Source: Terriglobia bacterium (GTDB lineage Bacteria; Acidobacteriota; Terriglobia; Terriglobales; Acidobacteriaceae). From it: a stretch of DNA of 64,000 bases. Both the position numbers and the translations under genes were made by a program. Of this stretch, positions 1-64,000 are shown piece by piece (the first letter of the stretch is position 1; every line of letters starts with the position of its first letter). The stretch is taken from positions 1-64,000 of the forward strand of contig JAIQEU010000027.1 of NCBI GenBank assembly GCA_020073665.1, written 5' to 3'. A model generated the notes under the pieces. The model worked only from the letters and a program-made list of their open reading frames with translations. It made no database searches and was not told the DNA's origin.

Positions 1-2
1 CC

Positions 3-611
3 TACTTCTCCGGGATCGGGCTGAATGCGGAGTGTCCAAACCTGCTGATCCAGCGCCGTCTGAATGAAACCATTGCCAAAGCGCGCAAGGAAACGCGAGG
101 CAAAATCCATGTGATTGGGCACAGCCTGGGAGGTATTATTGCCCGTGCCATCGCCCATCAGAGACCGGATATTATTGCGTCGGTCATCACGCTGGGTGCA
201 CCCTTCCGCGGTACGGTGATGCATAGCGGCGTTCTCCGCGTTGTCGAAATGGTTCGCAAGCGGATTCTGGAAGAACACGGCGGCGGCGTGCTTCCCGGCT
301 GTTACACCGGACGCTGCACTTGCAATTTCCTCGAATCCCTACGGCAGGATATTTCGGGCTCGGTGCTGGAGACCGCCATCTACACGCGGGATGACGGAAT
401 CGTGGACTGGCGGTATTGCATGACCCGGAACCCGGAGGTGGATTTTGAGGTGTCGGGCACTCACCTCGGGCTGGCATTTAATTCTTCTGTTTACGCGCTC
501 ATCGCCGAGCGCCTGGCCATGGCACAAACCCGCAACGGTTCAGCGGCGAGCCACAGCAATGGCCGGAACAACGGCGTGTCGCATTCACCCCGGCGGTCCT
601 CAATTCGGTGA
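3..611 (+). CDS. Lipase-like alpha/beta hydrolase, 5' truncated by window edge
   Basis: The reading frame is open from base 3 and runs to a TGA at 609-611, so the gene begins outside the window. The GTG at 111 lies inside the fold and is not the true start. The segment IHVIGHSLGGIIARAIA contains the G-x-S-x-G nucleophile elbow (GHSLG) of serine hydrolases, and TLGAPFRGT follows as in lipases and PGAP1/class 2-like esterases. A later VSGTHLGLAFN probably holds the catalytic His, and DDGIVDWRYC may give the acidic residue. The C-terminal 30 residues are Ser/Asn/Arg-rich and look disordered. The ester substrate is unknown. Confidence is high for the fold and low for any specific function. Confidence 0.75.
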   Translation, partial: YFSGIGLNAECPNLLIQRRLNETIAKARKETRGKIHVIGHSLGGIIARAIAHQRPDIIASVITLGAPFRGTVMHSGVLRVVEMVRKRILEEHGGGVLPGCYTGRCTCNFLESLRQDISGSVLETAIYTRDDGIVDWRYCMTRNPEVDFEVSGTHLGLAFNSSVYALIAERLAMAQTRNGSAASHSNGRNNGVSHSPRRSSIR

Positions 612-1350
612 TGGCGATTCCACGTCCACCGGACTTGCCGTAGACCCGCCCCCCCACCTCCTGCAAAGCTTGAGCGATCACTAGCTCTACGCTGTGGGAC
701 CCCGCTGGCTAAGGCCACCTTCCCATTTAGGGAAAACTCGGGACCCGAACGGGAATCCTGCTTGCGCATTCATTTGGATACCTACGCTGTTAGAGACCGA
801 ATTGCTCACGGACTCGCTCACCGCCTCCCTAATCCGCGCCACGTTCAGGAGATATCGATGGAGGCGGACATCGACACGTCAACGCGCGGGGCATGATTTT
901 TGGCGGCTTTGCGAGGATCCCGCGAAAAACGCTTCCCCTGGGAACAACTCGCGAGTGCTGATCCATTGAGTGCACTCAGAGCGATCCGTGGAGCATGTAT
1001 TCTCCAGCGGATTGTGAACCGTAGTTGGCAAATAGGAGTGTCCCGATGTCAAGACACCGCCAAACCCCGGTCCGCGCCATGCAATCTCACTCGACTGGGT
1101 GAGGTCAGTCACAGACATGCCCGTTATTCTGCAGTAACTTGCCGTCGAACGCCGAGTATCGTCGTGCGGTACTAGTCGTTTCAACACTTCCTACCTGGAG
1201 CAGTCAAGGACTCGTCGAATTCGGCGCGACAGTGAGTGATGCCCCAGTGGATTGATGCAGTTTCCCCACGAACATTGGTGCTGGCTCGCTATCTGAAATG
1301 GATGAACGGCCCTCAGAGTTACGGCATGCCACTGAAGCATGGAGGTCTCG
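612..1350. other. Intergenic stretch without a convincing gene
   Basis: About 740 bases separate the hydrolase and the TonB receptor. The open frames here are short, start poorly and show no recognisable motifs. It presumably holds the promoter of the receptor gene, but I could not pick out a convincing -35/-10 pair. Confidence 0.5.
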
Positions 1351-4300
1351 ATGTCAACCAGACAGTTTGTTCTCCTCGTTCTGTTGTCAATCGCGCTCAT
1401 CCCTCCTCCACTTGGATATGGCCAAGTTGACTACTCGACAGCGACCCTGAAAGGCACGGTTCTTGACCCGCAGAACTTGCTGGTTGCGGGCGCCAAGGTA
1501 ACGATCAAGAACCCAAATACGGGTTTCAGCAAGACAGTAGTGACAGGCGGTGACGGTGAATACCGGATCCCGTTACTCACGCCGGGAACGTACCAGATCC
1601 AAGTTGAGGCACAAGGTTTTGCCAAAGCCGCAGGAAACGTCTCCCTTTCCGTAGGTCAGATTGCGAACTACGACATTCACCTGCAGATAGGGTCGATGGC
1701 CGCCACCGTGGAAGTCTCCGGTGAAGCGGCGCTGGTCCAAACCGAACAGACCCAACAAGCCAACACCATCGGTGAAAGGCAGGTCATCGACCTACCCAAC
1801 CTGGCCCGTGATTTCACGGGATCAGTCTTCACCTTGCCCGGTGTCTCCAAGTCGGAAGCGCCGCGCGCCCAGAACCCCGGGTTTTCCGGTTTCCAGAGCT
1901 CAGGGTTCTCCATCGGTGGCAGCAACGGCCGCAACAACCTGGTCACCATCGACGGAGGTGAAAACGACTACGGGTCGGGACAACTGCGAACGCCCCACAC
2001 GCCCGTCGACTCCATCCAGGAGTTCCAGGTAAACCGCAGCTCGTTTGCGGCGGAGTTTGGATTTACCAGCGGAACCGCCGTAAACATCGTAACGCGGGGC
2101 GGCACCAACGAATATCACGGCAGTGTGTACGCGTTTTTCCGCAACCAGAGCACCGACGCGGCTAACTACTTTGCACCCAAGACCGGGAACAAGGCGACCG
2201 AGCAGAACTTCGTGCCCGGTGTGACCTTTGGGGGACCGATCATCAAGAACAAACTGTTCTTTTTCACCTCATATGAGTTCATGAAGACGGACACGCCGCA
2301 ATTCCGTTCCTATGCCACGAGTGCGGCGGCGCAGCCCTTCAGCTCCTATCCCGCTCAAATCGCGTACGTGAATAAATTGGCCGCGTCAGGGGACCCAAAC
2401 CTGCTGCCCATCGCCGGGCTCCTTCAATTCGTATTGACTCCGGCTAGTTTTCCGGATACGGCAAGGTTACTGAACCCCAACACGGGAACTTTCAACGACT
2501 GGAAGAAGTTCCATAATTGGGTCACCCGCGTCGATTATCAGCCGTCTTCCAACGACACTATCAACGTACGATTCGCGCTGATGAACGACGACTCCAGCCG
2601 CATGTACATCCTGGATCCGCTCAATTCCTGGGACGATGCGACATTGCAGTATTGGAGGGACTACACCTTGCTAGGCAGCTGGAGCCACGTCTTCAGCCCT
2701 CACTTGCTGAACCAGTTGCGGGTGCAGGTGGTACCTAGTGACACGGCCAAGGTTCCCTTGGTTTCTCCCGACACCGCGTATCTCACACTCGGCAGCCTGG
2801 GGAATTTCCAGGGTGAACACTACGAGCCATACAATGCCCGGCAGCGGCGCTTCCAGTTTGAAGACAGCGTCACCTGGACGAAGGCACGCCACACCATGAA
2901 GTTTGGTGGGTCCTACCGGCCGGTCAGTTACCTGATTAACGACCAGTTGTGGATGCGGGGCGAGTTCAATTTCTACGATGGAGCCATCCCGCTCGTCCTT
3001 CCATTGAGTTCGCTGCTGTCGCCGGAAGCTTTCGCCTATCTGGCGGCGTCTCCGGTCGGGCTGCCCGGTTCCGACGTCACCTTGAGCGCGCTGCAGTCCT
3101 TCGATATGGGTATTCCCGTGGCGTTCCGGCAGGGATTCGGGAATCCGCAGTGGCAGGGCTGGGGCCATAACCTGGGGGTGTATGCCCAGGACTCGTGGAA
3201 GGTTACCCCGACCTTCACTGTGGACTTCGGAGGCCGGATGGACTATAGCGCGGAGGCCTCGCCGATTCCGCACCATGTGTTCTTCTCGCCGCGAGTGGGA
3301 TTCGCCTGGAATCCCGGCGGCGATCAGAAGACAGTCATACGAGGCGGGGGCGGCGTGTTCGTCGCACCTGTACCGTTCTACAACGATTACATTCTGAACT
3401 TGCTGGGTGGGAGCGGGAAGTACATCAATCAGTTCGCCAGTTCAATTTCGGAGATCGATCCCAATACGCACTTACCGATTCCTGTCGAACTGTGGGGCTA
3501 CGGGGTTGCGACCGGCAAGCTGCCCTTCGGCCAGCTCACCGCCGATGATCTGGGCGCACTGGGTTTTCAAGTGCCTGGCCAGAACAACCAGGTGATCGTC
3601 AACACGAACCGGGGGTTCCAGAACGTTCACTCGGTGCAGGCGAGCTTGAGTGTGCAGCGGGAGTTGGTGCACAACATGTCGCTGGAGGTTGCCTACCAGA
3701 TGTACCATGGCCTCCATCAACAGCTCCCCATTGATACCAACGTCATGGAGACGGGTGCCATCGATCCCTTTGTCGGTCCGATCTATACTCAAATCAACCC
3801 GAAATACACGCAGATTGAAACCTATTCCTCGATCGGCAGTTCGATCTATCACGGCGTGACCATCTCGCTGAACCGGCGCTTCAGCGACGGACTGCAGTTC
3901 CAGGCCAATTACACCTATAGCCGGTCGATCGACGACAACACCGACTTCAACAACAACTTCATGCCCTTCCGCCCGACCAGGATCGACCTGGAGCGCGGGG
4001 TCTCGGCATTCAACATCACGCACAATTTTGTGGCGAGCGCGGTGTACACCACTCCATTCACGCATGGGGGCAACGCCCTGTCGCGAGTGCTGGCCGATGT
4101 GACTATCTCGCCGGTGCTGTCGGTGAGAACTGGAATTCCATTCACCATCCGGGTTCCGGGACTGCAGAACGGGACGCTGGGTGAATCTCTGTACGCGCGT
4201 CCGTGGAACGCGGGCCGCAATACCGGGATCGGACCAAACTTCTATGGCCTGGATATGCGGGTGACCAAGTCGTTCTACGTTGACCGGGAACGTGGGATGA

Positions 4301-4530
4301 AGCTGGATATGCTGGTCGAGGGAACCAACATTCTGAACCACACCAACTTCAGCGCGGTCAACGACCAGTTGCCGGCAGACCCGAGCTTTGCTCTTCCAAA
4401 TGGCGGCACTTTGTTGAACGGCCCCTATCACATCAGCGGCTTCAAAACCTCTGACCCGTCACAACCGCTGGCGTTCAAGTCAGCGTTTGACGCCCGCCAG
4501 GTACAATTTGGGCTGAAGTTCATCTTCTGA
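1351..4530 (+). CDS. Oar-like TonB-dependent outer membrane receptor with carboxypeptidase-regulatory domain
   Basis: This is an outer membrane beta-barrel receptor of the large acidobacterial Oar-like type, about 1059 residues. The start is placed at ATG 1351 because GGAG at 1341-1344 gives a good ribosome site; ATG 1339 is the in-frame alternative. Residues 1-25 form a signal peptide ending near GYGQ. Residues 30-115 match a carboxypeptidase regulatory-like domain (LKGTVLDPQ...VTGGDGEYRIPLLTPGTY). A plug-like region follows (VIDLPNLARD, GRNNLVTIDGGEND), then a long barrel with alternating aromatic strands ending in LKFIF, a typical C-terminal BAM signal with terminal Phe. The family commonly imports large or complex substrates, or acts in adhesion; the ligand cannot be inferred. 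A perfect terminator follows. It is a single gene with no partner TonB/ExbB nearby. Confidence 0.92.
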   Translation: MSTRQFVLLVLLSIALIPPPLGYGQVDYSTATLKGTVLDPQNLLVAGAKVTIKNPNTGFSKTVVTGGDGEYRIPLLTPGTYQIQVEAQGFAKAAGNVSLSVGQIANYDIHLQIGSMAATVEVSGEAALVQTEQTQQANTIGERQVIDLPNLARDFTGSVFTLPGVSKSEAPRAQNPGFSGFQSSGFSIGGSNGRNNLVTIDGGENDYGSGQLRTPHTPVDSIQEFQVNRSSFAAEFGFTSGTAVNIVTRGGTNEYHGSVYAFFRNQSTDAANYFAPKTGNKATEQNFVPGVTFGGPIIKNKLFFFTSYEFMKTDTPQFRSYATSAAAQPFSSYPAQIAYVNKLAASGDPNLLPIAGLLQFVLTPASFPDTARLLNPNTGTFNDWKKFHNWVTRVDYQPSSNDTINVRFALMNDDSSRMYILDPLNSWDDATLQYWRDYTLLGSWSHVFSPHLLNQLRVQVVPSDTAKVPLVSPDTAYLTLGSLGNFQGEHYEPYNARQRRFQFEDSVTWTKARHTMKFGGSYRPVSYLINDQLWMRGEFNFYDGAIPLVLPLSSLLSPEAFAYLAASPVGLPGSDVTLSALQSFDMGIPVAFRQGFGNPQWQGWGHNLGVYAQDSWKVTPTFTVDFGGRMDYSAEASPIPHHVFFSPRVGFAWNPGGDQKTVIRGGGGVFVAPVPFYNDYILNLLGGSGKYINQFASSISEIDPNTHLPIPVELWGYGVATGKLPFGQLTADDLGALGFQVPGQNNQVIVNTNRGFQNVHSVQASLSVQRELVHNMSLEVAYQMYHGLHQQLPIDTNVMETGAIDPFVGPIYTQINPKYTQIETYSSIGSSIYHGVTISLNRRFSDGLQFQANYTYSRSIDDNTDFNNNFMPFRPTRIDLERGVSAFNITHNFVASAVYTTPFTHGGNALSRVLADVTISPVLSVRTGIPFTIRVPGLQNGTLGESLYARPWNAGRNTGIGPNFYGLDMRVTKSFYVDRERGMKLDMLVEGTNILNHTNFSAVNDQLPADPSFALPNGGTLLNGPYHISGFKTSDPSQPLAFKSAFDARQVQFGLKFIF

Positions 4531-4557
4531 GATTGCTCAGAGGAGCAGAATCAATAA

Positions 4558-4590
4558 GGCCATCGAGCGACCTCGATGGCCCCTCTTTTT
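4558..4590 (+). terminator. Rho-independent terminator of the TonB receptor gene
   Basis: A perfect 10-bp stem (GGCCATCGAG, loop CGAC, CTCGATGGCC) is followed by CCTCTTTTT, 27 bases after the receptor stop codon. Confidence 0.9.
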
Positions 4591-4702
4591 GGGCGGATGT
4601 CCAGCGATCATACGGCCAAAAGAAATTCCTGGCGCCACGTTTGACAGATGGGCGCGACCGCGTTAGCCTCCCCACCAGATTCCACCTTATGGGGGCGCAC
4701 CC

Positions 4703-6610
4703 GTGATCCACCGACTGCTGACCGCCGTGTTGGTTCCCTTCATCGCATTGGGCGCTGTTGCGAATGAAGGCAGCGCCAATACCGTTCCCATCGCACAAGC
4801 CAACGATAACCGGGTCGTTGGCGGCCAACTGGAGCGTGGCTTATTTACCATTCAGCTGGAGTTGTTGCAGGCAACCTGGTATCCCGAGCAGGACGGAGGG
4901 CCCAGTTTTCCCGTTTACGTATTTGCCGAACCAGGCAAGGCCCCGCAGATTCCCGGCCCTCTCATTCGCGTTCCCCAGGGCACCGAGGTTCACGCCAGCA
5001 TTCACAACTCACTGCCCGTGACCATGTATCTGCGCGGTCTTCATTCGCATGAGGCCGCGAGCTCGGAACCGCTGCGTATCGCTGCGGGACAGACTGCGGA
5101 GGTACGCTTCTCGGCCACTACAGTCGGGACTTACTACTACAGCGCCCGAAGCATGAAGGAGTCCCTAAGGGAAGTCGGGTCGCTCACCATCACCGATGAC
5201 CTTCCCATGGGTGAAGGCCCGTTCGGAATCGAGAGCCAACTGGTCGGTGGTTTCATCGTAGACCCGCCCGGAAGCGTGCCCGACGACCGGGTCTTTATCA
5301 TCACCTTGTGGATGGGAGGAATCATTACCCCTCCCTTTCGCGAAACCCCTGCCATCAACGGCAAGTCCTGGCCTTACACGGAGCGCCTGTCCCTGAAGGT
5401 CGGTGACACCGCACACTGGCGTATCCTCAACCCCAGCATGAGCGATCACGCCATGCACCTGCACGGGTTTTTCTTCCAGGTGAATAGCCTTGGGGACGGC
5501 GAACATGACCGCCTGTATGCGCCAGACGAAACTCCCCACGCCGTGACCCAGTACCTGATTCCGGGAGGAACAACATCCCTGACGTGGAAGCCCGACCGTG
5601 CAGGGAACTGGATCCTGCACTGCCACATGATTGCCCACATGTTGTCACAGGAAAGCTTGACTTCGCATCCACCGGAGCAGGCTTCGGAACATGCCGCGCA
5701 CGACGCTGATTCCGCCGGCATGGGTGGGCTGGTTCTCGGCATTAACGTCTCGCCCGCTGGGGAGCGCCTGCCCCTGACCAGTTCCACCGCGCCCACGCGT
5801 CATCTGCGGCTTCTGGTGCGCGAGCGGCCGGCCAGCCGCTTCTCTCCGCTCGGAATGGGCTACCTCATCCAGGAGGGCGACGCGAAGGAGACTTCCGATC
5901 CTCCACCGATCCCCGGCGCCCCTCTGGTGCTGACTCGTGGCGAGACCGCGGAAATCCAAGTTGTAAATCAACTCCACGAAGTCACTGCCGTGCATTGGCA
6001 TGGCATCGAACTGGAGAGCTACTACGACGGTGTCCCCGGATGGGGCGGCGAGGCGCCGCAGATCACGCCTCCGATTCCGCCAGGCGGTACGTTTCTCGCC
6101 CGCATGACTCCTCCCCGGGCCGGTACCTTCATCTACCACACCCACTGGCATGATGTCGGGCAACTCACCAGCGGGCTGTATGGCCCGATTATCGTCGTGG
6201 AACCCGGACAAAAATTCGATCCCGATGTGGATAAGGTGTTCCTCATCGGCCGCGCCGGCCCGGACGAGTCGGTGCATCCCATGGTTCTGAACGGCAGTCC
6301 GCAACCCGGTCCGCTGGTGCTGAAGGCCGGCACGCGCTATCGCTTCCGATTTATCAATATCGGTACCAACGATTCCGACACCAAGATTTCGCTATTGGCC
6401 GATTCGAAGCCGGTCTCGTGGCGCGCCCTCGCAAAAGACGGCTGGACCTTGCCGGATGCACAGGCGACCTTGCGGCCGGCACAACAGTCCATTACCGTGG
6501 GTGAAACCTACGATTTCGAGTTCGCGTCCGAGCACCCTGACAAACTGGTGCTCGAGGTGACTGGGCCATTTCTTGGGGTCAAATTGAGCCAACTGATCAC
6601 GGTGCGGTGA
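4703..6610 (+). CDS. Duplicated four-cupredoxin-domain multicopper oxidase with permuted copper sites
   Basis: This is a secreted or periplasmic multicopper oxidase-like protein of 635 residues, starting at GTG 4703 with a signal peptide to about residue 20. Two halves each resemble a two-domain oxidase. In the first half, domain 1 (about 40-170) has lost its ligands (LHSHE at 114-116; YYYSARS where a YHSH-type motif is expected), while domain 2 keeps HAMHLHG (249-255) and HCHMIAH (306-312). In the second half, domain 3 has HWHG (431-434) and YHTHWH (478-483), while domain 4 (about 515-635) lacks ligands. One full set of type 1, 2 and 3 ligands is therefore present, in reverse order to laccase. 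The usual axial Met five residues after H312 is Glu (E317). The likely reaction is O2-dependent oxidation of metal ions or phenolics; the substrate is unknown. Confidence 0.88.
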   Translation: MIHRLLTAVLVPFIALGAVANEGSANTVPIAQANDNRVVGGQLERGLFTIQLELLQATWYPEQDGGPSFPVYVFAEPGKAPQIPGPLIRVPQGTEVHASIHNSLPVTMYLRGLHSHEAASSEPLRIAAGQTAEVRFSATTVGTYYYSARSMKESLREVGSLTITDDLPMGEGPFGIESQLVGGFIVDPPGSVPDDRVFIITLWMGGIITPPFRETPAINGKSWPYTERLSLKVGDTAHWRILNPSMSDHAMHLHGFFFQVNSLGDGEHDRLYAPDETPHAVTQYLIPGGTTSLTWKPDRAGNWILHCHMIAHMLSQESLTSHPPEQASEHAAHDADSAGMGGLVLGINVSPAGERLPLTSSTAPTRHLRLLVRERPASRFSPLGMGYLIQEGDAKETSDPPPIPGAPLVLTRGETAEIQVVNQLHEVTAVHWHGIELESYYDGVPGWGGEAPQITPPIPPGGTFLARMTPPRAGTFIYHTHWHDVGQLTSGLYGPIIVVEPGQKFDPDVDKVFLIGRAGPDESVHPMVLNGSPQPGPLVLKAGTRYRFRFINIGTNDSDTKISLLADSKPVSWRALAKDGWTLPDAQATLRPAQQSITVGETYDFEFASEHPDKLVLEVTGPFLGVKLSQLITVR

Positions 6611-6668
6611 CGATGGAGTGCTCTGACGGCAGTAGCCGCTCTCTCTCCTAATGCCCGAAGTACTGTTC

Positions 6669-8303
6669 TCAAGCGCGAGCCGCGCCGGGAGAGTACCGAT
6701 CCAACGCCTTCTGCGCCAACTGCACCCATAAGCGGCCGCCATAGAGCAGCGCGCTGCACTGCACTAGGACCCAGTCCTTACGAGAGAGCGGCGAACCGAA
6801 GGTTCTGAGATCAGTCAGCCATCCCTGCAGAATATGGCGGGCAATGACGGACTCAATGGTAAGGTCTGGGGCCGCGATGTCATGCAGGATGCCATCCAGG
6901 GTGAACAGCACCTTGCGGAACAGAAGCAGCGGCGTTTGCAGCCGTATACCCTTCCATGCGATGTCTTCCAACAGATTCATGGCATCTACAGCGCCCGGGA
7001 GACGAGCGAGCGGCAGTTGGTCGATGAAGCGGGTCACGTGCTCGCGGATCACACGCTCCTGCGACCGTTTGCGCCTTCTTCCTTTTTGACTAAGGCCGTG
7101 AATCGCGTTGGAGACGCCCACCGGATCCCGCAAGGCCATCATCAGGAACAACAGGGCAAGATGGCGGCGCTGGTCGTGGCTGAGGTGCTGGGTGAGCGCC
7201 CAGTCGAGAACGACGAGTTCTCCGCTGCGTTTGTCGTACAGCAGGTTGCCGGCATGAGGATCGGCGTGGAACATCACGTCCCCTGTAGGCGCAAACAAAG
7301 GGGCAGCAACCAGGGTTTCGATGAGCTGCTGTGAAACCTGAACCCGGCGCCACGCCGGCATCCGCGCCACCGCATTCGTGATCTTCTTTCCATGCTGTTC
7401 GGTCATTGCGGTAATGGTGGGCGTGCACAGCGGCTGAATCAGCCGCGGCACGCACACGCCGGGAACCGAACTGTAAAAGCGCGATGCCTCCAGCAGCGTC
7501 GCCTGTTCGCGGGAAAATTCCACCTCGTGCTGCAGCAGCCGCCGGACGTCGTTAAAGGTGTCGGAAAGCACGTGCTGGGAAGAACCGGACCGGTGCCTGG
7601 ATCCGAGGTGGGTTGCCAGTCGTGCCAGCAATTCCATGTCCTCGGCGAAACAGGCGGGAATGTAGGGCTTCATGACCTTGAACACACCCCGCTCGCGGCC
7701 TCCCAGATCTGGGTTGAACCAGGTGAACCGCACGACCGCGCTGACGCTGGCTTCGCACAGAAGAACGGGCTCGAGCTCAACTGCGCAGCGTTCCAGCCGC
7801 GACCCCAGTTCCTCGAGGATGATGGCGCGGATCTCCCCTGCGCTCACATCGGAGATTCCATTTTCCAACTCCGAGAGCGCCTTGCGCAGAGAGCCGCGCA
7901 AATGACGGTTTCGCGCCAGCACTTGCCCGAGTTTCTGCAGCCCCGGCACCTTAGCTATGAGCCGCAACAGCCGCGCTTCAGGTGACGTACCGGATGGAAG
8001 GTCCATCTGCTCCACCAGCTTGGGTGCCAAGCGCGCGGTAGATAGATGGGACAGCATGAACAGCATGGCGTCGCGCACCACCGGACGCCACTTCGCGTAG
8101 AGCTTTGGCACCAGGCGCTCCACTGGCAGGAACTGGACCACCCACTGACCCATCTCCTCGCGCAGCGGTTGACCCGAGGGGCCGTCCAGCAACGCCGCGA
8201 TGGCGGCGATGCGCTCGGCGGTTTTCGCGTCTTGGGACAAGGCCGCGGCCGGCAGCTCTGCCGGTGTCTGCAACCATTCCTCGGCGAGGGATGAGTCTGC
8301 CAT
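6669..8303 (-). CDS. ABC1/AarF/UbiB-family atypical protein kinase-like protein
   Basis: This 544-residue protein belongs to the ABC1 (UbiB/COQ8) atypical kinase family. The hallmark KxGQ motif is seen as KLGQ (124-127). A candidate ATP-binding lysine lies in GVFKVMKP (about 209-212). The catalytic loop is HADPHAGNLL (346-355), and the metal-binding motif is LDWAL (366-370) instead of the usual DFG. Family members support ubiquinone or other isoprenoid-lipid metabolism through an ATPase activity that is poorly understood. The first 120 residues are an unusual helical extension, and no clear C-terminal transmembrane pair is seen. It stands alone and converges on the multicopper oxidase gene with a 58-base gap. 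The family assignment is strong; the physiological role is unknown. Confidence 0.88.
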   Translation of the reverse strand: MADSSLAEEWLQTPAELPAAALSQDAKTAERIAAIAALLDGPSGQPLREEMGQWVVQFLPVERLVPKLYAKWRPVVRDAMLFMLSHLSTARLAPKLVEQMDLPSGTSPEARLLRLIAKVPGLQKLGQVLARNRHLRGSLRKALSELENGISDVSAGEIRAIILEELGSRLERCAVELEPVLLCEASVSAVVRFTWFNPDLGGRERGVFKVMKPYIPACFAEDMELLARLATHLGSRHRSGSSQHVLSDTFNDVRRLLQHEVEFSREQATLLEASRFYSSVPGVCVPRLIQPLCTPTITAMTEQHGKKITNAVARMPAWRRVQVSQQLIETLVAAPLFAPTGDVMFHADPHAGNLLYDKRSGELVVLDWALTQHLSHDQRRHLALLFLMMALRDPVGVSNAIHGLSQKGRRRKRSQERVIREHVTRFIDQLPLARLPGAVDAMNLLEDIAWKGIRLQTPLLLFRKVLFTLDGILHDIAAPDLTIESVIARHILQGWLTDLRTFGSPLSRKDWVLVQCSALLYGGRLWVQLAQKALDRYSPGAARA

Positions 8304-8402
8304 GCATTTAGCTTATACCCGCAGAGATAGAGGTTGAATGCCGGAACGGCAGCTTCCCCTTCTGGGAACCGAGGCGCGTGGTTGTTGAACAGAAGAGGCG
8401 GC

Positions 8403-8428
8403 ATTCGGACCTGTAAGCTGAAATTCGT
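8403..8428 (+). repeat. Degenerate copy of the rnpB 3' end (oldest putative integration scar)
   Basis: CGGACCTGTAAGC followed by GAAATTC resembles the plus-strand reading of the rnpB 3' end at 45355-45375, with substitutions and a one-base insertion. It is weaker than the copies at 11469 and 14791 and could be chance. It is listed because three graded copies occur in the same orientation on the same side of rnpB. Confidence 0.4.
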
Positions 8429-8507
8429 CGGGTGACGTCGCAGCGGCATAGGATGGCTGGGCCGTCCGCCCACAAGAAATCCCGATGAGGACGCGAGGGG
8501 GAAGCTG

Positions 8508-8981
8508 TTGCCTATCTTCCTCGGCGTTCGCGCCCCTAGTCGAAAAGGCACATCCAGTGAGGAGACCTGCCAAACACGCAGAACACCGGGGACGAATGCT
8601 GTCGGCAGGATGATGACGCGGCCGGCCGGCGTAAAACCGGAGCCACGCTTCTCCTACCGGATCACTGATAAACCGGACAACGTGATTGCCGACGGATATC
8701 GTCCGGCGAGACCTTTCCAGTCAGTCATCGCCGGGCGCGCGATTCTCGAGAGAGATGCGCAAATGGCTCCCGAAAAAGTCGCCTTGAAGCTGGGCTCGCC
8801 GTGGCGCAAATCCACATTGCCACGGCAATTGGAGGAGGCCGCGTCCAGTGGATATCGCTTGGTCGCAATGGACGGCTTTTGCAACACGCTATGGATCACG
8901 TATCCGGACCGGGCGCAAACCTCATATAAATACGTCTTGGTTGAAGTGGGCAGCGAGTTCCGGGCAATCCACTGTCAATGA
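8508..8981 (+). CDS. Hypothetical protein, 157 aa or shorter
   Basis: I do not recognise this protein. The frame can start at TTG 8508, preceded by a GAGGGGG ribosome-site-like run, or at the tandem ATGs at 8610/8613, which would give about 123 residues. The part after residue 35 reads like a real soluble protein, with MAPEKVALKLGSPWRKS, a Leu/Ala-rich helix and an alternating strand-like C-terminus (KYVLVEVGSEFRAIHCQ). It has no signal peptide or transmembrane segment. Its last bases and stop codon lie inside the first copy of a perfect 57-bp direct repeat, so its 3' end may have been made by a rearrangement. Confidence 0.45.
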   Translation: MPIFLGVRAPSRKGTSSEETCQTRRTPGTNAVGRMMTRPAGVKPEPRFSYRITDKPDNVIADGYRPARPFQSVIAGRAILERDAQMAPEKVALKLGSPWRKSTLPRQLEEAASSGYRLVAMDGFCNTLWITYPDRAQTSYKYVLVEVGSEFRAIHCQ

Positions 8982-9029
8982 TGTCAACTTTGTCAGTGTT
9001 GGCAGGTTTTGCGTCACACCGGCGTCACA
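8973..9029 (+). repeat. 57-bp perfect direct repeat, copy 1
   Basis: Identical over 57 bases to 11549-11605. It begins TGTCAATGATGTCAAC and ends ACCGGCGTCACA. It spans the 3' end of the upstream hypothetical gene and the 5' leader of the winged-helix/hydrolase gene. Its last 19 bases (GCGTCACACCGGCGTCACA) recur with one change (GCGTCG...) at 11411 and 14732, just before the rnpB-like scars. Confidence 0.9.
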
Positions 9030-9115
9030 GGTGTCGTGGCGCTGGTAGAATAGCGAGCCATGTGGGGGACCTGCGGCCTTCCTGTGCGTCCACCGACGCC
9101 GGCCGCGGTTTGACA

Positions 9116-10345
9116 ATGGCCAAATACCTCTTTGGTAATTACCTCCTCGATGTGGACGAGCGAAGGCTGCTTCGTGATAACGAGGAGATCCGCCTGCGGG
9201 GCAAACTGTTCGACACTCTTCGCGTGCTGGTGGAGAATGCCGGCAAGCTCGTGCGCAAAGACGCGTTCATGGAGTCCGTATGGCCAGACTCCGTCGTCGA
9301 AGATAACAATCTGGACTATTGCATTTCGCAGCTTCGGAAACTGCTCCATCCGGCGAAGTGCATCGAAACCGTGCCACGACACGGTTATCGATTTATTGCC
9401 GAGGTAACTGCCCCGAAATCGCACGGGCGGTTGATCCCAATGGAATCAGCCGTGCAACCACCCGGTGCTCCCGATCAACAGATCGAATTCTTCACCACGA
9501 GCGACGGCGTGCGGATCGCGTACAACGTCGGAGGGCAAGGGCCGGTGCTGGTGCGGACGATCCACTGGCTCAATCACTTGGATTTCGAGTGGAAGACCCC
9601 GTTGCAGCGGCAGTGGCTGTTGGAGATTATGCGGCACAACACCCTGGTGCGGTACGACCAGCGCGGCAGCGGTCTCTCGGATTGGAACGTCAGCGATTTT
9701 TCATTCGAACGGACGGTCCAGGATTTTGAAGAACTAGTGGATGCCGCCGGCCTGGAGGAATTCTCCATCCTAGGCGGTTGCCAGGGGGCCGCAGTGGGAA
9801 TCGCGTACGCAGCGCGCCATCCGGACCGGGTAACGAGGCTGATCATCAACGGAACATTTGCGAACGGCTGGCCGGCGCCGGGTCCCGGGGCGCAGGAGCA
9901 CCTGGAAGCGATGCTGACTCTGATCCGTTCCGGCTGGGGACGCGACAATCCAGCCTTCCGGCAGTTGTGGACGACGCTGTTCCGGCCAGACGCGGATGTG
10001 GAGGAGGCAGCCTGGCTCAACGAGTTGCAGCGAATCTCGTCCTCGCCGGAGAATGCCGCGCGCATGATGGCGGAGTTTCCCAACATCCGGGTGCTAGACA
10101 TGTTGCCGAAGATCAGCTGCCCGACGTTGGTGCTGCATTCGCGCGAAGATGGCGCTGTTCCGGTGCAAGAGGGAAAACTGATCGCGGCACGAGTCCGCGG
10201 CTCGCGCTTTGTCGAATTGCCTAGTCGCAGCCATATGGTCGCCCCGGGAGATGCCGCATGGGAGCAGTTAGTCCAGGAGATCTCCGCGTTCATGGGCTGG
10301 CACGAGGAGGCCGCGGCGCGAATGAAGGAAATCCCGGCTAGGTGA
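9116..10345 (+). CDS. Winged-helix DNA-binding domain fused to alpha/beta hydrolase
   Basis: This 409-residue two-domain protein is read from ATG 9116; the longer frame from 8978 runs through the 57-bp repeat and lacks homology-like content. Residues 1-100 are an OmpR/PhoB-type winged helix of the CadC-like class (FDTLRVLVENAGKLV, VVEDNNLDYCISQLRK, TVPRHGYRFIAEV). Residues 123-395 are an alpha/beta hydrolase. Its nucleophile elbow is GGCQG (220-224), so Cys222 replaces the usual Ser. D345 (SREDG) and H373 (SRSHM) complete a possible triad. No receiver domain is present, so the hydrolase domain may act as a ligand sensor for transcription control. A bidirectional terminator follows. Confidence 0.85.
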   Translation: MAKYLFGNYLLDVDERRLLRDNEEIRLRGKLFDTLRVLVENAGKLVRKDAFMESVWPDSVVEDNNLDYCISQLRKLLHPAKCIETVPRHGYRFIAEVTAPKSHGRLIPMESAVQPPGAPDQQIEFFTTSDGVRIAYNVGGQGPVLVRTIHWLNHLDFEWKTPLQRQWLLEIMRHNTLVRYDQRGSGLSDWNVSDFSFERTVQDFEELVDAAGLEEFSILGGCQGAAVGIAYAARHPDRVTRLIINGTFANGWPAPGPGAQEHLEAMLTLIRSGWGRDNPAFRQLWTTLFRPDADVEEAAWLNELQRISSSPENAARMMAEFPNIRVLDMLPKISCPTLVLHSREDGAVPVQEGKLIAARVRGSRFVELPSRSHMVAPGDAAWEQLVQEISAFMGWHEEAAARMKEIPAR

Positions 10346-10368
10346 GGGATGTCGCAGGTTGGAAACAT

Positions 10369-10402
10369 AAAAAGGGCGGCTCGACTCTCGAATCGCCCTT
10401 TT
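10369..10402. terminator. Bidirectional terminator between convergent genes
   Basis: AAAAAGGGCG pairs with CGCCCTTTT around a 15-base loop, giving an A-run on one side and a T-run on the other. It sits between the convergent winged-helix/hydrolase gene and the methyltransferase gene and can serve both. Confidence 0.8.
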
Positions 10403-10415
10403 CATTTTGTCGAGA

Positions 10416-11195
10416 TTACGCGGCCGAACCGGGAGTCCGCACGATCCGCCCGTCCGGGGCGCGGTAGGGAGCCAACGATGGGATCAGCTTCGGTACGCGC
10501 TCCTGATAGTCCTGGTATTTCGAACCGTGAACGATGACAAGGTCGTGCTCTTCCAAACGGATCGCTGTCAGGATGTAGGCGGACGTAAGCACCGCAAACA
10601 GAAGGTGCGCGCCAGTCATAGTAGGCGTAGCCCAGAACGCGATCAACCAACCCACGTACAACGGATGACGTACGTAACGGTAGAACAGTGGCGTGCGGAA
10701 TTCGAGGTAAGTGTACGGCTTGCGCGCAAGATACAACGCCACCTGCCGCAGGCCGAACAGGTCGAAGTGGTTGATCAAGAGCGTGGCAACGAACACTAAA
10801 GCGAAACCGAAACCGAACACCGCGTTGATGGCGTTGCGGATCACGGGATTGGTGACGTTCCAAACGACACCTCCAACCGGCTGCCAGAACGCGAACAACG
10901 CGATCAGCAACAGGCTGGAACACAGCACGTAGGTGCTGCGTTCGGCAGGCTCCGGAATGAATCGAGTCAGCACCTCTTTGAATGCGGGCCGCGCCATGAC
11001 ACTGTGCTGCACTGCGAACATCAGCAGCAGCAGAGCATCAATGACTAGAGCGGGCAAGAACGACATTCGGGTTGCGGAGTCTATCGACTTCGGAACGTAC
11101 AAATTGCCGATGAACCCCACGGCATACACGAACGTCAGAAAAAACAAAAGGTAACTGACCAGCCCGTACACAAATACCGCTAAACGCTTTGCCAT
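10416..11195 (-). CDS. mddA: Methanethiol S-methyltransferase-like membrane protein (NnrU/isoprenylcysteine methyltransferase fold)
   Basis: This is a polytopic membrane protein of about 259 residues. Signature segments match MddA as I know it: YAVGFIGNLYVPKSID near the N-terminus, LFAVQHSVMARPAFK, ERSTYVL, LINHFDLFGLRQV, then RTPLFYRYVRHPLYVGWL and FWATPTMT, and the C-terminal RLEEHDL...YQDYQERVP block of the isoprenylcysteine methyltransferase-like superfamily. MddA methylates methanethiol with S-adenosylmethionine to dimethyl sulfide. The start at 11195 is preferred because the AGGGG sits directly against the alternative ATG at 11204. The gene stands alone, and MddA is reported as a solitary gene in soil bacteria. 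Confidence 0.82.
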   Translation of the reverse strand: MAKRLAVFVYGLVSYLLFFLTFVYAVGFIGNLYVPKSIDSATRMSFLPALVIDALLLLMFAVQHSVMARPAFKEVLTRFIPEPAERSTYVLCSSLLLIALFAFWQPVGGVVWNVTNPVIRNAINAVFGFGFALVFVATLLINHFDLFGLRQVALYLARKPYTYLEFRTPLFYRYVRHPLYVGWLIAFWATPTMTGAHLLFAVLTSAYILTAIRLEEHDLVIVHGSKYQDYQERVPKLIPSLAPYRAPDGRIVRTPGSAA

Positions 11196-11410
11196 ATCTA
11201 CCATCCCCTTTTTGGGACCTGGCCTTTGGCCTAGGTTTCCCGTGAGTTGATGGAAGACTAGCGGCGCTACGGCGCAATTGTCCTTTGGCGCTCCTGAAAT
11301 TTCGCTGAGAAGATTCTGAGAAAGATGTCAAGTGGGAATTCTTAAGGAACGGGCGCCTGCGGTTTTGGACAGAACCTAAAGAAAGAGGAACATCGGCCCC
11401 CGCCGCACGC

Positions 11411-11497
11411 GCGTCGCACCGGCGTCACAATCGACTCCGGTGTTTGTAGGTAGCTGAAAACAAAAGCTTGTGGCAGCCGGACCTATAAGCCGAATTC
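11411..11497 (+). repeat. Scar block C: conserved flank plus rnpB 3'-end copy
   Basis: The block begins with the 19-base motif GCGTCGCACCGGCGTCACA (11411-11429). After about 40 bases it ends with 29 bases (11469-11497) that match the rnpB 3' end with one mismatch (CCTATAAG for CCTGTAAG). The same two-part arrangement, with the same spacing, recurs at 14732-14820. The region 11196-11805 holds no gene; it contains this block and the second 57-bp repeat. Confidence 0.8.
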
Positions 11498-11548
11498 GCC
11501 GGACTGCATTGCAAACAGACAAGTTATTTGAAATCAGTCGCCACGAAG

Positions 11549-11605
11549 TGTCAATGATGTCAACTTTGTCAGTGTTGGCAGGTTTTGCGTCACACCGGCG
11601 TCACA
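11549..11605 (+). repeat. 57-bp perfect direct repeat, copy 2
   Basis: Identical to 8973-9029. It starts 52 bases after the rnpB-like scar C and is followed by unrelated sequence. The two copies enclose 2.5 kb carrying the winged-helix/hydrolase and methyltransferase genes. Confidence 0.9.
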
Positions 11606-11805
11606 ACTGCAGTTGCGGTTTGATCGGGAACGGAGGGCGGGAATAGCTTCCGGATCGCCCGTCATCCAGATGTAATGTGCCAGGGACACACAGAGCGGAT
11701 TAGATCGGATCAAAGGGAGCGCGGGCACACCCGTCACGACGGAAGACTGGATTCTGGAAACAGAGGACCTCGCGAACCGCAGATTGTAGATCAGAAAAGG
11801 TTCGC

Positions 11806-14466
11806 CTACCGGAAATTCTCGACCAGCATGAGGACGCTGCCAGATTCGTCAGACTGCGAGTAAAGAATCGCCCCGCCGTCCGGGGAGACCTCTATGCGGG
11901 CATTCACGGGCCGCTGAATTGTCAAGACTTTCCTGATCTGGCCCGTGGCGAATTCGTAGAAGCAGATGTCACTGTGTCCCATTTTGTCGGAAGTTCTGAA
12001 GAAGTAAATCCCCTCCTTCCCCACAGTCCATTGGCCAGCGTTATGCACGGAATCGAGAATTTTTGCTTCTTGATTTCCATCCACCGAGGCTCTCCAGACG
12101 CTCACGGCCTCCGGCCACCCCTTCATGTAATAGAGAAATTTGCCGTCTGCTGACTCTTGCGGGATGTCGCCGGAATTCCGCGTGATCTGAACCGCCTCCC
12201 CACCGTTCGATGGCATCTTCCAGATTTCCTCCCGGCCGCTGCGGGTTGAGCTGAAGTAAATCCACTTTCCATCATGCGACCAATAAGGCCACTTGTCCTC
12301 TGCCGGGTTGGTGGTCAAGCGCTGGGGAGCTCCGCCATTGACGCTAATGGAATAGACGTCATCTTTCATTCCTTTCTGCACACCCGTAAAAGCAATCTTC
12401 TGGCTGTCCGGGGACCAGCTCGGACCGTAGATCTCGGCCCCACCGAACGAGGTCAATTGCGCGGTCTTGGATCCGTCACTGTCGCAGATCCAGATTTCAT
12501 CCTCCCCGGATCGCCGCGACACGAAGGCGATCCTTCGGCCGTCTGGCGAAAAGGCGGCATACCACTCGACCTGCGTGGAGGCAATAAATTCAAAGGGCAC
12601 GCCTGGCTTTTGGCCCCGCCCCTTCAAGTCGATACGCCAGATGTTCAGGTCGAACCTTTCGGTCGCGAAAGCCAGACGGTTTCCGAGCCGGGAAATGGCT
12701 GGCGACGAGGCGTTGCTTGCCTCAAGATTAATTCTCCTGGGGATGGCGGCGTTGGATGCCGCAATGCGCCAAAGCCCGGGGCTGAATATTGTTCCGGAGC
12801 TGAACACGAATTCACTGCCATCCGGCAACCAAGCTGCACCCAGGTTCGCCATGTTGCCGGTTTGAATTTGTTCCTCTTTGCCGATCGGTTTGTAACCTTC
12901 ACCCAGATGCAGGCGCCATAGAGTTACGTTGTAGAAATCAGGAGAGACCCTTGAGAAAACGAGAGTCCGGCCATCAGGTGAGACCGCCTGAGCTGTGTCG
13001 CCAATTTCATCGATTGGCGGGTTCGTCAGCGGTCGCTGTTCTCCCGTTTCCGTCGAGTACAAGTGCAAGCCCTCACCGTGTTGTCCTGTTGACGCTGTTG
13101 AACCGACGAGCCACTTTGAGTCCGGGGTCCAAGATAAGTATGGGCCGTAGGAAACCCGCAGGGACCCGTTGACCTCCGCCAGAATCCGTTCGGATCCGCC
13201 CCGCTGCGGTATTACCATGATCGCGGTCTTGCCCGGCGAGAGATCTCGCAAGAAAGCGATCAGCCGCCCATCCGGGGACCAGGCAGGGCTGTAATCCATC
13301 GCTGGATCATTGGTCAACCGATAAGGAGGCTCCACGCCGATTTGTTTAACGTAGATATCCCAGTTGTTCTGCTTCTCTCCATCCCAGGCGAATGCTACTT
13401 GCGTCCCATCCGGGGAAAACGACGGTCTATCCTCGTTGCCCGGATAGGTGGTCAGCGGAACTGCGACCAACGGCACCTCGGGCATTTCTTTCTTCGATCG
13501 AATCAACCATCCTCCAACCATTGCGAGAACCAGTATTGCAACTACGCTAACGGCCCACGCGAGGCGACGACGAGGCTTCGGCTTGGAGCCCGCAGCGGTT
13601 CCAAGCACCCCGGAATCGGACTCTTCTTTCACTTCCTCCAGCGCGATCTTGATGTCGTCCATATGCTGGGAGCGCTGATTGACCTCCTTTCGCAGACAAC
13701 GGGAGATCAGCCGCTCCACTTCTCTGGGAAGACCATCCACAAGTTGACTCGCCGGCCGGGGATTCTCCTTCAGAATGGCCGCTAGCGTCGAGGCTTTGGT
13801 ATCGCCGTGGAACGCTTGTCCTCCCGTAACCATCTCGTACAACACCGATCCGAAACTGAAGATGTCCGAACGGGCATCGACCTTTTTGCCCTCCGCTTGC
13901 TCGGGAGACATATACGCAACAGTGCCGACGATCTTGCCCTCTTCTGTCGTTGGCCGCATCGTGCGTGTGGACTCGTCCTCACCAGCTGGAGTGGATTCGG
14001 TCAGCTTCGCCAGTCCGAAGTCGAGAACTTTCACCAGTCCATGCTCGTTCACCATGATGTTTCCGGGTTTGAGATCCCGATGGACGATGCCAGCGGAGTG
14101 CGCCCGAGCGAGTGCATCGGCAATCTGGACAGCGCACTTCAGAGCTTCATTCAGCCGCATCCCACGCTTGGGAATCAGCCGGTCGAGTGTCTTGCCGACG
14201 ACACACTCCATGGAAATGAAGTCAACGCCCTCGGCTTGGCCGATGTCGTAGATGGTGATGATGTTGGGGTGATTTAGAGAGGAAGCCGCCTTCGCTTCCT
14301 GCACGAAACGCTGCTTACGTTCGGGGTCGGCGACCTTCTCCGCAGGCAGGACCTTTATAGCGACAAAGCGGTCGAGATTGGTGTCACGAGCCTTGTAGAC
14401 CACACCCATCCCACCTTCGCCAAGTTTCTCGAGGATCTTGTAGTGCGAGATGGTTTTACCGATCAC
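11806..14466 (-). CDS. Hanks-type Ser/Thr protein kinase with TolB/WD40-like beta-propeller
   Basis: This is an 886-residue membrane-anchored kinase. The kinase domain (about 8-270) shows the glycine loop LGEGGMGVVYKA, VAIKVLP, the catalytic loop HRDLKPGNI, DFGLAKL and YMSPEQ. A juxtamembrane stretch and a single transmembrane helix near residue 305-325 (AWAVSVVAILVLAMVGGW) follow. The extracytoplasmic part (about 335-886) is built of repeated strands with FSPDGTQVAF, WSPDGRLIAF and WSPDSQKIAF motifs typical of TolB-like propellers, so it is probably a sensor. This architecture is very common in Acidobacteriota. The gene is the only one between scar blocks C and B. Confidence 0.93.
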   Translation of the reverse strand: MIGKTISHYKILEKLGEGGMGVVYKARDTNLDRFVAIKVLPAEKVADPERKQRFVQEAKAASSLNHPNIITIYDIGQAEGVDFISMECVVGKTLDRLIPKRGMRLNEALKCAVQIADALARAHSAGIVHRDLKPGNIMVNEHGLVKVLDFGLAKLTESTPAGEDESTRTMRPTTEEGKIVGTVAYMSPEQAEGKKVDARSDIFSFGSVLYEMVTGGQAFHGDTKASTLAAILKENPRPASQLVDGLPREVERLISRCLRKEVNQRSQHMDDIKIALEEVKEESDSGVLGTAAGSKPKPRRRLAWAVSVVAILVLAMVGGWLIRSKKEMPEVPLVAVPLTTYPGNEDRPSFSPDGTQVAFAWDGEKQNNWDIYVKQIGVEPPYRLTNDPAMDYSPAWSPDGRLIAFLRDLSPGKTAIMVIPQRGGSERILAEVNGSLRVSYGPYLSWTPDSKWLVGSTASTGQHGEGLHLYSTETGEQRPLTNPPIDEIGDTAQAVSPDGRTLVFSRVSPDFYNVTLWRLHLGEGYKPIGKEEQIQTGNMANLGAAWLPDGSEFVFSSGTIFSPGLWRIAASNAAIPRRINLEASNASSPAISRLGNRLAFATERFDLNIWRIDLKGRGQKPGVPFEFIASTQVEWYAAFSPDGRRIAFVSRRSGEDEIWICDSDGSKTAQLTSFGGAEIYGPSWSPDSQKIAFTGVQKGMKDDVYSISVNGGAPQRLTTNPAEDKWPYWSHDGKWIYFSSTRSGREEIWKMPSNGGEAVQITRNSGDIPQESADGKFLYYMKGWPEAVSVWRASVDGNQEAKILDSVHNAGQWTVGKEGIYFFRTSDKMGHSDICFYEFATGQIRKVLTIQRPVNARIEVSPDGGAILYSQSDESGSVLMLVENFR

Positions 14467-14731
14467 AATGGGCGCTGGAACTCAGCGTTGCCATGTTAAG
14501 AGGCATGTGTGGGCAAGTCAACGCGACGGCGGTGAGCGCACCCAAAGGAAAAGTTGATTACGATACGGACGGCGTTTGGATGTGTTGCGGGAGGATTGTC
14601 GGCTGCTCGGAAGTTGTCCGCTCTGTATTCGCCTCGCTTCTTGTGCAACGTCCCAGGGTCTCGAGGATTGCGGTTTTTCGGAGAGAGACAGGGCGACGGA
14701 AGATCATCATTTCCTGCCGAGCGATTGCAGC

Positions 14732-14820
14732 GCGTCGCACCGGCGTCACAATCAAGTTTTGGGCTTTGCAAGTTCTTGAAAGGAAAAGCTTGTGGCAGCC
14801 GGACCTGTAAGCCGAATTCT
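14732..14820 (+). repeat. Scar block B and left attachment site of the rnpB element
   Basis: The 19-base motif GCGTCGCACCGGCGTCACA (14732-14750) is followed about 40 bases later by a perfect 30-base copy (14791-14820, TGTGGCAGCC...CGAATTCT) of the rnpB 3' end at 45347-45376. The match stops abruptly on both sides relative to rnpB, as expected for an attachment core. The stretch 14467-15064 has no gene: it holds this site, the arm-type motifs and the leader of the kinase gene. Confidence 0.88.
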
Positions 14821-14948
14821 AGTCGGCCTATCCTCGCAAATCATAGTCTCCGCACGACTTAACGCGCAAAACCATGTGGGGCATGGGGATAGCCGGAGTC
14901 TATAAAATCTCGATAATTCCCTCGCGTCTCGCTCGACCCACACAGACC

Positions 14949-14970
14949 GGACACTAAATGGACACTAAGC
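14949..14970 (+). repeat. Candidate arm-type integrase sites, left end
   Basis: GGACACTAA (14949) and GGACACTAAGC (14960) are tandem with an 11-base period, 130 bases inside the left attachment core. The same motif pair occurs at the right end with a 12-base period. Confidence 0.6.
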
Positions 14971-15064
14971 CAGGCCAAGAGAGTACGGGGTTTGAACCTC
15001 CGAAAGTTTGCGCTATGGCGCAATATCTCCCCAGCGGATGATGGCGCTCGCCTCCTCGACGCTC

Positions 15065-15358
15065 TCACGGTTCGGCCCACATAGCAATGACCGGTGCCGT
15101 GCTGGCTTTCTTTGCCGGGCCCGTCAGCAGCCCCGGGCTCACTCCATCACGGAAGTTGAAGCAGAGCGAATACTTCGAGGAACACTGACCACATAACCAG
15201 AAGAAAACGGTCGCGCGTGACGGCTTCAGGCTGCAGATAGCATTTGGAACATCGGCGCTTGGTGTACCCACGGGCGCGATGTCAAAACGGTAGAGGCGCC
15301 CTCCCCTGAGGTAGTGAAATGGAAGTGCGCAACTTGGGTTGGCACAGTGAGAGATCAT
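15065..15358 (-). CDS. Small zinc-ribbon-like protein (paralogue of 19814-20110)
   Basis: This 97-residue protein has an AGGAG ribosome site before ATG 15358. It carries CANPSC near the N-terminus and CGQC further on, a CxxxxC plus CxxC arrangement likely to bind zinc. PFHYLRGGRLYRFD and VFFWLCGQCS are shared almost exactly with the paralogue at 19814 (PFHRLGRGKLFRFE, VFFWLCEKCS). I know similar small proteins as conserved hypotheticals in Acidobacteriota. The function is unknown; a nucleic-acid or protein-binding role is possible. It is the first gene inside the left end of the element. Confidence 0.75.
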   Translation of the reverse strand: MISHCANPSCALPFHYLRGGRLYRFDIAPVGTPSADVPNAICSLKPSRATVFFWLCGQCSSKYSLCFNFRDGVSPGLLTGPAKKASTAPVIAMWAEP

Positions 15359-15505
15359 GAAGACAACTCCTGTGAGCAGAAGAACCGCTCAGGCCCTATT
15401 TAGCTCTCGCTAAACCGCGCCTGCAATAGGACAGGTGTAATGTGCACATGACGTATGTGTGATCGCCCGGCACGTCCCGCAAATGAGTCGGTGAGGGAGC
15501 GAGTC

Positions 15506-16159
15506 TTAGATCAGTTTCCGCTGGATCGCATTCATGACCGCTTCCAAGCGGTTGTGAGTCCGCAGTTTCTGGTTGATGTGATGGAGGTGGTTGCGGAGGG
15601 TTTGGGGACTGATGCCGAGAGAGCGGGCGACCTCGTCACTGTCCTTGCCCTCGGCGAACAGGCGCAGGATGGTTTTTTCTTGTTCTGACAGTGGGGATAT
15701 TGGTGCTGCACGCACCGAAGCTTCGCCGGCCGAACTGAGTTGCTTCGATAGATCGAGCACCTTGTGCATTAGTTCTTCGCTCTTCTTCTGTTCGGTTACG
15801 TCATGAGCAAGGTGCACCAGAAGCCGGCGACCGGTGCGCTGGTTGTCGAACACGAGTGTTGACATGTTGATCCATACTCGCTGCCCGGAACGGGTCTTCA
15901 CACTCATGTCGAAGTTGGGAATGTCGGTACTCCCGCCGGCACACTCTGCCACGCTGCAATGCTGATGGCATACGCGTGTGCCTAAAGGCCCCATACCTTC
16001 CAGGATGTCATGGCACGTCTTGTGGACGGCCTCTGCAGCCGGGTAGCCAAAAAGCTTCTCAGCGGCTTTGTTCCAGGACATGATTTCGCCTTCTTCGGTA
16101 ACCGAGAACGCCGCGTCTGAAGTGTGCTGGAGCAGGGTAAACAGTTCACTTTCCAGCAT
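15506..16159 (-). CDS. PAS-LuxR transcriptional regulator
   Basis: This 217-residue cytoplasmic regulator has an N-terminal PAS domain (about 8-125: DAAFSVTEEGEIMSWNKAAE, LFGYPAAEAV) followed by a LuxR/GerE helix-turn-helix (about 150-215: LSEQEKTILRLFAEGKDS, SLGISPQTLRNHLHHIN). The PAS domain contains four clustered cysteines (TCHDIL, RVCHQHCSVAEC), an arrangement that could bind metal or sense redox or NO. It is divergent from the nitrite reductase gene with a 175-base gap, so it is a good candidate regulator of that module (inference). Confidence 0.87.
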   Translation of the reverse strand: MLESELFTLLQHTSDAAFSVTEEGEIMSWNKAAEKLFGYPAAEAVHKTCHDILEGMGPLGTRVCHQHCSVAECAGGSTDIPNFDMSVKTRSGQRVWINMSTLVFDNQRTGRRLLVHLAHDVTEQKKSEELMHKVLDLSKQLSSAGEASVRAAPISPLSEQEKTILRLFAEGKDSDEVARSLGISPQTLRNHLHHINQKLRTHNRLEAVMNAIQRKLI

Positions 16160-16334
16160 TTGCCCGTCCCTGTGACAACTGCCTACTTGCGTAGTACGAA
16201 TGCTCCATTGAGATCTATCGCCTCCCGATACAAGTATATGTCAGCCGGCAAACCAGGATCCCAAACAGGAGAAAGGTTGGGCTGGCCGGAAGAGATGGGA
16301 TATGGAAACAAGAGCTCATAACGAACTTCCATTC

Positions 16335-18224
16335 ATGAAAGTGATTCTCAATGTCCTGCTTTTTCTGTTCATGATATCTGGAGCCGAACCGTTACCGGCA
16401 CAGTCTGCGGCGAACCACAGGCCAGGGGTGAACGCCAGCGCGAATGCTGTAGATATCGCCCGTGATCCGACCGATGTTCCACCACCCATTGCAAACCGCG
16501 CCCCCGCAGTAGTCCATGTGACCCTGACAGCTAAAGAGGTTTTCGGTCGGCTAGACCCATCCGTTGGCACCACGTACCGCTACTGGACGTTCAACGAAAA
16601 GGTACCTGGCCCGATAATTCGCGTAAGGCAAGGTGACACAGTGGAGGTCACGCTTCGCAACGACGGTGCCAGCCATATGGTCCACTCGGTAGATTTCCAT
16701 GCCGCGTTGGGTTCTGGTGGGGGCGCAGCGTTCTCGCAAGCAATCCCGGGACAGTCGAAAACCTTTACATTTCAGGCCACAACACCGGGGCTATTTGTCT
16801 ATCACTGCGGTACGCCAATGATCGCCGAACACATTGCGAACGGCATGTACGGTCTTATCTTGGTTGAGCCAGAGGGTGGACTGCCTCACGCCGACCACGA
16901 GTTCTACGTCATGCAGGGTGAAGTCTACACAACCGCGCCCAAAGGCAGAGCCGGGTTGCAGCAGTTCAGCGATGCGAAACTCATCGCGGAAACACCCGAA
17001 TACTTCGTATTCAATGGGACAGTAGATGCTCTCACCAAGGAATATCCGATGCATGCCAACGTGGGCGAGACCGTGCGAGTATTCTTCGGCGACGCGGGGC
17101 CCAATGACACATCGTCCTTGCATGTGGTGGGGGAGATCTTCACGCGCGACTACGAGTTGGGTTCGCTGACTTCCCCTCCGCTCACGGGAATTCAAACCGC
17201 CAGTGTACCGCCGGGTGGTGCGGCCATCCTGGAGTTTACGGCGAGCGTGCCGGGACAGTTCACGATGATGGACCATGCCATGGCGAGGATGGCCAAAGGT
17301 CTAATGGCAGTCTTTGAAGTCCACGGCGCACAGAACGCGGCCTTTATGCATGACGGGCCAGCCGAGTCCACCTCGGGCTCACAACCGTCCACCGCCTGGA
17401 CAAGTGGTATGAGCCAGGCGGACACAACAGGATCCTTGGGCGGAGCCGACGCCGGTTTAGCAGCCACGCGTGGAGTTTCCACCCGCCCGGCAGATGCAAA
17501 AGAAGAAGCGGTTCCAAACCCCATGCGTTCGATGCCAATGCACATGGTGTCTGAGAAGGCCGAGCAACCACGTGGGTCAAATCTTACGGGTTCCGTGTCG
17601 GGCCTGAAGCCGGCGCCCTCTGGCCCCGCGGAACTTAACGGATGCCTGATATTGCTGAACGACGGTAGAGCAATGCTTAGGGTCTTCCAGTCAACCAAGA
17701 CCTACCGCTTGGAGGCACGGCCCTTGTTGTTTTCCGAAAATGCGAATCGTCTCATCCATGTGACTGGAGAGTTGGGCAGCGTAGTCGCTGTGGAAGATCC
17801 CAGTATTCCCAGCTTCGTGGTGAACACGGTCGATGAGCTTGCGCCCAACTGCTCTGCAAAGGTGACGCCTGCTCTTCTGCGGAAAGCGTTGGCAAAGGCT
17901 GCCGAAGGTGGCACTGGAACTTTAAGCCCGCTAACGGTGGGCATGAGCGATATGGCGTTCATGCCGCCAAAGATCGTCATTAAGGTCGGCCAGAAAGTGA
18001 CTTGGAAAGACTCATCGGAAGTCATCCACAACGTAGTCGACGATGCTGGGAAGGCGATAAACCAGGCTGACGTGCATGTTCCTGAGGGCGGGAAGGCATT
18101 CGATTCAGGATTGATGCAACCGGGCCAGACCTTCGCCCGTGTCTTCACAGCTCCCGGCGTGTACCACTACGTCTGCACGCTGCATGAAGCCAATGGCATG
18201 AAGGGTGTGGTGGTCGTCAAGTGA
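16335..18224 (+). CDS. nirK: Copper-containing nitrite reductase with C-terminal cupredoxin extension
   Basis: This is a periplasmic dissimilatory nitrite reductase (nitrite to NO) of about 629 residues, longer than the usual 340-380. Numbered from ATG 16335, a signal peptide is followed by two cupredoxin domains (about 55-332). They contain MVHSVDFHAA (H117 type 1, D120 catalytic, H122 type 2), YHCGTPMIAEHIANGM (H157 type 2; C158, H166, M171 type 1), SSLHVVGE (H263 catalytic) and MMDHAM (H314 type 2). A low-complexity linker (about 335-440) and a small beta domain like DUF5818 (about 443-525) follow. Last comes a plastocyanin-like domain with HNVV and YHYVCTLHEANGM, a second blue copper site that could feed electrons in. 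ATG 16302 is an alternative start. Confidence 0.93.
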   Translation: MKVILNVLLFLFMISGAEPLPAQSAANHRPGVNASANAVDIARDPTDVPPPIANRAPAVVHVTLTAKEVFGRLDPSVGTTYRYWTFNEKVPGPIIRVRQGDTVEVTLRNDGASHMVHSVDFHAALGSGGGAAFSQAIPGQSKTFTFQATTPGLFVYHCGTPMIAEHIANGMYGLILVEPEGGLPHADHEFYVMQGEVYTTAPKGRAGLQQFSDAKLIAETPEYFVFNGTVDALTKEYPMHANVGETVRVFFGDAGPNDTSSLHVVGEIFTRDYELGSLTSPPLTGIQTASVPPGGAAILEFTASVPGQFTMMDHAMARMAKGLMAVFEVHGAQNAAFMHDGPAESTSGSQPSTAWTSGMSQADTTGSLGGADAGLAATRGVSTRPADAKEEAVPNPMRSMPMHMVSEKAEQPRGSNLTGSVSGLKPAPSGPAELNGCLILLNDGRAMLRVFQSTKTYRLEARPLLFSENANRLIHVTGELGSVVAVEDPSIPSFVVNTVDELAPNCSAKVTPALLRKALAKAAEGGTGTLSPLTVGMSDMAFMPPKIVIKVGQKVTWKDSSEVIHNVVDDAGKAINQADVHVPEGGKAFDSGLMQPGQTFARVFTAPGVYHYVCTLHEANGMKGVVVVK

Positions 18225-18446
18225 ATGCCGGGGTGCAGGCGTCTGCGAAAGGACGCCGGGCGGGTGCTGTTGCAGGTGTTGACAGACTTCGTGCCCAAGG
18301 TTGCTTATCCCTTGATTGGGTTCACTGGATTTATCGAATTGACTGCCTTGCTCTGGTGGGGGATCGAGCTGTGGCGCACAATGAACGTGGCGAAGACGAG
18401 CCGCGCAAAATTGCTTGCCGCGCCATCCCCGCTGCCAGCACAATGA
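18225..18446 (+). CDS. Small hydrophobic protein downstream of nirK
   Basis: This 73-residue frame begins immediately after the nirK stop codon. It contains one hydrophobic segment (VAYPLIGFTGFIELTALLWW) that could be a membrane helix. An overlapping frame (18221-18478) looks less natural. I do not recognise it. It may be a small membrane partner of the nitrite reductase or a decayed gene. Confidence 0.4.
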   Translation: MPGCRRLRKDAGRVLLQVLTDFVPKVAYPLIGFTGFIELTALLWWGIELWRTMNVAKTSRAKLLAAPSPLPAQ

Positions 18447-18516
18447 GACGCGTCGTTCGGTCCTATGTCGGAGGCTAAGGCGAGAGGTTCAACGGAATGA
18501 GGATAGGAGACAAAGA

Positions 18517-18861
18517 ATGAGCTCAACAAGCGCAGCGCGTCCAGAAATTGCCGGAGCAGAAGCTTTACCCTTGCTGGGGCTGGTCAACTACCAGGAGGGA
18601 TCGATCGTAAGCCGAGTTGTCCTGAAGCGGGAGAAAGGGAATGTCACGATCTTCGCGTTCGATGAAGGACAAGGGTTGAGCGAACACACTGCGCCATTCG
18701 ACGCGCTCGTGCAGGCAGTTGAAGGAGAAGCGGAGATTATGGTCGCGGGTAAACCGATAGCGGTGAAAGCAGGTGAGGTCGTTTTGTTGCCTGCCGAGAA
18801 GCCGCACGCTGTGAAGGCGACCACCCGCTTCAAGATGGTACTGACGATGATCCGCTCATAG
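18517..18861 (+). CDS. Cupin-domain protein
   Basis: This 114-residue single-domain cupin starts at ATG 18517 behind GGAG at 18506-18509; the longer frame to 18415 is unlikely. Cupin motif 1 is degenerate (EGQGLSEHTAPFDALVQAVEGEAE keeps one His and a Glu), and motif 2 is LPAEKPHAVKA. Similar proteins are usually found next to redox or NO/O2 stress genes and may bind a metal. It lies in the nirK cluster on the same strand. Confidence 0.8.
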   Translation: MSSTSAARPEIAGAEALPLLGLVNYQEGSIVSRVVLKREKGNVTIFAFDEGQGLSEHTAPFDALVQAVEGEAEIMVAGKPIAVKAGEVVLLPAEKPHAVKATTRFKMVLTMIRS

Positions 18862-19015
18862 ATCCAGAGAGACGGGTATTCCTGCCGTTGTTACGGGCTC
18901 CCGCCAGCTTCTGGGAAATCGGAGTTTGTGTTGCGGCGCCACTTCCCGACAAAAGAACCCGATTGCCCATATTTCGCGGGACGGGCGGTTGCGATTGAAG
19001 CGTACTTCTCTAGTG

Positions 19016-19034
19016 TATATCGTGAAACGATATA
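19016..19034. promoter_or_regulatory. Perfect 19-bp palindrome, candidate operator
   Basis: TATATCGT GAA ACGATATA has perfect 8-bp arms around a 3-base centre. It ends 30 bases upstream of the ATG of the second cupin gene, in a good position for a repressor or activator. I cannot assign it to a regulator family. Confidence 0.6.
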
Positions 19035-19064
19035 GACTGCATATCTCAGTCCGCGGAGGACAAA

Positions 19065-19517
19065 ATGGTGAGAAATTCAGCGGTACCCAAGCCGAGTGAA
19101 GGTAGCAAGCCTCTAAACAGGTTGCCCCATCTAGCCAACCCACTGCTGCGGTTCAATATCTCGGATGAACTCAGACAGCTCCGCAACGAAGACTCATGGC
19201 ACCGCGAAACCGGGCGCAGTTCTAAGACGCTCGCTAAGTACCCGGATTTCCGCATCGTGCTGGTACTCATGAAGGCGAACACACAAATGAAAGAGCACCA
19301 TGCCGATGCTAGGATTTCGATCCATTCGCTCCAAGGTAGGATCCGCGTTCATCTACCGGATCAGAAAGTCGAGCTGCCCGCCGGGGAGTTGATAGCACTC
19401 GACCATGGCATCCCTCACGATGTCGAAGCGGTGGAGGAGAGCGCTTTCCTGATCACCATTTCCTGGCCCGAGGGCACAAAAGAAGAGCGTCATGGTGAGC
19501 AAAATACAGCATCCTGA
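19065..19517 (+). CDS. Cupin-like protein of the nirK cluster
   Basis: This 150-residue protein is preceded by GGAGG (19055-19059). The central and C-terminal part is a cupin-like barrel: FRIVLVLMKANTQMKEHHAD (metal-binding His pair), ISIHSLQGRIRVHLPDQ, LPAGELIALDHGIPHDVEA (motif 2 with His), FLITISW. The N-terminal 60 residues are a polar extension with a conserved-looking LRQLRNEDSWHRETGRSSKTLAK. Proteins with this arrangement are commonly found beside hemerythrin and nitrite genes. The 19-bp palindrome just upstream is likely its operator. Confidence 0.8.
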   Translation: MVRNSAVPKPSEGSKPLNRLPHLANPLLRFNISDELRQLRNEDSWHRETGRSSKTLAKYPDFRIVLVLMKANTQMKEHHADARISIHSLQGRIRVHLPDQKVELPAGELIALDHGIPHDVEAVEESAFLITISWPEGTKEERHGEQNTAS

Positions 19518-19813
19518 ACTCGTGACCCGGTCTGTTTGTTTGGCGATGCCCCAGCCAGGGGTAAGTAGCCAGCGAACTCCTCCGTCCGGACATCGTCCTC
19601 GTCCACATCGGCAGCTTGAGTCTTCGCGACGGCGCGGGCTTTCATATCATCGACTTCACCCAGGCAAGCTGACCCAGCTTTCTGCTTCTTGTCCAACGTT
19701 TTTACTGATCGGGACAGGAATCCTCTCGAAAAGTACGAATGGACCATTGGAAGAATTCACGCGGCGTGCGGAAATAGTAGGTGAACGATGCGTATTCAAG
19801 AGGAAACCGGGCA

Positions 19814-20110
19814 ATGACTGCAAAGTGCGCAAACCCTTCGTGTTCCGTTCCATTCCATCGACTGGGGCGCGGCAAGTTGTTCCGATTTGAGGTGAGATCC
19901 CCCTCAGAACCGTGCCGGGACATCCCGGACACGGTTTGCAGCACGAAGTCGGGCAATGCTTCAGTGTTTTTCTGGTTGTGCGAGAAGTGCAGCTTGACCA
20001 CAACCCTAAGCTTCAACTCCGCAAGCGGCTTAACCGTCCAACCGATACAAGAAGCTTGTAATTATGTGCCTGTTCCGCAAGGCTTTGGGGTCGCGCGAAG
20101 CGATGAGTAG
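19814..20110 (+). CDS. Small zinc-ribbon-like protein (paralogue of 15065-15358)
   Basis: This 98-residue protein is read from ATG 19814, preceded by AGAGG. CANPSC and WLCEKC give a CxxxxC/CxxC putative zinc site. It is clearly paralogous to the protein at 15065 on the other strand; the two bracket the nitrite reductase cluster. The 296 bases before it contain nothing I can support as a gene. Confidence 0.75.
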   Translation: MTAKCANPSCSVPFHRLGRGKLFRFEVRSPSEPCRDIPDTVCSTKSGNASVFFWLCEKCSLTTTLSFNSASGLTVQPIQEACNYVPVPQGFGVARSDE

Positions 20111-20177
20111 GCCTTATGACTCTTGGCACTGCATCTCGTGGCGGGAGAGGTAGGTTGGAGCAAGGGGGGACGTTCTC

Positions 20178-20438
20178 ATGGCTTACGTGATCGCCGAACC
20201 CTGTATCGGAACGAAAGATACAGCCTGCGTAGATGCATGCCCTGTCGACTGCATTCATCCGAGGAAAAACGAAGACGATTTTGCCGCAGAAACTCAACTG
20301 TACATTGACCCGGTCGAGTGTATCGACTGTGGAGCTTGTGTGCCGGTCTGCCCGGTATCCGCAATCTTCGTGCTGGAGGATCTGCCGGACAAGTGGAAAC
20401 ACTTTGCTGAAATTAATGCGAAGCATTACAAGCGCTGA
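20178..20438 (+). CDS. Ferredoxin, FdxA-like (two Fe-S clusters)
   Basis: This 86-residue ferredoxin has GGGGGGA as a ribosome site. The N-terminal cluster segment (CIGTKDTACVDACPVDCIHP) resembles the 3Fe-4S/4Fe-4S region of FdxA-type seven-iron ferredoxins, and CIDCGACVPVCPVSAI is a complete CxxCxxCxxxCP 4Fe-4S motif. It is a cytoplasmic electron carrier. Its position between nitrite-reductase-linked genes and two hemerythrins suggests a redox role in the NO/nitrite response (inference). Confidence 0.92.
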   Translation: MAYVIAEPCIGTKDTACVDACPVDCIHPRKNEDDFAAETQLYIDPVECIDCGACVPVCPVSAIFVLEDLPDKWKHFAEINAKHYKR

Positions 20439-20469
20439 CAGTGGCGTTCGGCGCAAGAAAGGTATTCAA

Positions 20470-21054
20470 ATGACGAGCAGAAAACCAACAGAAGAACTGG
20501 AACACGAACATCACATCATTCAGCAGGTCGTCGGCGGGATGGCAGTAATCATAGAGAAACTAGAATCGGGCAGCGAGATCGACCCAGTGGTGCTGACAGA
20601 TCTGTCCGAATTCATGCAAACCTTTGGGGACAAGTGCCACCACGGAAAAGAAGAGGATTATCTGTTTAAGCTCCTGGAGAAGAAGGGAGTACCAGTGAGC
20701 GGCTGCCCCCTGGCAGTTCTTCTTCACGAGCATGAGAAGGGTCGAAGCCTAATGGCCGATCTGAAGCTCACGTCCGAAACTTACATACGCACTCCCCGTG
20801 CTGGCAAGGAGGCGCTGATCGGCACTCTCCGCAAGCTCATTGAGCTTTATCCAGCGCACATCTGGAAAGAGGACTACCTGCTTTTCCCGATGACTAACAA
20901 GCTGTTGAACGATAGTGAACAGAGGGAATTGCTGACGCAATTTCAGCAGCACGACTCCGAAATCGGCATTGACGTTCACCATGGGTTCGAGCAGTTGGCG
21001 GGGCGGATTCTGGAGATGATCTGCGCAGGAGCCAGCACCTGTCATGCAGCTTGA
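20470..21054 (+). CDS. Hemerythrin HHE-domain protein 1
   Basis: This 194-residue four-helix bundle protein is read from ATG 20470, about 30 bases after the ferredoxin stop; the longer frame from 20233 overlaps the ferredoxin and is not used. Putative diiron ligands are EHEHHII near the N-terminus, KCHHGKEEDYLF, LLHEHEKG and YPAHIWKEDYLLFP, followed by a C-terminal HHGFEQLA. Hemerythrin-like proteins of this type bind O2 or NO, or take part in iron-sulfur repair. The context with nirK and ferredoxin supports an NO-related role. Confidence 0.9.
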   Translation: MTSRKPTEELEHEHHIIQQVVGGMAVIIEKLESGSEIDPVVLTDLSEFMQTFGDKCHHGKEEDYLFKLLEKKGVPVSGCPLAVLLHEHEKGRSLMADLKLTSETYIRTPRAGKEALIGTLRKLIELYPAHIWKEDYLLFPMTNKLLNDSEQRELLTQFQQHDSEIGIDVHHGFEQLAGRILEMICAGASTCHAA

Positions 21055-21126
21055 TCGATTGCCCAGGACAGACAGTCAAGGATGGTGCTGGAACTGATTA
21101 AGCTAGTTTGATGAAATGGGGCGACA

Positions 21127-21657
21127 ATGGCTTCGGTTGCTGCTTCAGATTTACTCCGTACCGATCACCGGCAGATCGAGATGGCGCTTGATCGTCTCCT
21201 GGCGACCGTGAAGCATCCGGGTGAAGGGATAGTGTTGCAGGTGCGCGACATCTTCGCCGAGATTCAGCGGTTGATGGGACCTCACGTCCGTAAGGAAGAG
21301 AATGTGTTTTACCCGTATTTCCAGGCGGCTTTTTCTGAGTTGTTGGCAGAGATGGATGAACAGCACGAGTACATCGCTGAGGTCACCGCCGGTATGGGCG
21401 AACTGACCGGAATGGCCGGCAAGGGTCTGACTGAGCGCCAGGTTCTGGAACTCATCAGGCTTTCAATGGAACTCTTCGATGCAATCCAGCATCACATCGT
21501 CGATGAAGAGGATCAATTGTTACGCCTCGCCGATCAGCATCTGTCCGTGGTTGAACAAGACTGCTTGGCAACCAAGATGCAGCGCCTCGAAGTCGGTTCA
21601 AGACCGATAGGTACAGCCGGGTTGGGCGACTGCGCGAAAGGCGGTGCAACGTGCTGA
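21127..21657 (+). CDS. Hemerythrin HHE-domain protein 2
   Basis: This 176-residue second hemerythrin-like protein lies 72 bases downstream of the first. Ligand motifs are RTDHRQIE, GPHVRKEENVFYPYF, DEQHEYIAEV and QHHIVDEEDQLLRL. The C-terminal tail has two cysteines (GDCAKGGATC), as in the first copy (ASTCHAA). It probably forms an operon with the preceding genes. Confidence 0.88.
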   Translation: MASVAASDLLRTDHRQIEMALDRLLATVKHPGEGIVLQVRDIFAEIQRLMGPHVRKEENVFYPYFQAAFSELLAEMDEQHEYIAEVTAGMGELTGMAGKGLTERQVLELIRLSMELFDAIQHHIVDEEDQLLRLADQHLSVVEQDCLATKMQRLEVGSRPIGTAGLGDCAKGGATC

Positions 21658-21940
21658 CCACAAGGCCCTAAACAAAGACTTGGCGCGGACAAGGATGTCT
21701 CCAAGGGGCTTCGTGGACTGCAGCCACTCGGGCCTCTGCATTGTCTCTGGCGGCACTACGCCTTCGATTCAGGGATACATCACCGTCGTTCAACAGTGAG
21801 GATGAGGTTGATCGAGAGCGGAACCTTCTTGGAGATGACAACTTCTTTTGGCACGATTCTGACGAGAAAACGTAGGATTGTCAGCTTTCTAAAACATATT
21901 GGCTTCTCCGGCTACCACTTATGAAATATGGGCGCGCCAA

Positions 21941-22579
21941 CTATGCTTGTGAGGCTCCTCTGTAGTAGAAGAGGTAGATATCCACAATGCGGTTGCGGAA
22001 CGAATCCGAGCGAACAAGTTTCTCAAGTTCTGGAAAGGGGGTCCCGTATCTCGCCCTGAGTCCGTTGGCGGGCTCGGAGTTCAAAAGCCAGTCTACAGCG
22101 TCATCTAACCCGTGTTGCGTATTGGGATTGTCAAAGATGGTGAACCACGAATTGAAGTAGACCCTGTAATTGCCATCGCCGGGAGGAAGACCATGGTGCT
22201 GCAGACCCTCACGCGCCTTGCTGTCGTAGATGACAACAGGATGGCCCTTCATCATCCAGAATGCCTTCGAGAGGGCCGACGGGAACTGCCTGGAGTAGTA
22301 GTTGGCCATCCGTACGAGCGCGTCACCAATCACGGCCGGAACGTTGTCGCGAGTCATGGACGTAGATCGATGAGCGTTCAGCATATCCGCGAAGGGTTGG
22401 AATTTGGGTACTCCGTGCCCTGATATCGTGCGGGCGACCCCGTACTTACTTCGAGAGGACATGTCGGATAGTAGCTCGCATGTGACCGGACCACGAGAGA
22501 ACTCGGCAACGAGATCACGATCGAGTTCGTACCATTGGCGCAAATAGTATTCAGCGCATGCGCGAAAGCTCATCGTCAT
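21941..22579 (-). CDS. Unknown protein, translationally coupled to the upstream small gene
   Basis: This is a 212-residue protein. The start at ATG 22579 is favoured because GGAGG lies 8 bases upstream and the ATG overlaps the stop of the preceding gene as ATGA. The frame remains open to 22888, but that part overlaps the other gene and looks like shadow sequence. It has no signal peptide; residues are evenly hydrophilic with many aromatics (YYLRQWYELDRDLV, AFWMMKGHPVVIYDS, YFNSWFTIFDNPN). I do not recognise the family. The pairing with a small putative immunity-like protein suggests a two-gene system. The 283 bases between the hemerythrin gene and this one hold nothing recognisable. Confidence 0.65.
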   Translation of the reverse strand: MTMSFRACAEYYLRQWYELDRDLVAEFSRGPVTCELLSDMSSRSKYGVARTISGHGVPKFQPFADMLNAHRSTSMTRDNVPAVIGDALVRMANYYSRQFPSALSKAFWMMKGHPVVIYDSKAREGLQHHGLPPGDGNYRVYFNSWFTIFDNPNTQHGLDDAVDWLLNSEPANGLRARYGTPFPELEKLVRSDSFRNRIVDIYLFYYRGASQA

Positions 22580-22905
22580 AACCGCATCCTCCGGGCCAAG
22601 CCGCGCTGCGCTCCACAAACGGGGCCCTGCTCGAGCGTCCGCGACCGGTCCAACACCGACCAGAGCCAGTTCCTGCTGTACTCTCCGCGTTCTATGCCGA
22701 TCGCGTAACGCTCGCAACAGATCGCGTCCTTGGCTGAGGACAGGGGATGGCGGGCGGCTCTGGCCGCGCATCCGCATGCCTCCGCCGCGCCCTTTGCACG
22801 GCCGTGTTTCCAGTCCCCCGATCTCCAAACACGAAGCTCGAGGGCTTCCACGGATCGCCGATTCTCCTCCGTCGGCTCGCTGAGCCACTTTTCCGTGGCT
22901 TCCAA
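22576..22905 (-). CDS. Small Ala-rich protein resembling putative immunity proteins, N-terminus possibly lost
   Basis: The frame is open on the minus strand from 23010 down to 22576, but the only usable start is TTG 22905. Codons upstream of that TTG read AIDAAKNCIHVFEAEYPTDD then RPRKALEATEKWL, which resembles the N-terminus of a putative-immunity-protein-like family as I remember it. The true N-terminus may therefore be broken by the TGA at 23011-23013. The rest is Ala-rich. The stop overlaps the next gene by ATGA. Between 22906 and 23244 nothing else is seen. Confidence 0.55.
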   Translation of the reverse strand: MEATEKWLSEPTEENRRSVEALELRVWRSGDWKHGRAKGAAEACGCAARAARHPLSSAKDAICCERYAIGIERGEYSRNWLWSVLDRSRTLEQGPVCGAQRGLARRMRL

Positions 22906-23244
22906 CGCCTTTCGGGGCCGATCGTCAGTCGGGTACTCGGCCTCAAAAACATGGATACAGTTCTTGGCGGCGTCGATCGCGTTCGAAACGAGGATCTTTT
23001 CCGAATTTCGTCATTCCAGCTGCTCCTCCGAAACGCTAGGATTGTACGCTTTCTTTGATAAGCGAATTTCGGGCTTGCCTGGATTATCAGCCTGTTTCAC
23101 GCCTTACTGCCGCTCGTGTCGTTCTGTTGCCAGAATCGCTCTTGACAGACTCCGTCACGCCGCGCAAGACTCGTTTCTTCGACACTCGCGGCCTTACGGC
23201 AGACTCGAAGGGTAGCTGGAATAATTCGCGTTGGAGTAGGCATT

Positions 23245-24717
23245 ATGCGAAGCTTTTCACTCTGGGCATCTGTCGTGCTCTTTTTTCTGTCGCACCTGCT
23301 GGCTGCTGCGCAAGAACACTCAGCCCGGGACAGCAACACCCGAGATCGAACGCGGCTTGCAGCAGGCGAGACGGATGCGTCGAATGCCGGCCCGTGCACC
23401 GACCGGAAGTTAGCCCGGTACCGGGCATCTCCAAACAGCACCGGAGAAACGGTTGAAGGAGGGGTATGCGCGGAAGCGGCGCCGGTTAATACATTGCGCA
23501 ACTTTATTTACATCAGTACCACAATCACACAGACGGCGGGACCATCTCCGGGAAGTATCTTCCCTGCGTCGGGACAGCTGCCGCAGTTTTCTCGGCTGCC
23601 TGGTGGGCAGCCACCGCTCACCCTCGAGGAACTCGAGCCTTTAGTGCAACAGGCTGAAGCTGCCCTGCGAATGCGTCAAGATGACAATCGAGCTGCCGCG
23701 TCAAAGTTGGAAGATGTACTTGCCAGGCTTAAAGAGTTCATAGTGCATTCGGACGAGCGGGTACTGGGCGGAAACTTCAAAAGCTTGGTCACTGATATTG
23801 AACGTCAAAAAGAGGCGGTTGACAGCGCCTCGGGCGACAACCTCAAATGGCATAACACGGACGACATCTTAAAGAACATACATAGCCCACAGAACGCGCT
23901 CGGCAACATTGCCGTTACGTCTGCGACGCAGGATAGAGTCAAAGTGTTGAAGTCACGGCTGGATGACTTGGAAAGCAAGGCTCTGCAACAAGCATCGGGC
24001 AGCGACCAAGCCAAAGTGGTCGGTGTCAAGAACGGTCTTCTTCGATATTGGAGTGGTGTGCTCGGATCATTCTTAGAGCCCGGCGATTCAATGCCCAAAG
24101 ATCCTGCAACCAAATTTGTGGTCCATCAGGATATACCATGCCCGACCGTCTTTAATGTCAACAGGGAAACTGCGGTCAAGCTTACAGTTGGCGACCGGCT
24201 TCCCTTTTTTGATGGCCAGCTGATGTCCACACAAATCCGAGATGCGTTCGTGATCGTTAAATGCACGAGCCCCTTTTCGCTCTCTGCTGGCGTTGCCTTC
24301 AGCTTCATTGAGCAACGCGAGTTCGCTATTCAGCCAACACCTGCACCTTCGGGGGGTACGACCGTAAACAAGTTTGGCTACTCATCCCGGTCGAGCATTA
24401 ACCCTGTGCCGCTGGCGATGGCGCATATGAGGATCTACGAATGGGACAAGCATCGCTATGCCCTGCACGGCAGCTTTGGAGTCGGAGTAAATGTGCAGGG
24501 TACGAACGGAGGCGGCTCAAGCGCCGAGTATCTCCCGGGGTTAAGCCTGTCGTTATTTCGCACCATGTACTTGACGGCAGGCGTTTCCATCGCGAAGCAG
24601 GCCGACCTGGCGGGGTTCGCCGTCAATGCCGAAGTCCCTGCCACTGTTACGTCTCCGCCAATCCGAACGTCGTATAAAGCAGGCGCAGGATTCGCCATAA
24701 CGTTTACAAAGCCATAG
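23245..24717 (+). CDS. Secreted protein of unknown function with coiled region and barrel-like C-terminus
   Basis: This 490-residue protein has a clear signal peptide (MRSFSLWASVVLFFLSHLLA, cleavage near AAAQ). Residues about 45-110 are low-complexity with Cys. Residues about 125-260 are helical and charged (LEELEPLVQQAEAALRMRQ, VLKSRLDDLESKALQ). The C-terminal 200 residues alternate polar and hydrophobic residues and end in AGAGFAITFTKP, resembling an outer-membrane beta-structured domain. I do not recognise the family. It stands alone between two minus-strand clusters. Confidence 0.7.
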   Translation: MRSFSLWASVVLFFLSHLLAAAQEHSARDSNTRDRTRLAAGETDASNAGPCTDRKLARYRASPNSTGETVEGGVCAEAAPVNTLRNFIYISTTITQTAGPSPGSIFPASGQLPQFSRLPGGQPPLTLEELEPLVQQAEAALRMRQDDNRAAASKLEDVLARLKEFIVHSDERVLGGNFKSLVTDIERQKEAVDSASGDNLKWHNTDDILKNIHSPQNALGNIAVTSATQDRVKVLKSRLDDLESKALQQASGSDQAKVVGVKNGLLRYWSGVLGSFLEPGDSMPKDPATKFVVHQDIPCPTVFNVNRETAVKLTVGDRLPFFDGQLMSTQIRDAFVIVKCTSPFSLSAGVAFSFIEQREFAIQPTPAPSGGTTVNKFGYSSRSSINPVPLAMAHMRIYEWDKHRYALHGSFGVGVNVQGTNGGGSSAEYLPGLSLSLFRTMYLTAGVSIAKQADLAGFAVNAEVPATVTSPPIRTSYKAGAGFAITFTKP

Positions 24718-24916
24718 CTGGACCAGTAGAGCATTCCACGATGCTGTGAGAAAGGACCGCGAATTTGATTCCGCATCTTTTTTCAAGGCACCGTACGGCG
24801 GCACTTTCAGGCGGGCGAGTACCGTTCCTGGCCCTTTATCAAGTGGACCCGCTTCGCGATTAGAGCGTGGTTCACAGCCAGGGGATCGTAGGATTGTAAA
24901 CTTTCTTCGACGCTTC

Positions 24917-25147
24917 TCATCCGAACTCCCGGAACGACACAAGATCCCACTCGCCGTCAGGCACCGAGGTCTCGTGCCGCAGGATGTAGACATTGCCGTC
25001 ATCGGCCCGGAGCTTGAAGAACACATGTTCCGGCCCGTACCACTGGTCGAGAACCTCCTCGACCATGTACTCATGCCCTTCGAGCCGGAAACGCACCGGC
25101 CGCTCCTCGGCGATGCGTCCGGCATAGCACTCCACTTCCACCTTCAT
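24917..25147 (-). CDS. Small conserved hypothetical protein (76 aa)
   Basis: This soluble 76-residue protein contains VECYAGRIAEERPVRF, VEEVLDQWYGPEHVFFK and VRADDGNVYILRHE-like segments (here LRADDGNVYILRHETS) ending in EWDLVSF. I know close relatives as a widespread small family in Acidobacteriota and other soil bacteria, without known function. The strand-rich fold with a conserved Trp-Tyr centre may be a small barrel. Confidence 0.75.
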   Translation of the reverse strand: MKVEVECYAGRIAEERPVRFRLEGHEYMVEEVLDQWYGPEHVFFKLRADDGNVYILRHETSVPDGEWDLVSFREFG

Positions 25148-25189
25148 GCTTCAATTCTCGCTCAGGATTTCAGAGAATAGGGTATTGCG

Positions 25190-25216
25190 AACAAAAAGGC
25201 CGCCCTGCGGCGGCCT
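25190..25216 (-). terminator. Terminator for the 25249-25797 gene
   Basis: GGCCGCC (25198-25204) pairs with GGCGGCC (25209-25215). The A-run at 25193-25197 reads as a T-run on the minus strand, 33 bases beyond the gene's stop. Confidence 0.8.
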
Positions 25217-25248
25217 AGTTTGAGCAAGCTTTCCAAGCAGCAAGACAT

Positions 25249-25797
25249 CTATGCAGCTTTTACCGCCATCTTGGGAGTGCTGAACGGCGTTGCGCGATAT
25301 TCATCATACAGCGTGGTGGCGGCATTCTTGACGATTGCTTCCCCGATTTCACGCAGAGCGATCCGGGATTGCTCATGGTAGGAGAGCAAAGCGACTTCCC
25401 GGAGAGCATGGGCCAGCACTATGTCGTTCATCGAAGAGGTGAAGAACTGCTGACGGTAGGGATCGGGTCCCGGATCAGGTCCCGGTCCGGGCCATGGAAA
25501 ATGGTGGTGCAGCCACCACCAGCGCCCATTTCCACACCAATCGTCACCATCTTCCCAGGCTTGCAAGAAGCCCTTTTGAGCTTGCGTTGCGAGTTCTTTT
25601 GCAACTGCATGCAGCTTGGTCGCGAATTCCCTGTTTTTGAGGTTCTGAGCTATGTCTCGAGCAACTTCGGCTACGAGATAGTCCGCGACGGCGGGGCGAA
25701 GCGCTTTGACTGGTGCGCCGGCCCGCTGCTCGAACCACTCTGGATGGATCATGTTCTTCAGAACGTCGACACTTTCAACAATCGTTGGGGTGTTCAT
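25249..25797 (-). CDS. Hypothetical protein with Gly-Pro-Asp-rich loop
   Basis: This 182-residue protein is read from ATG 25797, which follows AAAGGAGATCGAA; the longer frame from 25839 lacks such a site. It looks like a helical soluble protein (YLVAEVARDIAQNLKNREFA, HALREVALLSYHEQSRIALR). It is interrupted by a Trp/His-rich stretch (NGRWWWLHHHFPWP) and a short GPGPDPGPDP repeat. No family is recognised. It has its own terminator. Confidence 0.65.
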   Translation of the reverse strand: MNTPTIVESVDVLKNMIHPEWFEQRAGAPVKALRPAVADYLVAEVARDIAQNLKNREFATKLHAVAKELATQAQKGFLQAWEDGDDWCGNGRWWWLHHHFPWPGPGPDPGPDPYRQQFFTSSMNDIVLAHALREVALLSYHEQSRIALREIGEAIVKNAATTLYDEYRATPFSTPKMAVKAA

Positions 25798-26104
25798 TTC
25801 GATCTCCTTTGCGGTGGGATACGTGACTCGCGTGTTCATTAGTCACTGAAGCTGTTCGGTATTGGAACTCGTGCGAACAGGGCCCTGTGCGTCTCAGGGG
25901 GTGATGCGTTCTCACGCGGGGCGGGAACTGCTCTTCGGAGAGACCACATCAATGTAAGAACGATGTCTGCTGTGAATTCAAGAGAAAACTTCCCCGCGTA
26001 GTAACAGCCGATTCCAAAATGGGAATATCTGGAGAGTTTCTGAACTTGCTCACACGAGTGTTTTAATTGCACTCGTGTTTGCTGCTTCAAGAAAGGAGCA
26101 AGTA

Positions 26105-26172
26105 CGCCAAAAGGCAGGGACGACATCACTGCAATCCTCCCTGAAGGGGAGTAGAAGAAAATCAGGCCGGGA
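26105..26172 (+). repeat. Interspersed repeat, copy a (partial)
   Basis: CGCCAAAAGGCAGG, GACATCACTGCAATCC and AGAAAATCAGGCCGGGA appear in order, as in the copies at 27095, 27281 and 27981. Apart from this repeat the gap 25798-26199 holds nothing recognisable. Confidence 0.75.
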
Positions 26173-26199
26173 AAACGCGGCTGGCAAGGAGGTGGATTC

Positions 26200-26652
26200 A
26201 TGCGAGTCAGCGAAGTCATGACACACGATGCAGTCTGTTGCATTCGCACGACTAGCGCAATGAACGCGGTACGCATGCTGCGAGAGTTTGATATCGGATT
26301 TCTGCCGGTCATCGACGACCTGTGGACACGAAAGCTTATCGGCGTGGTTACCGACCGCGACCTGTGTCTCGCGGTGTTAGGGGAACCGCACGATCCGACC
26401 TTGACCACGGTTGAGGACTGCATGGCGACCGATCTGGTCTCCTGCACTCCGGATATGGAAATCCGAGAGATCTTGGCAAGAATGGCAGAACATCAGATTC
26501 GTCGACTCCCCGTGGTTGATCAGGACAATCGCGTCCAGGGGATCGTGGGCATTTCCGACCTGATTCGACATAATGCCGCTGATCCTCGGGACATATGGAT
26601 GGCTTTGAGCCGAATCACGGCGCCCAAAGAGGTCAGGGCCAAAGCAGCCTAG
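26200..26652 (+). CDS. CBS-domain pair protein
   Basis: This 150-residue protein consists of two CBS motifs: VSEVMTHDAVCCIRTTSA...IGVVTDRDLCLAVLG (about 1-65) and VEDCMATDLVSCTPDMEI...QGIVGISDLIRHN (about 75-130). AAGGAGGTGGATTC precedes the ATG, a strong ribosome site. CBS pairs sense adenosine nucleotides or regulate partner proteins. It lies between copies of the interspersed repeat. Confidence 0.92.
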   Translation: MRVSEVMTHDAVCCIRTTSAMNAVRMLREFDIGFLPVIDDLWTRKLIGVVTDRDLCLAVLGEPHDPTLTTVEDCMATDLVSCTPDMEIREILARMAEHQIRRLPVVDQDNRVQGIVGISDLIRHNAADPRDIWMALSRITAPKEVRAKAA

Positions 26653-26839
26653 CGTATCAGGCTGGGAAGATTTGATACCGGCCAAGCGTGCTACCGTCCA
26701 GCTTGCCGTGAGGCGGACTCACCACGAGCGACAGGCCGCTCTCACCGGCAGCCTTTTCAATTTCGCCAAAAGCCAGGCGCATCACCTGGTCATTTGACCC
26801 GACATCCTTCCGGGGTTGATCGTGCCATAATCTGTGAGC

Positions 26840-27142
26840 ATGCCAGTCCATATAGGCGTCAGCTGCGAGGTGTGCGGGAAGTTGCACTTCGTAGCTACGT
26901 CCCGCAGCATTCAATTCATCCGATCAGCCGAAGGGATGTATCGGCTCAAGTGCACACCTCCATGTCCCGAAGTCAGGGAGTTCAGAAAAGAAGGAATGCG
27001 ACCGTACCGCGTCTCGGACGATGTGTTCAGAAGAGGATACGCAGAGGAGGGCGAGTACGAACTCGTTTTAGGGATTGAAAGGGAAACGACCGATCACCAA
27101 AAAGCAAGGACCTCACTGAAATCCGCACCCGGATCACGATAA
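26840..27142 (+). CDS. Small protein with two Cys pairs, unknown function
   Basis: This protein is about 100 residues; the start could be GTG 26834 or ATG 26840. SCEVCGKLHFV and LKCTPPCPEVREF provide CxxC and CxxxC pairs, consistent with a zinc-binding knuckle. The 3' end runs into repeat copy b (from 27095), so the C-terminal 15 residues are repeat-derived. Acidobacteriota carry similar small proteins. The gap before it (26653-26833) may hide a short minus-strand frame, which I could not support. Confidence 0.6.
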   Translation: MPVHIGVSCEVCGKLHFVATSRSIQFIRSAEGMYRLKCTPPCPEVREFRKEGMRPYRVSDDVFRRGYAEEGEYELVLGIERETTDHQKARTSLKSAPGSR

Positions 27143-27232
27143 AAGAAAATCAGGCCGGGAGTCGTCCGAAAGTCAGCACTCAACCCCAGCGCAAACCGCG
27201 CGGGCGTGGGCGCGGGCGACGCCCGGCAATTT
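27095..27232 (+). repeat. Interspersed repeat, copy b
   Basis: Contains CACCAAAAAGCAAGGAC, TCACTGAAATCCGC, AGAAAATCAGGCCGGGAG, TCGTCCGAAAGTCAGCAC, CAACCCCAGCGCAAACCG and CGCGGGCG, colinear with copies c and d. Confidence 0.8.
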
Positions 27233-27280
27233 TTTCAACCAGAAGGCAGCCCCCCTTCATTAGTAATAGGTAATACGCGT

Positions 27281-27413
27281 CCGCCAAAAGTCAGGGGCGA
27301 CATCACTGCAATCCGCACGCGAATAGGAGTAAGAAAAGATTAGGCCGGGAGTCGTCCGAACCACTCAACCCTGCGCCATCCGCGCGGGCACGAGCGCGGC
27401 GATTTCCGGCAAT
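27281..27413 (+). repeat. Interspersed repeat, copy c
   Basis: Contains CCGCCAAAAGTCAGG, GACATCACTGCAATCCGC, AATAGGAGTAAGAAAAGATT, AGGCCGGGAGTCGTCCGAA, CACTCAACCC and CGCGCGGGCA. It is preceded by TTCATTAGTAATAGG, also found before the short copy at 28612. The gap 27143-27493 contains only copies b and c. Confidence 0.8.
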
Positions 27414-27493
27414 CACGTGGCAAACCACCGGGCTGGTCCCGGCCTATCAGCATTCGTACTGGTCGAGTGAGATTGTTGGAAAGGAGACATCCG

Positions 27494-27931
27494 ATGAAGT
27501 TCCAGAGCCTTCTGCTCGTCCTGATGCTCACCCTGGCCTCTGTGGCGTGGGCGCAAGATACGCAATCACAAGCACCCGCATCCTCAAGCGGCCAGAGCAG
27601 CATAAGCCAGACGCGCAGCGCTCACCGCCAACAAATAATGGAGATGCACAAACAGGAGATGGACGCTGCCAAGGCCGACATGGCGAAGATGAAGTCTTCT
27701 CTCGAGCAAATGAAGGCGAACGTAGCCAAAATCAGCAACGCTGACGAGAAAGCACGCTGGCAGACGAACGTGGATATGTGGGAAACGATGGTCGGCCACA
27801 TGGACCGGATGCTGCAGCACATGGAGTCGATGGGGCCGGGCATGGGTCCAGGCATGGGCGGCCCTCCTGCTCCTAATCCTCCTCCTCCTTATCCTCCTCC
27901 TCCGCCGCCAACCGAAAAGAAACCCCAGTAG
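27494..27931 (+). CDS. Secreted coiled-coil protein with Met/Gly/Pro-rich tail
   Basis: This 145-residue protein is read from ATG 27494 behind AAAGGAGACATCCG. It has a signal peptide (MKFQSLLLVLMLTLASVAWA) and then a polar linker. A long amphipathic helix with regularly spaced Met follows (QQIMEMHKQEMDAAKADMAK, MWETMVGHMDRMLQHMESM). The tail is GPGMGPGMGGPP and then poly-Pro/Tyr. The methionines and histidines could bind copper, which would fit an element carrying copper enzymes, but this is speculation. Confidence 0.75.
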   Translation: MKFQSLLLVLMLTLASVAWAQDTQSQAPASSSGQSSISQTRSAHRQQIMEMHKQEMDAAKADMAKMKSSLEQMKANVAKISNADEKARWQTNVDMWETMVGHMDRMLQHMESMGPGMGPGMGGPPAPNPPPPYPPPPPPTEKKPQ

Positions 27932-27943
27932 CAACCGAAACCC

Positions 27944-27971
27944 AAGCCTTCGCACCCTCACGCGAAGGCTT
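27944..27971 (+). terminator. Terminator after the secreted coiled-coil gene
   Basis: AAGCCTTCGC and GCGAAGGCTT form a perfect 10-bp stem around an 8-base loop, followed by TTCT, 12 bases after the stop codon. Confidence 0.85.
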
Positions 27972-27980
27972 TTCTATCCC

Positions 27981-28113
27981 CGCCAAAAGGCAGGTGACAT
28001 CACTGAAAACCAAACGCGATTAGGAGTAGAAAAGAATCAGGCCGGGAGCCGTCGAAAGACAGCACTCAACCCCAGCGCAAACCGCGCGGGCGTGAGCGCG
28101 GCGACCCCCGGCG
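27981..28113 (+). repeat. Interspersed repeat, copy d, with short copies at 28161, 28612 and 28653
   Basis: Contains CGCCAAAAGGCAGGTGACAT, CACTGAAAAC, TAGGAGTAGAAAAGAATC, AGGCCGGGAGCCGTC, AGCACTCAACCCCAGCGC and CGCGCGGGCGTGAGCGCGG. Shorter CAAAAGGCAGG-type starts follow at about 28161, 28612 and 28653. The 750-base gap 27932-28683 contains this copy, the short copies and one of the 230-bp inverted repeats, and no credible gene. Confidence 0.8.
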
Positions 28114-28258
28114 TGTCGCCAGTCTTGGAAGATTTTTTGTCTGCGACAGCCCAGGCCATTCACCAAAAGGCAGGTATCACTGCCGCGTACCGGGGATCCC
28201 ACACAACATATTCACAGCTGTTCAAAGCATTTGTGACGGCCGTCACAGCTTTTCGGAT

Positions 28259-28490
28259 CTGGCGGGTTTAAGGTTGGCAGCGTCGACGGCTGAAAGGATC
28301 GGTCCAAGTAATGTTGACCAGTCCGAAGTAGGCTGGGTGATCCACTTGGCGAGGCAACTCGTCGAGCCACCAAACCCGAAAAAACCAACTGCCCTGCGAG
28401 GAGCAGCTGGGGTTTGGAACCGCAAAAGCGGTGATCGCATCAGAGGGCTGCGACGGTACACGCATCCACGCTGTGGGCTCCCTCGCAAGA
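28259..28490 (-). repeat. 230-bp inverted repeat, left copy
   Basis: The minus strand of this region aligns along its whole length with the plus strand of 29938-30170. Shared blocks include GCGAGGGAG, GATGCGATCAC, GTTCCAAACCCC, CCTCGCAG, TTTTTCGGGT and CAGCCTACTTCGGACTGG. The short frames in both copies are related only because the DNA is. Confidence 0.8.
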
Positions 28491-28683
28491 GCTTGCAGCT
28501 AGAGCGTAACCAATGCCGCAGCCCTTTTCTTTTGCCTGCCACGTAAAAGCGCCCCAGAGCAATTTTGGTCAGCCACACCCAGGTCCTCATTATTCATTAG
28601 TAATAGGCGGCCGCCAAAAGGCAGGTGAGTGTTCGTCAACCAGAGACGAGCGACGCCAAAAGACAGGCCACGCGGACTTCATT

Positions 28684-29187
28684 CTATGCAGCCCCGTAAC
28701 CGAACAGTTTCTTGCATTCCTGTCGGAGAAAACCGCCTGTGACCGGGATGCGGTGATTGCCCTTCTCGAAGACGAGCCGACAGGGGATGAGGCAAGCTCG
28801 CCACTTGTAGTCTTCCGTACCGCGCTTGCGGCCATACGCGGCAATGTCCTCTTGGGAGACGCCGTAGACGACCGCGCCAATCCTGGACCACACGCAGGCG
28901 CCGGCGCACATCGCGCAGGGCTCGTGCGTGGAGTAGAGCACGAAGTCGGGCAGATACCGGCCATAGCCGCTTGATACGTATTTGAGCGTTTCCAACTCTA
29001 CGTGCTTGATGCTTGACCCCGAAGTTTTTACTCGGTTACCGGCGCTGGCAATGACCACTTCGCGCTTGCCCGTGAGGCGGGTGATGACCGCACCGATGGG
29101 ATAGTCGCCTCGGTCACGGGCGCGCTTGGCCTCCGCGATGGCCAGCTGCATGAACCTCTTTTTCGGTTTGTAGGAGGCAGGGATCAT
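28684..29187 (-). CDS. Cytidine/guanine/adenosine-type nucleoside deaminase family protein
   Basis: This 167-residue zinc-dependent deaminase of the CMP/dCMP superfamily has the zinc and catalytic motif HVELETL (H-x-E) and PCAMCAGACVWSRI (PCxxC). QLAIAEAKRARDRGDYPIGAVI is the usual N-terminal helix and strand. The order resembles guanine deaminase or TadA-like enzymes rather than free cytidine deaminases. The substrate cannot be decided by eye. It is first in a three-gene minus-strand cluster with an Mth938-like and an FmdB-like gene (transcription order FmdB, Mth938, deaminase), between inverted repeats. Confidence 0.88.
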   Translation of the reverse strand: MIPASYKPKKRFMQLAIAEAKRARDRGDYPIGAVITRLTGKREVVIASAGNRVKTSGSSIKHVELETLKYVSSGYGRYLPDFVLYSTHEPCAMCAGACVWSRIGAVVYGVSQEDIAAYGRKRGTEDYKWRACLIPCRLVFEKGNHRIPVTGGFLRQECKKLFGYGAA

Positions 29188-29205
29188 GCAGATCCGAAGG
29201 TAAAC

Positions 29206-29556
29206 TCAGCACGTTACGTGCAGAATCGCGTTCGTTTCCTCGGCGCTCTGCTCTAACGCTTCAATGGCTTGAGGCGTTGGGAGCACGAGCAATTCGATAT
29301 TGCGGCGCTCCGCTTCGCGCGTCACTTCTTTCATCACCGGCAGTCTTCCAAACGCTCCGGTGCCGACTACCAGCCGCCGGCATTTCCAGGGTATGTCCTC
29401 CTCGATGGATAGGGGAGTATGTCCAAACTCGTCGCGGACTTGCTTAGACGGTTTTTTCCTGCGCTTGCGGATCTTGCCGCCGTCAATCACCACGTCGTAG
29501 TCGCGGGTGACGCCATCGATCCGGATGGAACCAAAGGAAAACTTGCCGAAGCGCAT
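29206..29556 (-). CDS. Mth938-like domain protein (DUF498 family)
   Basis: This 116-residue protein matches the Mth938/NDUFAF3-like family along its length: FGSIRIDGVTRDYDVVI, KIRKRRKKPSKQVRDEFGHT, PLSIEEDIPW, LVVGTGAFGRLPVM, EVTREAERRNIELLVLPT and NAILHVTC. The family is a conserved single domain; eukaryotic relatives assist complex I assembly, and the bacterial function is unknown. It lies 18 bases from the deaminase gene. Confidence 0.88.
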   Translation of the reverse strand: MRFGKFSFGSIRIDGVTRDYDVVIDGGKIRKRRKKPSKQVRDEFGHTPLSIEEDIPWKCRRLVVGTGAFGRLPVMKEVTREAERRNIELLVLPTPQAIEALEQSAEETNAILHVTC

Positions 29557-29571
29557 AGGTGCCTCCCACTT

Positions 29572-29739
29572 TCACGCGCTCTTTTTCGACGTGATGACGC
29601 TAAAGGCGGACCAGCGCTGCTCGACGTTCTTGCTGCCGCATTTCGGGCACACGACCTTGCCCTTCTCGTAGTCGACGAGAGATAGGATCTTCGAGAAGAG
29701 TTTTTTGCAGTCGTGGCAGAAGAATTCGTAGTGAGGCAT
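29572..29739 (-). CDS. FmdB-family zinc-ribbon protein
   Basis: This 55-residue protein is read from ATG 29739, which follows CTGGAGGCAAT; the longer frame from 29832 is unlikely. MPHYEFFCHDCKKLFSKILS and VVCPKCGSKNVEQRWSAFSV show the two CxxC knuckles and the spacing of FmdB-type putative regulatory zinc ribbons. The lysine-rich tail ends at SKKSA. Confidence 0.88.
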   Translation of the reverse strand: MPHYEFFCHDCKKLFSKILSLVDYEKGKVVCPKCGSKNVEQRWSAFSVITSKKSA

Positions 29740-29937
29740 ATTGCCTCCAGGTGAAGAGTGGATAACAAAATTGTAGACCCCAACAGCGTCTGATTCAAAC
29801 CGAAGGCAACCGATGCCTTGCGGACGATCCACAACCTTGAGCAGCGTCCAAGGTTAGGCGGGTTCGCGAAGGAATGGATTTGAGGAAGGGGTAGAAATTA
29901 AGAAGGCCGTGACATTGGTTATGCTCTAGCCGCCGAC

Positions 29938-30170
29938 TCCTGCGAGGGAGTCAACAGCGTGGAAGCATGCACCGTCACAGCCCCCTGATGCGATCACTGC
30001 TTTCGCAGTTCCAAACCCCAACGGCCCCTCGCAGAGCGGTCGGATTTTTCGGGTCTGGTTGCCCAACAGGTTGCCCTGCCAAGCCGGATCACTCAGCCTA
30101 CTTCGGACTGGCTAAGTTTTATTTCAGCCAACCCTTTCGGCCGTCGACGGGGCCAACCTTAGTCCCCCGT
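29938..30170 (+). repeat. 230-bp inverted repeat, right copy
   Basis: Counterpart of 28259-28490 in opposite orientation, with the same ordered blocks and visible but moderate divergence. The pair encloses the FmdB/Mth938/deaminase cluster. The rest of the gap 29740-30515 has no recognised gene. Confidence 0.8.
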
Positions 30171-30515
30171 CGAATTGCTGTCAATGCCTGTTTTTGGTGC
30201 ACTGCACTCTTCTAGCCGCAGAGCAGCTTCCCGGCTCTGCTCAAGGCTTTCGGCGGGGCGTCTGTGGGATTTCCACAGGGCGAGAGCGAAGGAAGCGTGA
30301 CCAGCAAGGCTGCAACCCCGTAGCGACAGAGTGCCTTAGCAGCTGCTGGCCGGAGACTGCACAATTTCTCGCCATCCTCCTGCTCGCAAGTCGCAGGTGA
30401 CACACGACAAACCAGATATATGCCCGAGAATTGAATTGACCCCAAGAGCGATAGGGTCTAAAGATTTGCCGGTGCGATGGAGGGTAGATGATCGTACGGA
30501 GAAGAGGTCACCCCC

Positions 30516-30800
30516 GTGAAGACTCAGCTCGAGAATCTCACTCTGCAGATGTACAAGAGCGGCCTGCGATACTCTGAAGGGCTGCGCGAGTTCCAAAAGG
30601 TCTTCGTTCTTACGGTCTTGCGGGAACACAAGTGGAATCAATTCCAGGCGGCCAAGAAGTTGGGCATGCACCGTAATACGTTGCGACGACTACTACGCGA
30701 CTTCCAGCTAGACATCAAGTCCTTGCGTGCGGCGGCGCGTCGTCGGCCGCCCGACACCGCACGTCCTCTGCTCCTCGAAAAGAAAGAACGTGCGAGGTAG
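30516..30800 (+). CDS. Fis-family helix-turn-helix protein
   Basis: This 94-residue protein probably starts at GTG 30516 with a weak upstream purine site. Residues about 24-62 (EFQKVFVLTVLREHKWNQ, AAKKLGMHRNTLRRLLRDF) are the classic HTH_8 Fis-type domain, as at the C-terminus of NtrC-family activators but here free-standing. The C-terminus is basic (RAAARRRPPDTARP). It is probably a nucleoid-associated or local regulator. Confidence 0.88.
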   Translation: MKTQLENLTLQMYKSGLRYSEGLREFQKVFVLTVLREHKWNQFQAAKKLGMHRNTLRRLLRDFQLDIKSLRAAARRRPPDTARPLLLEKKERAR

Positions 30801-31199
30801 ACGCACTGTTGCGTAGGAACAAAAAACCTGGCAGTTTCTGGGAGCGCACGAGTCGGCCTTCCGTTTAGTTCGATGGGGTGGACCACTCTCGCGTGAGAAC
30901 CCGTACAGGATGTCACAGTTTGGCCGGCTTCCCCCGCAACACACCCTTGTATTCCTGCAAAAATGCAGGATTGGACACTTTCTACATTCCTTTGGGTACA
31001 GTCTCTTGTCTCCCATCACCGAAAGACGGTTCTTAACATTGCAATGTTGATTAGATGTGGATAAGTCAGCGGTAACGTCAAGTTTCCCTATACAAGAATG
31101 CTTTTATTGCAGGTAGGTCAACTTCATATTCTTCATGATGAAATCATGTTACAGTTAACGGCATAAGACCGCAGTTTTAATCCACCTAATCTCCTTCCC
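30801..31199. other. Gene-free AT-rich leader
   Basis: No gene is supported. A small hairpin (TCCTGC AAAAAT GCAGGA) lies at about 30955-30971. The base composition becomes AT-richer towards 31199, marking the start of the foreign-looking segment. Confidence 0.5.
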
Positions 31200-31898
31200 A
31201 TGAGGTACAAAGCAGTATCCGCCATGCTGTTTTCGCTAGCGGCTTTTGGATTTGTTACTCATTTTGCATCCGCCAGTACGACCGGCATTCTCGTACCGAC
31301 GTACGAAGGCTATTACAAAGAGTGGAAACCGAGCACGGGATCCACGCACTACACGTTGGTCGATGAGACGCCCTGCAACAGCACCGATTACAACGCGACG
31401 ACCACCATCGCCAAGCGCGACTCCTACGGCATCAGCCTTTCCACCGTGGGCAACGGCGCCTACATTTCCCAGATCGACATCCAGCCCTGCGCCTCGCGCC
31501 AGACGACCGGCACCGGCACGGCGACCTCGAACGTCTTCTATCGGTATAACGGAGTAGATAGCAGCGATGCTGGGAACTACGCTCTTTCCGGTACTACGCC
31601 GGTGCAGCTTGCTACCACTACATTCTCCAGTCTTAACCTTTTCAAAACCGCAACAAGCACACTTGAGACGGGCATGATCTATTCGGCGGGCGACAAAGGA
31701 GCGCGCCTCTCCCGCATTGCCACCAAGGTGACATATACGCTCTCCGCACCCTCGGCGCCATCGAATCTCACCGCTTCGAGCGTTGGCTCCACCCAAATGA
31801 ATCTTGGCTGGACGGACAATTCGACGAACGAAACGGAATTCCAAATCTATCGGGCGCTGAACGATGGTGCGTACTCGAAGATCGCTACTACCACCTAG
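31200..31898 (+). CDS. N-terminal part of an amber-interrupted secreted FN3/beta-helix/metalloprotease
   Basis: This 232-residue fragment has a signal peptide (MRYKAVSAMLFSLAAFGFVT to about ASAS). A domain of about 150 residues of unknown type follows, then the first half of a fibronectin type III domain (APSNLTASSVGSTQMNLGW, NETEFQIYRALNDGAYSK). It stops at TAG 31896-31898 in mid-domain. The same frame continues without any other interruption to 35114, and the residues after the TAG complete the FN3 fold (DTVTYNNTGLTADQTYSYEV). This is one gene with a nonsense codon, a readthrough case, or a sequencing error. Confidence 0.75.
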   Translation: MRYKAVSAMLFSLAAFGFVTHFASASTTGILVPTYEGYYKEWKPSTGSTHYTLVDETPCNSTDYNATTTIAKRDSYGISLSTVGNGAYISQIDIQPCASRQTTGTGTATSNVFYRYNGVDSSDAGNYALSGTTPVQLATTTFSSLNLFKTATSTLETGMIYSAGDKGARLSRIATKVTYTLSAPSAPSNLTASSVGSTQMNLGWTDNSTNETEFQIYRALNDGAYSKIATTT

Positions 31899-31958
31899 GA
31901 TACCGTCACATACAACAACACAGGGCTGACCGCCGACCAGACCTATTCCTACGAAGTT

Positions 31959-34900
31959 GTGGCGTACAATTCCGCCGGCACAGCAACATCAAATGCCGTG
32001 ACTGCCATTACGTATAGCTCCGTCCCGCCCGATCCGTCAAACCTGACCGCGGTCACGTCGTCCAACGATGTCATATTGACCGTGGCTGACAATTCGAACA
32101 ACGAGGACGGCTTTTGGATCGAGCGCGGAACCAACATGGGCAATCTCGCGTTCCTGGCGACCACCACCCGGAACCTGACGGCCTCCATGACCTACACCGA
32201 TGTCGGCGCGGGCACCAGCATCTACTATTATCGCGTGCGGGCATACAACGTCCTTGGCGATTCCGGATACTCCAATCCCGCTACCGACGCAGACGTTATC
32301 ACTGTCTCAGGCGCCATCTCTGCCGATACGACGTGGGACTCGAGCCATATCTACAAAGTGACCAATGCCACTATTAGCTCGGATGTCACCCTTACCATCA
32401 ATGCCGGCACCGTCGTGAAATTCACTTCTAACTCCTCGGGCATCACCGTCCAGGGAACATTAAGCGCACAGGGAAGCGCGGGCAGCCTGATCTATTTCAC
32501 CTCGCTCAAGGATGATTCCGTGGGCGGCAACACCGACGGTGTCTCGGACACGCCCGCCCAGAAAGACTGGAACACTATAGACATCGAGTCCAACGGCACG
32601 GCCAATATCACGAACGCGGTCGTCCGCTACGGCGGGGACAACAACAGTGGGCACTATGGGGCGGAGTTCTACGTGAACGGCGGCAGCCTGACGATGGCGA
32701 GTTCCACGGTGGCCACCAGCACCTACGGCATCTACAGCGCGACCGGCACTACCTCCATCGCGACATCCGACATCTCTTCAAACACGACGAACGGCAAAGG
32801 AATCTGGATCGACGGTGGCACGGTCAGCGTCACCTCCTCGAATATCCATGATAATAAATACGGCGTATACAATCTCGAAGACTACGGCATGGGCGGACCG
32901 CACATCACCATCTCGGGCAGCCATATCTATAACAACGGCTTTTACGGCGTGGCTGTCTCGGGCGCGGGCTCCCTCGACCTTACCGGCAACACCTTTACGG
33001 ATAACGCCACAATGGCCGTTAAAGTCGATCTATCCATAGGGCTTACCTTCACCCATTCAGGGAACACCGCCTCGGGAAGCGGATTTGGCGGATTCGGCAT
33101 TTCTGGAATCATGATCAACAACCAAACCTGGACCGGGGGCGATCTGCCATATATCCCATCGGGTTTCACGGTGTCATCGGTGGCCACGCTGACCATCGAT
33201 TCCGGCACGGTGGTGAAGTTCAAGGCCCAGAATGCCTCTTCGTATATCTACGTCTCCGGAACCTTGAACGCCCAGGGAACTGCCGAAAGCCCGATCTATT
33301 TCACTTCGATAAACGACGATGACGCGGATGGCCTGGACACCAACGGCAGCAGCACCTCCCCTGTAGCGGGGGACTGGGATACGATCGAAGTCGATTCCGG
33401 CGGCACGGCCAACCTTGCGCACACCGTCGTCCGCTACGGCGGGTACACTGGCGGGGGAGGGACGGGAGCAGAGCTTTACAACTACGGCGGCACGCTCGAT
33501 CTCTCCGATTCCGAAGTAGCGACGAGCAAGACGTACGGTATTTATCAGCAATCCGGTGCGAGCACGATCACGTCCTCCAATATTCATGACGTGACGGGTG
33601 CCTCGACCTACGGCATCTACGCCGCCGACGGTAGCTTGGACTTGGAGGATAGCACGTTCTCCAATAACACCACCGACATCCATACGGAACCAGGGGTTAC
33701 CTACACCCATGACGGCAACACCTTTTCTAATGGGTGTCCGGAAGCGGGCATCTGCAAGGGTGGGACGATCTCGAGCGATACGACGTGGGTAGCGAGCAGC
33801 ACGCCCTACGTGGTCACCTCGACGCTCACCGTTGCGGGGGGCGCGACGCTCACCATTAATGCGGGAGCGATCGTGAAATTCAGCACGACCACGTCGAACA
33901 TTGTCGTAGAAGGAGCGCTAAACGCGGCAGGTTCCGCAACAGGAACTATCTACTTCACGTCACTCAAGGATGACACAGTGGGAGGGGACACCAACGGGGA
34001 CAACGGCGCGACATCGGCAACCTCGGGCGATTGGGACGGCATTGTCATCCACACCGGCACGAGTTCCATTGCGTACGCCACTCTACGCTACGGCGGTCAC
34101 AGTTCCGGCGCAGTCTACAATTACGACGGCAGCCTCACAATCGCCAGCTCTACCATAGCCACGAGCACGAACTATGGTATTGCCCAGGCGGGGACTAATG
34201 CTGTCAGCACCGTCATCGCATCTGAAATCCACCACATAAAGTCAGGCTACGGATATGGTGTGTATGTCTACGATGGCACGATGGATATTCATGCGAGTGC
34301 GATTCATGATAATGCGTATGGGGTAGTTGACAACTCTGGCACTTTGACTATCTATGGCTCAGACATTCATGATAATGGTTATGGAGTATATATCGCAGCC
34401 GGCACAGCATCAGTTACCGACAATGCATTCTCCTTTAATACCAGCTATGGATTGTATACGGAGGTAGCCGGGATCGACGCAACTTACAATTTCTGGAATC
34501 ATTATAATGGTCCATCACCGGAAGGTGATGGTGACTCAGTTGGCGGTTCGATTACCCATAATGACTATTATCCGTGGCATGCCGTGAATAATGTTCTCGT
34601 CAACTCATCAGTCCACGACGGGATGATACGCTGGGCTGGCTCAACCCCTTCATACGAAGATGAGTGGAGCTATGCGACATCCGTTTGGGCTATGGAAAAT
34701 GATGGCAACGAAGTAAGGATTCTATCGGCGACAACAAGCCCAGCCGATGTCACGCTGCAGGAATGGAATCACGACGACGGGGAACGTCTTGGTTATTACA
34801 GTCAATACAAGCCGAAATCTGTGCCGCCGACGACAGATACAGACATGATTTACATTAATTCGTATGCTATTGATGTGTATCCTGGGCAATCGGCAACTGG

Positions 34901-35114
34901 GGTGGAGGCTGATTGCTTGCATGAACTCGGGCACGCGCTTGGGCTTGGTCACAGCCATGATGGAAATGTTATGGTCAGCAATGCTGCGGGAGGTCCCCCA
35001 TCAGAAAGAGGGGAGCCGGTTCTTAATGCCAATGGCGATCCTATTCTTGGCGACCAGGACAAAAGCGACTATCATTGGTGGTGGACAATATTCAGATGGG
35101 TTCTCTCATTCTAA
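31959..35114 (+). CDS. Continuation: FN3, right-handed beta-helix repeats and C-terminal metzincin protease
   Basis: This is the larger part of the interrupted gene; the GTG at 31959 is internal to an FN3 domain and unlikely to be a real start. After a second FN3 domain come three long modules. Each starts with a (T)TW...TLTINAG..VKF strand set and continues with IYFTS, GDWD.I and RYGG (beginning near 32320, 33120 and 33770), with many short Asn/Gly/Ser strands typical of a beta-helix. The C-terminus has HELGHALGLGH (about residue 988), the metzincin HExxHxxGxxH zinc site, with NVMV as Met-turn. It is probably a surface or secreted protein. Style and composition resemble candidate-phyla-radiation proteins, suggesting transfer. 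Confidence 0.8.
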   Translation: MAYNSAGTATSNAVTAITYSSVPPDPSNLTAVTSSNDVILTVADNSNNEDGFWIERGTNMGNLAFLATTTRNLTASMTYTDVGAGTSIYYYRVRAYNVLGDSGYSNPATDADVITVSGAISADTTWDSSHIYKVTNATISSDVTLTINAGTVVKFTSNSSGITVQGTLSAQGSAGSLIYFTSLKDDSVGGNTDGVSDTPAQKDWNTIDIESNGTANITNAVVRYGGDNNSGHYGAEFYVNGGSLTMASSTVATSTYGIYSATGTTSIATSDISSNTTNGKGIWIDGGTVSVTSSNIHDNKYGVYNLEDYGMGGPHITISGSHIYNNGFYGVAVSGAGSLDLTGNTFTDNATMAVKVDLSIGLTFTHSGNTASGSGFGGFGISGIMINNQTWTGGDLPYIPSGFTVSSVATLTIDSGTVVKFKAQNASSYIYVSGTLNAQGTAESPIYFTSINDDDADGLDTNGSSTSPVAGDWDTIEVDSGGTANLAHTVVRYGGYTGGGGTGAELYNYGGTLDLSDSEVATSKTYGIYQQSGASTITSSNIHDVTGASTYGIYAADGSLDLEDSTFSNNTTDIHTEPGVTYTHDGNTFSNGCPEAGICKGGTISSDTTWVASSTPYVVTSTLTVAGGATLTINAGAIVKFSTTTSNIVVEGALNAAGSATGTIYFTSLKDDTVGGDTNGDNGATSATSGDWDGIVIHTGTSSIAYATLRYGGHSSGAVYNYDGSLTIASSTIATSTNYGIAQAGTNAVSTVIASEIHHIKSGYGYGVYVYDGTMDIHASAIHDNAYGVVDNSGTLTIYGSDIHDNGYGVYIAAGTASVTDNAFSFNTSYGLYTEVAGIDATYNFWNHYNGPSPEGDGDSVGGSITHNDYYPWHAVNNVLVNSSVHDGMIRWAGSTPSYEDEWSYATSVWAMENDGNEVRILSATTSPADVTLQEWNHDDGERLGYYSQYKPKSVPPTTDTDMIYINSYAIDVYPGQSATGVEADCLHELGHALGLGHSHDGNVMVSNAAGGPPSERGEPVLNANGDPILGDQDKSDYHWWWTIFRWVLSF

Positions 35115-35138
35115 GTAAATAAGTCCTAACATCATTTT

Positions 35139-36083
35139 ATGCGAAGTTTTAACAAGATATTCATAACTATCACTGGTCTTGCCCTGTTCTTATCGGTGGG
35201 TCTAACCCTAGGTCTTCAGAATCGGGCGACCAAGTCGCAACCCGTGCCGACCGAGGGGGCATTCTCGCAAGCAAGCGGAATAGGTGCCTGGACTGATGAT
35301 CGGGCCTTGGTCGGGAGGTCACATTACATATTCGTGGCACAAGTGAAGAGTGATGACGGTCCGCTGACGGTGACCGCCGGAATTATCGTTAATCTCTATT
35401 CGGTTCGTGTTCTGGACAACATTAAAGGGGAACTGCAGGGGACGGTCAAGCTTGAGCAAAGTCGATATGCCAACGGCGACAGCTCTAAACCGGATGATCC
35501 GCTTCATGTTGGAGCAACCTACGTATTTGCGACGCTATTCAGTGTGCCGCAGACATCGTACATTCTCTCTGCTCCCCCATATGACCGGAAGCTCATCACT
35601 GATGATGCCAGCCTTTCCGATGAGCGCCTGAAGGGACTTGCCTCGCAAGATCCACGGGTTCTTGCGTTGCGGGCTGCATACCCGAATGAAATCATTTCGC
35701 CGGTAGCACATGAGTTCGGCCTGGATTGGAATAATTATGAATCCGTAAAGTTGGGGCATCCATTGCTGCCGGATACAATAGAGGGTTATCAAAAAAAACT
35801 TAGCGACATGGATACTGCTTTAGCAGAAAGACGCCGAAGCGCGAAGCCATCTACATCTACTACTGCAGCCGACCTCCAACCGAGCGCTCCCGCCTCCGAA
35901 CCTGCGACTTCCGTTTCGCCTTCCGCCTCGCCCGAATTGACCGCTACTCCTGAGCCGACGATTGAAGCGACCGCAACCCCCGAGCCTTCGCCAACTCCTT
36001 CCGAGACGCCGACTCCGACTCCAACTCCCGTGCCGTCAGCCACGCCCGTTCCATCCGATCTTGCTCCCACGCCATCAATCTAG
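35139..36083 (+). CDS. Secreted protein with Ser/Thr/Pro-rich tail
   Basis: This 314-residue protein has an N-terminal hydrophobic signal or anchor (FITITGLALFLSVGLTLGL). Residues about 45-220 form a globular domain (GRSHYIFVAQVKSDDGPLTV, VLDNIKGELQGTVKLEQSRY, YVFATLFSVP) that I cannot name. The tail from about residue 235 is built of A/S/T/P/E with PTPTPTP runs, like a cell-wall-spanning linker. It starts 24 bases after the metzincin gene and probably shares its transcript. Two terminators follow. Confidence 0.75.
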   Translation: MRSFNKIFITITGLALFLSVGLTLGLQNRATKSQPVPTEGAFSQASGIGAWTDDRALVGRSHYIFVAQVKSDDGPLTVTAGIIVNLYSVRVLDNIKGELQGTVKLEQSRYANGDSSKPDDPLHVGATYVFATLFSVPQTSYILSAPPYDRKLITDDASLSDERLKGLASQDPRVLALRAAYPNEIISPVAHEFGLDWNNYESVKLGHPLLPDTIEGYQKKLSDMDTALAERRRSAKPSTSTTAADLQPSAPASEPATSVSPSASPELTATPEPTIEATATPEPSPTPSETPTPTPTPVPSATPVPSDLAPTPSI

Positions 36084-36103
36084 GTTTTGATACGACATCA
36101 AAA

Positions 36104-36130
36104 CACCTCCCCGCGGAGGTGCTTTGATTT
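36104..36130. terminator. Terminator after the Pro/Thr-tailed gene
   Basis: CACCTCC and GGAGGTG pair around CCGC, flanked by ATCAAAA on one side and CTTTGATTT on the other, so it can work in both directions. Confidence 0.8.
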
Positions 36131-36217
36131 ATGGGCGGTCGAATCACGCTTTGTCCGTCTTCACGCATCCTTCATGGACAATTCATTAAACTGAAAAGAA
36201 ACGGTAGAAAGGTCCTG

Positions 36218-36251
36218 GGCCCGGTGCGATAAGCATCGGGCCTCTTTTCTT
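36218..36251 (+). terminator. Second tandem terminator
   Basis: GGCCCGGTGC pairs with GCATCGGGCC (one G-T wobble) around GATAA, followed by TCTTTTCTT. No gene lies between the two terminators. Confidence 0.8.
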
Positions 36252-36320
36252 AATATCAGTAATTATGAACCAGCGAGTAATGTCCGGAGCGGACACGAAT
36301 ATCTGCTCAGAGCGTACTCA

Positions 36321-36695
36321 ATGCTCGTGGCAGACGTGCCGAACCAACTTCCAAACTACCTTCGCGCATATCGCAAAAGATGCGGCTTTTCTCAGGAGGA
36401 ACTTGCCTATTTGGTGAAATTGAATGGCAAGTCGGCCTGGTCCAATCTGGAACGATTCCGTCGCCAGCCGTCGTTACGCACGGCTCTTGCCTGTGAAGAG
36501 GTTTTCGGCATTCCTGCGTCTCGGCTGTTTGCCGGGATCAGGATGTCGGCGGGGAGAGAAACTACGCGACGCATGCGCGCGTTGAGACACCAGCTCGCAG
36601 CTGAGAGGAACACAGGGAGTTGCCTCCGCCGCGCCATGCAAAAGCTCCAGTGGCTTAGCCAGCGATTGGGAAGGTTCATCCCTTCCCCCTCATGA
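36321..36695 (+). CDS. XRE-family helix-turn-helix regulator
   Basis: This 124-residue protein has an N-terminal Cro/CI-type HTH (about 8-70: LPNYLRAYRKRCGFSQEELA, SAWSNLERFRRQPSLRTALA, CEEVFGIPASRLF). The basic C-terminal part (about 75-124) is extra. Its TGA overlaps the ATG of the next gene (ATGA), so the two are cotranslated and probably functionally linked. Confidence 0.88.
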   Translation: MLVADVPNQLPNYLRAYRKRCGFSQEELAYLVKLNGKSAWSNLERFRRQPSLRTALACEEVFGIPASRLFAGIRMSAGRETTRRMRALRHQLAAERNTGSCLRRAMQKLQWLSQRLGRFIPSPS

Positions 36696-37210
36696 CGAGA
36701 GCGGCGCGCCCTGGTACAAGAATTCTTGCCCTTGATCTGCACCCGCAACGGTACGGTTATGCGGTATTGGAGACGCCCACAGAATTGCTGGATTGGGGTG
36801 TGAAGAGACGATATCGCAAGGGACAGCCGCGAGCAGAGTCACCGCTCTGTAGACGTTTGCAGTCACTGCTGGATCTTTGGCAGCCGTCCTTCGTGGTCGT
36901 CACGGAACCGTCGAAGTCTACGCCGGCTCGGATGCGAAAACTTCTCACTGAAGCTATCGAAAAACTGGGCCATCGCCGCATCTCGATGCGTTGCCTTTCC
37001 CGGCGAGGAATACGAAAGGCGTTCAGTAATGAGGGGCGCATAACGAAGTATGCGATAGCCTCGATGCTGATCGAACATTTTCCGTTTCTCGCCTCCCGGC
37101 TGCCCCGCAAGCGGAGAATCTGGGAGAGCGAAGACTACCGGATGAGCATGTTTGCTGCGGTGGCACTGGTGCTCGCCGCAAGCGGTCGGCGGCCTACTGC
37201 GAGCCACTAG
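36692..37210 (+). CDS. RuvC/RNase H-fold protein coupled to the XRE regulator
   Basis: This 172-residue protein has an RNase H-like layout. Strand 1 carries an acidic residue (ILALDLHPQRYGYAVLE), a later strand carries Glu (FVVVTEPSKS), and the C-terminal helix carries acidic residues (WESEDYRMSMFAAVALVLAA). This matches the D-E-D pattern of RuvC-like resolvases and nucleases. It is too divergent to name, but is consistent with a Holliday-junction or transposon-type nuclease. The start overlaps the stop of the XRE gene. Confidence 0.65.
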   Translation: MTRAARPGTRILALDLHPQRYGYAVLETPTELLDWGVKRRYRKGQPRAESPLCRRLQSLLDLWQPSFVVVTEPSKSTPARMRKLLTEAIEKLGHRRISMRCLSRRGIRKAFSNEGRITKYAIASMLIEHFPFLASRLPRKRRIWESEDYRMSMFAAVALVLAASGRRPTASH

Positions 37211-37268
37211 GCGTCCTACGTCAAGCATAGGGGTCCAAAAGGCCCACATTTTGGCCGTTATTCAGGGA

Positions 37269-37292
37269 AAAGTTGTTGTCGACGACAACTTT
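37269..37292. promoter_or_regulatory. Near-perfect 24-bp palindrome
   Basis: AAAGTTGT...TCGA...ACAACTTT is symmetrical except for one base pair. It lies 64 bases before the next gene and may be an operator, perhaps for the XRE regulator. Confidence 0.45.
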
Positions 37293-37355
37293 GCACGTCT
37301 AGGAACGACCAGCGTTTGGATGCTAGCGTACGGATGTCATCAGTAATTCGCCCGT

Positions 37356-37619
37356 ATGCCTCACGACGATCCCAAAGAATACAACCTCTCGGTCCGCACC
37401 AATGATGTGCACGCCGCGATCGCGCAAACGGCCGGCGCCCTCTACGAGCTGATGGAGGAAGCCCTGCAAACCCACGAGGACCATGAGGCGGAGGAATGTG
37501 AGTTTGAGCTCTTCGCGCGGGACATCCTCGCGGTTTTGTCGCGCCACGCCGACCAAATGGCCGAGGGCGAAAGCTCGTGGACTGATGACCTCGAAGCGGC
37601 CGCAGATGAACTCGCCTAG
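37356..37619 (+). CDS. Small acidic hypothetical protein
   Basis: This 87-residue, strongly acidic helical protein (ALYELMEEALQTHEDHEAEE, DDLEAAADELA) is unrecognised. The composition resembles small DNA-mimic or antitoxin-like proteins of mobile elements, but nothing specific supports that. Confidence 0.5.
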   Translation: MPHDDPKEYNLSVRTNDVHAAIAQTAGALYELMEEALQTHEDHEAEECEFELFARDILAVLSRHADQMAEGESSWTDDLEAAADELA

Positions 37620-37886
37620 GACTAGCACGGCAATTCGTTCTTTCGCTCCTTGAACGATCTCTCCCCAATAGGCAAGTAGTAACACGTGCACTGAACGGAA
37701 ATGCGCTATCACCAGAGGATTTCCACGCACATTTGTTTCGAACTGCCGATGAAGGTTGGGGAGAGATAGTTTAGTGAACGATCCAACCTCGCACCTTTCC
37801 AAATTCAACGGGGTAAGACCGCTGGCCGTCTAGCCCCGCTCCACTCTCCGTAGTTTTCCAAACCCCATTCGCAAAGGAGAAGATTG

Positions 37887-38642
37887 ATGGTTAACGGACA
37901 ACTCTTGTCCCATGTGGACACCGATCTCGTCACTCGCGACCAACTTGCCGTGATTCCCACGCCCGAACCGACCCGAACTTGGAGACCAATCCCGCATATC
38001 GAGCTTATTGAGACGCTCCAACAGGCCCTGTGGGAGAGCCGCATTGGCATACACGAAGAGAAATTCGCCCTTCGCCATGACGGTTCGACGCTCTTTGGCG
38101 TCTTGCAATTGGCATATAAGGACACGCCCGACGGACAGGCGGCGTTAGGCATCCGCACGTCGAACGACAAATCGATGTCGATACAGATCTGCGCCGGCCT
38201 ATCGGTATTCGTGTGCGACAACCTTGTCTTCCGCGGTGACCTCATCGCGTTGAATCGGAAGCACACCTCCGGCCTTGACCTTCAGACGGATCTCAAGGCT
38301 GCGGTGCGTCGCTTTCAAGAGCACTTCGGGTGCTTGGCTGACGAAATCGATCAGTTAAAGGCGCGGTACCTCACGGACGGCGAAGCCAAGGTGCTGATCC
38401 ACGATGTGTTCGTGAAGGGTATTTTCCCGCTGCGATTCCTGCCCCAAATCTCGGGCACGTACTTCCAACCGCCGGTTCAAGACTGGGAAGAACGCACGTC
38501 CTGGTCACTCCACAACGCGTTCACCCTGGTTGCGAAACAAATGCCGATCAGCACCAGACTTCCCGCGATCCAGGAGCTTGGCCGGATCTTCGGCATGTCG
38601 AGCCAGCCCCCGGAAGGAAAACTGATCGAGGCGGTCGCATGA
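37887..38642 (+). CDS. DUF932-family protein (plasmid/phage-associated)
   Basis: This protein of about 251 residues starts at ATG 37887 behind AAAGGAG. PHIELIETLQQAL, ALRHDGSTLFGVLQL, GIRTSNDKSMSIQICAG and VFVCDNLVFRGD are the core blocks of the DUF932 family found on plasmids and phages. The molecular function is unknown. Its TGA overlaps the ATG of the next gene. Confidence 0.82.
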   Translation: MVNGQLLSHVDTDLVTRDQLAVIPTPEPTRTWRPIPHIELIETLQQALWESRIGIHEEKFALRHDGSTLFGVLQLAYKDTPDGQAALGIRTSNDKSMSIQICAGLSVFVCDNLVFRGDLIALNRKHTSGLDLQTDLKAAVRRFQEHFGCLADEIDQLKARYLTDGEAKVLIHDVFVKGIFPLRFLPQISGTYFQPPVQDWEERTSWSLHNAFTLVAKQMPISTRLPAIQELGRIFGMSSQPPEGKLIEAVA

Positions 38643-39178
38643 GCACCCGAGCCTGTATTGCTCGAAAAACCGGACCGACAACTTTCCAAGGCGTCTACCA
38701 CCACTGGGACGGCTATCCCACGGCGCTGGGCGCAACGCTCTGGTCTCTCTACCACGGCCATTTCAAGCGCGATCTCGAGAAGATGCTTTCGCTTCTGATC
38801 GACGAGCACCCCGCAGGCTGGAGCACCATCAACAATGCCGATTTCAAACTTCCTGCCGCGTATCAAGAGGCGAAATACCGGAAGAAGCGTAACGGCGACA
38901 ACGACTATTCCAAGCCGATTCCGCACGGGCCCATCTGCTACTGCCATGGCGGGCGTCATGAAGAAAAGAAACTCATGCATGTACTCGAGCGCGTCTATAC
39001 CGACAATGCGGTCTCGACTGGCGGCGCCAACCTCGGCGGCAAACACATGGTCGGAATGTTTGGCTGCGGCGCACCTGGACACCAGCGCTGGCAGGACCTA
39101 GCCGCAGTTGCGCTCGACGGACCGGAGCCGGATTGGGAATCTCTTCGGAGCGTCCAAGCTGCAACGAATCTCAAATGA
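38639..39178 (+). CDS. Hypothetical protein coupled to the DUF932 gene
   Basis: This 179-residue protein has the N-terminal motif TRACIARKTGPTTFQGVYHH followed by WDGYP, which recurs in phage- and plasmid-encoded proteins of unknown function. A Cys/His cluster (PICYCHGGRHEE) follows. The start overlaps the DUF932 stop by ATGA, indicating cotranslation. Confidence 0.72.
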   Translation: MSTRACIARKTGPTTFQGVYHHWDGYPTALGATLWSLYHGHFKRDLEKMLSLLIDEHPAGWSTINNADFKLPAAYQEAKYRKKRNGDNDYSKPIPHGPICYCHGGRHEEKKLMHVLERVYTDNAVSTGGANLGGKHMVGMFGCGAPGHQRWQDLAAVALDGPEPDWESLRSVQAATNLK

Positions 39179-39263
39179 CCTTTGAAACCCCCGCCTTTCA
39201 TCTAGAACTCTCAGCGAAGGCGAGCTCGACCTGAATCTTTTCCCTCGTTTGGAGACGGAACGA

Positions 39264-39968
39264 ATGAAGAACGTATGGAGACCTACGCTCACGACGAAAG
39301 AGGCTTTGGCTGTCTGTGGTTCTCTCAGCAACCCGAGCAAGATGCCTGGCCATGGATATGCGCTACCGGCGCAACGGTGCCGGCTGGGCAGCCTTCTCGA
39401 GCTCATCCCGAAAACCGTTTGTCACTACTGTTATGCCCTGCGCGGCCGGTACCTGTTTCCGGCAGTTAAGGCGGCGATGGAGAAACGGTTCTCCAGCCTA
39501 TCCGACCCGCGCTGGGTCGAAGCCGTAAGCACGCTCATTTATCGCTCGGGAGATCGACACTTCCGGTGGCATGATTCCGGCGATATCCAAAGCCTCGAGC
39601 ATCTCCGTAAGATCATTGCAGTGTCTTGGAAGCTGCCGCGGGTGAAGTTCTGGTTGCCTACCAGGGAATACCAGACCATCGAGGCGTACCGGAGAATGTG
39701 CGGGATCATTCCCCCGAATCTCTGCGTCCGGTATTCCGCTCACGTCATAGATGCTCCGCCACCGCTCCAGTATGGGTTGCCCGTGAGCACTGTCTCCTCC
39801 TACCCGGAAAAGGCCCCGGCCGGTACACATCGTTGTCGCGCGGCGAAACACGGAAATGTCTGCGGCCGGTGCCGAGCGTGCTGGGATCGGCAGGTCAAGA
39901 TCATCAATTTTCCGTTGAAATGGCCATCGTCCACTTTCCGAATCACGGGGCGCGAAGTGGGCAAATAG
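39264..39968 (+). CDS. Phage Gp88-like protein
   Basis: This 234-residue protein is read from ATG 39264 (GGAG at 39251-39254). Diagnostic segments are NPSKMPGHGYALPAQRC, the Cys motif KTVCHYCYALRGRY, WVEAVSTLIY, FRWHDSGDIQSLEHL and VKFWLPTREYQT. A C-terminal Cys-rich zinc-like patch (CGRCRACWDRQVK) follows. These match the mycobacteriophage Gp88-like family carried by many mobile elements; the biochemical role is not established. A terminator follows. Confidence 0.85.
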   Translation: MKNVWRPTLTTKEALAVCGSLSNPSKMPGHGYALPAQRCRLGSLLELIPKTVCHYCYALRGRYLFPAVKAAMEKRFSSLSDPRWVEAVSTLIYRSGDRHFRWHDSGDIQSLEHLRKIIAVSWKLPRVKFWLPTREYQTIEAYRRMCGIIPPNLCVRYSAHVIDAPPPLQYGLPVSTVSSYPEKAPAGTHRCRAAKHGNVCGRCRACWDRQVKIINFPLKWPSSTFRITGREVGK

Positions 39969-39997
39969 TTCTTTGAAGAATGTAAAAGAAAGCACAA

Positions 39998-40021
39998 GAG
40001 CCAGCAAAGCTGGCTCCTTTT
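39998..40021 (+). terminator. Terminator after the Gp88-like gene
   Basis: GAGCCAGC, loop AAA, GCTGGCTC, then CTTTT: a perfect 8-bp stem 30 bases after the stop. Confidence 0.85.
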
Positions 40022-40191
40022 CAAACACTGGCCCGGGGTCCAGGCCCGGGTCATATGATGGCGGCAAACGTGGCTTAACCACGCGACCCGAATCCGTTCC
40101 AACCGGTGTTTTGTCGCCGCTTTTCTGGCCTGGGTTGAGAGAACGTTCCTCTTAAAACCGTGCATAACGCGGCCGGTGAATACCCCATATA

Positions 40192-40941
40192 ATGCGACAT
40201 CTGCAAACAGGACATCTTCTGCTTTTTCGTATCCTTCGAGACGAGTGTCTCTTCTTAAACAGTCGCCAGATCCAGCGTATTTTGACCCGAGCCAAACGTG
40301 CCGCAAACAAGGAACTCGCTTGGCTGGTTTCGGCGGGATACCTGCAACGCCGCTACCGGCTGGAGACGGTGTCGCATTTCCAGGTGCCGCTCTACTATTT
40401 GGGCAAATTGGGCTGGGAGATGGTCGGAAACGCGGCGGAGGGGTACCGAGCGTACCAGAAGGAGATCGCACAGCGGTCGGAACGGCAGACAGATCATCTG
40501 CTGGCAGTCTATGACGTATTCCTCAAGTTCATCTTGGAATCGGAAGTGAAGCAGATCATCGGCGGTGAAGACAGGTTGTGGCAGGAATCGCTCGGCTTCG
40601 GAAACCTACCCGATGGGTGGATCCAGTCTAACGGCGGCGAGGTGTTCATCGAAGTTGATCTGGGTACCGAGCGTCCAGGAGTTGTGGCCAAAAAGTTTGC
40701 AAACTACATCAAGTTCAAAGAATCGGGAAACTACGGACTGATGTTTCCCGGGTGCGGGTTCAAGGTGCTCTTCATCACGACAACCGAGGTGCGGATTGAA
40801 TCGCTGGAGCGGCTGGCGATGACGGATGACATTTGGTTCGCGACGATGGACGAGTTCGTGAGGGAGAGATTGGATCATCAGCACTGGTTCGCGGTTAACG
40901 GATTTTATGCTCTACCTGTTGCTGCAAAAAAAGAAGTGTAA
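40192..40941 (+). CDS. Replication-relaxation-like protein
   Basis: This 249-residue protein has an N-terminal winged-helix part (QIQRILTRAKRAANKELAWL, VSAGYLQRRYRLE, PLYYLGKLGWEMV). The C-terminal part is nuclease-fold-like (WIQSNGGEVFIEVDLGTERP, KFANYIKFKESG, VLFITTTEVRIESLERL). This layout is typical of replication-relaxation family proteins from plasmids and integrative elements, thought to assist replication or mobilisation. It overlaps the next gene by 35 bases. Confidence 0.8.
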   Translation: MRHLQTGHLLLFRILRDECLFLNSRQIQRILTRAKRAANKELAWLVSAGYLQRRYRLETVSHFQVPLYYLGKLGWEMVGNAAEGYRAYQKEIAQRSERQTDHLLAVYDVFLKFILESEVKQIIGGEDRLWQESLGFGNLPDGWIQSNGGEVFIEVDLGTERPGVVAKKFANYIKFKESGNYGLMFPGCGFKVLFITTTEVRIESLERLAMTDDIWFATMDEFVRERLDHQHWFAVNGFYALPVAAKKEV

Positions 40942-41254
40942 GAACTGCGGCAAGCTCAACCACAGGGATGTGCTGTTCTGTTGGTTGTGCGGATCCTCTT
41001 TTAACTTACGTATCTGCGCCTCCGGCCACAAAAATCCAGCCTGGGTGCATCATTGCCTTACCTGCGGCAAGGATCGAACCTTGATGTCTCGCCCCCACTT
41101 CTCCAAGGAAATGTCGTTCGTAAAACATCCCACCAAACCGTCCACCTACATTCCCGGACGGCGGAAGATCGACCATGTCCTTCCGTGGTTCGCCGTGTGT
41201 TTGGGAGCCGCAATTCTTGGATACATGGCTTTCCTGATTGCGCGAAGTCTGTAG
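40907..41254 (+). CDS. Double zinc-ribbon protein with C-terminal membrane helix
   Basis: This 115-residue protein carries four CxxC-type knuckles (CKNCGK, CWLCGS, CASGH, CLTCGK), giving two zinc ribbons in the first 60 residues. The C-terminal transmembrane helix (FAVCLGAAILGYMAFLIARS) would leave the ribbons on the cytoplasmic face or fold them at the membrane. It overlaps the replication-relaxation gene and is probably coexpressed. The function is unknown. Confidence 0.72.
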   Translation: MLYLLLQKKKCKNCGKLNHRDVLFCWLCGSSFNLRICASGHKNPAWVHHCLTCGKDRTLMSRPHFSKEMSFVKHPTKPSTYIPGRRKIDHVLPWFAVCLGAAILGYMAFLIARSL

Positions 41255-41276
41255 CCGGATCTCTAATTTGACCCGC

Positions 41277-41732
41277 ATGGACAACAAACCTCAAGCGACA
41301 ATCTCACAGATTCTGCCCGGCTTTGTCGAGTACATGTGGGCGGAGAAGCGTTTCGCGGCCGCTACGGTTAGCAAGTATAAGGAAAACATCCTCTCGTTCA
41401 TGCGAGAGGTGGGGGATCTGCCGGTTACTGAACTGGGATTGGTGCACATCGTAACCTTGAAAAGCCGGATGGCTGCGCGAGGCGCTCAAGAAGCCCGGAT
41501 GGCAAGCATGATCTTTGCGATTAAGAGCCTGCTGGTCTATGCGCGCGATGTGCTGCTTATCCGAGTGATGGAGCTGTCTGCGATCAGGGCGCCGAAGCCG
41601 TTGCGTCGGCAGGTAGTGTACTTATCGTCCGACGAGCTCCAAACATCAGCTCGCAGAAAACATCAAGAAAGCCGGCCGAGACTTGAAAGAAAGTGTATGG
41701 AGGACATACAAGAACATCGTTTTGCTCGGTAA
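41277..41732 (+). pseudogene. Truncated tyrosine recombinase (N-terminal SAM-like domain only)
   Basis: Residues 1-120 read as the N-terminal core-binding domain of a XerC/D-type recombinase (PGFVEYMWAEKRFAAATVSK, MREVGDLPVTEL, KSLLVYARDVLLI), reaching VVYLSSDEL just before the catalytic domain. From about 41636 the sequence belongs to another gene in a different frame. The last 30 residues are therefore frameshifted DUF499-like codons, and the catalytic domain is missing. Confidence 0.8.
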
Positions 41733-42486
41733 GGACAACCAGCTCCGCGTGACGGATATGGGTTTGATCCACTCGAGCGCGGCGGACACCATGGTTACAC
41801 TCGTTCTGAATCGGTTGCGCCAAGATGGCGACGTGGAAAAGGACGTCAGTCCCAACTTCCTCGTTCGAAATTGGCCGGGAATGAAAGAATGGAGCACCAA
41901 ATCCGTGCGGGACGCATTCTTTGCGTCGCCGAAATTCCCGAGGCTTCTTAACCCGGAAGGTGTAAGAGAGACCATTGCGCGTGGAGTGGAAAGCAGTATT
42001 TTCGCGTATGTGGGGAAGACCGGTTCTGGAACGTACGAGCCATTCTTTTATGGTGGTGGGATTCTCGCTGGAGGTGTGGAACTTTCCGACGACGTATACA
42101 TCATTCCCAGGGAAACTGCTGAGCAGTACAAGAAGGCAAAAGACGCTGCCGTCTCTGGCCAGGCGGGTGGTCAGGGTACCTTTGAGTTGACTCCGCCTAC
42201 AGGCAGCAAGACTCCGGAGAAGCCTGAGGAAGAAAAAGGTGGTCAGCCAAAGTCCGCTGTCGCGGGTGCAGCAAGAAAGATAACCTGGGCAGGAGAGATT
42301 CCGCCTCAGAAGTGGATGAATTTTTACACGAAAGTTCTGTCCAGGTTCGTGGGATCGAAAGGATTGAAGTTGACGCTCAATGTCGAAGTGGCGCCCCAGG
42401 AGGGTGTTTCGTCACGAAAAATAGAAGAGACAAAAGTTGCCCTCAGCGAACTAGGGTTGGATTCCGATATAAAAACGACGGAATAG
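41635..42486 (+). pseudogene. C-terminal remnant of a DUF499-like ATPase
   Basis: The frame opens at the recombinase junction and reads AENIKKAGRDLKESVWRTYK, then NIVLLGKDNQLRVTDMGLIH, LNRLRQDGDVEKDVSPNFLV, STKSVRDAFFASPKFPRLLN and YEPFFYGGG. This matches the C-terminal part of large DUF499-family ATPases as I know them, which often accompany DUF1156-type methyltransferases in defence-like clusters. The ATPase domain is absent. A Pro/Gly/Glu linker and a small C-terminal domain complete it. A shorter protein could start at TTG 41683, but it is best seen as a relic. Confidence 0.75.
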
Positions 42487-42505
42487 ACGACGCTAAGGCT
42501 CGGTT

Positions 42506-44158
42506 ATGAAGCTGATCTCAGAAGTCACCATCAAAAGCTTTCGGTCGATTAGCGATGCCCGATTGAGGGATTTGGGCAATTTTACCGCGATCGCCGGATT
42601 AAACAATTCGGGCAAATCGAACCTCCTCAGGGCTCTCAACGCATTCTTTTCGGGTTACACGGAACCCCTTGTGCCGCTGTCCGTCGATGACGACTACTTC
42701 AGACCGCACCTGCGAAAAAAGAAAGCAAAAAAGATAAGCATCGGCGTCAAGTTTTCTCTGCCCACCTCGTTCAGATTTAGAAAAGGTATTGAAGGAGTTA
42801 AGAAGCTGCTCGGCGGCAACGAGTTCGAGATTCTAAAGCAGTGGGATCGGTCTCGAGCAACTCCTCGTTACTTTCTTAACGGTAAGGAAGTCAGCCTTGA
42901 GGACAGGCAAAAGATTGAGCAGTTTCTGAGCCTCGTGTCGTTCCGATATATTCCCAATCGAGTCCTCCCATTGGAGGTCGTCCGAAAAGAACATCAATCT
43001 CTCCGGGACGTACTGGTGAGGCGACTGGCCCGGCGTGGCAAGAGCGACGAAGCGCTGTTTAACACGCTACAAACGAAGTCGGCAGAACTCATCCACAGTC
43101 TTTCGAAGCGGGTCAATGCGGCTTGTCCAGATGTTGCGGATGTTCGACTGGCTACGCCAGCTTCCTGGCGCGAAATGATTTTCGCATTTGGCTATAAATT
43201 ACACAGTGGCAATGAGGAGATGGACGACACTGCCCAAGGTTCGGGAATACAAAGTTACCTGATGCTCGAGACCCTCTCTTTGATTGACCGCGATTACTTC
43301 AAGCAATTCGGATGGAAACAAGCCGCGATATGGGCAGTTGAGGAGCCGGAATCGTCACTGCATAGCTCACTGGAAGCGAGAGTGGCAGATTTTCTAGCGG
43401 GCATATCGACAGACTCATCAAGTAGATTGCAGGTGATCGCGACAACGCATTCTGATTTGATGCTGCAGTATGCTGACGAAGCGGTGTTTGCCGAGAAACA
43501 GGACGGAGCGACGTCTTTTGTTGGCCAGAAAGACAAGCGGACCGTCTTGGAACGGGCAGCACAGGCCGGGATCTCGCGATGGATACACCCAATACTGGCG
43601 AGTCCACTAGACCCAGTGGTCCTTGTTGAGGGGAAATCTGACTCGATGTTCCTGCAACAAGCGGTTCGAATCATTCGGCCTGCGGCCCGGATCAATATCT
43701 GCTGCCTCGAGGAATTAGAAGGCGGAAAGACGACAGGCGGAGTAGACAGGATGGTTCAATACGTAAAGGCAAATGTCGCCGCTCTCAGAGCGAGAGTGCT
43801 CACGGCTCCTGTCATTGTCGTTCTGGATTGGGACTCGGCCTCTAAGAAAGTCGAATTCGAGAAATATCTGAAGGAATGCAAGGCGTGTGAAGTATTGACG
43901 TGGCCGGACACGACGTTCAATCCTCGGCTTGACGAGACCTTCCATGGGATAGAGCGTCACATGTCGGATAGAATTATCGATGCTGCGGGCAACGGCTTTA
44001 TTGCCACAAGAGCTGACGGCACTAAGGTCATTGCAAAGAAGGATATCGATCGGTTTAAGAAGGCAGTTATGAAGGGCTTTGAGCAGGGGATTACCGAGAC
44101 CGACATTCAGCATGCGAAACCTTTTGTAGAGGAAATACTTAAGGCCGCCAAGATCTAG
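42506..44158 (+). CDS. OLD-family ATP-dependent nuclease
   Basis: This 550-residue protein has an N-terminal ABC-type ATPase: FRSISDA, Walker A GLNNSGKSNLL, the signature-like QGSGIQSYLML, Walker B WAVEEPESSLH and the switch ATTHSDLML. A C-terminal TOPRIM-like nuclease follows (VVLVEGKSDSMFL with Glu, VIVVLDWDSASKK with acidic residues). This is the OLD overcoming-lysogenization-defect architecture, shared by phage-defence nucleases such as GajA. No UvrD-like GajB partner is adjacent, so it may act alone. It lies next to the integrase, a common place for defence cargo; the genes converge with 3' ends overlapping by 4 bases. Confidence 0.88.
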   Translation: MKLISEVTIKSFRSISDARLRDLGNFTAIAGLNNSGKSNLLRALNAFFSGYTEPLVPLSVDDDYFRPHLRKKKAKKISIGVKFSLPTSFRFRKGIEGVKKLLGGNEFEILKQWDRSRATPRYFLNGKEVSLEDRQKIEQFLSLVSFRYIPNRVLPLEVVRKEHQSLRDVLVRRLARRGKSDEALFNTLQTKSAELIHSLSKRVNAACPDVADVRLATPASWREMIFAFGYKLHSGNEEMDDTAQGSGIQSYLMLETLSLIDRDYFKQFGWKQAAIWAVEEPESSLHSSLEARVADFLAGISTDSSSRLQVIATTHSDLMLQYADEAVFAEKQDGATSFVGQKDKRTVLERAAQAGISRWIHPILASPLDPVVLVEGKSDSMFLQQAVRIIRPAARINICCLEELEGGKTTGGVDRMVQYVKANVAALRARVLTAPVIVVLDWDSASKKVEFEKYLKECKACEVLTWPDTTFNPRLDETFHGIERHMSDRIIDAAGNGFIATRADGTKVIAKKDIDRFKKAVMKGFEQGITETDIQHAKPFVEEILKAAKI

Positions 44159-45267
44159 AACGGCAACTTCATTTTGTCGAGCTTTTTTTCCGTTTCCTTC
44201 GAGGGCTCCAGGTATTTCTGCGTCGTAGCTAAAGACTCGTGCCCCAGCCACACCTGCACGGTGCGAACATCAATACCGGCTCGCAGCCACCGTGTGGCGG
44301 CGGTATCGCGGAAGCGGTGCAGGTGCCATTCGTCCTTATCCAGTCCCGCTCTCGTTGCGATCTCCTTGCACCGCTCGTGCAGGAATCGGTAGTTGAGATG
44401 GCTCTTCGGCGAAGGAAACACCAACTGGCAACCCGGTACCCGCGGGTGTTTTCGGAGGATCTCGGCGACCTCGGAGGAAAAGGGGACAGTGCGCTCCTCC
44501 CAATCCTTGGGCAGAAAACCGTATTGAGGTTTTGCGGTCACATGGACCCGGTGATGTACGAGATCCAGGTCCGCCCAGTGGAGCGTTTGCATTTCCCCGC
44601 GACGGAGGCCCGTTGCAAGGATAAGCGAGAAGAATGCCTTCTCCCACTCGTCACAGGCTCCAAAGAATTTCTTGAGCTCGGCGTCTGGGTAGGCGACCGG
44701 GCGCTTTCGAAACTTTGGGAGGCGAGGCACGTCCTTGAGCGGGTTGTCGATGCCGAGCTTGTTGAAGAAGTTGTGCAGGATCACCCGGTCCGTGTAGAGG
44801 GTCGTACCGGGATCAAAACCCTTCGATTTCCTCCAGGCAAGAAACTTCTTGATGTCTTCGCCAGTGATGTCACGGGCGTCCGACTTTGGGGCGACGTACT
44901 CGCTGAACAGCCCGAGGATGTACTCGTACTTCTGGTGGGTGGAAGGCTTGCGGAAGGTCTTTATGTCCTTGAGGAAGCTCTCGATGACCTTCGTGAGCGG
45001 AAGCCGTTCTTCTTCCTCGAGGCCCGAGACTTCCAGCCCGCTCTGCGCTGCTTCTAGCTCAAGCCGCTTGCGCTTCTGCGCTTCGAGCGCATCAGCCGGT
45101 GTTTCTCCGGCTGCCTGGCGGAGCCGCTTTCCCGCCTCGCGCCATTCGATGAGGTACCGCCCATTGGAAGGCCACTTGATGCGGCCTCGCGTGTCTCGCT
45201 TGAGCGCAATGTTGGCCCAGCCCTCGGCTGCCTTCACGCGCTGGAGAATATTGACGCGCGCCACCAC
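44155..45267 (-). CDS. int: Tyrosine-type site-specific integrase
   Basis: This 370-residue phage-type integrase has a basic N-terminus (about 1-50, possible arm-binding domain), a SAM-like core-binding domain (about 95-190: TKVIESFLKDIKTFRKPSTH) and a catalytic domain (about 195-365). Catalytic residues are Arg in TGLRRGEMQ, His-x-x-Arg in HLHRFRDTAATRWL, His in GHESLATTQ and Tyr in QKYLEP. It begins 80 bases from the 3' end of rnpB and is presumably the recombinase that uses that site. Confidence 0.94.
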   Translation of the reverse strand: MVARVNILQRVKAAEGWANIALKRDTRGRIKWPSNGRYLIEWREAGKRLRQAAGETPADALEAQKRKRLELEAAQSGLEVSGLEEEERLPLTKVIESFLKDIKTFRKPSTHQKYEYILGLFSEYVAPKSDARDITGEDIKKFLAWRKSKGFDPGTTLYTDRVILHNFFNKLGIDNPLKDVPRLPKFRKRPVAYPDAELKKFFGACDEWEKAFFSLILATGLRRGEMQTLHWADLDLVHHRVHVTAKPQYGFLPKDWEERTVPFSSEVAEILRKHPRVPGCQLVFPSPKSHLNYRFLHERCKEIATRAGLDKDEWHLHRFRDTAATRWLRAGIDVRTVQVWLGHESLATTQKYLEPSKETEKKLDKMKLPF

Positions 45268-45286
45268 ACGCCTCCGCTGGCAGGAT

Positions 45287-45309
45287 GGACACTATTGTGG
45301 ACACTAAGC
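45287..45309 (+). repeat. Candidate arm-type integrase sites, right end
   Basis: GGACACTA (45287) and GGACACTAAGC (45299) lie between the integrase start and the rnpB attachment core, mirroring the pair at 14949/14960 in the same orientation. Confidence 0.6.
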
Positions 45310-45346
45310 GGATTGCGTGTCAATAAGTTTTTTATAATCAATACAA

Positions 45347-45749
45347 TGTGGCAGCCGGACCTGTAAGCCGAATTCTGTCCGCCTTGCGGCGGGACGGCCA
45401 TTCCTCTGGGCCACGCATTACTGCGGGGCTCAAGCGACCTACCCGGAGGTGGTGACGCGCCGAGCCGGCACGTGTCCCAGGCGAACCCGGGTCCCTCCCT
45501 ATTTGGTCTTGCTCCGTGTGGGGTTTGCCCTGCCCGCCGCATTACTGCGGCGGCGGTGCGCTCTTACCGCACCTTTTCACCCTTACCCCGGCGTTGCCGC
45601 CGTGGCGGTATGTTTTCTGTGGCACTAGCCGTCGACCAGGCTTGAACCTGGCCTCCCGGACGTTATCCGGCACACTGCTCTGTGGAGTTCGGACTTTCCT
45701 CCCTCGCCGTCCGAAGACGCCGAGAGCGACCGTCCGGCCCAGCTGCCAA
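45347..45749 (-). ncRNA. rnpB: RNase P RNA, bacterial type A
   Basis: The minus strand reads GAGGAAAGTCCGAACTCCAC and AGAGCAG (from about 45702), the universal 5' core (CRI region) of bacterial RNase P RNA. It ends AGAATTCGGCTTACAGG then TCCGGCTGCC, the conserved 3' part pairing in P1 with CCGGAC near the 5' end. The ACAGA-type and GGTAAGAGCGCACC-like internal cores are visible. A TATAAT box at 45757-45762 (minus) fits a start near 45749. The exact ends are estimates. This catalytic RNA matures tRNA 5' ends. Its last 30 bases are the integration target of the large element and are regenerated by it. Confidence 0.95.
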
Positions 45750-45764
45750 CACTTTCATTATATC

Positions 45765-45915
45765 GGACGTCGGGCGTCAGACCCCGGACTTCAGGCGTCA
45801 GGTGATCTATCCTGCAAGCGTTGCCGTCCAGCGCTTGCCTGCTAAGCCTCTGCTAAACTTGATAGTTGTCCGATGCTCTTCAGGAGCTGAAGTCCGAGGT
45901 CTGAGGTCCGACGCC
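45765..45915. repeat. 29/30-bp imperfect inverted repeat flanking the rnpB-permease gap
   Basis: GGACGTCGGGCGTCAG with CCCCGGACTTCAG (45765-45794) aligns to the reverse complement of 45887-45915, about 26 of 30 positions. The first arm overlaps the region where the rnpB -35 box should be, and the second ends six bases before the permease ATG. The gap 45268-45920 otherwise contains only rnpB, the integrase leader and the attachment site. Confidence 0.65.
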
Positions 45916-45920
45916 TGCCC

Positions 45921-47153
45921 ATGAAGTTCCTCGAAGCCATCCGTATTGCGCTGCAGTCGCTGTGGGCGAACAAGCTGCGCTCGATCCTTACCCTATTGGG
46001 GGTGGTGATTGGCGTCGCCGCTGTGATCGCCGTGGTCACCTTCGTGAACGGCATCAACGGCTACGTGGCCGAAAAGATTTTCAACCTCGGCGCTGACGTG
46101 TTCATCATCTTCAAGGTTTCACCCGCGGTCACCAATGTCGATCACTTTCTGGAAGGTCAGAAGCGCAAAGACCTGACCATGGACGACTACCGGGCGGTGC
46201 GGGAAGGCTGCACGCACTGCGCGTACGTGGGCGCGTATGCCCGGAACAACAACGGCCATGTGAAGTACGGCGAGGAGTCGCTCAGCGATACCTTCGTGCA
46301 AGGCATGACTCCGGCAGTGGCCATTACCCAAGACGTCGACTTGGAATCGGGCCGCATGCTGGGAGAGACCGATCTTGAGAACAATGCGCCCGTCGCCGTG
46401 GTAGGAACCGACATCGTCGACACCCTGATGCCTGGCGTTGATCCCATGGGCAAGGAAATCCGCGTGGACGGCTGGGTGTACCGCATCATTGGGGTGGGGA
46501 AAAAGAAGGGCAAGACGTTGGGTCAGAGTTTGGATAATTATGTCTTTATCCCGATGACGTCGTGGTTGAAGCAGTATGGCAACTACGACACCAACATGCG
46601 CATCTCCGCCAAGGCGGAGGGCACGGGCGCGGTTCTGGAAACCGCCAAGGACGAGGCCCGAGTGGTGCTGCGGTCGCGCCGGCACGTCCCCCCCGACCAA
46701 CCGGATAATTTTGATCTGGAGACCAATAGCAGCCTTTTGAGCATCTGGTCGAACCTTACGGGGACGTTCTTCATAGCCATGGTCGGGATCGCTGCGATTT
46801 CCATGGTGGTGGGCGGAATCGTGATCATGAACATCATGCTGGTCTCGGTCACGGAACGTACACGGGAAGTGGGCATTCGCAAGGCCATGGGTGCGCGGCG
46901 CTCGGACGTGCTGTTGCAATTCCTGATCGAGGCTGTGACTCTGTCGCTGCTGGGAGGCGTAATCGGTGTTCTGTTTGGGATCGTGGTGGCCAAAGGGGTC
47001 ACCCTGGCGGTGGGAATGCCATCGGTCATCAAGCTGTGGGCGGTGGCCGCGGGGCTAACGGTCTCCGCGAGCGTGGGTATTTTCTTTGGCGTGTATCCGG
47101 CGAGAAAGGCAGCCACGCTTGACCCAATTGCCGCGCTGCGTTTCGAATTGTGA
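45921..47153 (+). CDS. MacB-type ABC transporter permease 1
   Basis: This is a 410-residue inner-membrane permease. The N-terminal helix is LTLLGVVIGVAAVIAVVTFV, a large periplasmic MacB_PCD domain spans about 45-250, and three C-terminal helices form the FtsX-like domain, with [22 protein letters not shown] between helices 2 and 3. It ends FGVYPARKAATLDPIAALRFE as usual. MacB-like systems couple to periplasmic adaptors for export or envelope remodelling. No ATPase or adaptor gene is in the window. A second permease follows 24 bases later. Confidence 0.93.
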   Translation: MKFLEAIRIALQSLWANKLRSILTLLGVVIGVAAVIAVVTFVNGINGYVAEKIFNLGADVFIIFKVSPAVTNVDHFLEGQKRKDLTMDDYRAVREGCTHCAYVGAYARNNNGHVKYGEESLSDTFVQGMTPAVAITQDVDLESGRMLGETDLENNAPVAVVGTDIVDTLMPGVDPMGKEIRVDGWVYRIIGVGKKKGKTLGQSLDNYVFIPMTSWLKQYGNYDTNMRISAKAEGTGAVLETAKDEARVVLRSRRHVPPDQPDNFDLETNSSLLSIWSNLTGTFFIAMVGIAAISMVVGGIVIMNIMLVSVTERTREVGIRKAMGARRSDVLLQFLIEAVTLSLLGGVIGVLFGIVVAKGVTLAVGMPSVIKLWAVAAGLTVSASVGIFFGVYPARKAATLDPIAALRFEL

Positions 47154-47177
47154 CAGGTCAATGACGCGAGAATTGCC

Positions 47178-48437
47178 ATGATGGCCAAAAGTGAATTCGG
47201 CGAAATCATCCGGATGGCGCTGACCACCATCCGCAGCAACAAGATGCGCTCCGGTCTGACCGTCCTGGGGATTGTGATTGGCGTGGCCGTGGTCATCGGC
47301 ATTTCGTCGATTGTGCGCGGGCTCAATGACAACGTCAGCAACATGATCAGCAGCATGGGGTCTAATATCGTTTTTGCGTTTCACATGCCCATCACGTTCG
47401 GACGTCCCACCGAAGAGTTGCGCACACGCAAAGAGCTAACTTTTGAAGACGCAGAAGCGATGAAAGACCTGCCGCACGTAAAGGCGGTCACTGCAGGCGT
47501 ACGTTTCTTTGAGCCGCAGCTCGGGACCGGGACGTATGTCGTCAAGTATGGCGACCGCAAGGCCAAGCAGACCATTCTGGAAGGTGACAACGCGACGGTG
47601 AAGGATGTATTTGACCTGCAGATGAAGTCGGGACGCTGGTTCAGCGAGATCGACGACGAACAGCGAGCCCCGGTCATCGTGCTGGGCGCCGACACGACCG
47701 ACGAACTGTTTGGCAATGAGGATCCGCTGGGCAAAGAGATCAACATTGAAGGACAGTTATTCCAGGTGGTCGGGGTAATCGAGAAGGTGAAGAGCGCCTT
47801 CGGCGGCGGCAAGAATCCCGACGACAACAAGGTTTATTTTCCGCTGGCCACACTCCGAAAACTGCACCCTGAACTCAAACAGCATTTCATCAGCGTCAAG
47901 GCAACTTCGCACGACGACATGCCGAAAGCGGTGGATGAGATGCGCGAGTTGCTGCGGCGGCGGCGTAAAGTACCGCCGGATAAGCCGGACAATTTCGCAG
48001 TCTTCACCCAGGACTCGCTCTCTGACGTTTGGAATCAGATTACCGGGGCCGTGTTTATCTTCATGTTCGCTGTCTCCAGCGTGGGCCTGATCGTCGGCGG
48101 CGTGGGGGTGATGAACATCATGCTGGTGTCGGTCACCGAGCGGACGCGCGAGATCGGAATACGCAAGGCGATTGGGGCGCGCAAGCGGGATATCCTGCTG
48201 CAGTTCACCCTGGAAGCCATTACCTTAACCGCCATGGGCGGGATTCTGGGCGTCTTGGTGGGCGCAATCATTACCTGGACGATTCCAGCTATCTGGGACT
48301 CCCTGCCCGCGCGCATGTCGCTTTTCTGGGCCAGCTTCGGTTTCTGGGCAGCGGCAGCCGAGGGGTTACTGTTCGGCATCTATCCCGCATGGAAGGCCGC
48401 AAACCTGGATCCCATCGAAGCCCTGCGCTACGAGTAA
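47178..48437 (+). CDS. MacB-type ABC transporter permease 2
   Basis: This 419-residue paralogue of the previous gene has the same topology: [20 protein letters not shown], a periplasmic core, [20 protein letters not shown] and [10 protein letters not shown], ending [20 protein letters not shown]. The start may be ATG 47178 or 47181. The two permeases probably form a heterodimer served by an ATPase encoded elsewhere. Confidence 0.93.
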
Positions 48438-48482
48438 AGCTCGTTCCGAGTTTTCTGGCGTCGTTTGATACCCTGAGAGGCA

Positions 48483-49667
48483 ATGCTGGATCACATCCAC
48501 TGGCTCGCAGTACTGACCGCGGCGCTGGGAACATTGTCGAGCATGGCGTTCTATTTGCTGTGCATCTGGAGCGCGGCTGGGTTTCTGCGAGAATCAAAGT
48601 CAAAAGCGGCGGGCGGAGGCGCCCGCCCCACACAAGCACAAGCCAACCCTCCGGTCTCCATCCTCAAGCCGCTCAAGGGGACTGACCCCGGAATGTACGA
48701 GAGCTTGCGCAGCCATTGTGTGCAGGACTACCCGGAATACGAAATTATCTTTGGAGTGAGCGACCCGAATGACCCCGCCGTGACGCTGGTCAGCAGGCTG
48801 CAGGTGGAGTTCCCGCAACGAACGATCCGGTTGGTAGTTTGCGAAAAAGATCTGGGGGCGAACACCAAGGTCAGCAACCTCGCCCAGATGCTGCCCCAAG
48901 CGCGCTACGAGTATCTGATCGTCAACGACAGCGACATCCGGGTCGAGCCCGACTATCTGCGCAAAGTTGTGCCTCTGCTCACCGATCCGGCGGTGGGCAT
49001 GGTCACGTGTCTTTACCGCGCGGTTGCCGGCCCGACTCTGGGATCGCGGCTGGAATCCCTCGGCATCAGCACCGACTTTATTGCTGGCGTTCTCGCGGCC
49101 CGACAACTGGAAGGCATTCACTTTGGACTTGGTTCGACGCTCGCTTTCCGTCGCCGCGATCTGCAGGTGATTGGAGGCTTCGAAGCCTTGGCGGACTACT
49201 TAGCCGACGATTACGAACTCGGCAGCCGTATTGCTGCGCGCGGCCTCAAGGTCGTCTTGTCGGATTCTATCGTTGAGACTTTCCTGCCGGCCTATGGGCT
49301 GGGTACATTTCTAGACCATCAGTTGCGTTGGGCTCGTACCATCCGCGATTCGCGGCGATGGGGATACCTCGGCCTCGGGCTGACGTTTGGATTGCCTTGG
49401 GCAATGTTGACCGTGATACTGGCGCAAGAGACTTCTTGGGCGTGGATGTTGTTAGGTGCTGCCGTTGTTGTGCGTTCAGCGATGGCGCTGACCGTTGGGC
49501 GCTCGGTGTTGCGTGACCGGCAGGTACTGCAGTTTCTTTGGCTGATCCCTTTGCGGGACGTCATAGCGTTACTTGTGTGGCTGGCAAGCTTTGCGGGGCA
49601 TACGATCTCTTGGCGGGATGAAGCGTTCATTTTGCGGAGCGGGAAGCTAGTGCGAATTGATTCTTAG
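48483..49667 (+). CDS. HpnI-like glycosyltransferase (GT21, ceramide-glucosyltransferase type), copy 1
   Basis: This 394-residue membrane glycosyltransferase has an N-terminal helix (LTAALGTLSSMAFYLLCIWS). The GT2/GT21 catalytic domain shows PPVSILKPLKGTDPG, YEIIFGVSDPNDPA, LGANTKVSNLAQML, the metal motif VNDSDIRVEP, ADDYELGSRIAARG and the HQLRWARTIR motif ([Q/R]xxRW). Two or three C-terminal helices follow. HpnI adds N-acetylglucosamine to hopanoid headgroups; related enzymes glycosylate ceramide. Which lipid is modified here is not decided by the sequence. Confidence 0.88.
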   Translation: MLDHIHWLAVLTAALGTLSSMAFYLLCIWSAAGFLRESKSKAAGGGARPTQAQANPPVSILKPLKGTDPGMYESLRSHCVQDYPEYEIIFGVSDPNDPAVTLVSRLQVEFPQRTIRLVVCEKDLGANTKVSNLAQMLPQARYEYLIVNDSDIRVEPDYLRKVVPLLTDPAVGMVTCLYRAVAGPTLGSRLESLGISTDFIAGVLAARQLEGIHFGLGSTLAFRRRDLQVIGGFEALADYLADDYELGSRIAARGLKVVLSDSIVETFLPAYGLGTFLDHQLRWARTIRDSRRWGYLGLGLTFGLPWAMLTVILAQETSWAWMLLGAAVVVRSAMALTVGRSVLRDRQVLQFLWLIPLRDVIALLVWLASFAGHTISWRDEAFILRSGKLVRIDS

Positions 49668-49792
49668 AGCGACTGCGACAACAGCTACAACGGAGCTAAG
49701 CCCGAGCGGCTAGAAACGGAGTCAACGAGCGCTGACGCCTGTTTTCGTCAACTAGCTTGAACCGACAGAAGCGTTTGGGTTAAAAACAGACT

Positions 49793-50197
49793 ATGACTCG
49801 TTCAGTTGGTGCGCTTGTCATCGTACTTGCATGCCTCTCGTGGCTGTCCGGCAATCCGAAATCCACGATCAGAGGGCAGATCGCAGATTCGGAAGGCGCG
49901 GCGATTGCGAATGCAAGGGTGCTCATTCACTGGGATTCCAGTGGCAGCACCGTCGGCCTCGGCGACAACATCGGCATCAAACAGGATGTGATAGTGGCTA
50001 CGGATACGAGCGGTCAGTATTCTGCGAACGTACCACCCGGTTTTTATGACGTTTTTGTCTCAGCCGGAGCATTCACACCAACCGCCGCTAAGGTACGAGT
50101 GAAGGAGGGCGAGGCGACGATCTTCAGCACGAAGCTCAAGGCTGACCCGCTCGTCTCGAAAGAAATCGGGCACGACGTCTACCCTGCGCAGAAGTAG
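49793..50197 (+). CDS. Small secreted carboxypeptidase-regulatory-domain protein
   Basis: This 134-residue protein has an N-terminal signal (SVGALVIVLACLSWLSG) and one carboxypeptidase regulatory-like beta-sandwich (STIRGQIADSEGAAIANARV, VATDTSGQYSANVPPGFYDV, KVRVKEGEATIFSTKLK). Such single domains are abundant in Acidobacteriota and probably mediate binding or stability outside the cell. Confidence 0.8.
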   Translation: MTRSVGALVIVLACLSWLSGNPKSTIRGQIADSEGAAIANARVLIHWDSSGSTVGLGDNIGIKQDVIVATDTSGQYSANVPPGFYDVFVSAGAFTPTAAKVRVKEGEATIFSTKLKADPLVSKEIGHDVYPAQK

Positions 50198-50293
50198 TTC
50201 TCGATTGGCGTAAAATCGCCATTTCACGCACTGCTATTCGCGGAGCCAAACCGCGACCGCAGTCATCAAATCCTGGCAGGAGGGTCCCGAAAC

Positions 50294-50626
50294 ATGTATC
50301 ACGTGCGCCAGGAGAGCCTACCTTTTGTTGGTAGTTCGCATGAGTTTGTCGGAGCTGAGCAGGGCGACACCGGTGTTTCGGTGTTCCTATTCCATGGGAA
50401 GCCCGGTTCGGGGCCGGGTCCGCACCGGCATCCTTACGACGAGATCCAGTTCATCCGTGAAGGCCGGGGCGTGTGGACTGTAAGCGGCAAGACCTTCGAG
50501 GGCAGCGCCGGAGACATCTTTGTCATCAAGGCCGGCGAGATCCACAGTTTTAAGGCGGTTGGTGATTCGCCGCTGGTGCAACTCGACGTTCACCTCAGTC
50601 CCCGCTTCATCCAGGAGAACCTATAG
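50294..50626 (+). CDS. Cupin-domain protein
   Basis: This 110-residue single cupin barrel has GGAGG (50279-50283) before the ATG. Motif 1 is GPGPHRHPYDEIQFIREGRG (H-x-H...E), and motif 2 is GDIFVIKAGEIHSFKAVGD with His. The complete metal-binding set is present. The ligand is unknown. Confidence 0.88.
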   Translation: MYHVRQESLPFVGSSHEFVGAEQGDTGVSVFLFHGKPGSGPGPHRHPYDEIQFIREGRGVWTVSGKTFEGSAGDIFVIKAGEIHSFKAVGDSPLVQLDVHLSPRFIQENL

Positions 50627-50743
50627 AGCGGTGGGCTTTTCCTAGCCCTTGAGGCCGCCCCAGGCACTATAATAAAAGTTTGCGCATTCATTCAGAAAGG
50701 TAACTGTACGGCCCTGGATGCATCTATCCAATAGACAACAAGC

Positions 50744-51781
50744 ATGAGAAAAATTCTGGTTACAGGCGGCGCGGGATTTATCGGCAGTCATTTGTGTGAG
50801 GCCCTTCTGCAGCGCGGGGACGAAGTTTCGGTGCTCGACGATCTTTCCACCGGCCGCATCGAGAACATTGCCCACTTGCAGAAGAACAAAGCATTTCACT
50901 TTACCCAGGGATCTATCCTGGAGATGCCCCTCCTCGAGCCGCTGGTCAAGCAGGCAGACGTGGTTTTTCATCTCGCAGCGGTCGTCGGTGTGCAAAAAAT
51001 CATTGAAGTGCCGGTCGACACCATCGAGATTAACGTTCTGGGCAGCCACAATGTGCTGAACCTGGCGGCAAAGTACCGCAAACTCTGCCTGGTGGCTTCG
51101 ACCTCCGAGGTCTACGGCAAGAGCACCAAGCACCCGTTCACTGAAGACGACGACGCCGTCTACGGCCCCACCACCAAGAGCCGCTGGAGTTACGCGTGCT
51201 CTAAGGCAATCGATGAATTTCTGGCGCTCGCCTACCACAGCGCGCAGGGACTCCCGGTGGTCATCGTCCGCCTGTTCAACACTACTGGGCCGCGCCAGAC
51301 CGGACGCTATGGCATGGTGCTGCCGCGTTTTGTGGACCAGGCGTTGCGCGGAGATCCGATTACCGTATTCGGCAGCGGCCGCCAGTCGCGCTGCTTCGCC
51401 GACGTCAGCGACGTGGTCCGCGCCTTAATGCTGCTGGTCGAGCATCCAGCCGCAGTGGGACAAGTCTTTAATGTGGGCAATCCGGAAGAGATTTCCATCG
51501 GAGAGCTGGCAAAACTGGTCAAGAAGCTGACCGGCAGCGATTCGAAAATCCGCCGCATTCCCTACGACGAGGCCTACCAGCCGGGCTTCGAAGACATGCA
51601 CCGGCGTTTGCCGAACATCGAGAAAATCTCACGTCTGGTGGGATTCAAGCCGAAAATCAAGCTGCACCAGATCGTAACGCGCATCATCGCGAGCAAGCGG
51701 CAGGCGCTTGAAGAGACGGCCGAGTTGCCGGTTACAGCCGGTTTGCAACCGCATTCGTTGCGGGCCGGTGCTGCGGAATAA
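50744..51781 (+). CDS. NAD-dependent sugar-nucleotide epimerase/dehydratase (extended SDR)
   Basis: This 345-residue extended short-chain dehydrogenase has the Rossmann motif TGGAGFIGSHL (7-17), DDLSTG, VFHLAAVVGV, the catalytic Ser in VASTSEVYGKS and YACSK (Y-x-x-x-K). It ends with DVVRALMLLVEHPAAVGQVF, typical of GalE/UDP-glucuronate decarboxylase/GDP-mannose dehydratase relatives. The exact nucleotide sugar is undecided. Its 3' end overlaps the convergent glycosyltransferase gene by 50 bases. Confidence 0.9.
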   Translation: MRKILVTGGAGFIGSHLCEALLQRGDEVSVLDDLSTGRIENIAHLQKNKAFHFTQGSILEMPLLEPLVKQADVVFHLAAVVGVQKIIEVPVDTIEINVLGSHNVLNLAAKYRKLCLVASTSEVYGKSTKHPFTEDDDAVYGPTTKSRWSYACSKAIDEFLALAYHSAQGLPVVIVRLFNTTGPRQTGRYGMVLPRFVDQALRGDPITVFGSGRQSRCFADVSDVVRALMLLVEHPAAVGQVFNVGNPEEISIGELAKLVKKLTGSDSKIRRIPYDEAYQPGFEDMHRRLPNIEKISRLVGFKPKIKLHQIVTRIIASKRQALEETAELPVTAGLQPHSLRAGAAE

Positions 51782-52979
51782 TTTTGCCGCCATTGCTGAA
51801 GCGGTAAACTTCTCCCCGCCACAAGAACCTGCGACTGGTGAAGCTTCCCATCCAGATCACTGAACCCATCAGGTCGCGCAGGGGATAGAGCCAGCAACGG
51901 CGCAGCGCGCGAGGATCGCCAATCACACCCCATCCCACGGCAATCGCCTGAATCACGCGATTCAGGAAGGCGGCTGCCAGCAGCCCAATTCCAACTCCCA
52001 CATGGCCCAGCGCCGCGGCTGAAATCAACCCCAGAATTCCAAACGGCATGGCAAAGGTAAGCCCGCTGCCTACGTGGCCCGCGGGACGGGAATAGCGCGT
52101 GCTCTTCATCCAGCGCAACTGATCGCCAAAGGTCTGCTGGAAGGAGCGCGGCAGCAGCACGTGTCCGACAATATGATGGGAGAGCACAACTTTGTATCCG
52201 GCCACCCAGACTTCGTTGCCTAGCACGAAATCATCGGAGTAGTAATCGGCAGTGGCGGCAATTCCACCGATTTTGTCGAGCGCGTCGCGGCGAGTCGCCA
52301 TGACCGCGCCCATGGCAAAGCGCATGCCTTCCATCATGTCGGCGACCATGACGCCCGAGGGCATTTCAATCGACATGCCGAGCGCCTCAAGCGACGACCA
52401 CAAGTCCGACGACGGAATCCCCTGATAAGGACAGGTCACCAGCCCGACCTGCGGGTCAAGCAAGGGAGCGACCACGTTGCGCAGGAAGTCGGGAGCGACC
52501 AGCACATCGCTGTCGCTGATGACGAAGTAGTCGTTCGCCGAGGTTCGGATCATCTTGGCCAGGGAGAAGACTTTGGCGTTGGGCCAGGTCGGTGGGCCAG
52601 AAAGAACGATGCTCGACTTCACCTGCGGATAGCGCCGGCGCACCTCTTCCGCCACTTTCAAAGCAGCGTTGTCGGCATCCCGCGCACCGAAAATGATTTC
52701 GTACTGGGGATAGTCCTGCTTGAAGAAGCTTTCGAGATTCTCCGCCAGGCGAGGCTCCATGCCGTGTACCGGCTTCAAGATAGTTACAGCCGGCAGAGAC
52801 GAGGCGGCAACTGCGGCAGCGGAAGCTTTGGCCGCACGTGCCAGCCGTTGGTAGCGACGGGCCGCCACCAGCACCATACCGAGGAAGATGGTCGAGGTCA
52901 GGGTGCCCAACAGGGCTACTGCCAGCAGAACTTGCCAAAGAATAGTGGCGGCCAGCAGACCGGGCATAGCTGTATTCAT
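51732..52979 (-). CDS. HpnI-like glycosyltransferase, copy 2
   Basis: This 415-residue protein is homologous to the gene at 48483. It has an N-terminal helix (QVLLAVALLGTLTSTIFLGM), PAVTILKPVHGMEPRLAENL, YEIIFGARDADNAA, the metal motif ISDSDVLVAP, YYSDDFVLGNEVWVAGYKV and DQLRWMKSTRYSRP, then C-terminal helices. The two copies flank the epimerase, suggesting a shared glycolipid pathway (inference). Confidence 0.87.
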   Translation of the reverse strand: MNTAMPGLLAATILWQVLLAVALLGTLTSTIFLGMVLVAARRYQRLARAAKASAAAVAASSLPAVTILKPVHGMEPRLAENLESFFKQDYPQYEIIFGARDADNAALKVAEEVRRRYPQVKSSIVLSGPPTWPNAKVFSLAKMIRTSANDYFVISDSDVLVAPDFLRNVVAPLLDPQVGLVTCPYQGIPSSDLWSSLEALGMSIEMPSGVMVADMMEGMRFAMGAVMATRRDALDKIGGIAATADYYSDDFVLGNEVWVAGYKVVLSHHIVGHVLLPRSFQQTFGDQLRWMKSTRYSRPAGHVGSGLTFAMPFGILGLISAAALGHVGVGIGLLAAAFLNRVIQAIAVGWGVIGDPRALRRCWLYPLRDLMGSVIWMGSFTSRRFLWRGEVYRFSNGGKIIPQHRPATNAVANRL

Positions 52980-53032
52980 AGGGACGAAGCTAGATTATAC
53001 GCGGGAGAAGCCGATTTCTCCCCTCGTTTCGT

Positions 53033-54940
53033 TCATTCTCCCAGCGGATGATTCATCAGGATCGCCTTGCCGCCGCTGTGCGCCAGCGGGTAACGCGGTG
53101 CGCCGTGAAGTTCTTTGGGATCTTCCTGGTCAGTCCAGAGAAAGACTCGGGCCGGGCCGCTCCACAGGGCATCGAAGGATTCCTGGGTTTCAAAGACGTG
53201 CGGCGCGTCCGGGAATTGCGATCCGTAATACAGGTTGCCGCTGCGCTCGTGCAGGATGCGCAAAGGGACTCGGGCGTAGAAGTTGAGGGTCGATCCGGCT
53301 TCGTATTCGCCGTCTATGACGACCAGGGCCCCCGGCTGGTAATGCTGCTCAACCGCCAACGCCAGGCTCTTGGAAGAAAGGATCGGCGAGAAGGTCACAA
53401 AGGCAAAATGCACGCAAGTGAGCAGCGCCACCATCATCAGGGCCAGCGTCGCATTGCCGCGAGCGGGTTGCCCGCGTCTGCGGAAGAACCAATTCAGGCC
53501 TGTGCCCAGCAAGAAAGCAAACACGAATCCCAACAGGGGACGTTGAAACGCGCCCAGCGCCTGCGGCGTCAGATCCAGGAAGTGGCCGAACGACAGCGCA
53601 TAGTCTTCGGGATTCTTCTTCAGTAAATCCGCGAGATCAGTTCCCGGTGCGGGCGCACTCGAGGCAAAGAAAAATGCCATGCCCACAACGAAAGCCGCGA
53701 CGCCGATGACAAAGAGAACCAGCGACGAAATTCGCCCAGCATGCCGCTCGGCACTCTCCGGACTTGATCGCATCTCTTGCGCGAGCCATCCCCCCACCAG
53801 CAGCGCCACTCCGGGCAACGCCGGAATGGTGTAATACTCCTGGCGAGTCGAGAAACTAAAGAACAACAGGATGACCAGGGCCCAGAGAAAAAACAGCAAG
53901 TTGGCTCTTCCGGCCTGGTCGAGGTGTGAGCGCAATTCGCGCCAACGTCGCGGTACGTTTTTCAGCGATTGCGGCAGGAACGCCACCCAGGGCAGCATCC
54001 ACAGCAGCAGCAGTCCCCAGAACAGCAGCAACGGTACGGTGTCATAGTCGCGGGGCACGCGCTGGTTCAGATAGCGCAGGAACTGCTCATTGACGAAATA
54101 AAACCAGAGAAATCCGCGAACGCTGCCTTGATCGGGATTGTGCAGCGAAGCCAGGATGTGCCACGGCGCCGCCACCGCCAGAAACACAATGCTGCTCGAC
54201 AACAACCGCAGGCGCAACAGGTGGCGAAGATTGCCGGTAAGAATCAGGTACAGGCCGATGATCCCGGCCGGAAACACCAGTCCGATCAAGCCCTTGGTCA
54301 GCACGTTGAGCGCGCACGACACCGCCAGTCCCCAGGCGGTGAAGCGGGACGGCGGGTCCTCCCCCAGCGACTTGAAGAAGAAATACAAAGTGAGCGTGAG
54401 CCACAGCGCCACCAGGGTGTCGGGAATCAGGAAACGCGTGAACAGGTACGGACCCAGCGCGGTGCCGAGCGCAACCGCCGAGAGCAAGCCTCCGTTCTCG
54501 CCGTACGCCCGTCGCCCCAGCGCGTAGGTAGCCAGCAGCATGGCCAGAACCCCCAGCATCAGCGGCAACCGCGCGCTCCATTCGCCCACGCCAAACGTGA
54601 CGAAGCTGCCGGCGATTCCCCAGTACAGAAGCGGCGCTTTTTCGAGGTAGCGCAGTCCGTTGGCGTACAGCGTGATCCAGTCGTGGCGCACCAGCATTTC
54701 CCGGGCAGCCTCGGCGTGCACCGAGTCGGCATCGTCGAGCAGGGCAGGTGTGAACATTCCCGCCACATAAATCGCTGCCCAGAGCGCGACGACGATGAGA
54801 ATCGAGGTGAAGCAGAATGTTGCCTTGGAGGGCGATGTTAGAGGCGTCGGGCCGGTATTGGGCGTTCGATCCTGGTGGGCTGCAGACAGGTCCATGCAAG
54901 AGTCCGGCATGTAATTATACGGGACAGGAGGATCCTGCAC
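53033..54940 (-). CDS. ArnT/PMT-like GT39 membrane glycosyltransferase
   Basis: This is a polytopic membrane protein of up to 635 residues; alternative starts a few dozen residues in (for example at MPDSCMDLS or MDLSAAHQ) are possible. After the first helix comes the GT-C loop LLDDADSVHAEAAREML, the catalytic acidic motif, then RLPLMLGVLAMLLATYALGR and about ten further helices, ending in a periplasmic domain. The family transfers sugars from polyprenyl phosphate to lipid A or protein. It may work with the neighbouring sugar genes. Confidence 0.85.
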   Translation of the reverse strand: MQDPPVPYNYMPDSCMDLSAAHQDRTPNTGPTPLTSPSKATFCFTSILIVVALWAAIYVAGMFTPALLDDADSVHAEAAREMLVRHDWITLYANGLRYLEKAPLLYWGIAGSFVTFGVGEWSARLPLMLGVLAMLLATYALGRRAYGENGGLLSAVALGTALGPYLFTRFLIPDTLVALWLTLTLYFFFKSLGEDPPSRFTAWGLAVSCALNVLTKGLIGLVFPAGIIGLYLILTGNLRHLLRLRLLSSSIVFLAVAAPWHILASLHNPDQGSVRGFLWFYFVNEQFLRYLNQRVPRDYDTVPLLLFWGLLLLWMLPWVAFLPQSLKNVPRRWRELRSHLDQAGRANLLFFLWALVILLFFSFSTRQEYYTIPALPGVALLVGGWLAQEMRSSPESAERHAGRISSLVLFVIGVAAFVVGMAFFFASSAPAPGTDLADLLKKNPEDYALSFGHFLDLTPQALGAFQRPLLGFVFAFLLGTGLNWFFRRRGQPARGNATLALMMVALLTCVHFAFVTFSPILSSKSLALAVEQHYQPGALVVIDGEYEAGSTLNFYARVPLRILHERSGNLYYGSQFPDAPHVFETQESFDALWSGPARVFLWTDQEDPKELHGAPRYPLAHSGGKAILMNHPLGE

Positions 54941-54943
54941 GAG

Positions 54944-56569
54944 CTACGGGCAGGATGCGGAGCGAGCACGAGCCGGTTCGCCATGCTCCAGAATCTCGCG
55001 GATTTTGCGGGCCAGCGCCTTCAGGGTGAAGGGCTTCTGCAGAAAACAATTCTGCACATCAATGACACCGTGGCGCAGGATGGTGCTTTCGGCATAGCCA
55101 GACATGAACAGGACTTTCATGGCGGGCCGCTCAGCGGCCAGTTGTTCTGCCACCTGAGCGCCACCCATGTGCGGCATCACTACGTCACTGACCATCAGGT
55201 CGATAGGGCCAAGGTAACTTCGTGCGACCCGCAGCGCATCTTGCCCATTCTTGGCCTCCAAGACTGTGTACCCGTTCAAGGTAAGGAACTCCGTAGTAGA
55301 TTGCCGAACCGCTGCTTCGTCTTCCACCAGCAACACGGTCTCGTTTCCTCCGCGGCAGTCCTCCACCGGCTTTGGGGCCTGCACGCGGCTCCTTGTGGAG
55401 CGCACGCATGGCAGATAAATCTTGAAAGTCGTGCCCAGTCCGAGTTCACTGTAGACCCAAACGAAGCCGCGATTCTGTTTCACAATGCCATACACCGTCG
55501 CCAGTCCCAGCCCGGTGCCCTTGCCTTCTTCTTTGGTGGTGTAGAACGGTTCGAAGATGTGGTTGATATGCTCCGGGGCAATTCCTTGCCCGGAGTCGGT
55601 CACTGCCAGCAAGACGTATTCGCCCGGGGGGACGATCGTGTGTTTCTGCGCGTAGGACTCCTCCAGGTGGACGACCGAGGTCTCGATCGTGAGTTTGCCG
55701 CCTCCCGGCATGGCGTCACGTGCATTCGCCGCCAGGTTCATCAGGATCTGCTCAATCTGGACCGGATCTGCTTTCACGCTGCCAATCCCCAGCCCTGGGA
55801 CGACCACGAGTTGAATATCTTCTCCGATCAATCGGGGCAGCATCTCACTGATCTGCTGCACAACCGAGTTCACGTCCAGCAACTGCAGAACTTGCATCTG
55901 CTTGCGGCCGAAGGCCAGCAGTTGCCGGGTAAGGTCAGCGGCGCGGCGCGATGCCGTAAGAATCTCCTGTAAGTTACGCCGCAAAGGGCTCTCTTCGGCC
56001 AGGGCGTCGAGCGTCAGTTCGGCGTAGGCGCTGACCACCAGCAGCAGGTTGTTGAAATCGTGCGCCACCCCGCCGGCCAGCTTGCCGATGGCGTCCATCT
56101 TCTGGGCCTGCTGCAGCTCCGCTTCCAACTTGCGTCGCTCGCTGATGTCCCGGTCATTGGAGATAAAGTGGGTGATCTGATCGTCCCCGTCGCGCACCGG
56201 CGTGATGGTCTTCTCCACAAAGAAAATTTCTCCTGTCTTCTTGCGATTGGCGAAGATGCCGCGAAACACGTTGCCCGACAGGATGGTCTGCCACAACTCA
56301 CGATAGAATTCGGCGCCCTGCTCCCCGGACTTGAGCACGCTGGGAGTGTGCCCGATGACTTCCGCGCAGGAATACCCGGTAAGCACTTCGAAGGCCGGGT
56401 TGACGTATTCAATGATGCCGGAACGATCAGTGATGACCACCAGGTCCGCCGATTGCTCCACCGCCCGTAGCAGCTTCCGCAACATATCTTCTGCCCTGTG
56501 CAGTTGTTGCCGTGGTGAGTTCGCCGGCGCGGTATCTTCACTCCGCAGCATCGTAAAAACTCCTGCCAA
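54944..56569 (-). CDS. Hybrid sensor histidine kinase (PAS-HisKA-HATPase-REC)
   Basis: This is a 541-residue soluble hybrid kinase. The PAS/PAC domain spans about 30-150 (DLVVITDRSGIIEYVNPAFE, HTPSVLKSGEQGAEFY). The HisKA phospho-acceptor is in GKLAGGVAHDFNNLLLVV (about His169). The HATPase spans about 270-390 (NLAANARDAM, DSGQGIAPEHI, GKGTGLGLATVYGI). The C-terminal receiver has DLMVSDVVMPHMGG with the acceptor Asp. It has no membrane segment, so the signal is cytoplasmic. It starts 4 bases beyond the glycosyltransferase gene boundary, but no output partner is visible. Confidence 0.94.
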   Translation of the reverse strand: MAGVFTMLRSEDTAPANSPRQQLHRAEDMLRKLLRAVEQSADLVVITDRSGIIEYVNPAFEVLTGYSCAEVIGHTPSVLKSGEQGAEFYRELWQTILSGNVFRGIFANRKKTGEIFFVEKTITPVRDGDDQITHFISNDRDISERRKLEAELQQAQKMDAIGKLAGGVAHDFNNLLLVVSAYAELTLDALAEESPLRRNLQEILTASRRAADLTRQLLAFGRKQMQVLQLLDVNSVVQQISEMLPRLIGEDIQLVVVPGLGIGSVKADPVQIEQILMNLAANARDAMPGGGKLTIETSVVHLEESYAQKHTIVPPGEYVLLAVTDSGQGIAPEHINHIFEPFYTTKEEGKGTGLGLATVYGIVKQNRGFVWVYSELGLGTTFKIYLPCVRSTRSRVQAPKPVEDCRGGNETVLLVEDEAAVRQSTTEFLTLNGYTVLEAKNGQDALRVARSYLGPIDLMVSDVVMPHMGGAQVAEQLAAERPAMKVLFMSGYAESTILRHGVIDVQNCFLQKPFTLKALARKIREILEHGEPARARSASCP

Positions 56570-56744
56570 CTGCTATACATCGGAGTTCTGCTACCGGGAG
56601 CACAGGCGGAAGACAGTGGGAAAACGGAGAGAAGGCATGGACTGAATTCGATCTGGGAACAGTGCCGCTTCGGAACCGACGAGCGTGACCGTCGGATTCC
56701 ATCGAATCCAAGTCCGCCCGCCGGGCTGGCCTCGCCTGATCGCT

Positions 56745-57644
56745 CTAGCGCTCTGGCATCGTGTAGTACCCGCTTTTGTGCCGTAGCAGCGGTCCACTGT
56801 CGTTTACCGGGACGATGCGCACCCGCCGGAACTCGCGCCGTCCCGACTCATTCGGCGGACGATAGTAAAGCAGGTAAGAGCTGCGCAGTTCCTCCCTGAC
56901 CGCCATCAGGGCGTCGTGCAGTTCCCGGGGAGCGCTCACCACAAAGTCGTGGCCACCCGTTGTTACCGCGAGGTTGTGGAGAACCGCGTCGCCAGGATTC
57001 TCTACCCTGCGGCCATGGGTTGAGATGGCATAGACGGCGATGCCATTGAACTCCGCCTTCTCTATGGTCTGGTTAAGATCGTGCCAACTCAAGTTGTCTC
57101 TTCCATCCGAAAAAACAATGAGGGCCGAACGCCGAGGCTCACGGAAGTCATTGAACAGTGCGTTTTGACAGGTCGAGTACACCGTATCAAAGAGGGCGGT
57201 CTGCCCGCCTGGGTGCGGTGTCGCCAGGAGGGCTTCGGCTTGCAGCGGATCGCTGACGATTCGCTCCAGTTCCACTCGGCTGTCGAAGGCCACAATGAGG
57301 GCCTGGTCGTCGGGCCTGAGCGTCTGCCGCAGAAACTCCGCGACGGCCGCCTTGGCGACCGCCCAGTTAGCCTCGGTGGATTCGCTGGTATCGAGAAGAA
57401 TCCCCACTCGCAAGGGAAGATCGGACGCCGGTCGCAGTTCGAAATTCGGGATGCGTTGACCATCCTCCAACACTCTGATGTCCGCGGGCGACAGTTTGGG
57501 GACCGCTCGGCCCTCGTGGTCGATGGCTACCAGCCTGATCTGCACCTCGGCGACTGTCCGGCGGATGACCGGGGTGGATTCCCCGGTGAAGTTGGTGACC
57601 AATACAACTAGACTCAAGAGCAGTAACTCGGGCCTGTTCCTCAC
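56745..57644 (-). CDS. VWFA-related secreted protein
   Basis: This 299-residue protein probably starts at GTG 57644; the open frame continues to 58016, but that upstream part overlaps the TPR leader and looks non-coding. A signal or anchor (ELLLLSLVVLVTNF) is followed by a VWFA-related domain in the acidobacterial style: VRLVAIDHEGRAV-like start (IRLVAIDHEGRAV), LSPADIRVLEDGQ, the MIDAS-type LLDTSESTE, ALFDTVYSTCQN, ALIVFSDGRDNLS, and a C-terminal strand set (SYLLYYRPPNESG). It is probably exported and metal-binding; the function is unknown. Confidence 0.87.
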   Translation of the reverse strand: MRNRPELLLLSLVVLVTNFTGESTPVIRRTVAEVQIRLVAIDHEGRAVPKLSPADIRVLEDGQRIPNFELRPASDLPLRVGILLDTSESTEANWAVAKAAVAEFLRQTLRPDDQALIVAFDSRVELERIVSDPLQAEALLATPHPGGQTALFDTVYSTCQNALFNDFREPRRSALIVFSDGRDNLSWHDLNQTIEKAEFNGIAVYAISTHGRRVENPGDAVLHNLAVTTGGHDFVVSAPRELHDALMAVREELRSSYLLYYRPPNESGRREFRRVRIVPVNDSGPLLRHKSGYYTMPER

Positions 57645-58000
57645 ATTGAGTTCATCGTCACTTTTGGTCGTAGTTTCATGCGCGAGAAGAACTTCGGTAA
57701 GCGCCCCGCAGGCCCCGGGGGGTTGCGGGGATTTGTGTCCTGCCGGATTGGGGCTTCCGTGTTGGCTTTTTGCCAGTTGGGAACGCGCCAAATCACCCTG
57801 GAATTGGGGGAAAAGCCGGATTGGCCTCATAGTACGGCACACCATCTCCGCCGAACCGGCGCTAACCCACTGATAACAAAGCCGAAGAAACCGCGCTCCG
57901 GGGATTCCTTTGGTCATCCGGGTGCCAATAAAGAAAGCGGGGTCAGGTCGGCGAACCAGCGCTTCCTGACCGGCGTCGATTCCAAAAGGACAGAAACCCG

Positions 58001-58660
58001 ATGGCAAATAGAACAACTGATTTGGCCGCAGATTGGCAGCCCAGGCAGGTTTACGTGATGGCCGCCGTCTGCCTTGCCGTGGGACTCATGCTCGGCTACC
58101 TGTTCCGCGGATCCGAGAGCTCGCAGGTGGCCGCCAACGCGACCAAACCGCCAGTGGCGGATCCCAGTGGCTCGCAGGCCCCGCCGCCAATGCCGACCCT
58201 GGAAGAGATGAAGCAGATGGCTGACAAGAAAGCCGAACCGCTGTTGGCGCAACTGAAGGGTCGTCCGAATGATGCCGCTTTGCTGGCTCAATTAGCCGAC
58301 GTTTATAGCGCGACTCACCAGTTCAAAGAGGCCGCCGTTTATTACGATCGGTCTTTGCAGATTGACCCCAAGAATGTGGGCGTGCGCACCCGGCTGGCTT
58401 CGTGCCTGTACTTCGAGGGCCAAGTGGACAACGCCATCTCCCAGCTCGACCAGTCGCTGAAATACGATCCCCAACATGCCGGCACGTTGTTTAACCTGGG
58501 CATGATCAAGTGGAAAGGCAAAGGGGACGGAGCCGGCGCAGTGGCCGCCTGGCAGAAACTCCTGAAGCTATATCCGGTCCTTCCCAGCGACCTTCCCAAC
58601 CGCGACACCATCGAGAAGCTGTTGGCTGAGGCAAAAACACACCCGAACCTGGAGAAATGA
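58001..58660 (+). CDS. TPR protein with N-terminal membrane anchor, copy 1
   Basis: This 219-residue protein has one transmembrane helix (VMAAVCLAVGLMLGYLF, about 19-36), a Pro/Ala linker and then TPR helices (ALLAQLADVYSATHQFKEAA, VYYDRSLQIDPKN, ISQLDQSLKYDPQHAGTLFN). It resembles the CcmH/NrfG-like TPR part, facing the periplasm. It overlaps or nearly touches the paralogue downstream. Confidence 0.87.
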   Translation: MANRTTDLAADWQPRQVYVMAAVCLAVGLMLGYLFRGSESSQVAANATKPPVADPSGSQAPPPMPTLEEMKQMADKKAEPLLAQLKGRPNDAALLAQLADVYSATHQFKEAAVYYDRSLQIDPKNVGVRTRLASCLYFEGQVDNAISQLDQSLKYDPQHAGTLFNLGMIKWKGKGDGAGAVAAWQKLLKLYPVLPSDLPNRDTIEKLLAEAKTHPNLEK

Positions 58661-58701
58661 CCACGGTGAGCGGAAGATTCCATTCTGAGGAGCACGCCCC
58701 A

Positions 58702-59376
58702 ATGACGGACGCAACAAGAACGACTTCACAAAACAATAACTGGACCAACGTACAGGCCTATACCCTGGCCGTGACCTGCCTCCTGGCTGGAGTGCTTGCC
58801 GGATGGCTGGTGCGCGGATCGCAGTCGCCCGCGGCGGCCATGCAAGTAGCATCTGCGCAGTCTGCCACTTCGAGTTCCGACGCAGCAACGCCAACCCCGG
58901 AGCAACTGCAGCATATGGCCGACACCCAGGCGGCGCCCCTGCTGGAGCGCTTGAAAACCGATCCCAACAACGTTGAAGTACTGGCCAACGTCGGCAACAT
59001 CTACTACGACACGCAGCAGTTCCCCACCGCGATTCAGTATTACGAGCGCGCCCTCCAGCAACAACCCGCGAATACCGGGGTACGGACGGACCTGGCCACC
59101 GCCTATTGGTACCTGGGCAATCCCGACACGGCGATCCAGGAGTTCAACAAAGCGCTCTCCTACGAGCCCACCAAACCCAACACGCTGTTCAATCTCGGCA
59201 TCGTGAGGTGGCAGGGAAAGATGGACGTGGCTGGCGCTGTGGCGGCGTGGCAGAAACTGCTGGACACCAATCCAAGTTATGAAAACAAGAGCAAAGTCCT
59301 TGAGTTGATCGCACAAGCGAAGAAGCACTCCAGCGTCAAGCCGGGAACCCAGGCCAGACCACTACCGCAATCGTAG
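58702..59376 (+). CDS. TPR protein with N-terminal membrane anchor, copy 2
   Basis: This paralogue of the preceding gene has about 224 residues from ATG 58702 (GAGGAG upstream); ATG 58657 overlapping the previous stop (ATGA) is an alternative. It has the same anchor (TLAVTCLLAGVLAGWLVRG), linker and TPRs (LANVGNIYYDTQQFPTAIQY, YERALQQQPANTG, FNKALSYEPTKPNTLFN). The tandem arrangement points to a recent duplication. A terminator follows. Confidence 0.87.
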   Translation: MTDATRTTSQNNNWTNVQAYTLAVTCLLAGVLAGWLVRGSQSPAAAMQVASAQSATSSSDAATPTPEQLQHMADTQAAPLLERLKTDPNNVEVLANVGNIYYDTQQFPTAIQYYERALQQQPANTGVRTDLATAYWYLGNPDTAIQEFNKALSYEPTKPNTLFNLGIVRWQGKMDVAGAVAAWQKLLDTNPSYENKSKVLELIAQAKKHSSVKPGTQARPLPQS

Positions 59377-59408
59377 TAAGCGAGTCGAAGATTCGAAGGA
59401 AAGGGAGC

Positions 59409-59436
59409 CGGAAAGGCTGAGCGCCTTCCGGTTTTC
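59409..59436 (+). terminator. Terminator after the TPR pair
   Basis: CCGGAAAGGC and GCCTTCCGG pair (one bulged A) and are followed by TTTTCT. Confidence 0.8.
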
Positions 59437-59492
59437 TAGTTCCGTTAACGCCTGGGCGCTGTGATCCGGCGAAAACGTGGGCGGCGATTTCA

Positions 59493-61586
59493 ATGCAGGC
59501 TGATTCTACAACCCCTACCGACAATGCTCTCCAGGAGCAAGCCGTGACTGGTGAAACCTCCAGCCGGCAGGCGCCACAGCCACACTGGCTGCTGGAGAGG
59601 GGGGCTCCCATCTTTTTCACGGTCCTGCTACTTGCCCAGCTGTTGCTGAGTGTTCACCAACTGTCGCAAACCAGCGATGAAGCCGACCACCTGCACGCGG
59701 GCTATCGCTACTGGAAGTGCTCCGACTACGGCTTCAATCCCGAACATCCGCCGCTGGTAAAACTGGTAGCGGCGGCGCCACTGCTCGTCAGAAATTTTCA
59801 CGACCCGCTTCCGCAGGCCTGTGGCAATGTCCGAAGAAAAGACATCGACTTCGAAGCCGCACGCCGCTTCCTGTATTCGACCGAAAACCCAGCGTCTATC
59901 CTCTTTCGTGCCCGGGTAGCAGTCTCTATCTTTTCGGTGGCTCTCTTTATTTGCGTCTGGTGCATGGCCAAGCGGATGTTTGGTCTTACGGCGGCGGTGT
60001 TGGTATCTGTGATTGTGGTATTCGAGCCCAACATTCTTGCCAACGGGGCTTTGGTAACCACCGATGTCCCTCTGGCATTCGGCCTTTTGTTCGCGGTCTA
60101 CTCCTTCTATTTGTGCGTGCAGCGGCGCACCCTGCCATACGTCGCTTTGGGAGGACTCGCCGTGGGTATCACCCTGGCAGTGAAACACTCCGGGGTGCTG
60201 GTTGCGCCCATCCTGCTCGCGTTGGCGGTGGCCGAACCATTCGTCACCGAGAAAATCAATCGCTGGCGCCGGTGCGGCACCAACCTGGCCATGCTCGCCG
60301 CGGCTTTTGCGATCGGCATCCTGGTTTTATGGGCGACTTACGATGGCCGCTTCTCCGCCCGGCCGGATGCTTCTCCGATGTATGACGAAGCGAACTACCT
60401 CGAGGCCCACGGATTTCTGCCCACGGTCGCAGTACCGGCGTTGCTGAAAGCTCGCGTCCTCCCGGAAAGCTATCTGGTCGGCCTTCACGAGGTTCTCGCC
60501 GAATCCGAGGAGGGCCGCTCCGTCTACGTCCTCGGCCGCATCTATCCCAAGGGCCGCTGGTTCTACTTCCCGGTGGCTTTCACCATCAAGACCACAATCG
60601 GGTTCATGCTGCTGGTAATCCTCGGAGCAGCATGCCGGCGATTCTGGTCGCAGTACAGACGCGAGGCTCTATTCGTTGCACTCCCTCCGGCGATATTCCT
60701 GCTGTTCAGTCTGCAGTCGAACCTGAACATCGGCTTTCGTCACGTACTGCCGATGCTGCCTTTTCTAGCACTGTTGGCAGCGGCTGGCGTCTCCACCTGG
60801 GCGCAACGGCTCCGCTGGCGGTGGGTGATCGTGGGATTGCTCGTCGCCATGCATGCCTTCAGTTCAGCGCGCGTATTCCCCAACTATCTCTGTTATGCGA
60901 ACGAACTCTGGGGAGGCCCTTCGCAAGTGTACCGCTACCTGACCGATTCAAACGTGGACTGGGCACAGGCGCTGAACGAGGCGAGAAGTTACGTGGCGAA
61001 GTATCCCGGCGAAAAGTGCTGGGCCGTATTTCCCTACCACATCGACGTCCGCGACTACGGGCTTCCCTGCCTGGATTTTGAGCATCCCGTCATGCAAGGA
61101 CAGACGCTCACCCCGATCCCACCGCGGCTGAAAGGCGTGTTCCTGGTCAGTGCCCGGTCGCTATCGTTGCTCAACCCCCCGGAATACGGATTCCACTATG
61201 CCACCCCCTTCGTGAACCAGACTCCGACGGCCAAGATCGGCGGCAGCGCGATGTTACTCTACGTCGGTGAGTTTGATATGTCCGTTCCTGCCGCCATGCG
61301 CCAAGTCCTGATCGCCCATGAGGAACTTGTTCGAGGAGATATCGAACAGGCAATTGCCGATTCGCGAAGAGCGGTCGAACTGCTGCCCGTCAGCGGACAG
61401 GCACACTTCGCGCTTTGCGCTACCTTGTCCGCAAGAGGTAATTTCGATGAGGCCACCAGCGAATGCAGGCTTGCGTTTGAACTCTTGAACCGGCATCCCG
61501 AACTGAACAGCAAGGGCATCAAGGACCTTACCAGCTTCATGAGAAGGCGAGGGATGGAGTTGAGCAGCCACGCCACCACGAACTAG
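59493..61586 (+). CDS. GT-C/PMT-type membrane glycosyltransferase with C-terminal TPR-like tail
   Basis: This 697-residue protein has a disordered N-terminus, then about eleven membrane helices. The first loop contains SDEADHLHAGYRYWK and FNPEHPPLVKL, the acidic GT-C/PMT motif. The last 100 residues are soluble helices (LIAHEELVRGDIEQAIADSR, AHFALCATLSARGNFDEATS), matching a TPR pair. It probably transfers a sugar from a lipid carrier outside the membrane. It is followed 8 bases later by another membrane protein gene. Confidence 0.82.
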   Translation: MQADSTTPTDNALQEQAVTGETSSRQAPQPHWLLERGAPIFFTVLLLAQLLLSVHQLSQTSDEADHLHAGYRYWKCSDYGFNPEHPPLVKLVAAAPLLVRNFHDPLPQACGNVRRKDIDFEAARRFLYSTENPASILFRARVAVSIFSVALFICVWCMAKRMFGLTAAVLVSVIVVFEPNILANGALVTTDVPLAFGLLFAVYSFYLCVQRRTLPYVALGGLAVGITLAVKHSGVLVAPILLALAVAEPFVTEKINRWRRCGTNLAMLAAAFAIGILVLWATYDGRFSARPDASPMYDEANYLEAHGFLPTVAVPALLKARVLPESYLVGLHEVLAESEEGRSVYVLGRIYPKGRWFYFPVAFTIKTTIGFMLLVILGAACRRFWSQYRREALFVALPPAIFLLFSLQSNLNIGFRHVLPMLPFLALLAAAGVSTWAQRLRWRWVIVGLLVAMHAFSSARVFPNYLCYANELWGGPSQVYRYLTDSNVDWAQALNEARSYVAKYPGEKCWAVFPYHIDVRDYGLPCLDFEHPVMQGQTLTPIPPRLKGVFLVSARSLSLLNPPEYGFHYATPFVNQTPTAKIGGSAMLLYVGEFDMSVPAAMRQVLIAHEELVRGDIEQAIADSRRAVELLPVSGQAHFALCATLSARGNFDEATSECRLAFELLNRHPELNSKGIKDLTSFMRRRGMELSSHATTN

Positions 61587-61594
61587 CTGACCTG

Positions 61595-63103
61595 ATGCTG
61601 ATCTCACCCGCCACCACGATCCGCGAAACCAGCCCTCAGACCGACTCGCGGGCACAGCCACTCCGTCAGGTTGCGGCCTACGCTCTCGTCTCGCTGATTG
61701 TCCTCACCCCTTGCTTCTGGCACCCTCGCATCGAGGCGGGAGATCTCGCCAGTCACACCTACAATGCCTGGCTGGCAAACCTGGTACAGCAGGGCAAGGC
61801 GCCAGGGCTACAGTTGGAAACCCAGACCGGGAACCTGCTCTTTGACGTGCTTGCCCAGCACCTCGGCGCGGCGCTCGGATTTCCCGCCGCTGAGAAAATC
61901 GTCGCATCTTTATTCGTTCTGTGCTTCTTCTGGGGAGCTTTCACGCTGATTTCGGTTCTTGCAAACCGGCACGTCTGGGGTGTGGTGCCGCTGCTGATGA
62001 TGTTGACCTACAGCTGGACCCTGCAGATGGGGTTCATGAACTTCTATGCCTCGCTAGCGCTTGTATTCTGGGGATTGTCGCTGTGGTTGAGTTCGAAGCG
62101 ACGCCGCTGGTTGCTGCCCGTGGTGGCAATCCTTGCATGGATTGCCCATCCCCTGGGAGCGATTGTGTTGCTTGTCGCGATCGTCCTGATCGAAGTCCTG
62201 CAATGCATTGATCTGCGCTGGCACCTGCCTGTGGTGGTGGGCACGATCGTGATCCCAGCCGGAATTCGGGAATGGAGCGCGCAACATTACAGAATTCTCC
62301 CCAGCCGCCTGTCCGTTTACGTCCTCAGCGGCGCGAATCAGTTCATACTTTACCGTCAGACTTATTCCTATCTTGCGTATGGCACCGTTGTGTTCCTCCT
62401 GCTCTGCATTCTCTGGGGGTGGATCAAGACTGGGAAATCGGGCGAGTTCCGCACCCGCATCGTTTTTTCGGAGCTGCTGGTGCTGGCGCTGGCAATCGTT
62501 TACATGCTGCCGAATGGATTCTTCACCTCGCAGTACTCCGGCCCCGTAAATTTTCTGAACTCCCGCATGACCCTCGTGGTTCTTGGAGTGGCCGCCTGCC
62601 TGTGGGGCTTGACCTGTGTCACACGCTGGCAAGTCGCCGGCTTCGCTTCTCTGGCAGTGTGTTATTTTGCGCTTTTGTACCACGATACCGGGCGGCTCAA
62701 CCAACTGGAGAGTCAGGCAGTCGGATTAGTACAGCAACTTCCGAGCGCTTCGCGTGTCATCGCTGTTATTCAGTGGCCTGAATCACAGGTCACGATTCAC
62801 CATGTGGTGGATCGTGCGTGTATCGGCCACTGTTTCAGCTATGCGAATTACGAACCAGCGGCTGGGCAGTTCCGTCTTCGCGTCACCGGACCCAATGACA
62901 TCGTTCTCGACCAACCTGCGGCGAGCGACGCTGTACAGCAAGGTCGTTTTGTACCCCAACCGGAAGACTTACCCATTTATCAACTCTACCAATGCGGCTC
63001 GTCCGATCAATTGTGCGTGGACGCTCTGGAAGCCGGAGAACCAAATATCCGGGTTATCGCAGAACGCGGATGGCTGGCGCGATTCAAGAAAGGTCAGAAG
63101 TGA
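61595..63103 (+). CDS. Polytopic membrane protein, GT-C-like, unknown function
   Basis: This 502-residue protein has 10-12 hydrophobic helices. After the first helix comes RIEAGDLASHTYNAWLANLV, a loop with acidic residues in the place of a GT-C motif. A 120-residue C-terminal extracytoplasmic part contains several Cys (DRACIGHCFSYANYE, YQCGSSDQLCVDAL). It is probably cotranscribed with the preceding gene, and is possibly a glycosyltransferase or flippase-type protein. Confidence 0.72.
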   Translation: MLISPATTIRETSPQTDSRAQPLRQVAAYALVSLIVLTPCFWHPRIEAGDLASHTYNAWLANLVQQGKAPGLQLETQTGNLLFDVLAQHLGAALGFPAAEKIVASLFVLCFFWGAFTLISVLANRHVWGVVPLLMMLTYSWTLQMGFMNFYASLALVFWGLSLWLSSKRRRWLLPVVAILAWIAHPLGAIVLLVAIVLIEVLQCIDLRWHLPVVVGTIVIPAGIREWSAQHYRILPSRLSVYVLSGANQFILYRQTYSYLAYGTVVFLLLCILWGWIKTGKSGEFRTRIVFSELLVLALAIVYMLPNGFFTSQYSGPVNFLNSRMTLVVLGVAACLWGLTCVTRWQVAGFASLAVCYFALLYHDTGRLNQLESQAVGLVQQLPSASRVIAVIQWPESQVTIHHVVDRACIGHCFSYANYEPAAGQFRLRVTGPNDIVLDQPAASDAVQQGRFVPQPEDLPIYQLYQCGSSDQLCVDALEAGEPNIRVIAERGWLARFKKGQK

Positions 63104-63179
63104 ATGACCAGTTCCTCGGTTCCAGAAGAGACGACAGTCGATCCGTGTAGAATTGGCGCTCCATCGCCTTTGGCACTTT

Positions 63180-64000
63180 ATGACTTCTGGCGCAAACAAG
63201 GTTGATTCGGCGCCGGCTTCAGCCGAAATATCTCATCAGAAACATGGCCTATTTGTTGCCCTCGCCCTGGTGTGCCTGGTCTACGCCTTCCTGGCCGGCC
63301 TCCGGACCGTCACCGACTACGATCTCGGCTGGCAGATGGCCACCGGACGCTGGGTCGCGCAACACCACGCAATCTTCTCAACGGACGTCTTCTCCTATAC
63401 CGCGCAAGGACAACCCTGGATCTACCCCATCGTCTCAGGACTGATTTTCTACGCCGGTTTCCAGTTGGGCGGTTTTGCGCTGCTGTCATGGCTGGGAGCG
63501 GGAGCCTGCATGGGCACAGTCGCCCTGCTGCTGCGGCGCGGGTCGCTTCCGGTTGCGGCCTTTGCTGTCTTCGCGATCCCTCGCATCGCCGCTCGTACCG
63601 GCCCGCGCGCCGAGTTGTTTACGGTTGTCCTGTTCGCCGCTTTCCTCAGCATTCTGTGGCAGCAGTATCAGACTGGACGCGCACGTCTGTGGCTTCTGCC
63701 CTTGCTGATGATCGGCTGGGTGAACCTTCACCTGGGTTTTGTTTCCGGCCTCGCACTGCTTGGGGCATACGCCGGGGTCGAAATTCTGGAGATGGCGTTT
63801 CCCGGCGACCGTCGGAGCCACGCCCGCTCCAGACTCAAACAGTCGTATCCATGGATGCTTGCCACCTTTGCCGCGACGTTGCTGAATCCCTGGGGATGGA
63901 ACATCTATCGCGCGCTACTTCTCCAGGAAAGCGCGATGAAAACGCACTCGCAGTGGATTACGGAATGGGCCAGCGTCCGCCTGAATTGGGCATGGGCCAC
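63180..64000 (+). CDS. GT-C-like membrane protein, 3' truncated by window edge
   Basis: The frame opens at ATG 63180 and remains open to the last base. The product begins MTSGANKVDSAPASAEIS; after one helix (LFVALALVCLVYAFLAGL) comes TVTDYDLGWQMATGRWVAQH and TDVFSYTAQGQPWIYP, a conserved loop of acidobacterial membrane glycosyltransferase-like proteins. Several more helices follow. It is third in the run of membrane proteins starting at 59493. The C-terminus lies outside the window. Confidence 0.8.
   Translation, partial: MTSGANKVDSAPASAEISHQKHGLFVALALVCLVYAFLAGLRTVTDYDLGWQMATGRWVAQHHAIFSTDVFSYTAQGQPWIYPIVSGLIFYAGFQLGGFALLSWLGAGACMGTVALLLRRGSLPVAAFAVFAIPRIAARTGPRAELFTVVLFAAFLSILWQQYQTGRARLWLLPLLMIGWVNLHLGFVSGLALLGAYAGVEILEMAFPGDRRSHARSRLKQSYPWMLATFAATLLNPWGWNIYRALLLQESAMKTHSQWITEWASVRLNWAWA

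What the first reader, a model, noticed from the sequence alone, without database searches (positions are those of the whole stretch)
31200..35114. A 1304-codon FN3/beta-helix/metzincin gene with a single in-frame amber codon
TAG at 31896 lies in the middle of an FN3 domain, but the same frame continues for 1050 codons with intact domains and an intact HELGHALGLGH protease site. A recent nonsense mutation, programmed readthrough or suppressor use, or an assembly error are all possible. The lack of any other damage argues the change is very recent or tolerated.
Basis: seen in the sequence. Interest (0 to 1): 0.58.

Follow-up and report, generated by a model that had tools for sequence, protein, structure and literature searches.

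The report
Surface protease gene cut by amber
A large secreted-protease gene, probably acquired from another kind of bacterium, is interrupted by a single stop codon; the evidence points to an ordinary recent loss-of-function change, or a sequence error that cannot be checked here, rather than to a special decoding trick.

Summary
Frame 31200-35114 is open for 1304 codons except one TAG at 31896-31898. The TAG lies inside a single FN3 domain (31746-32012), so both halves were once one gene. The metzincin site (34920-34952) is intact.

Suppression or recoding is disfavoured. TAG is the commonest stop in a 464-kb sample of this genome (132 of 298 crude gene calls). RF1 is intact, no CTA-anticodon tRNA was found among 76 Rfam tRNAs, and PylS is absent. 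Open coding sequence follows TAG (13 of 131 calls) about as often as TAA (6 of 76) or TGA (9 of 89). In-frame stops in FN3 domains of the class are sporadic: 3 of 150 listed rows, this one included. Best reading: recent nonsense mutation. A consensus error cannot be excluded without reads.

The gene looks imported. One Ca. Lloydbacteria contig carries the helix-metzincin protein followed by a relative of this window's next gene (35139-36083). That second protein is predicted, at modest confidence, to have a netrin/TIMP-like OB fold, but it has no cysteine, so the TIMP mechanism is not met. The pair rests on two cases. It interests me more than the amber codon.

The parts
31200..31745 (+). Signal-peptide-like start and N-terminal domain (182 codons)
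   Evidence: 52% identical over the alignment to a stand-alone 186-aa protein of Ca. Harrisonbacteria (L157). No Pfam or NCBIfam family. The signal peptide is my reading of the sequence; no predictor was run.
31746..32012 (+). FN3 domain 1, cut by the amber codon
   Evidence: FN3 profile match E 3.9e-26 with 1 TAG inside
31896..31898 (+). In-frame TAG, codon 233
32022..32318 (+). FN3 domain 2 (approximate limits)
   Evidence: matches of residues 2-135 of the 31959 ORF to FN3 proteins of related genomes
32319..34502 (+). Three repeated beta-helix modules
   Evidence: PF13229, three stretches; the modules are 51-53% identical to the first
34503..35114 (+). Metzincin-like protease domain with HELGHALGLGH at 34920-34952 and a Met-turn-like Met at 34971-34973
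   Evidence: PF00413 20.6 bits, below the cut-off; aligned with the L107 protease domain; motif read; 'Met-turn' is recalled knowledge
35139..36083 (+). Second gene of the pair: one N-terminal hydrophobic helix, netrin/TIMP-like OB domain (residues about 49-185), Pro/Thr-rich tail
   Evidence: 31% identical over 162 residues to the gene after the L107 protease gene; model and fold match

Best explanation
A nonsense change has recently interrupted a horizontally acquired gene for a secreted FN3/beta-helix/metzincin surface protein. Translation stops at codon 233 (RF1 reads the TAG), giving a secreted 232-aa stub that ends in half an FN3 domain. The rest of the frame has no signal peptide and no obvious ribosome-binding site, so the protease is not exported or is not made. 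Shown: one TAG inside one FN3 domain, standard use of TAG in this genome, intact RF1, no suppressor found, a distant homologue and an adjacent-gene homologue in a candidate-phylum bacterium. Inferred: that the change is real rather than an error, that it is recent, and that the product is lost.
For: Single lesion in 1304 codons. Domain straddles the stop. TAG is the commonest stop, 132 of 298 gene calls in 464 kb. prfA 535.9 bits, over cut-off, no stops. No CTA anticodon in the ARAGORN calls on loci covering the 76 Rfam tRNA places. No PylS. The gene offers 181 one-substitution routes to TAG, 140 to TAA, 73 to TGA, so amber is the likeliest first nonsense lesion. The first ATG in frame after the stop is 79 codons on, with no Shine-Dalgarno-like word before it. 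Sporadic stops in FN3 domains elsewhere in the class: 2 more among the 150 listed rows, TAG in G232 and TGA in G268.
Against: No reads and no genome of the same genus to compare (G000 is alone in its genus), so neither reality nor age was tested. One lesion is also what a tolerated or read-through stop would show. The frame after the stop has no second lesion. The mean coding score in the 50 codons after a TAG (-0.104) is slightly higher than after TGA (-0.170) or TAA (-0.156), and 34 of 131 TAG frames stay open for 60 codons or more against 21 of 89 and 14 of 76; I take this as adjacent genes, not readthrough, but did not prove it. A second metzincin-FN3 gene in the class (G232) also has a TAG in its FN3.
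Confidence: 0.7

Rival explanations
1. The TAG is a sequencing or assembly consensus error and the gene is whole.
For: The genome is a 62-contig draft with 1.87% estimated contamination; one isolated base difference is the usual form of such an error.
Against: The locus lies mid-contig (31-35 kb of a 64,993-base contig) and no other lesion was seen in the frame.
Confidence: 0.16
2. Low-level basal readthrough (near-cognate tRNA) makes a little full-length surface protease, so the stop acts as a dimmer rather than a knock-out.
For: The downstream frame is intact. In-frame stops under purifying selection have been reported across bacteria (PMC7918605; abstract and passages seen). A second Terriglobia-type metzincin-FN3 gene has a TAG in FN3.
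Against: TAG is the commonest terminator sampled; no RNA structure in the 122 bases after the TAG (z 0.56); FN3 stops in the class are rare and of mixed type.
Confidence: 0.1
3. Two separate proteins: a 232-aa secreted protein and a re-initiated downstream protein.
For: The N-terminal domain exists alone as a 186-aa protein in L157, and L107 has the helix-metzincin part without FN3 or N domain.
Against: The stop cuts one FN3 domain in half; the downstream frame starts inside that domain with no signal peptide and no Shine-Dalgarno-like word before its first ATG.
Confidence: 0.02
4. Amber suppressor tRNA, pyrrolysine or codon reassignment decodes the TAG.
For: None found. Eighteen of 168 tRNA candidates were not scored, and the genome is a draft.
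Against: No CTA tRNA; RF1 intact; no PylS; TAG commonest stop.
Confidence: 0.02

Closest known systems
In-frame stop codons in bacterial genes (Belinky et al. 2021, PMC7918605; abstract and passages seen)
   Same: One stop in an otherwise intact, recognisable frame; their worked example is also TAG.
   Different: Theirs are conserved between species and tested by dN/dS; here only one genome has the gene, so conservation could not be tested.
Ca. Lloydbacteria 936-aa beta-helix/metzincin gene plus next gene (MHLM01000012.1, L107)
   Same: Beta-helix modules, HELGHALGLWH protease end, and a homologous next gene.
   Different: No FN3 domains and no N domain; uninterrupted; 34% identity.
Matrixin/M10 metzincins; bacterial members such as karilysin (recalled; paper listing seen)
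   Same: HExxHxxGxxH site followed closely by Met.
   Different: Pfam score below cut-off; attached to a beta-helix; fold not predicted.
NTR/TIMP-fold domains (agrin NtA, PCOLCE NTR, complement C3/C5 C-terminal domain, N-TIMP)
   Same: Predicted OB-fold core of the second protein: agrin NtA Z 10.0, rmsd 3.1, 111 residues; N-TIMP-3 Z 8.1, rmsd 3.7, 115 residues.
   Different: No cysteine at all, N-terminal membrane-type helix, 8-16% identity in the listed rows; PriB and SSB OB folds score close behind (Z 7.4-7.8).

Membership tests
Pseudogene by nonsense mutation | In-frame stop inside a conserved domain | tested here: met
   FN3 domain 31746-32012 read through 1 TAG
Pseudogene by nonsense mutation | Loss of product | not testable with these tools
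   needs expression data
Pseudogene by nonsense mutation | Stop confirmed by reads | not testable with these tools
   no reads held
Programmed stop-codon readthrough | Stop conserved between orthologues with coding constraint downstream | not tested
   no orthologue with the N domain, FN3 and helix together was found
Programmed stop-codon readthrough | Stimulatory RNA structure after the stop | tested here: not met
   122 bases, z 0.56; 136 of 200 shuffles fold as well
Amber suppression, reassignment or pyrrolysine | tRNA with CTA anticodon | tested here: not met
   none in ARAGORN calls on loci covering 76 Rfam tRNAs; pattern search 15 hits against 41 in its reversed control, none called as a CTA tRNA. 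18 of 168 candidates were unscored.
Amber suppression, reassignment or pyrrolysine | PylS | tested here: not met
   no match at E 0.001
Amber suppression, reassignment or pyrrolysine | TAG rare or absent as terminator | tested here: not met
   132 of 298 calls end in TAG
Matrixin/M10 metzincin | HExxHxxGxxH zinc site with nearby Met | tested here: met
   34920-34952 and 34971
Matrixin/M10 metzincin | Pfam PF00413 at its cut-off | tested here: not met
   20.6 bits against 24; L107 20.0 bits
TIMP/NTR (second gene) | NTR-type OB fold | tested here: inconclusive
   model mean pLDDT 55.4; best Z 10.0, other OB folds at 7.4-7.8
TIMP/NTR (second gene) | N-terminal Cys-X-Cys that binds the catalytic zinc (mechanism recalled; Cys1-X-Cys3 disulfides in a passage of PMC9409782) | tested here: not met
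   no cysteine in either protein

The most novel reading that the evidence does not exclude
Bacteria carry a mobile two-gene unit in which a secreted beta-helix metzincin is encoded next to a membrane-anchored protein of netrin/TIMP-like fold that controls it: a cysteine-free prokaryotic counterpart of the MMP-TIMP pairing. In this genome the protease has been silenced or dimmed by an amber codon while the partner gene stays open.
Probability: 0.12. Interest if true: 0.65.

Novelty: new member of a known kind. Interest (0 to 1): 0.3.

Why it matters
As an amber-interrupted gene it is ordinary: in-frame stops in bacterial genes are known (PMC7918605). It is a useful negative case, because a long intact frame after a stop codon is shown here to be compatible with a genome that uses TAG as its main terminator. 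The larger interest is the gene pair: if the second protein binds the protease, it would suggest a bacterial parallel of metalloproteinase-inhibitor pairing that can be tested with two recombinant proteins.

Tried and rejected
Suppressor tRNA, pyrrolysine and code change: rejected. Readthrough-stimulating RNA structure: none seen in 122 bases. Relatives in viral contigs: none by full query or by the second gene. Phage DNA and plasmid DNA: no match. Plasmid protein search: 3 weak partial hits covering 14-17% of the query. Known structures by sequence for the second protein: 0. N domain model: mean pLDDT 42, unusable, not searched.

A recent recombination junction inside the gene: third-position GC falls from 0.73 to 0.49 at 34173 (log-likelihood gain 44.0; 200 permutations at most 6.6; nine other window genes at most 9.2). 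I rejected 'recent junction' because L107 shows the same kind of fall (0.60 to 0.37, gain 31.3).

A mobile unit shared with G014: only the deaminase gene (92.8% of bases over 511 and 500 bases, in two places) and the DUF498 gene (75.7% over 552) match, not the pair. Searches in print. None of the titles and abstracts listed described this pair; one search listed no paper. That is a limited search, not proof of absence.

Full report
Observation. The frame 31200-35114 is open for 1304 codons apart from one TAG at 31896-31898. The TAG lies inside a single FN3 domain: a profile of eight FN3 domains matches 31746-32012 over its whole length with the TAG read through, E 3.9e-26. Because one domain straddles the stop, the two parts were once a single gene. 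The aligned column holds small residues in most of 58 relatives' stretches, Ala in 38.

The gene. Residues 1-182 are a signal-like start and a domain with no Pfam or NCBIfam family. This domain is found alone, as a 186-aa protein 52% identical in alignment, in a Ca. Harrisonbacteria genome. Two FN3 domains, three beta-helix modules and a metzincin-like end follow. The Pfam matrixin score is below cut-off, so I call it metzincin-like on its motif and on its alignment with L107.

Origin. I think it is an Acidobacteriota (Terriglobia) genome from gene content, such as the OMP_b-brl_4 protein; that is inference. In 61 relatives the 1051-aa part matched 7 genomes, own included, and the other six matched only in the FN3 region, residues 2-135. 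In 399 genomes of the class the 232-aa part matched 50, own included. The other rows lie mainly in the FN3 half; one weak row (G079, residues 45-223, E 7.8e-5) reaches into the N domain. The next gene matched only the own genome among 399. One scan of 84,980 species genomes with the helix modules gave 50 loci. Among these and eight later loci, L107 (Ca. Lloydbacteria) alone had the HExxHxxGxxH motif, and alone matched the next gene. L107 has the helix-metzincin protein (34% identity, E 4e-105) and directly after it the relative of 35139-36083 (31% over 162 residues, E 2e-18). The pair is therefore seen in two distant genomes, which suggests transfer; two cases are few. Codon use agrees: the host coding score is 0.193 for the helix part but 0.022 for the protease end and -0.037 for the second gene.

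Is the TAG decoded? In 400 kb of the own genome plus the window I called 298 genes by a crude ORF and codon-score method: 132 end in TAG, 90 in TGA, 76 in TAA. Same-frame coding continuation of 60 codons or more follows TAG in 13 of 131, TAA in 6 of 76 and TGA in 9 of 89, so TAG has no excess. Against this, the mean coding score after TAG is slightly higher than after the other stops. RF1 is intact. Rfam finds 76 tRNAs over its cut-off (18 of 168 candidates unscored). ARAGORN on loci covering those places, and on the pattern hits that lay outside known tRNAs, called no CTA anticodon. PylS has no match. The 122 bases after the TAG fold no better than shuffles. A suppressor, pyrrolysine or a changed code is therefore very unlikely; weak basal readthrough stays possible.

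Is it unusual? In 399 genomes of the class the FN3 profile gave 252 genomes with matches; of the 150 rows listed (hand count; more were not listed) 3 have an in-frame stop: this TAG, a TAG in G232 and a TGA in G268. The G232 case is also a metzincin-FN3 gene: its frame runs on for 141 codons after the TAG. I read these as sporadic interruptions, but the recurrence of TAG in a metzincin-FN3 gene is worth keeping in mind. A separate match in G025 ran over one TAA.

Age. With transitions weighted four to one, 2.4% of substitutions in this gene create a stop, and of the one-step routes 181 lead to TAG, 140 to TAA and 73 to TGA. One lesion corresponds to about 1.0% neutral divergence without indels, or 0.3% with one indel per ten substitutions; upper bounds are 5.0% and 1.3%. 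This assumes neutrality and that the TAG is real.

Mechanism. Most likely RF1 ends translation at codon 233, leaving a secreted stub. The remaining frame begins inside a broken FN3 domain, its first ATG is 79 codons on with no Shine-Dalgarno-like word before it, and it has no signal peptide by eye, so the protease is probably not exported.

The second gene. Its model has mean pLDDT 55.4, with strands of the core at higher confidence. Foldseek's best hits are complement C3 C-terminal domains (E 4.2e-4 and 8.5e-4), followed by OB-fold and NTR proteins, with TIMP-2 at 6.5e-3. VIA-align ranks agrin NtA first (Z 10.0, rmsd 3.1, 111 residues), PCOLCE NTR 8.7 and N-TIMP-3 8.1; PriB scores 7.8. Models without a clear match typically reach 7 to 8, so the margin is modest. 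Neither protein has a cysteine, so the known TIMP inhibition mechanism is not available. I treat protease control by this protein as a hypothesis.

Verdict. Observation confirmed; interpretation partly supported; ordinary nonsense interruption most likely, consensus error second. The imported gene pair is the part that deserves follow-up.

Noticed in passing
window 35139-36083 and L107:8649-9377: Gene following the protease gene in both genomes; predicted netrin/TIMP-like OB fold, no cysteine.
   Followed up: partly
G000:C13:47560-66661 (loci L048, L049): Contig C13 carries 29 ARAGORN tRNA genes in arrays, as on some phages or mobile elements (recalled); none has a CTA anticodon.
   Followed up: partly
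window 28684-29187; G014:C96:4543-5043 and C56:9284-9778: Deaminase gene 92.8% identical in DNA to two copies in a different genus, in unlike surroundings; the match ends near the ORF ends.
   Followed up: partly
window 28345-28533 and 29895-30083: Inverted repeat, 189-nt arms, 80% complementary, around the deaminase, DUF498 and zinc-ribbon genes.
   Followed up: no
window 36321-44158: HTH, GP88-like, replication-relaxation and AAA-family genes in a row, like a mobile or plasmid-derived stretch; the 36692 gene is in 3 of 61 relatives, own included.
   Followed up: partly
L217 / L090 (G232:C25): Another metzincin-FN3 gene with one in-frame TAG inside its FN3 domain, open for 141 codons after it.
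   Followed up: partly
window 34173: Sharp fall in third-position GC inside the gene, 0.73 to 0.49, paralleled in L107.
   Followed up: partly
L107:95-12076: In Ca. Lloydbacteria the pair sits among ribosomal protein genes (my reading of the ORFs; names recalled).
   Followed up: no
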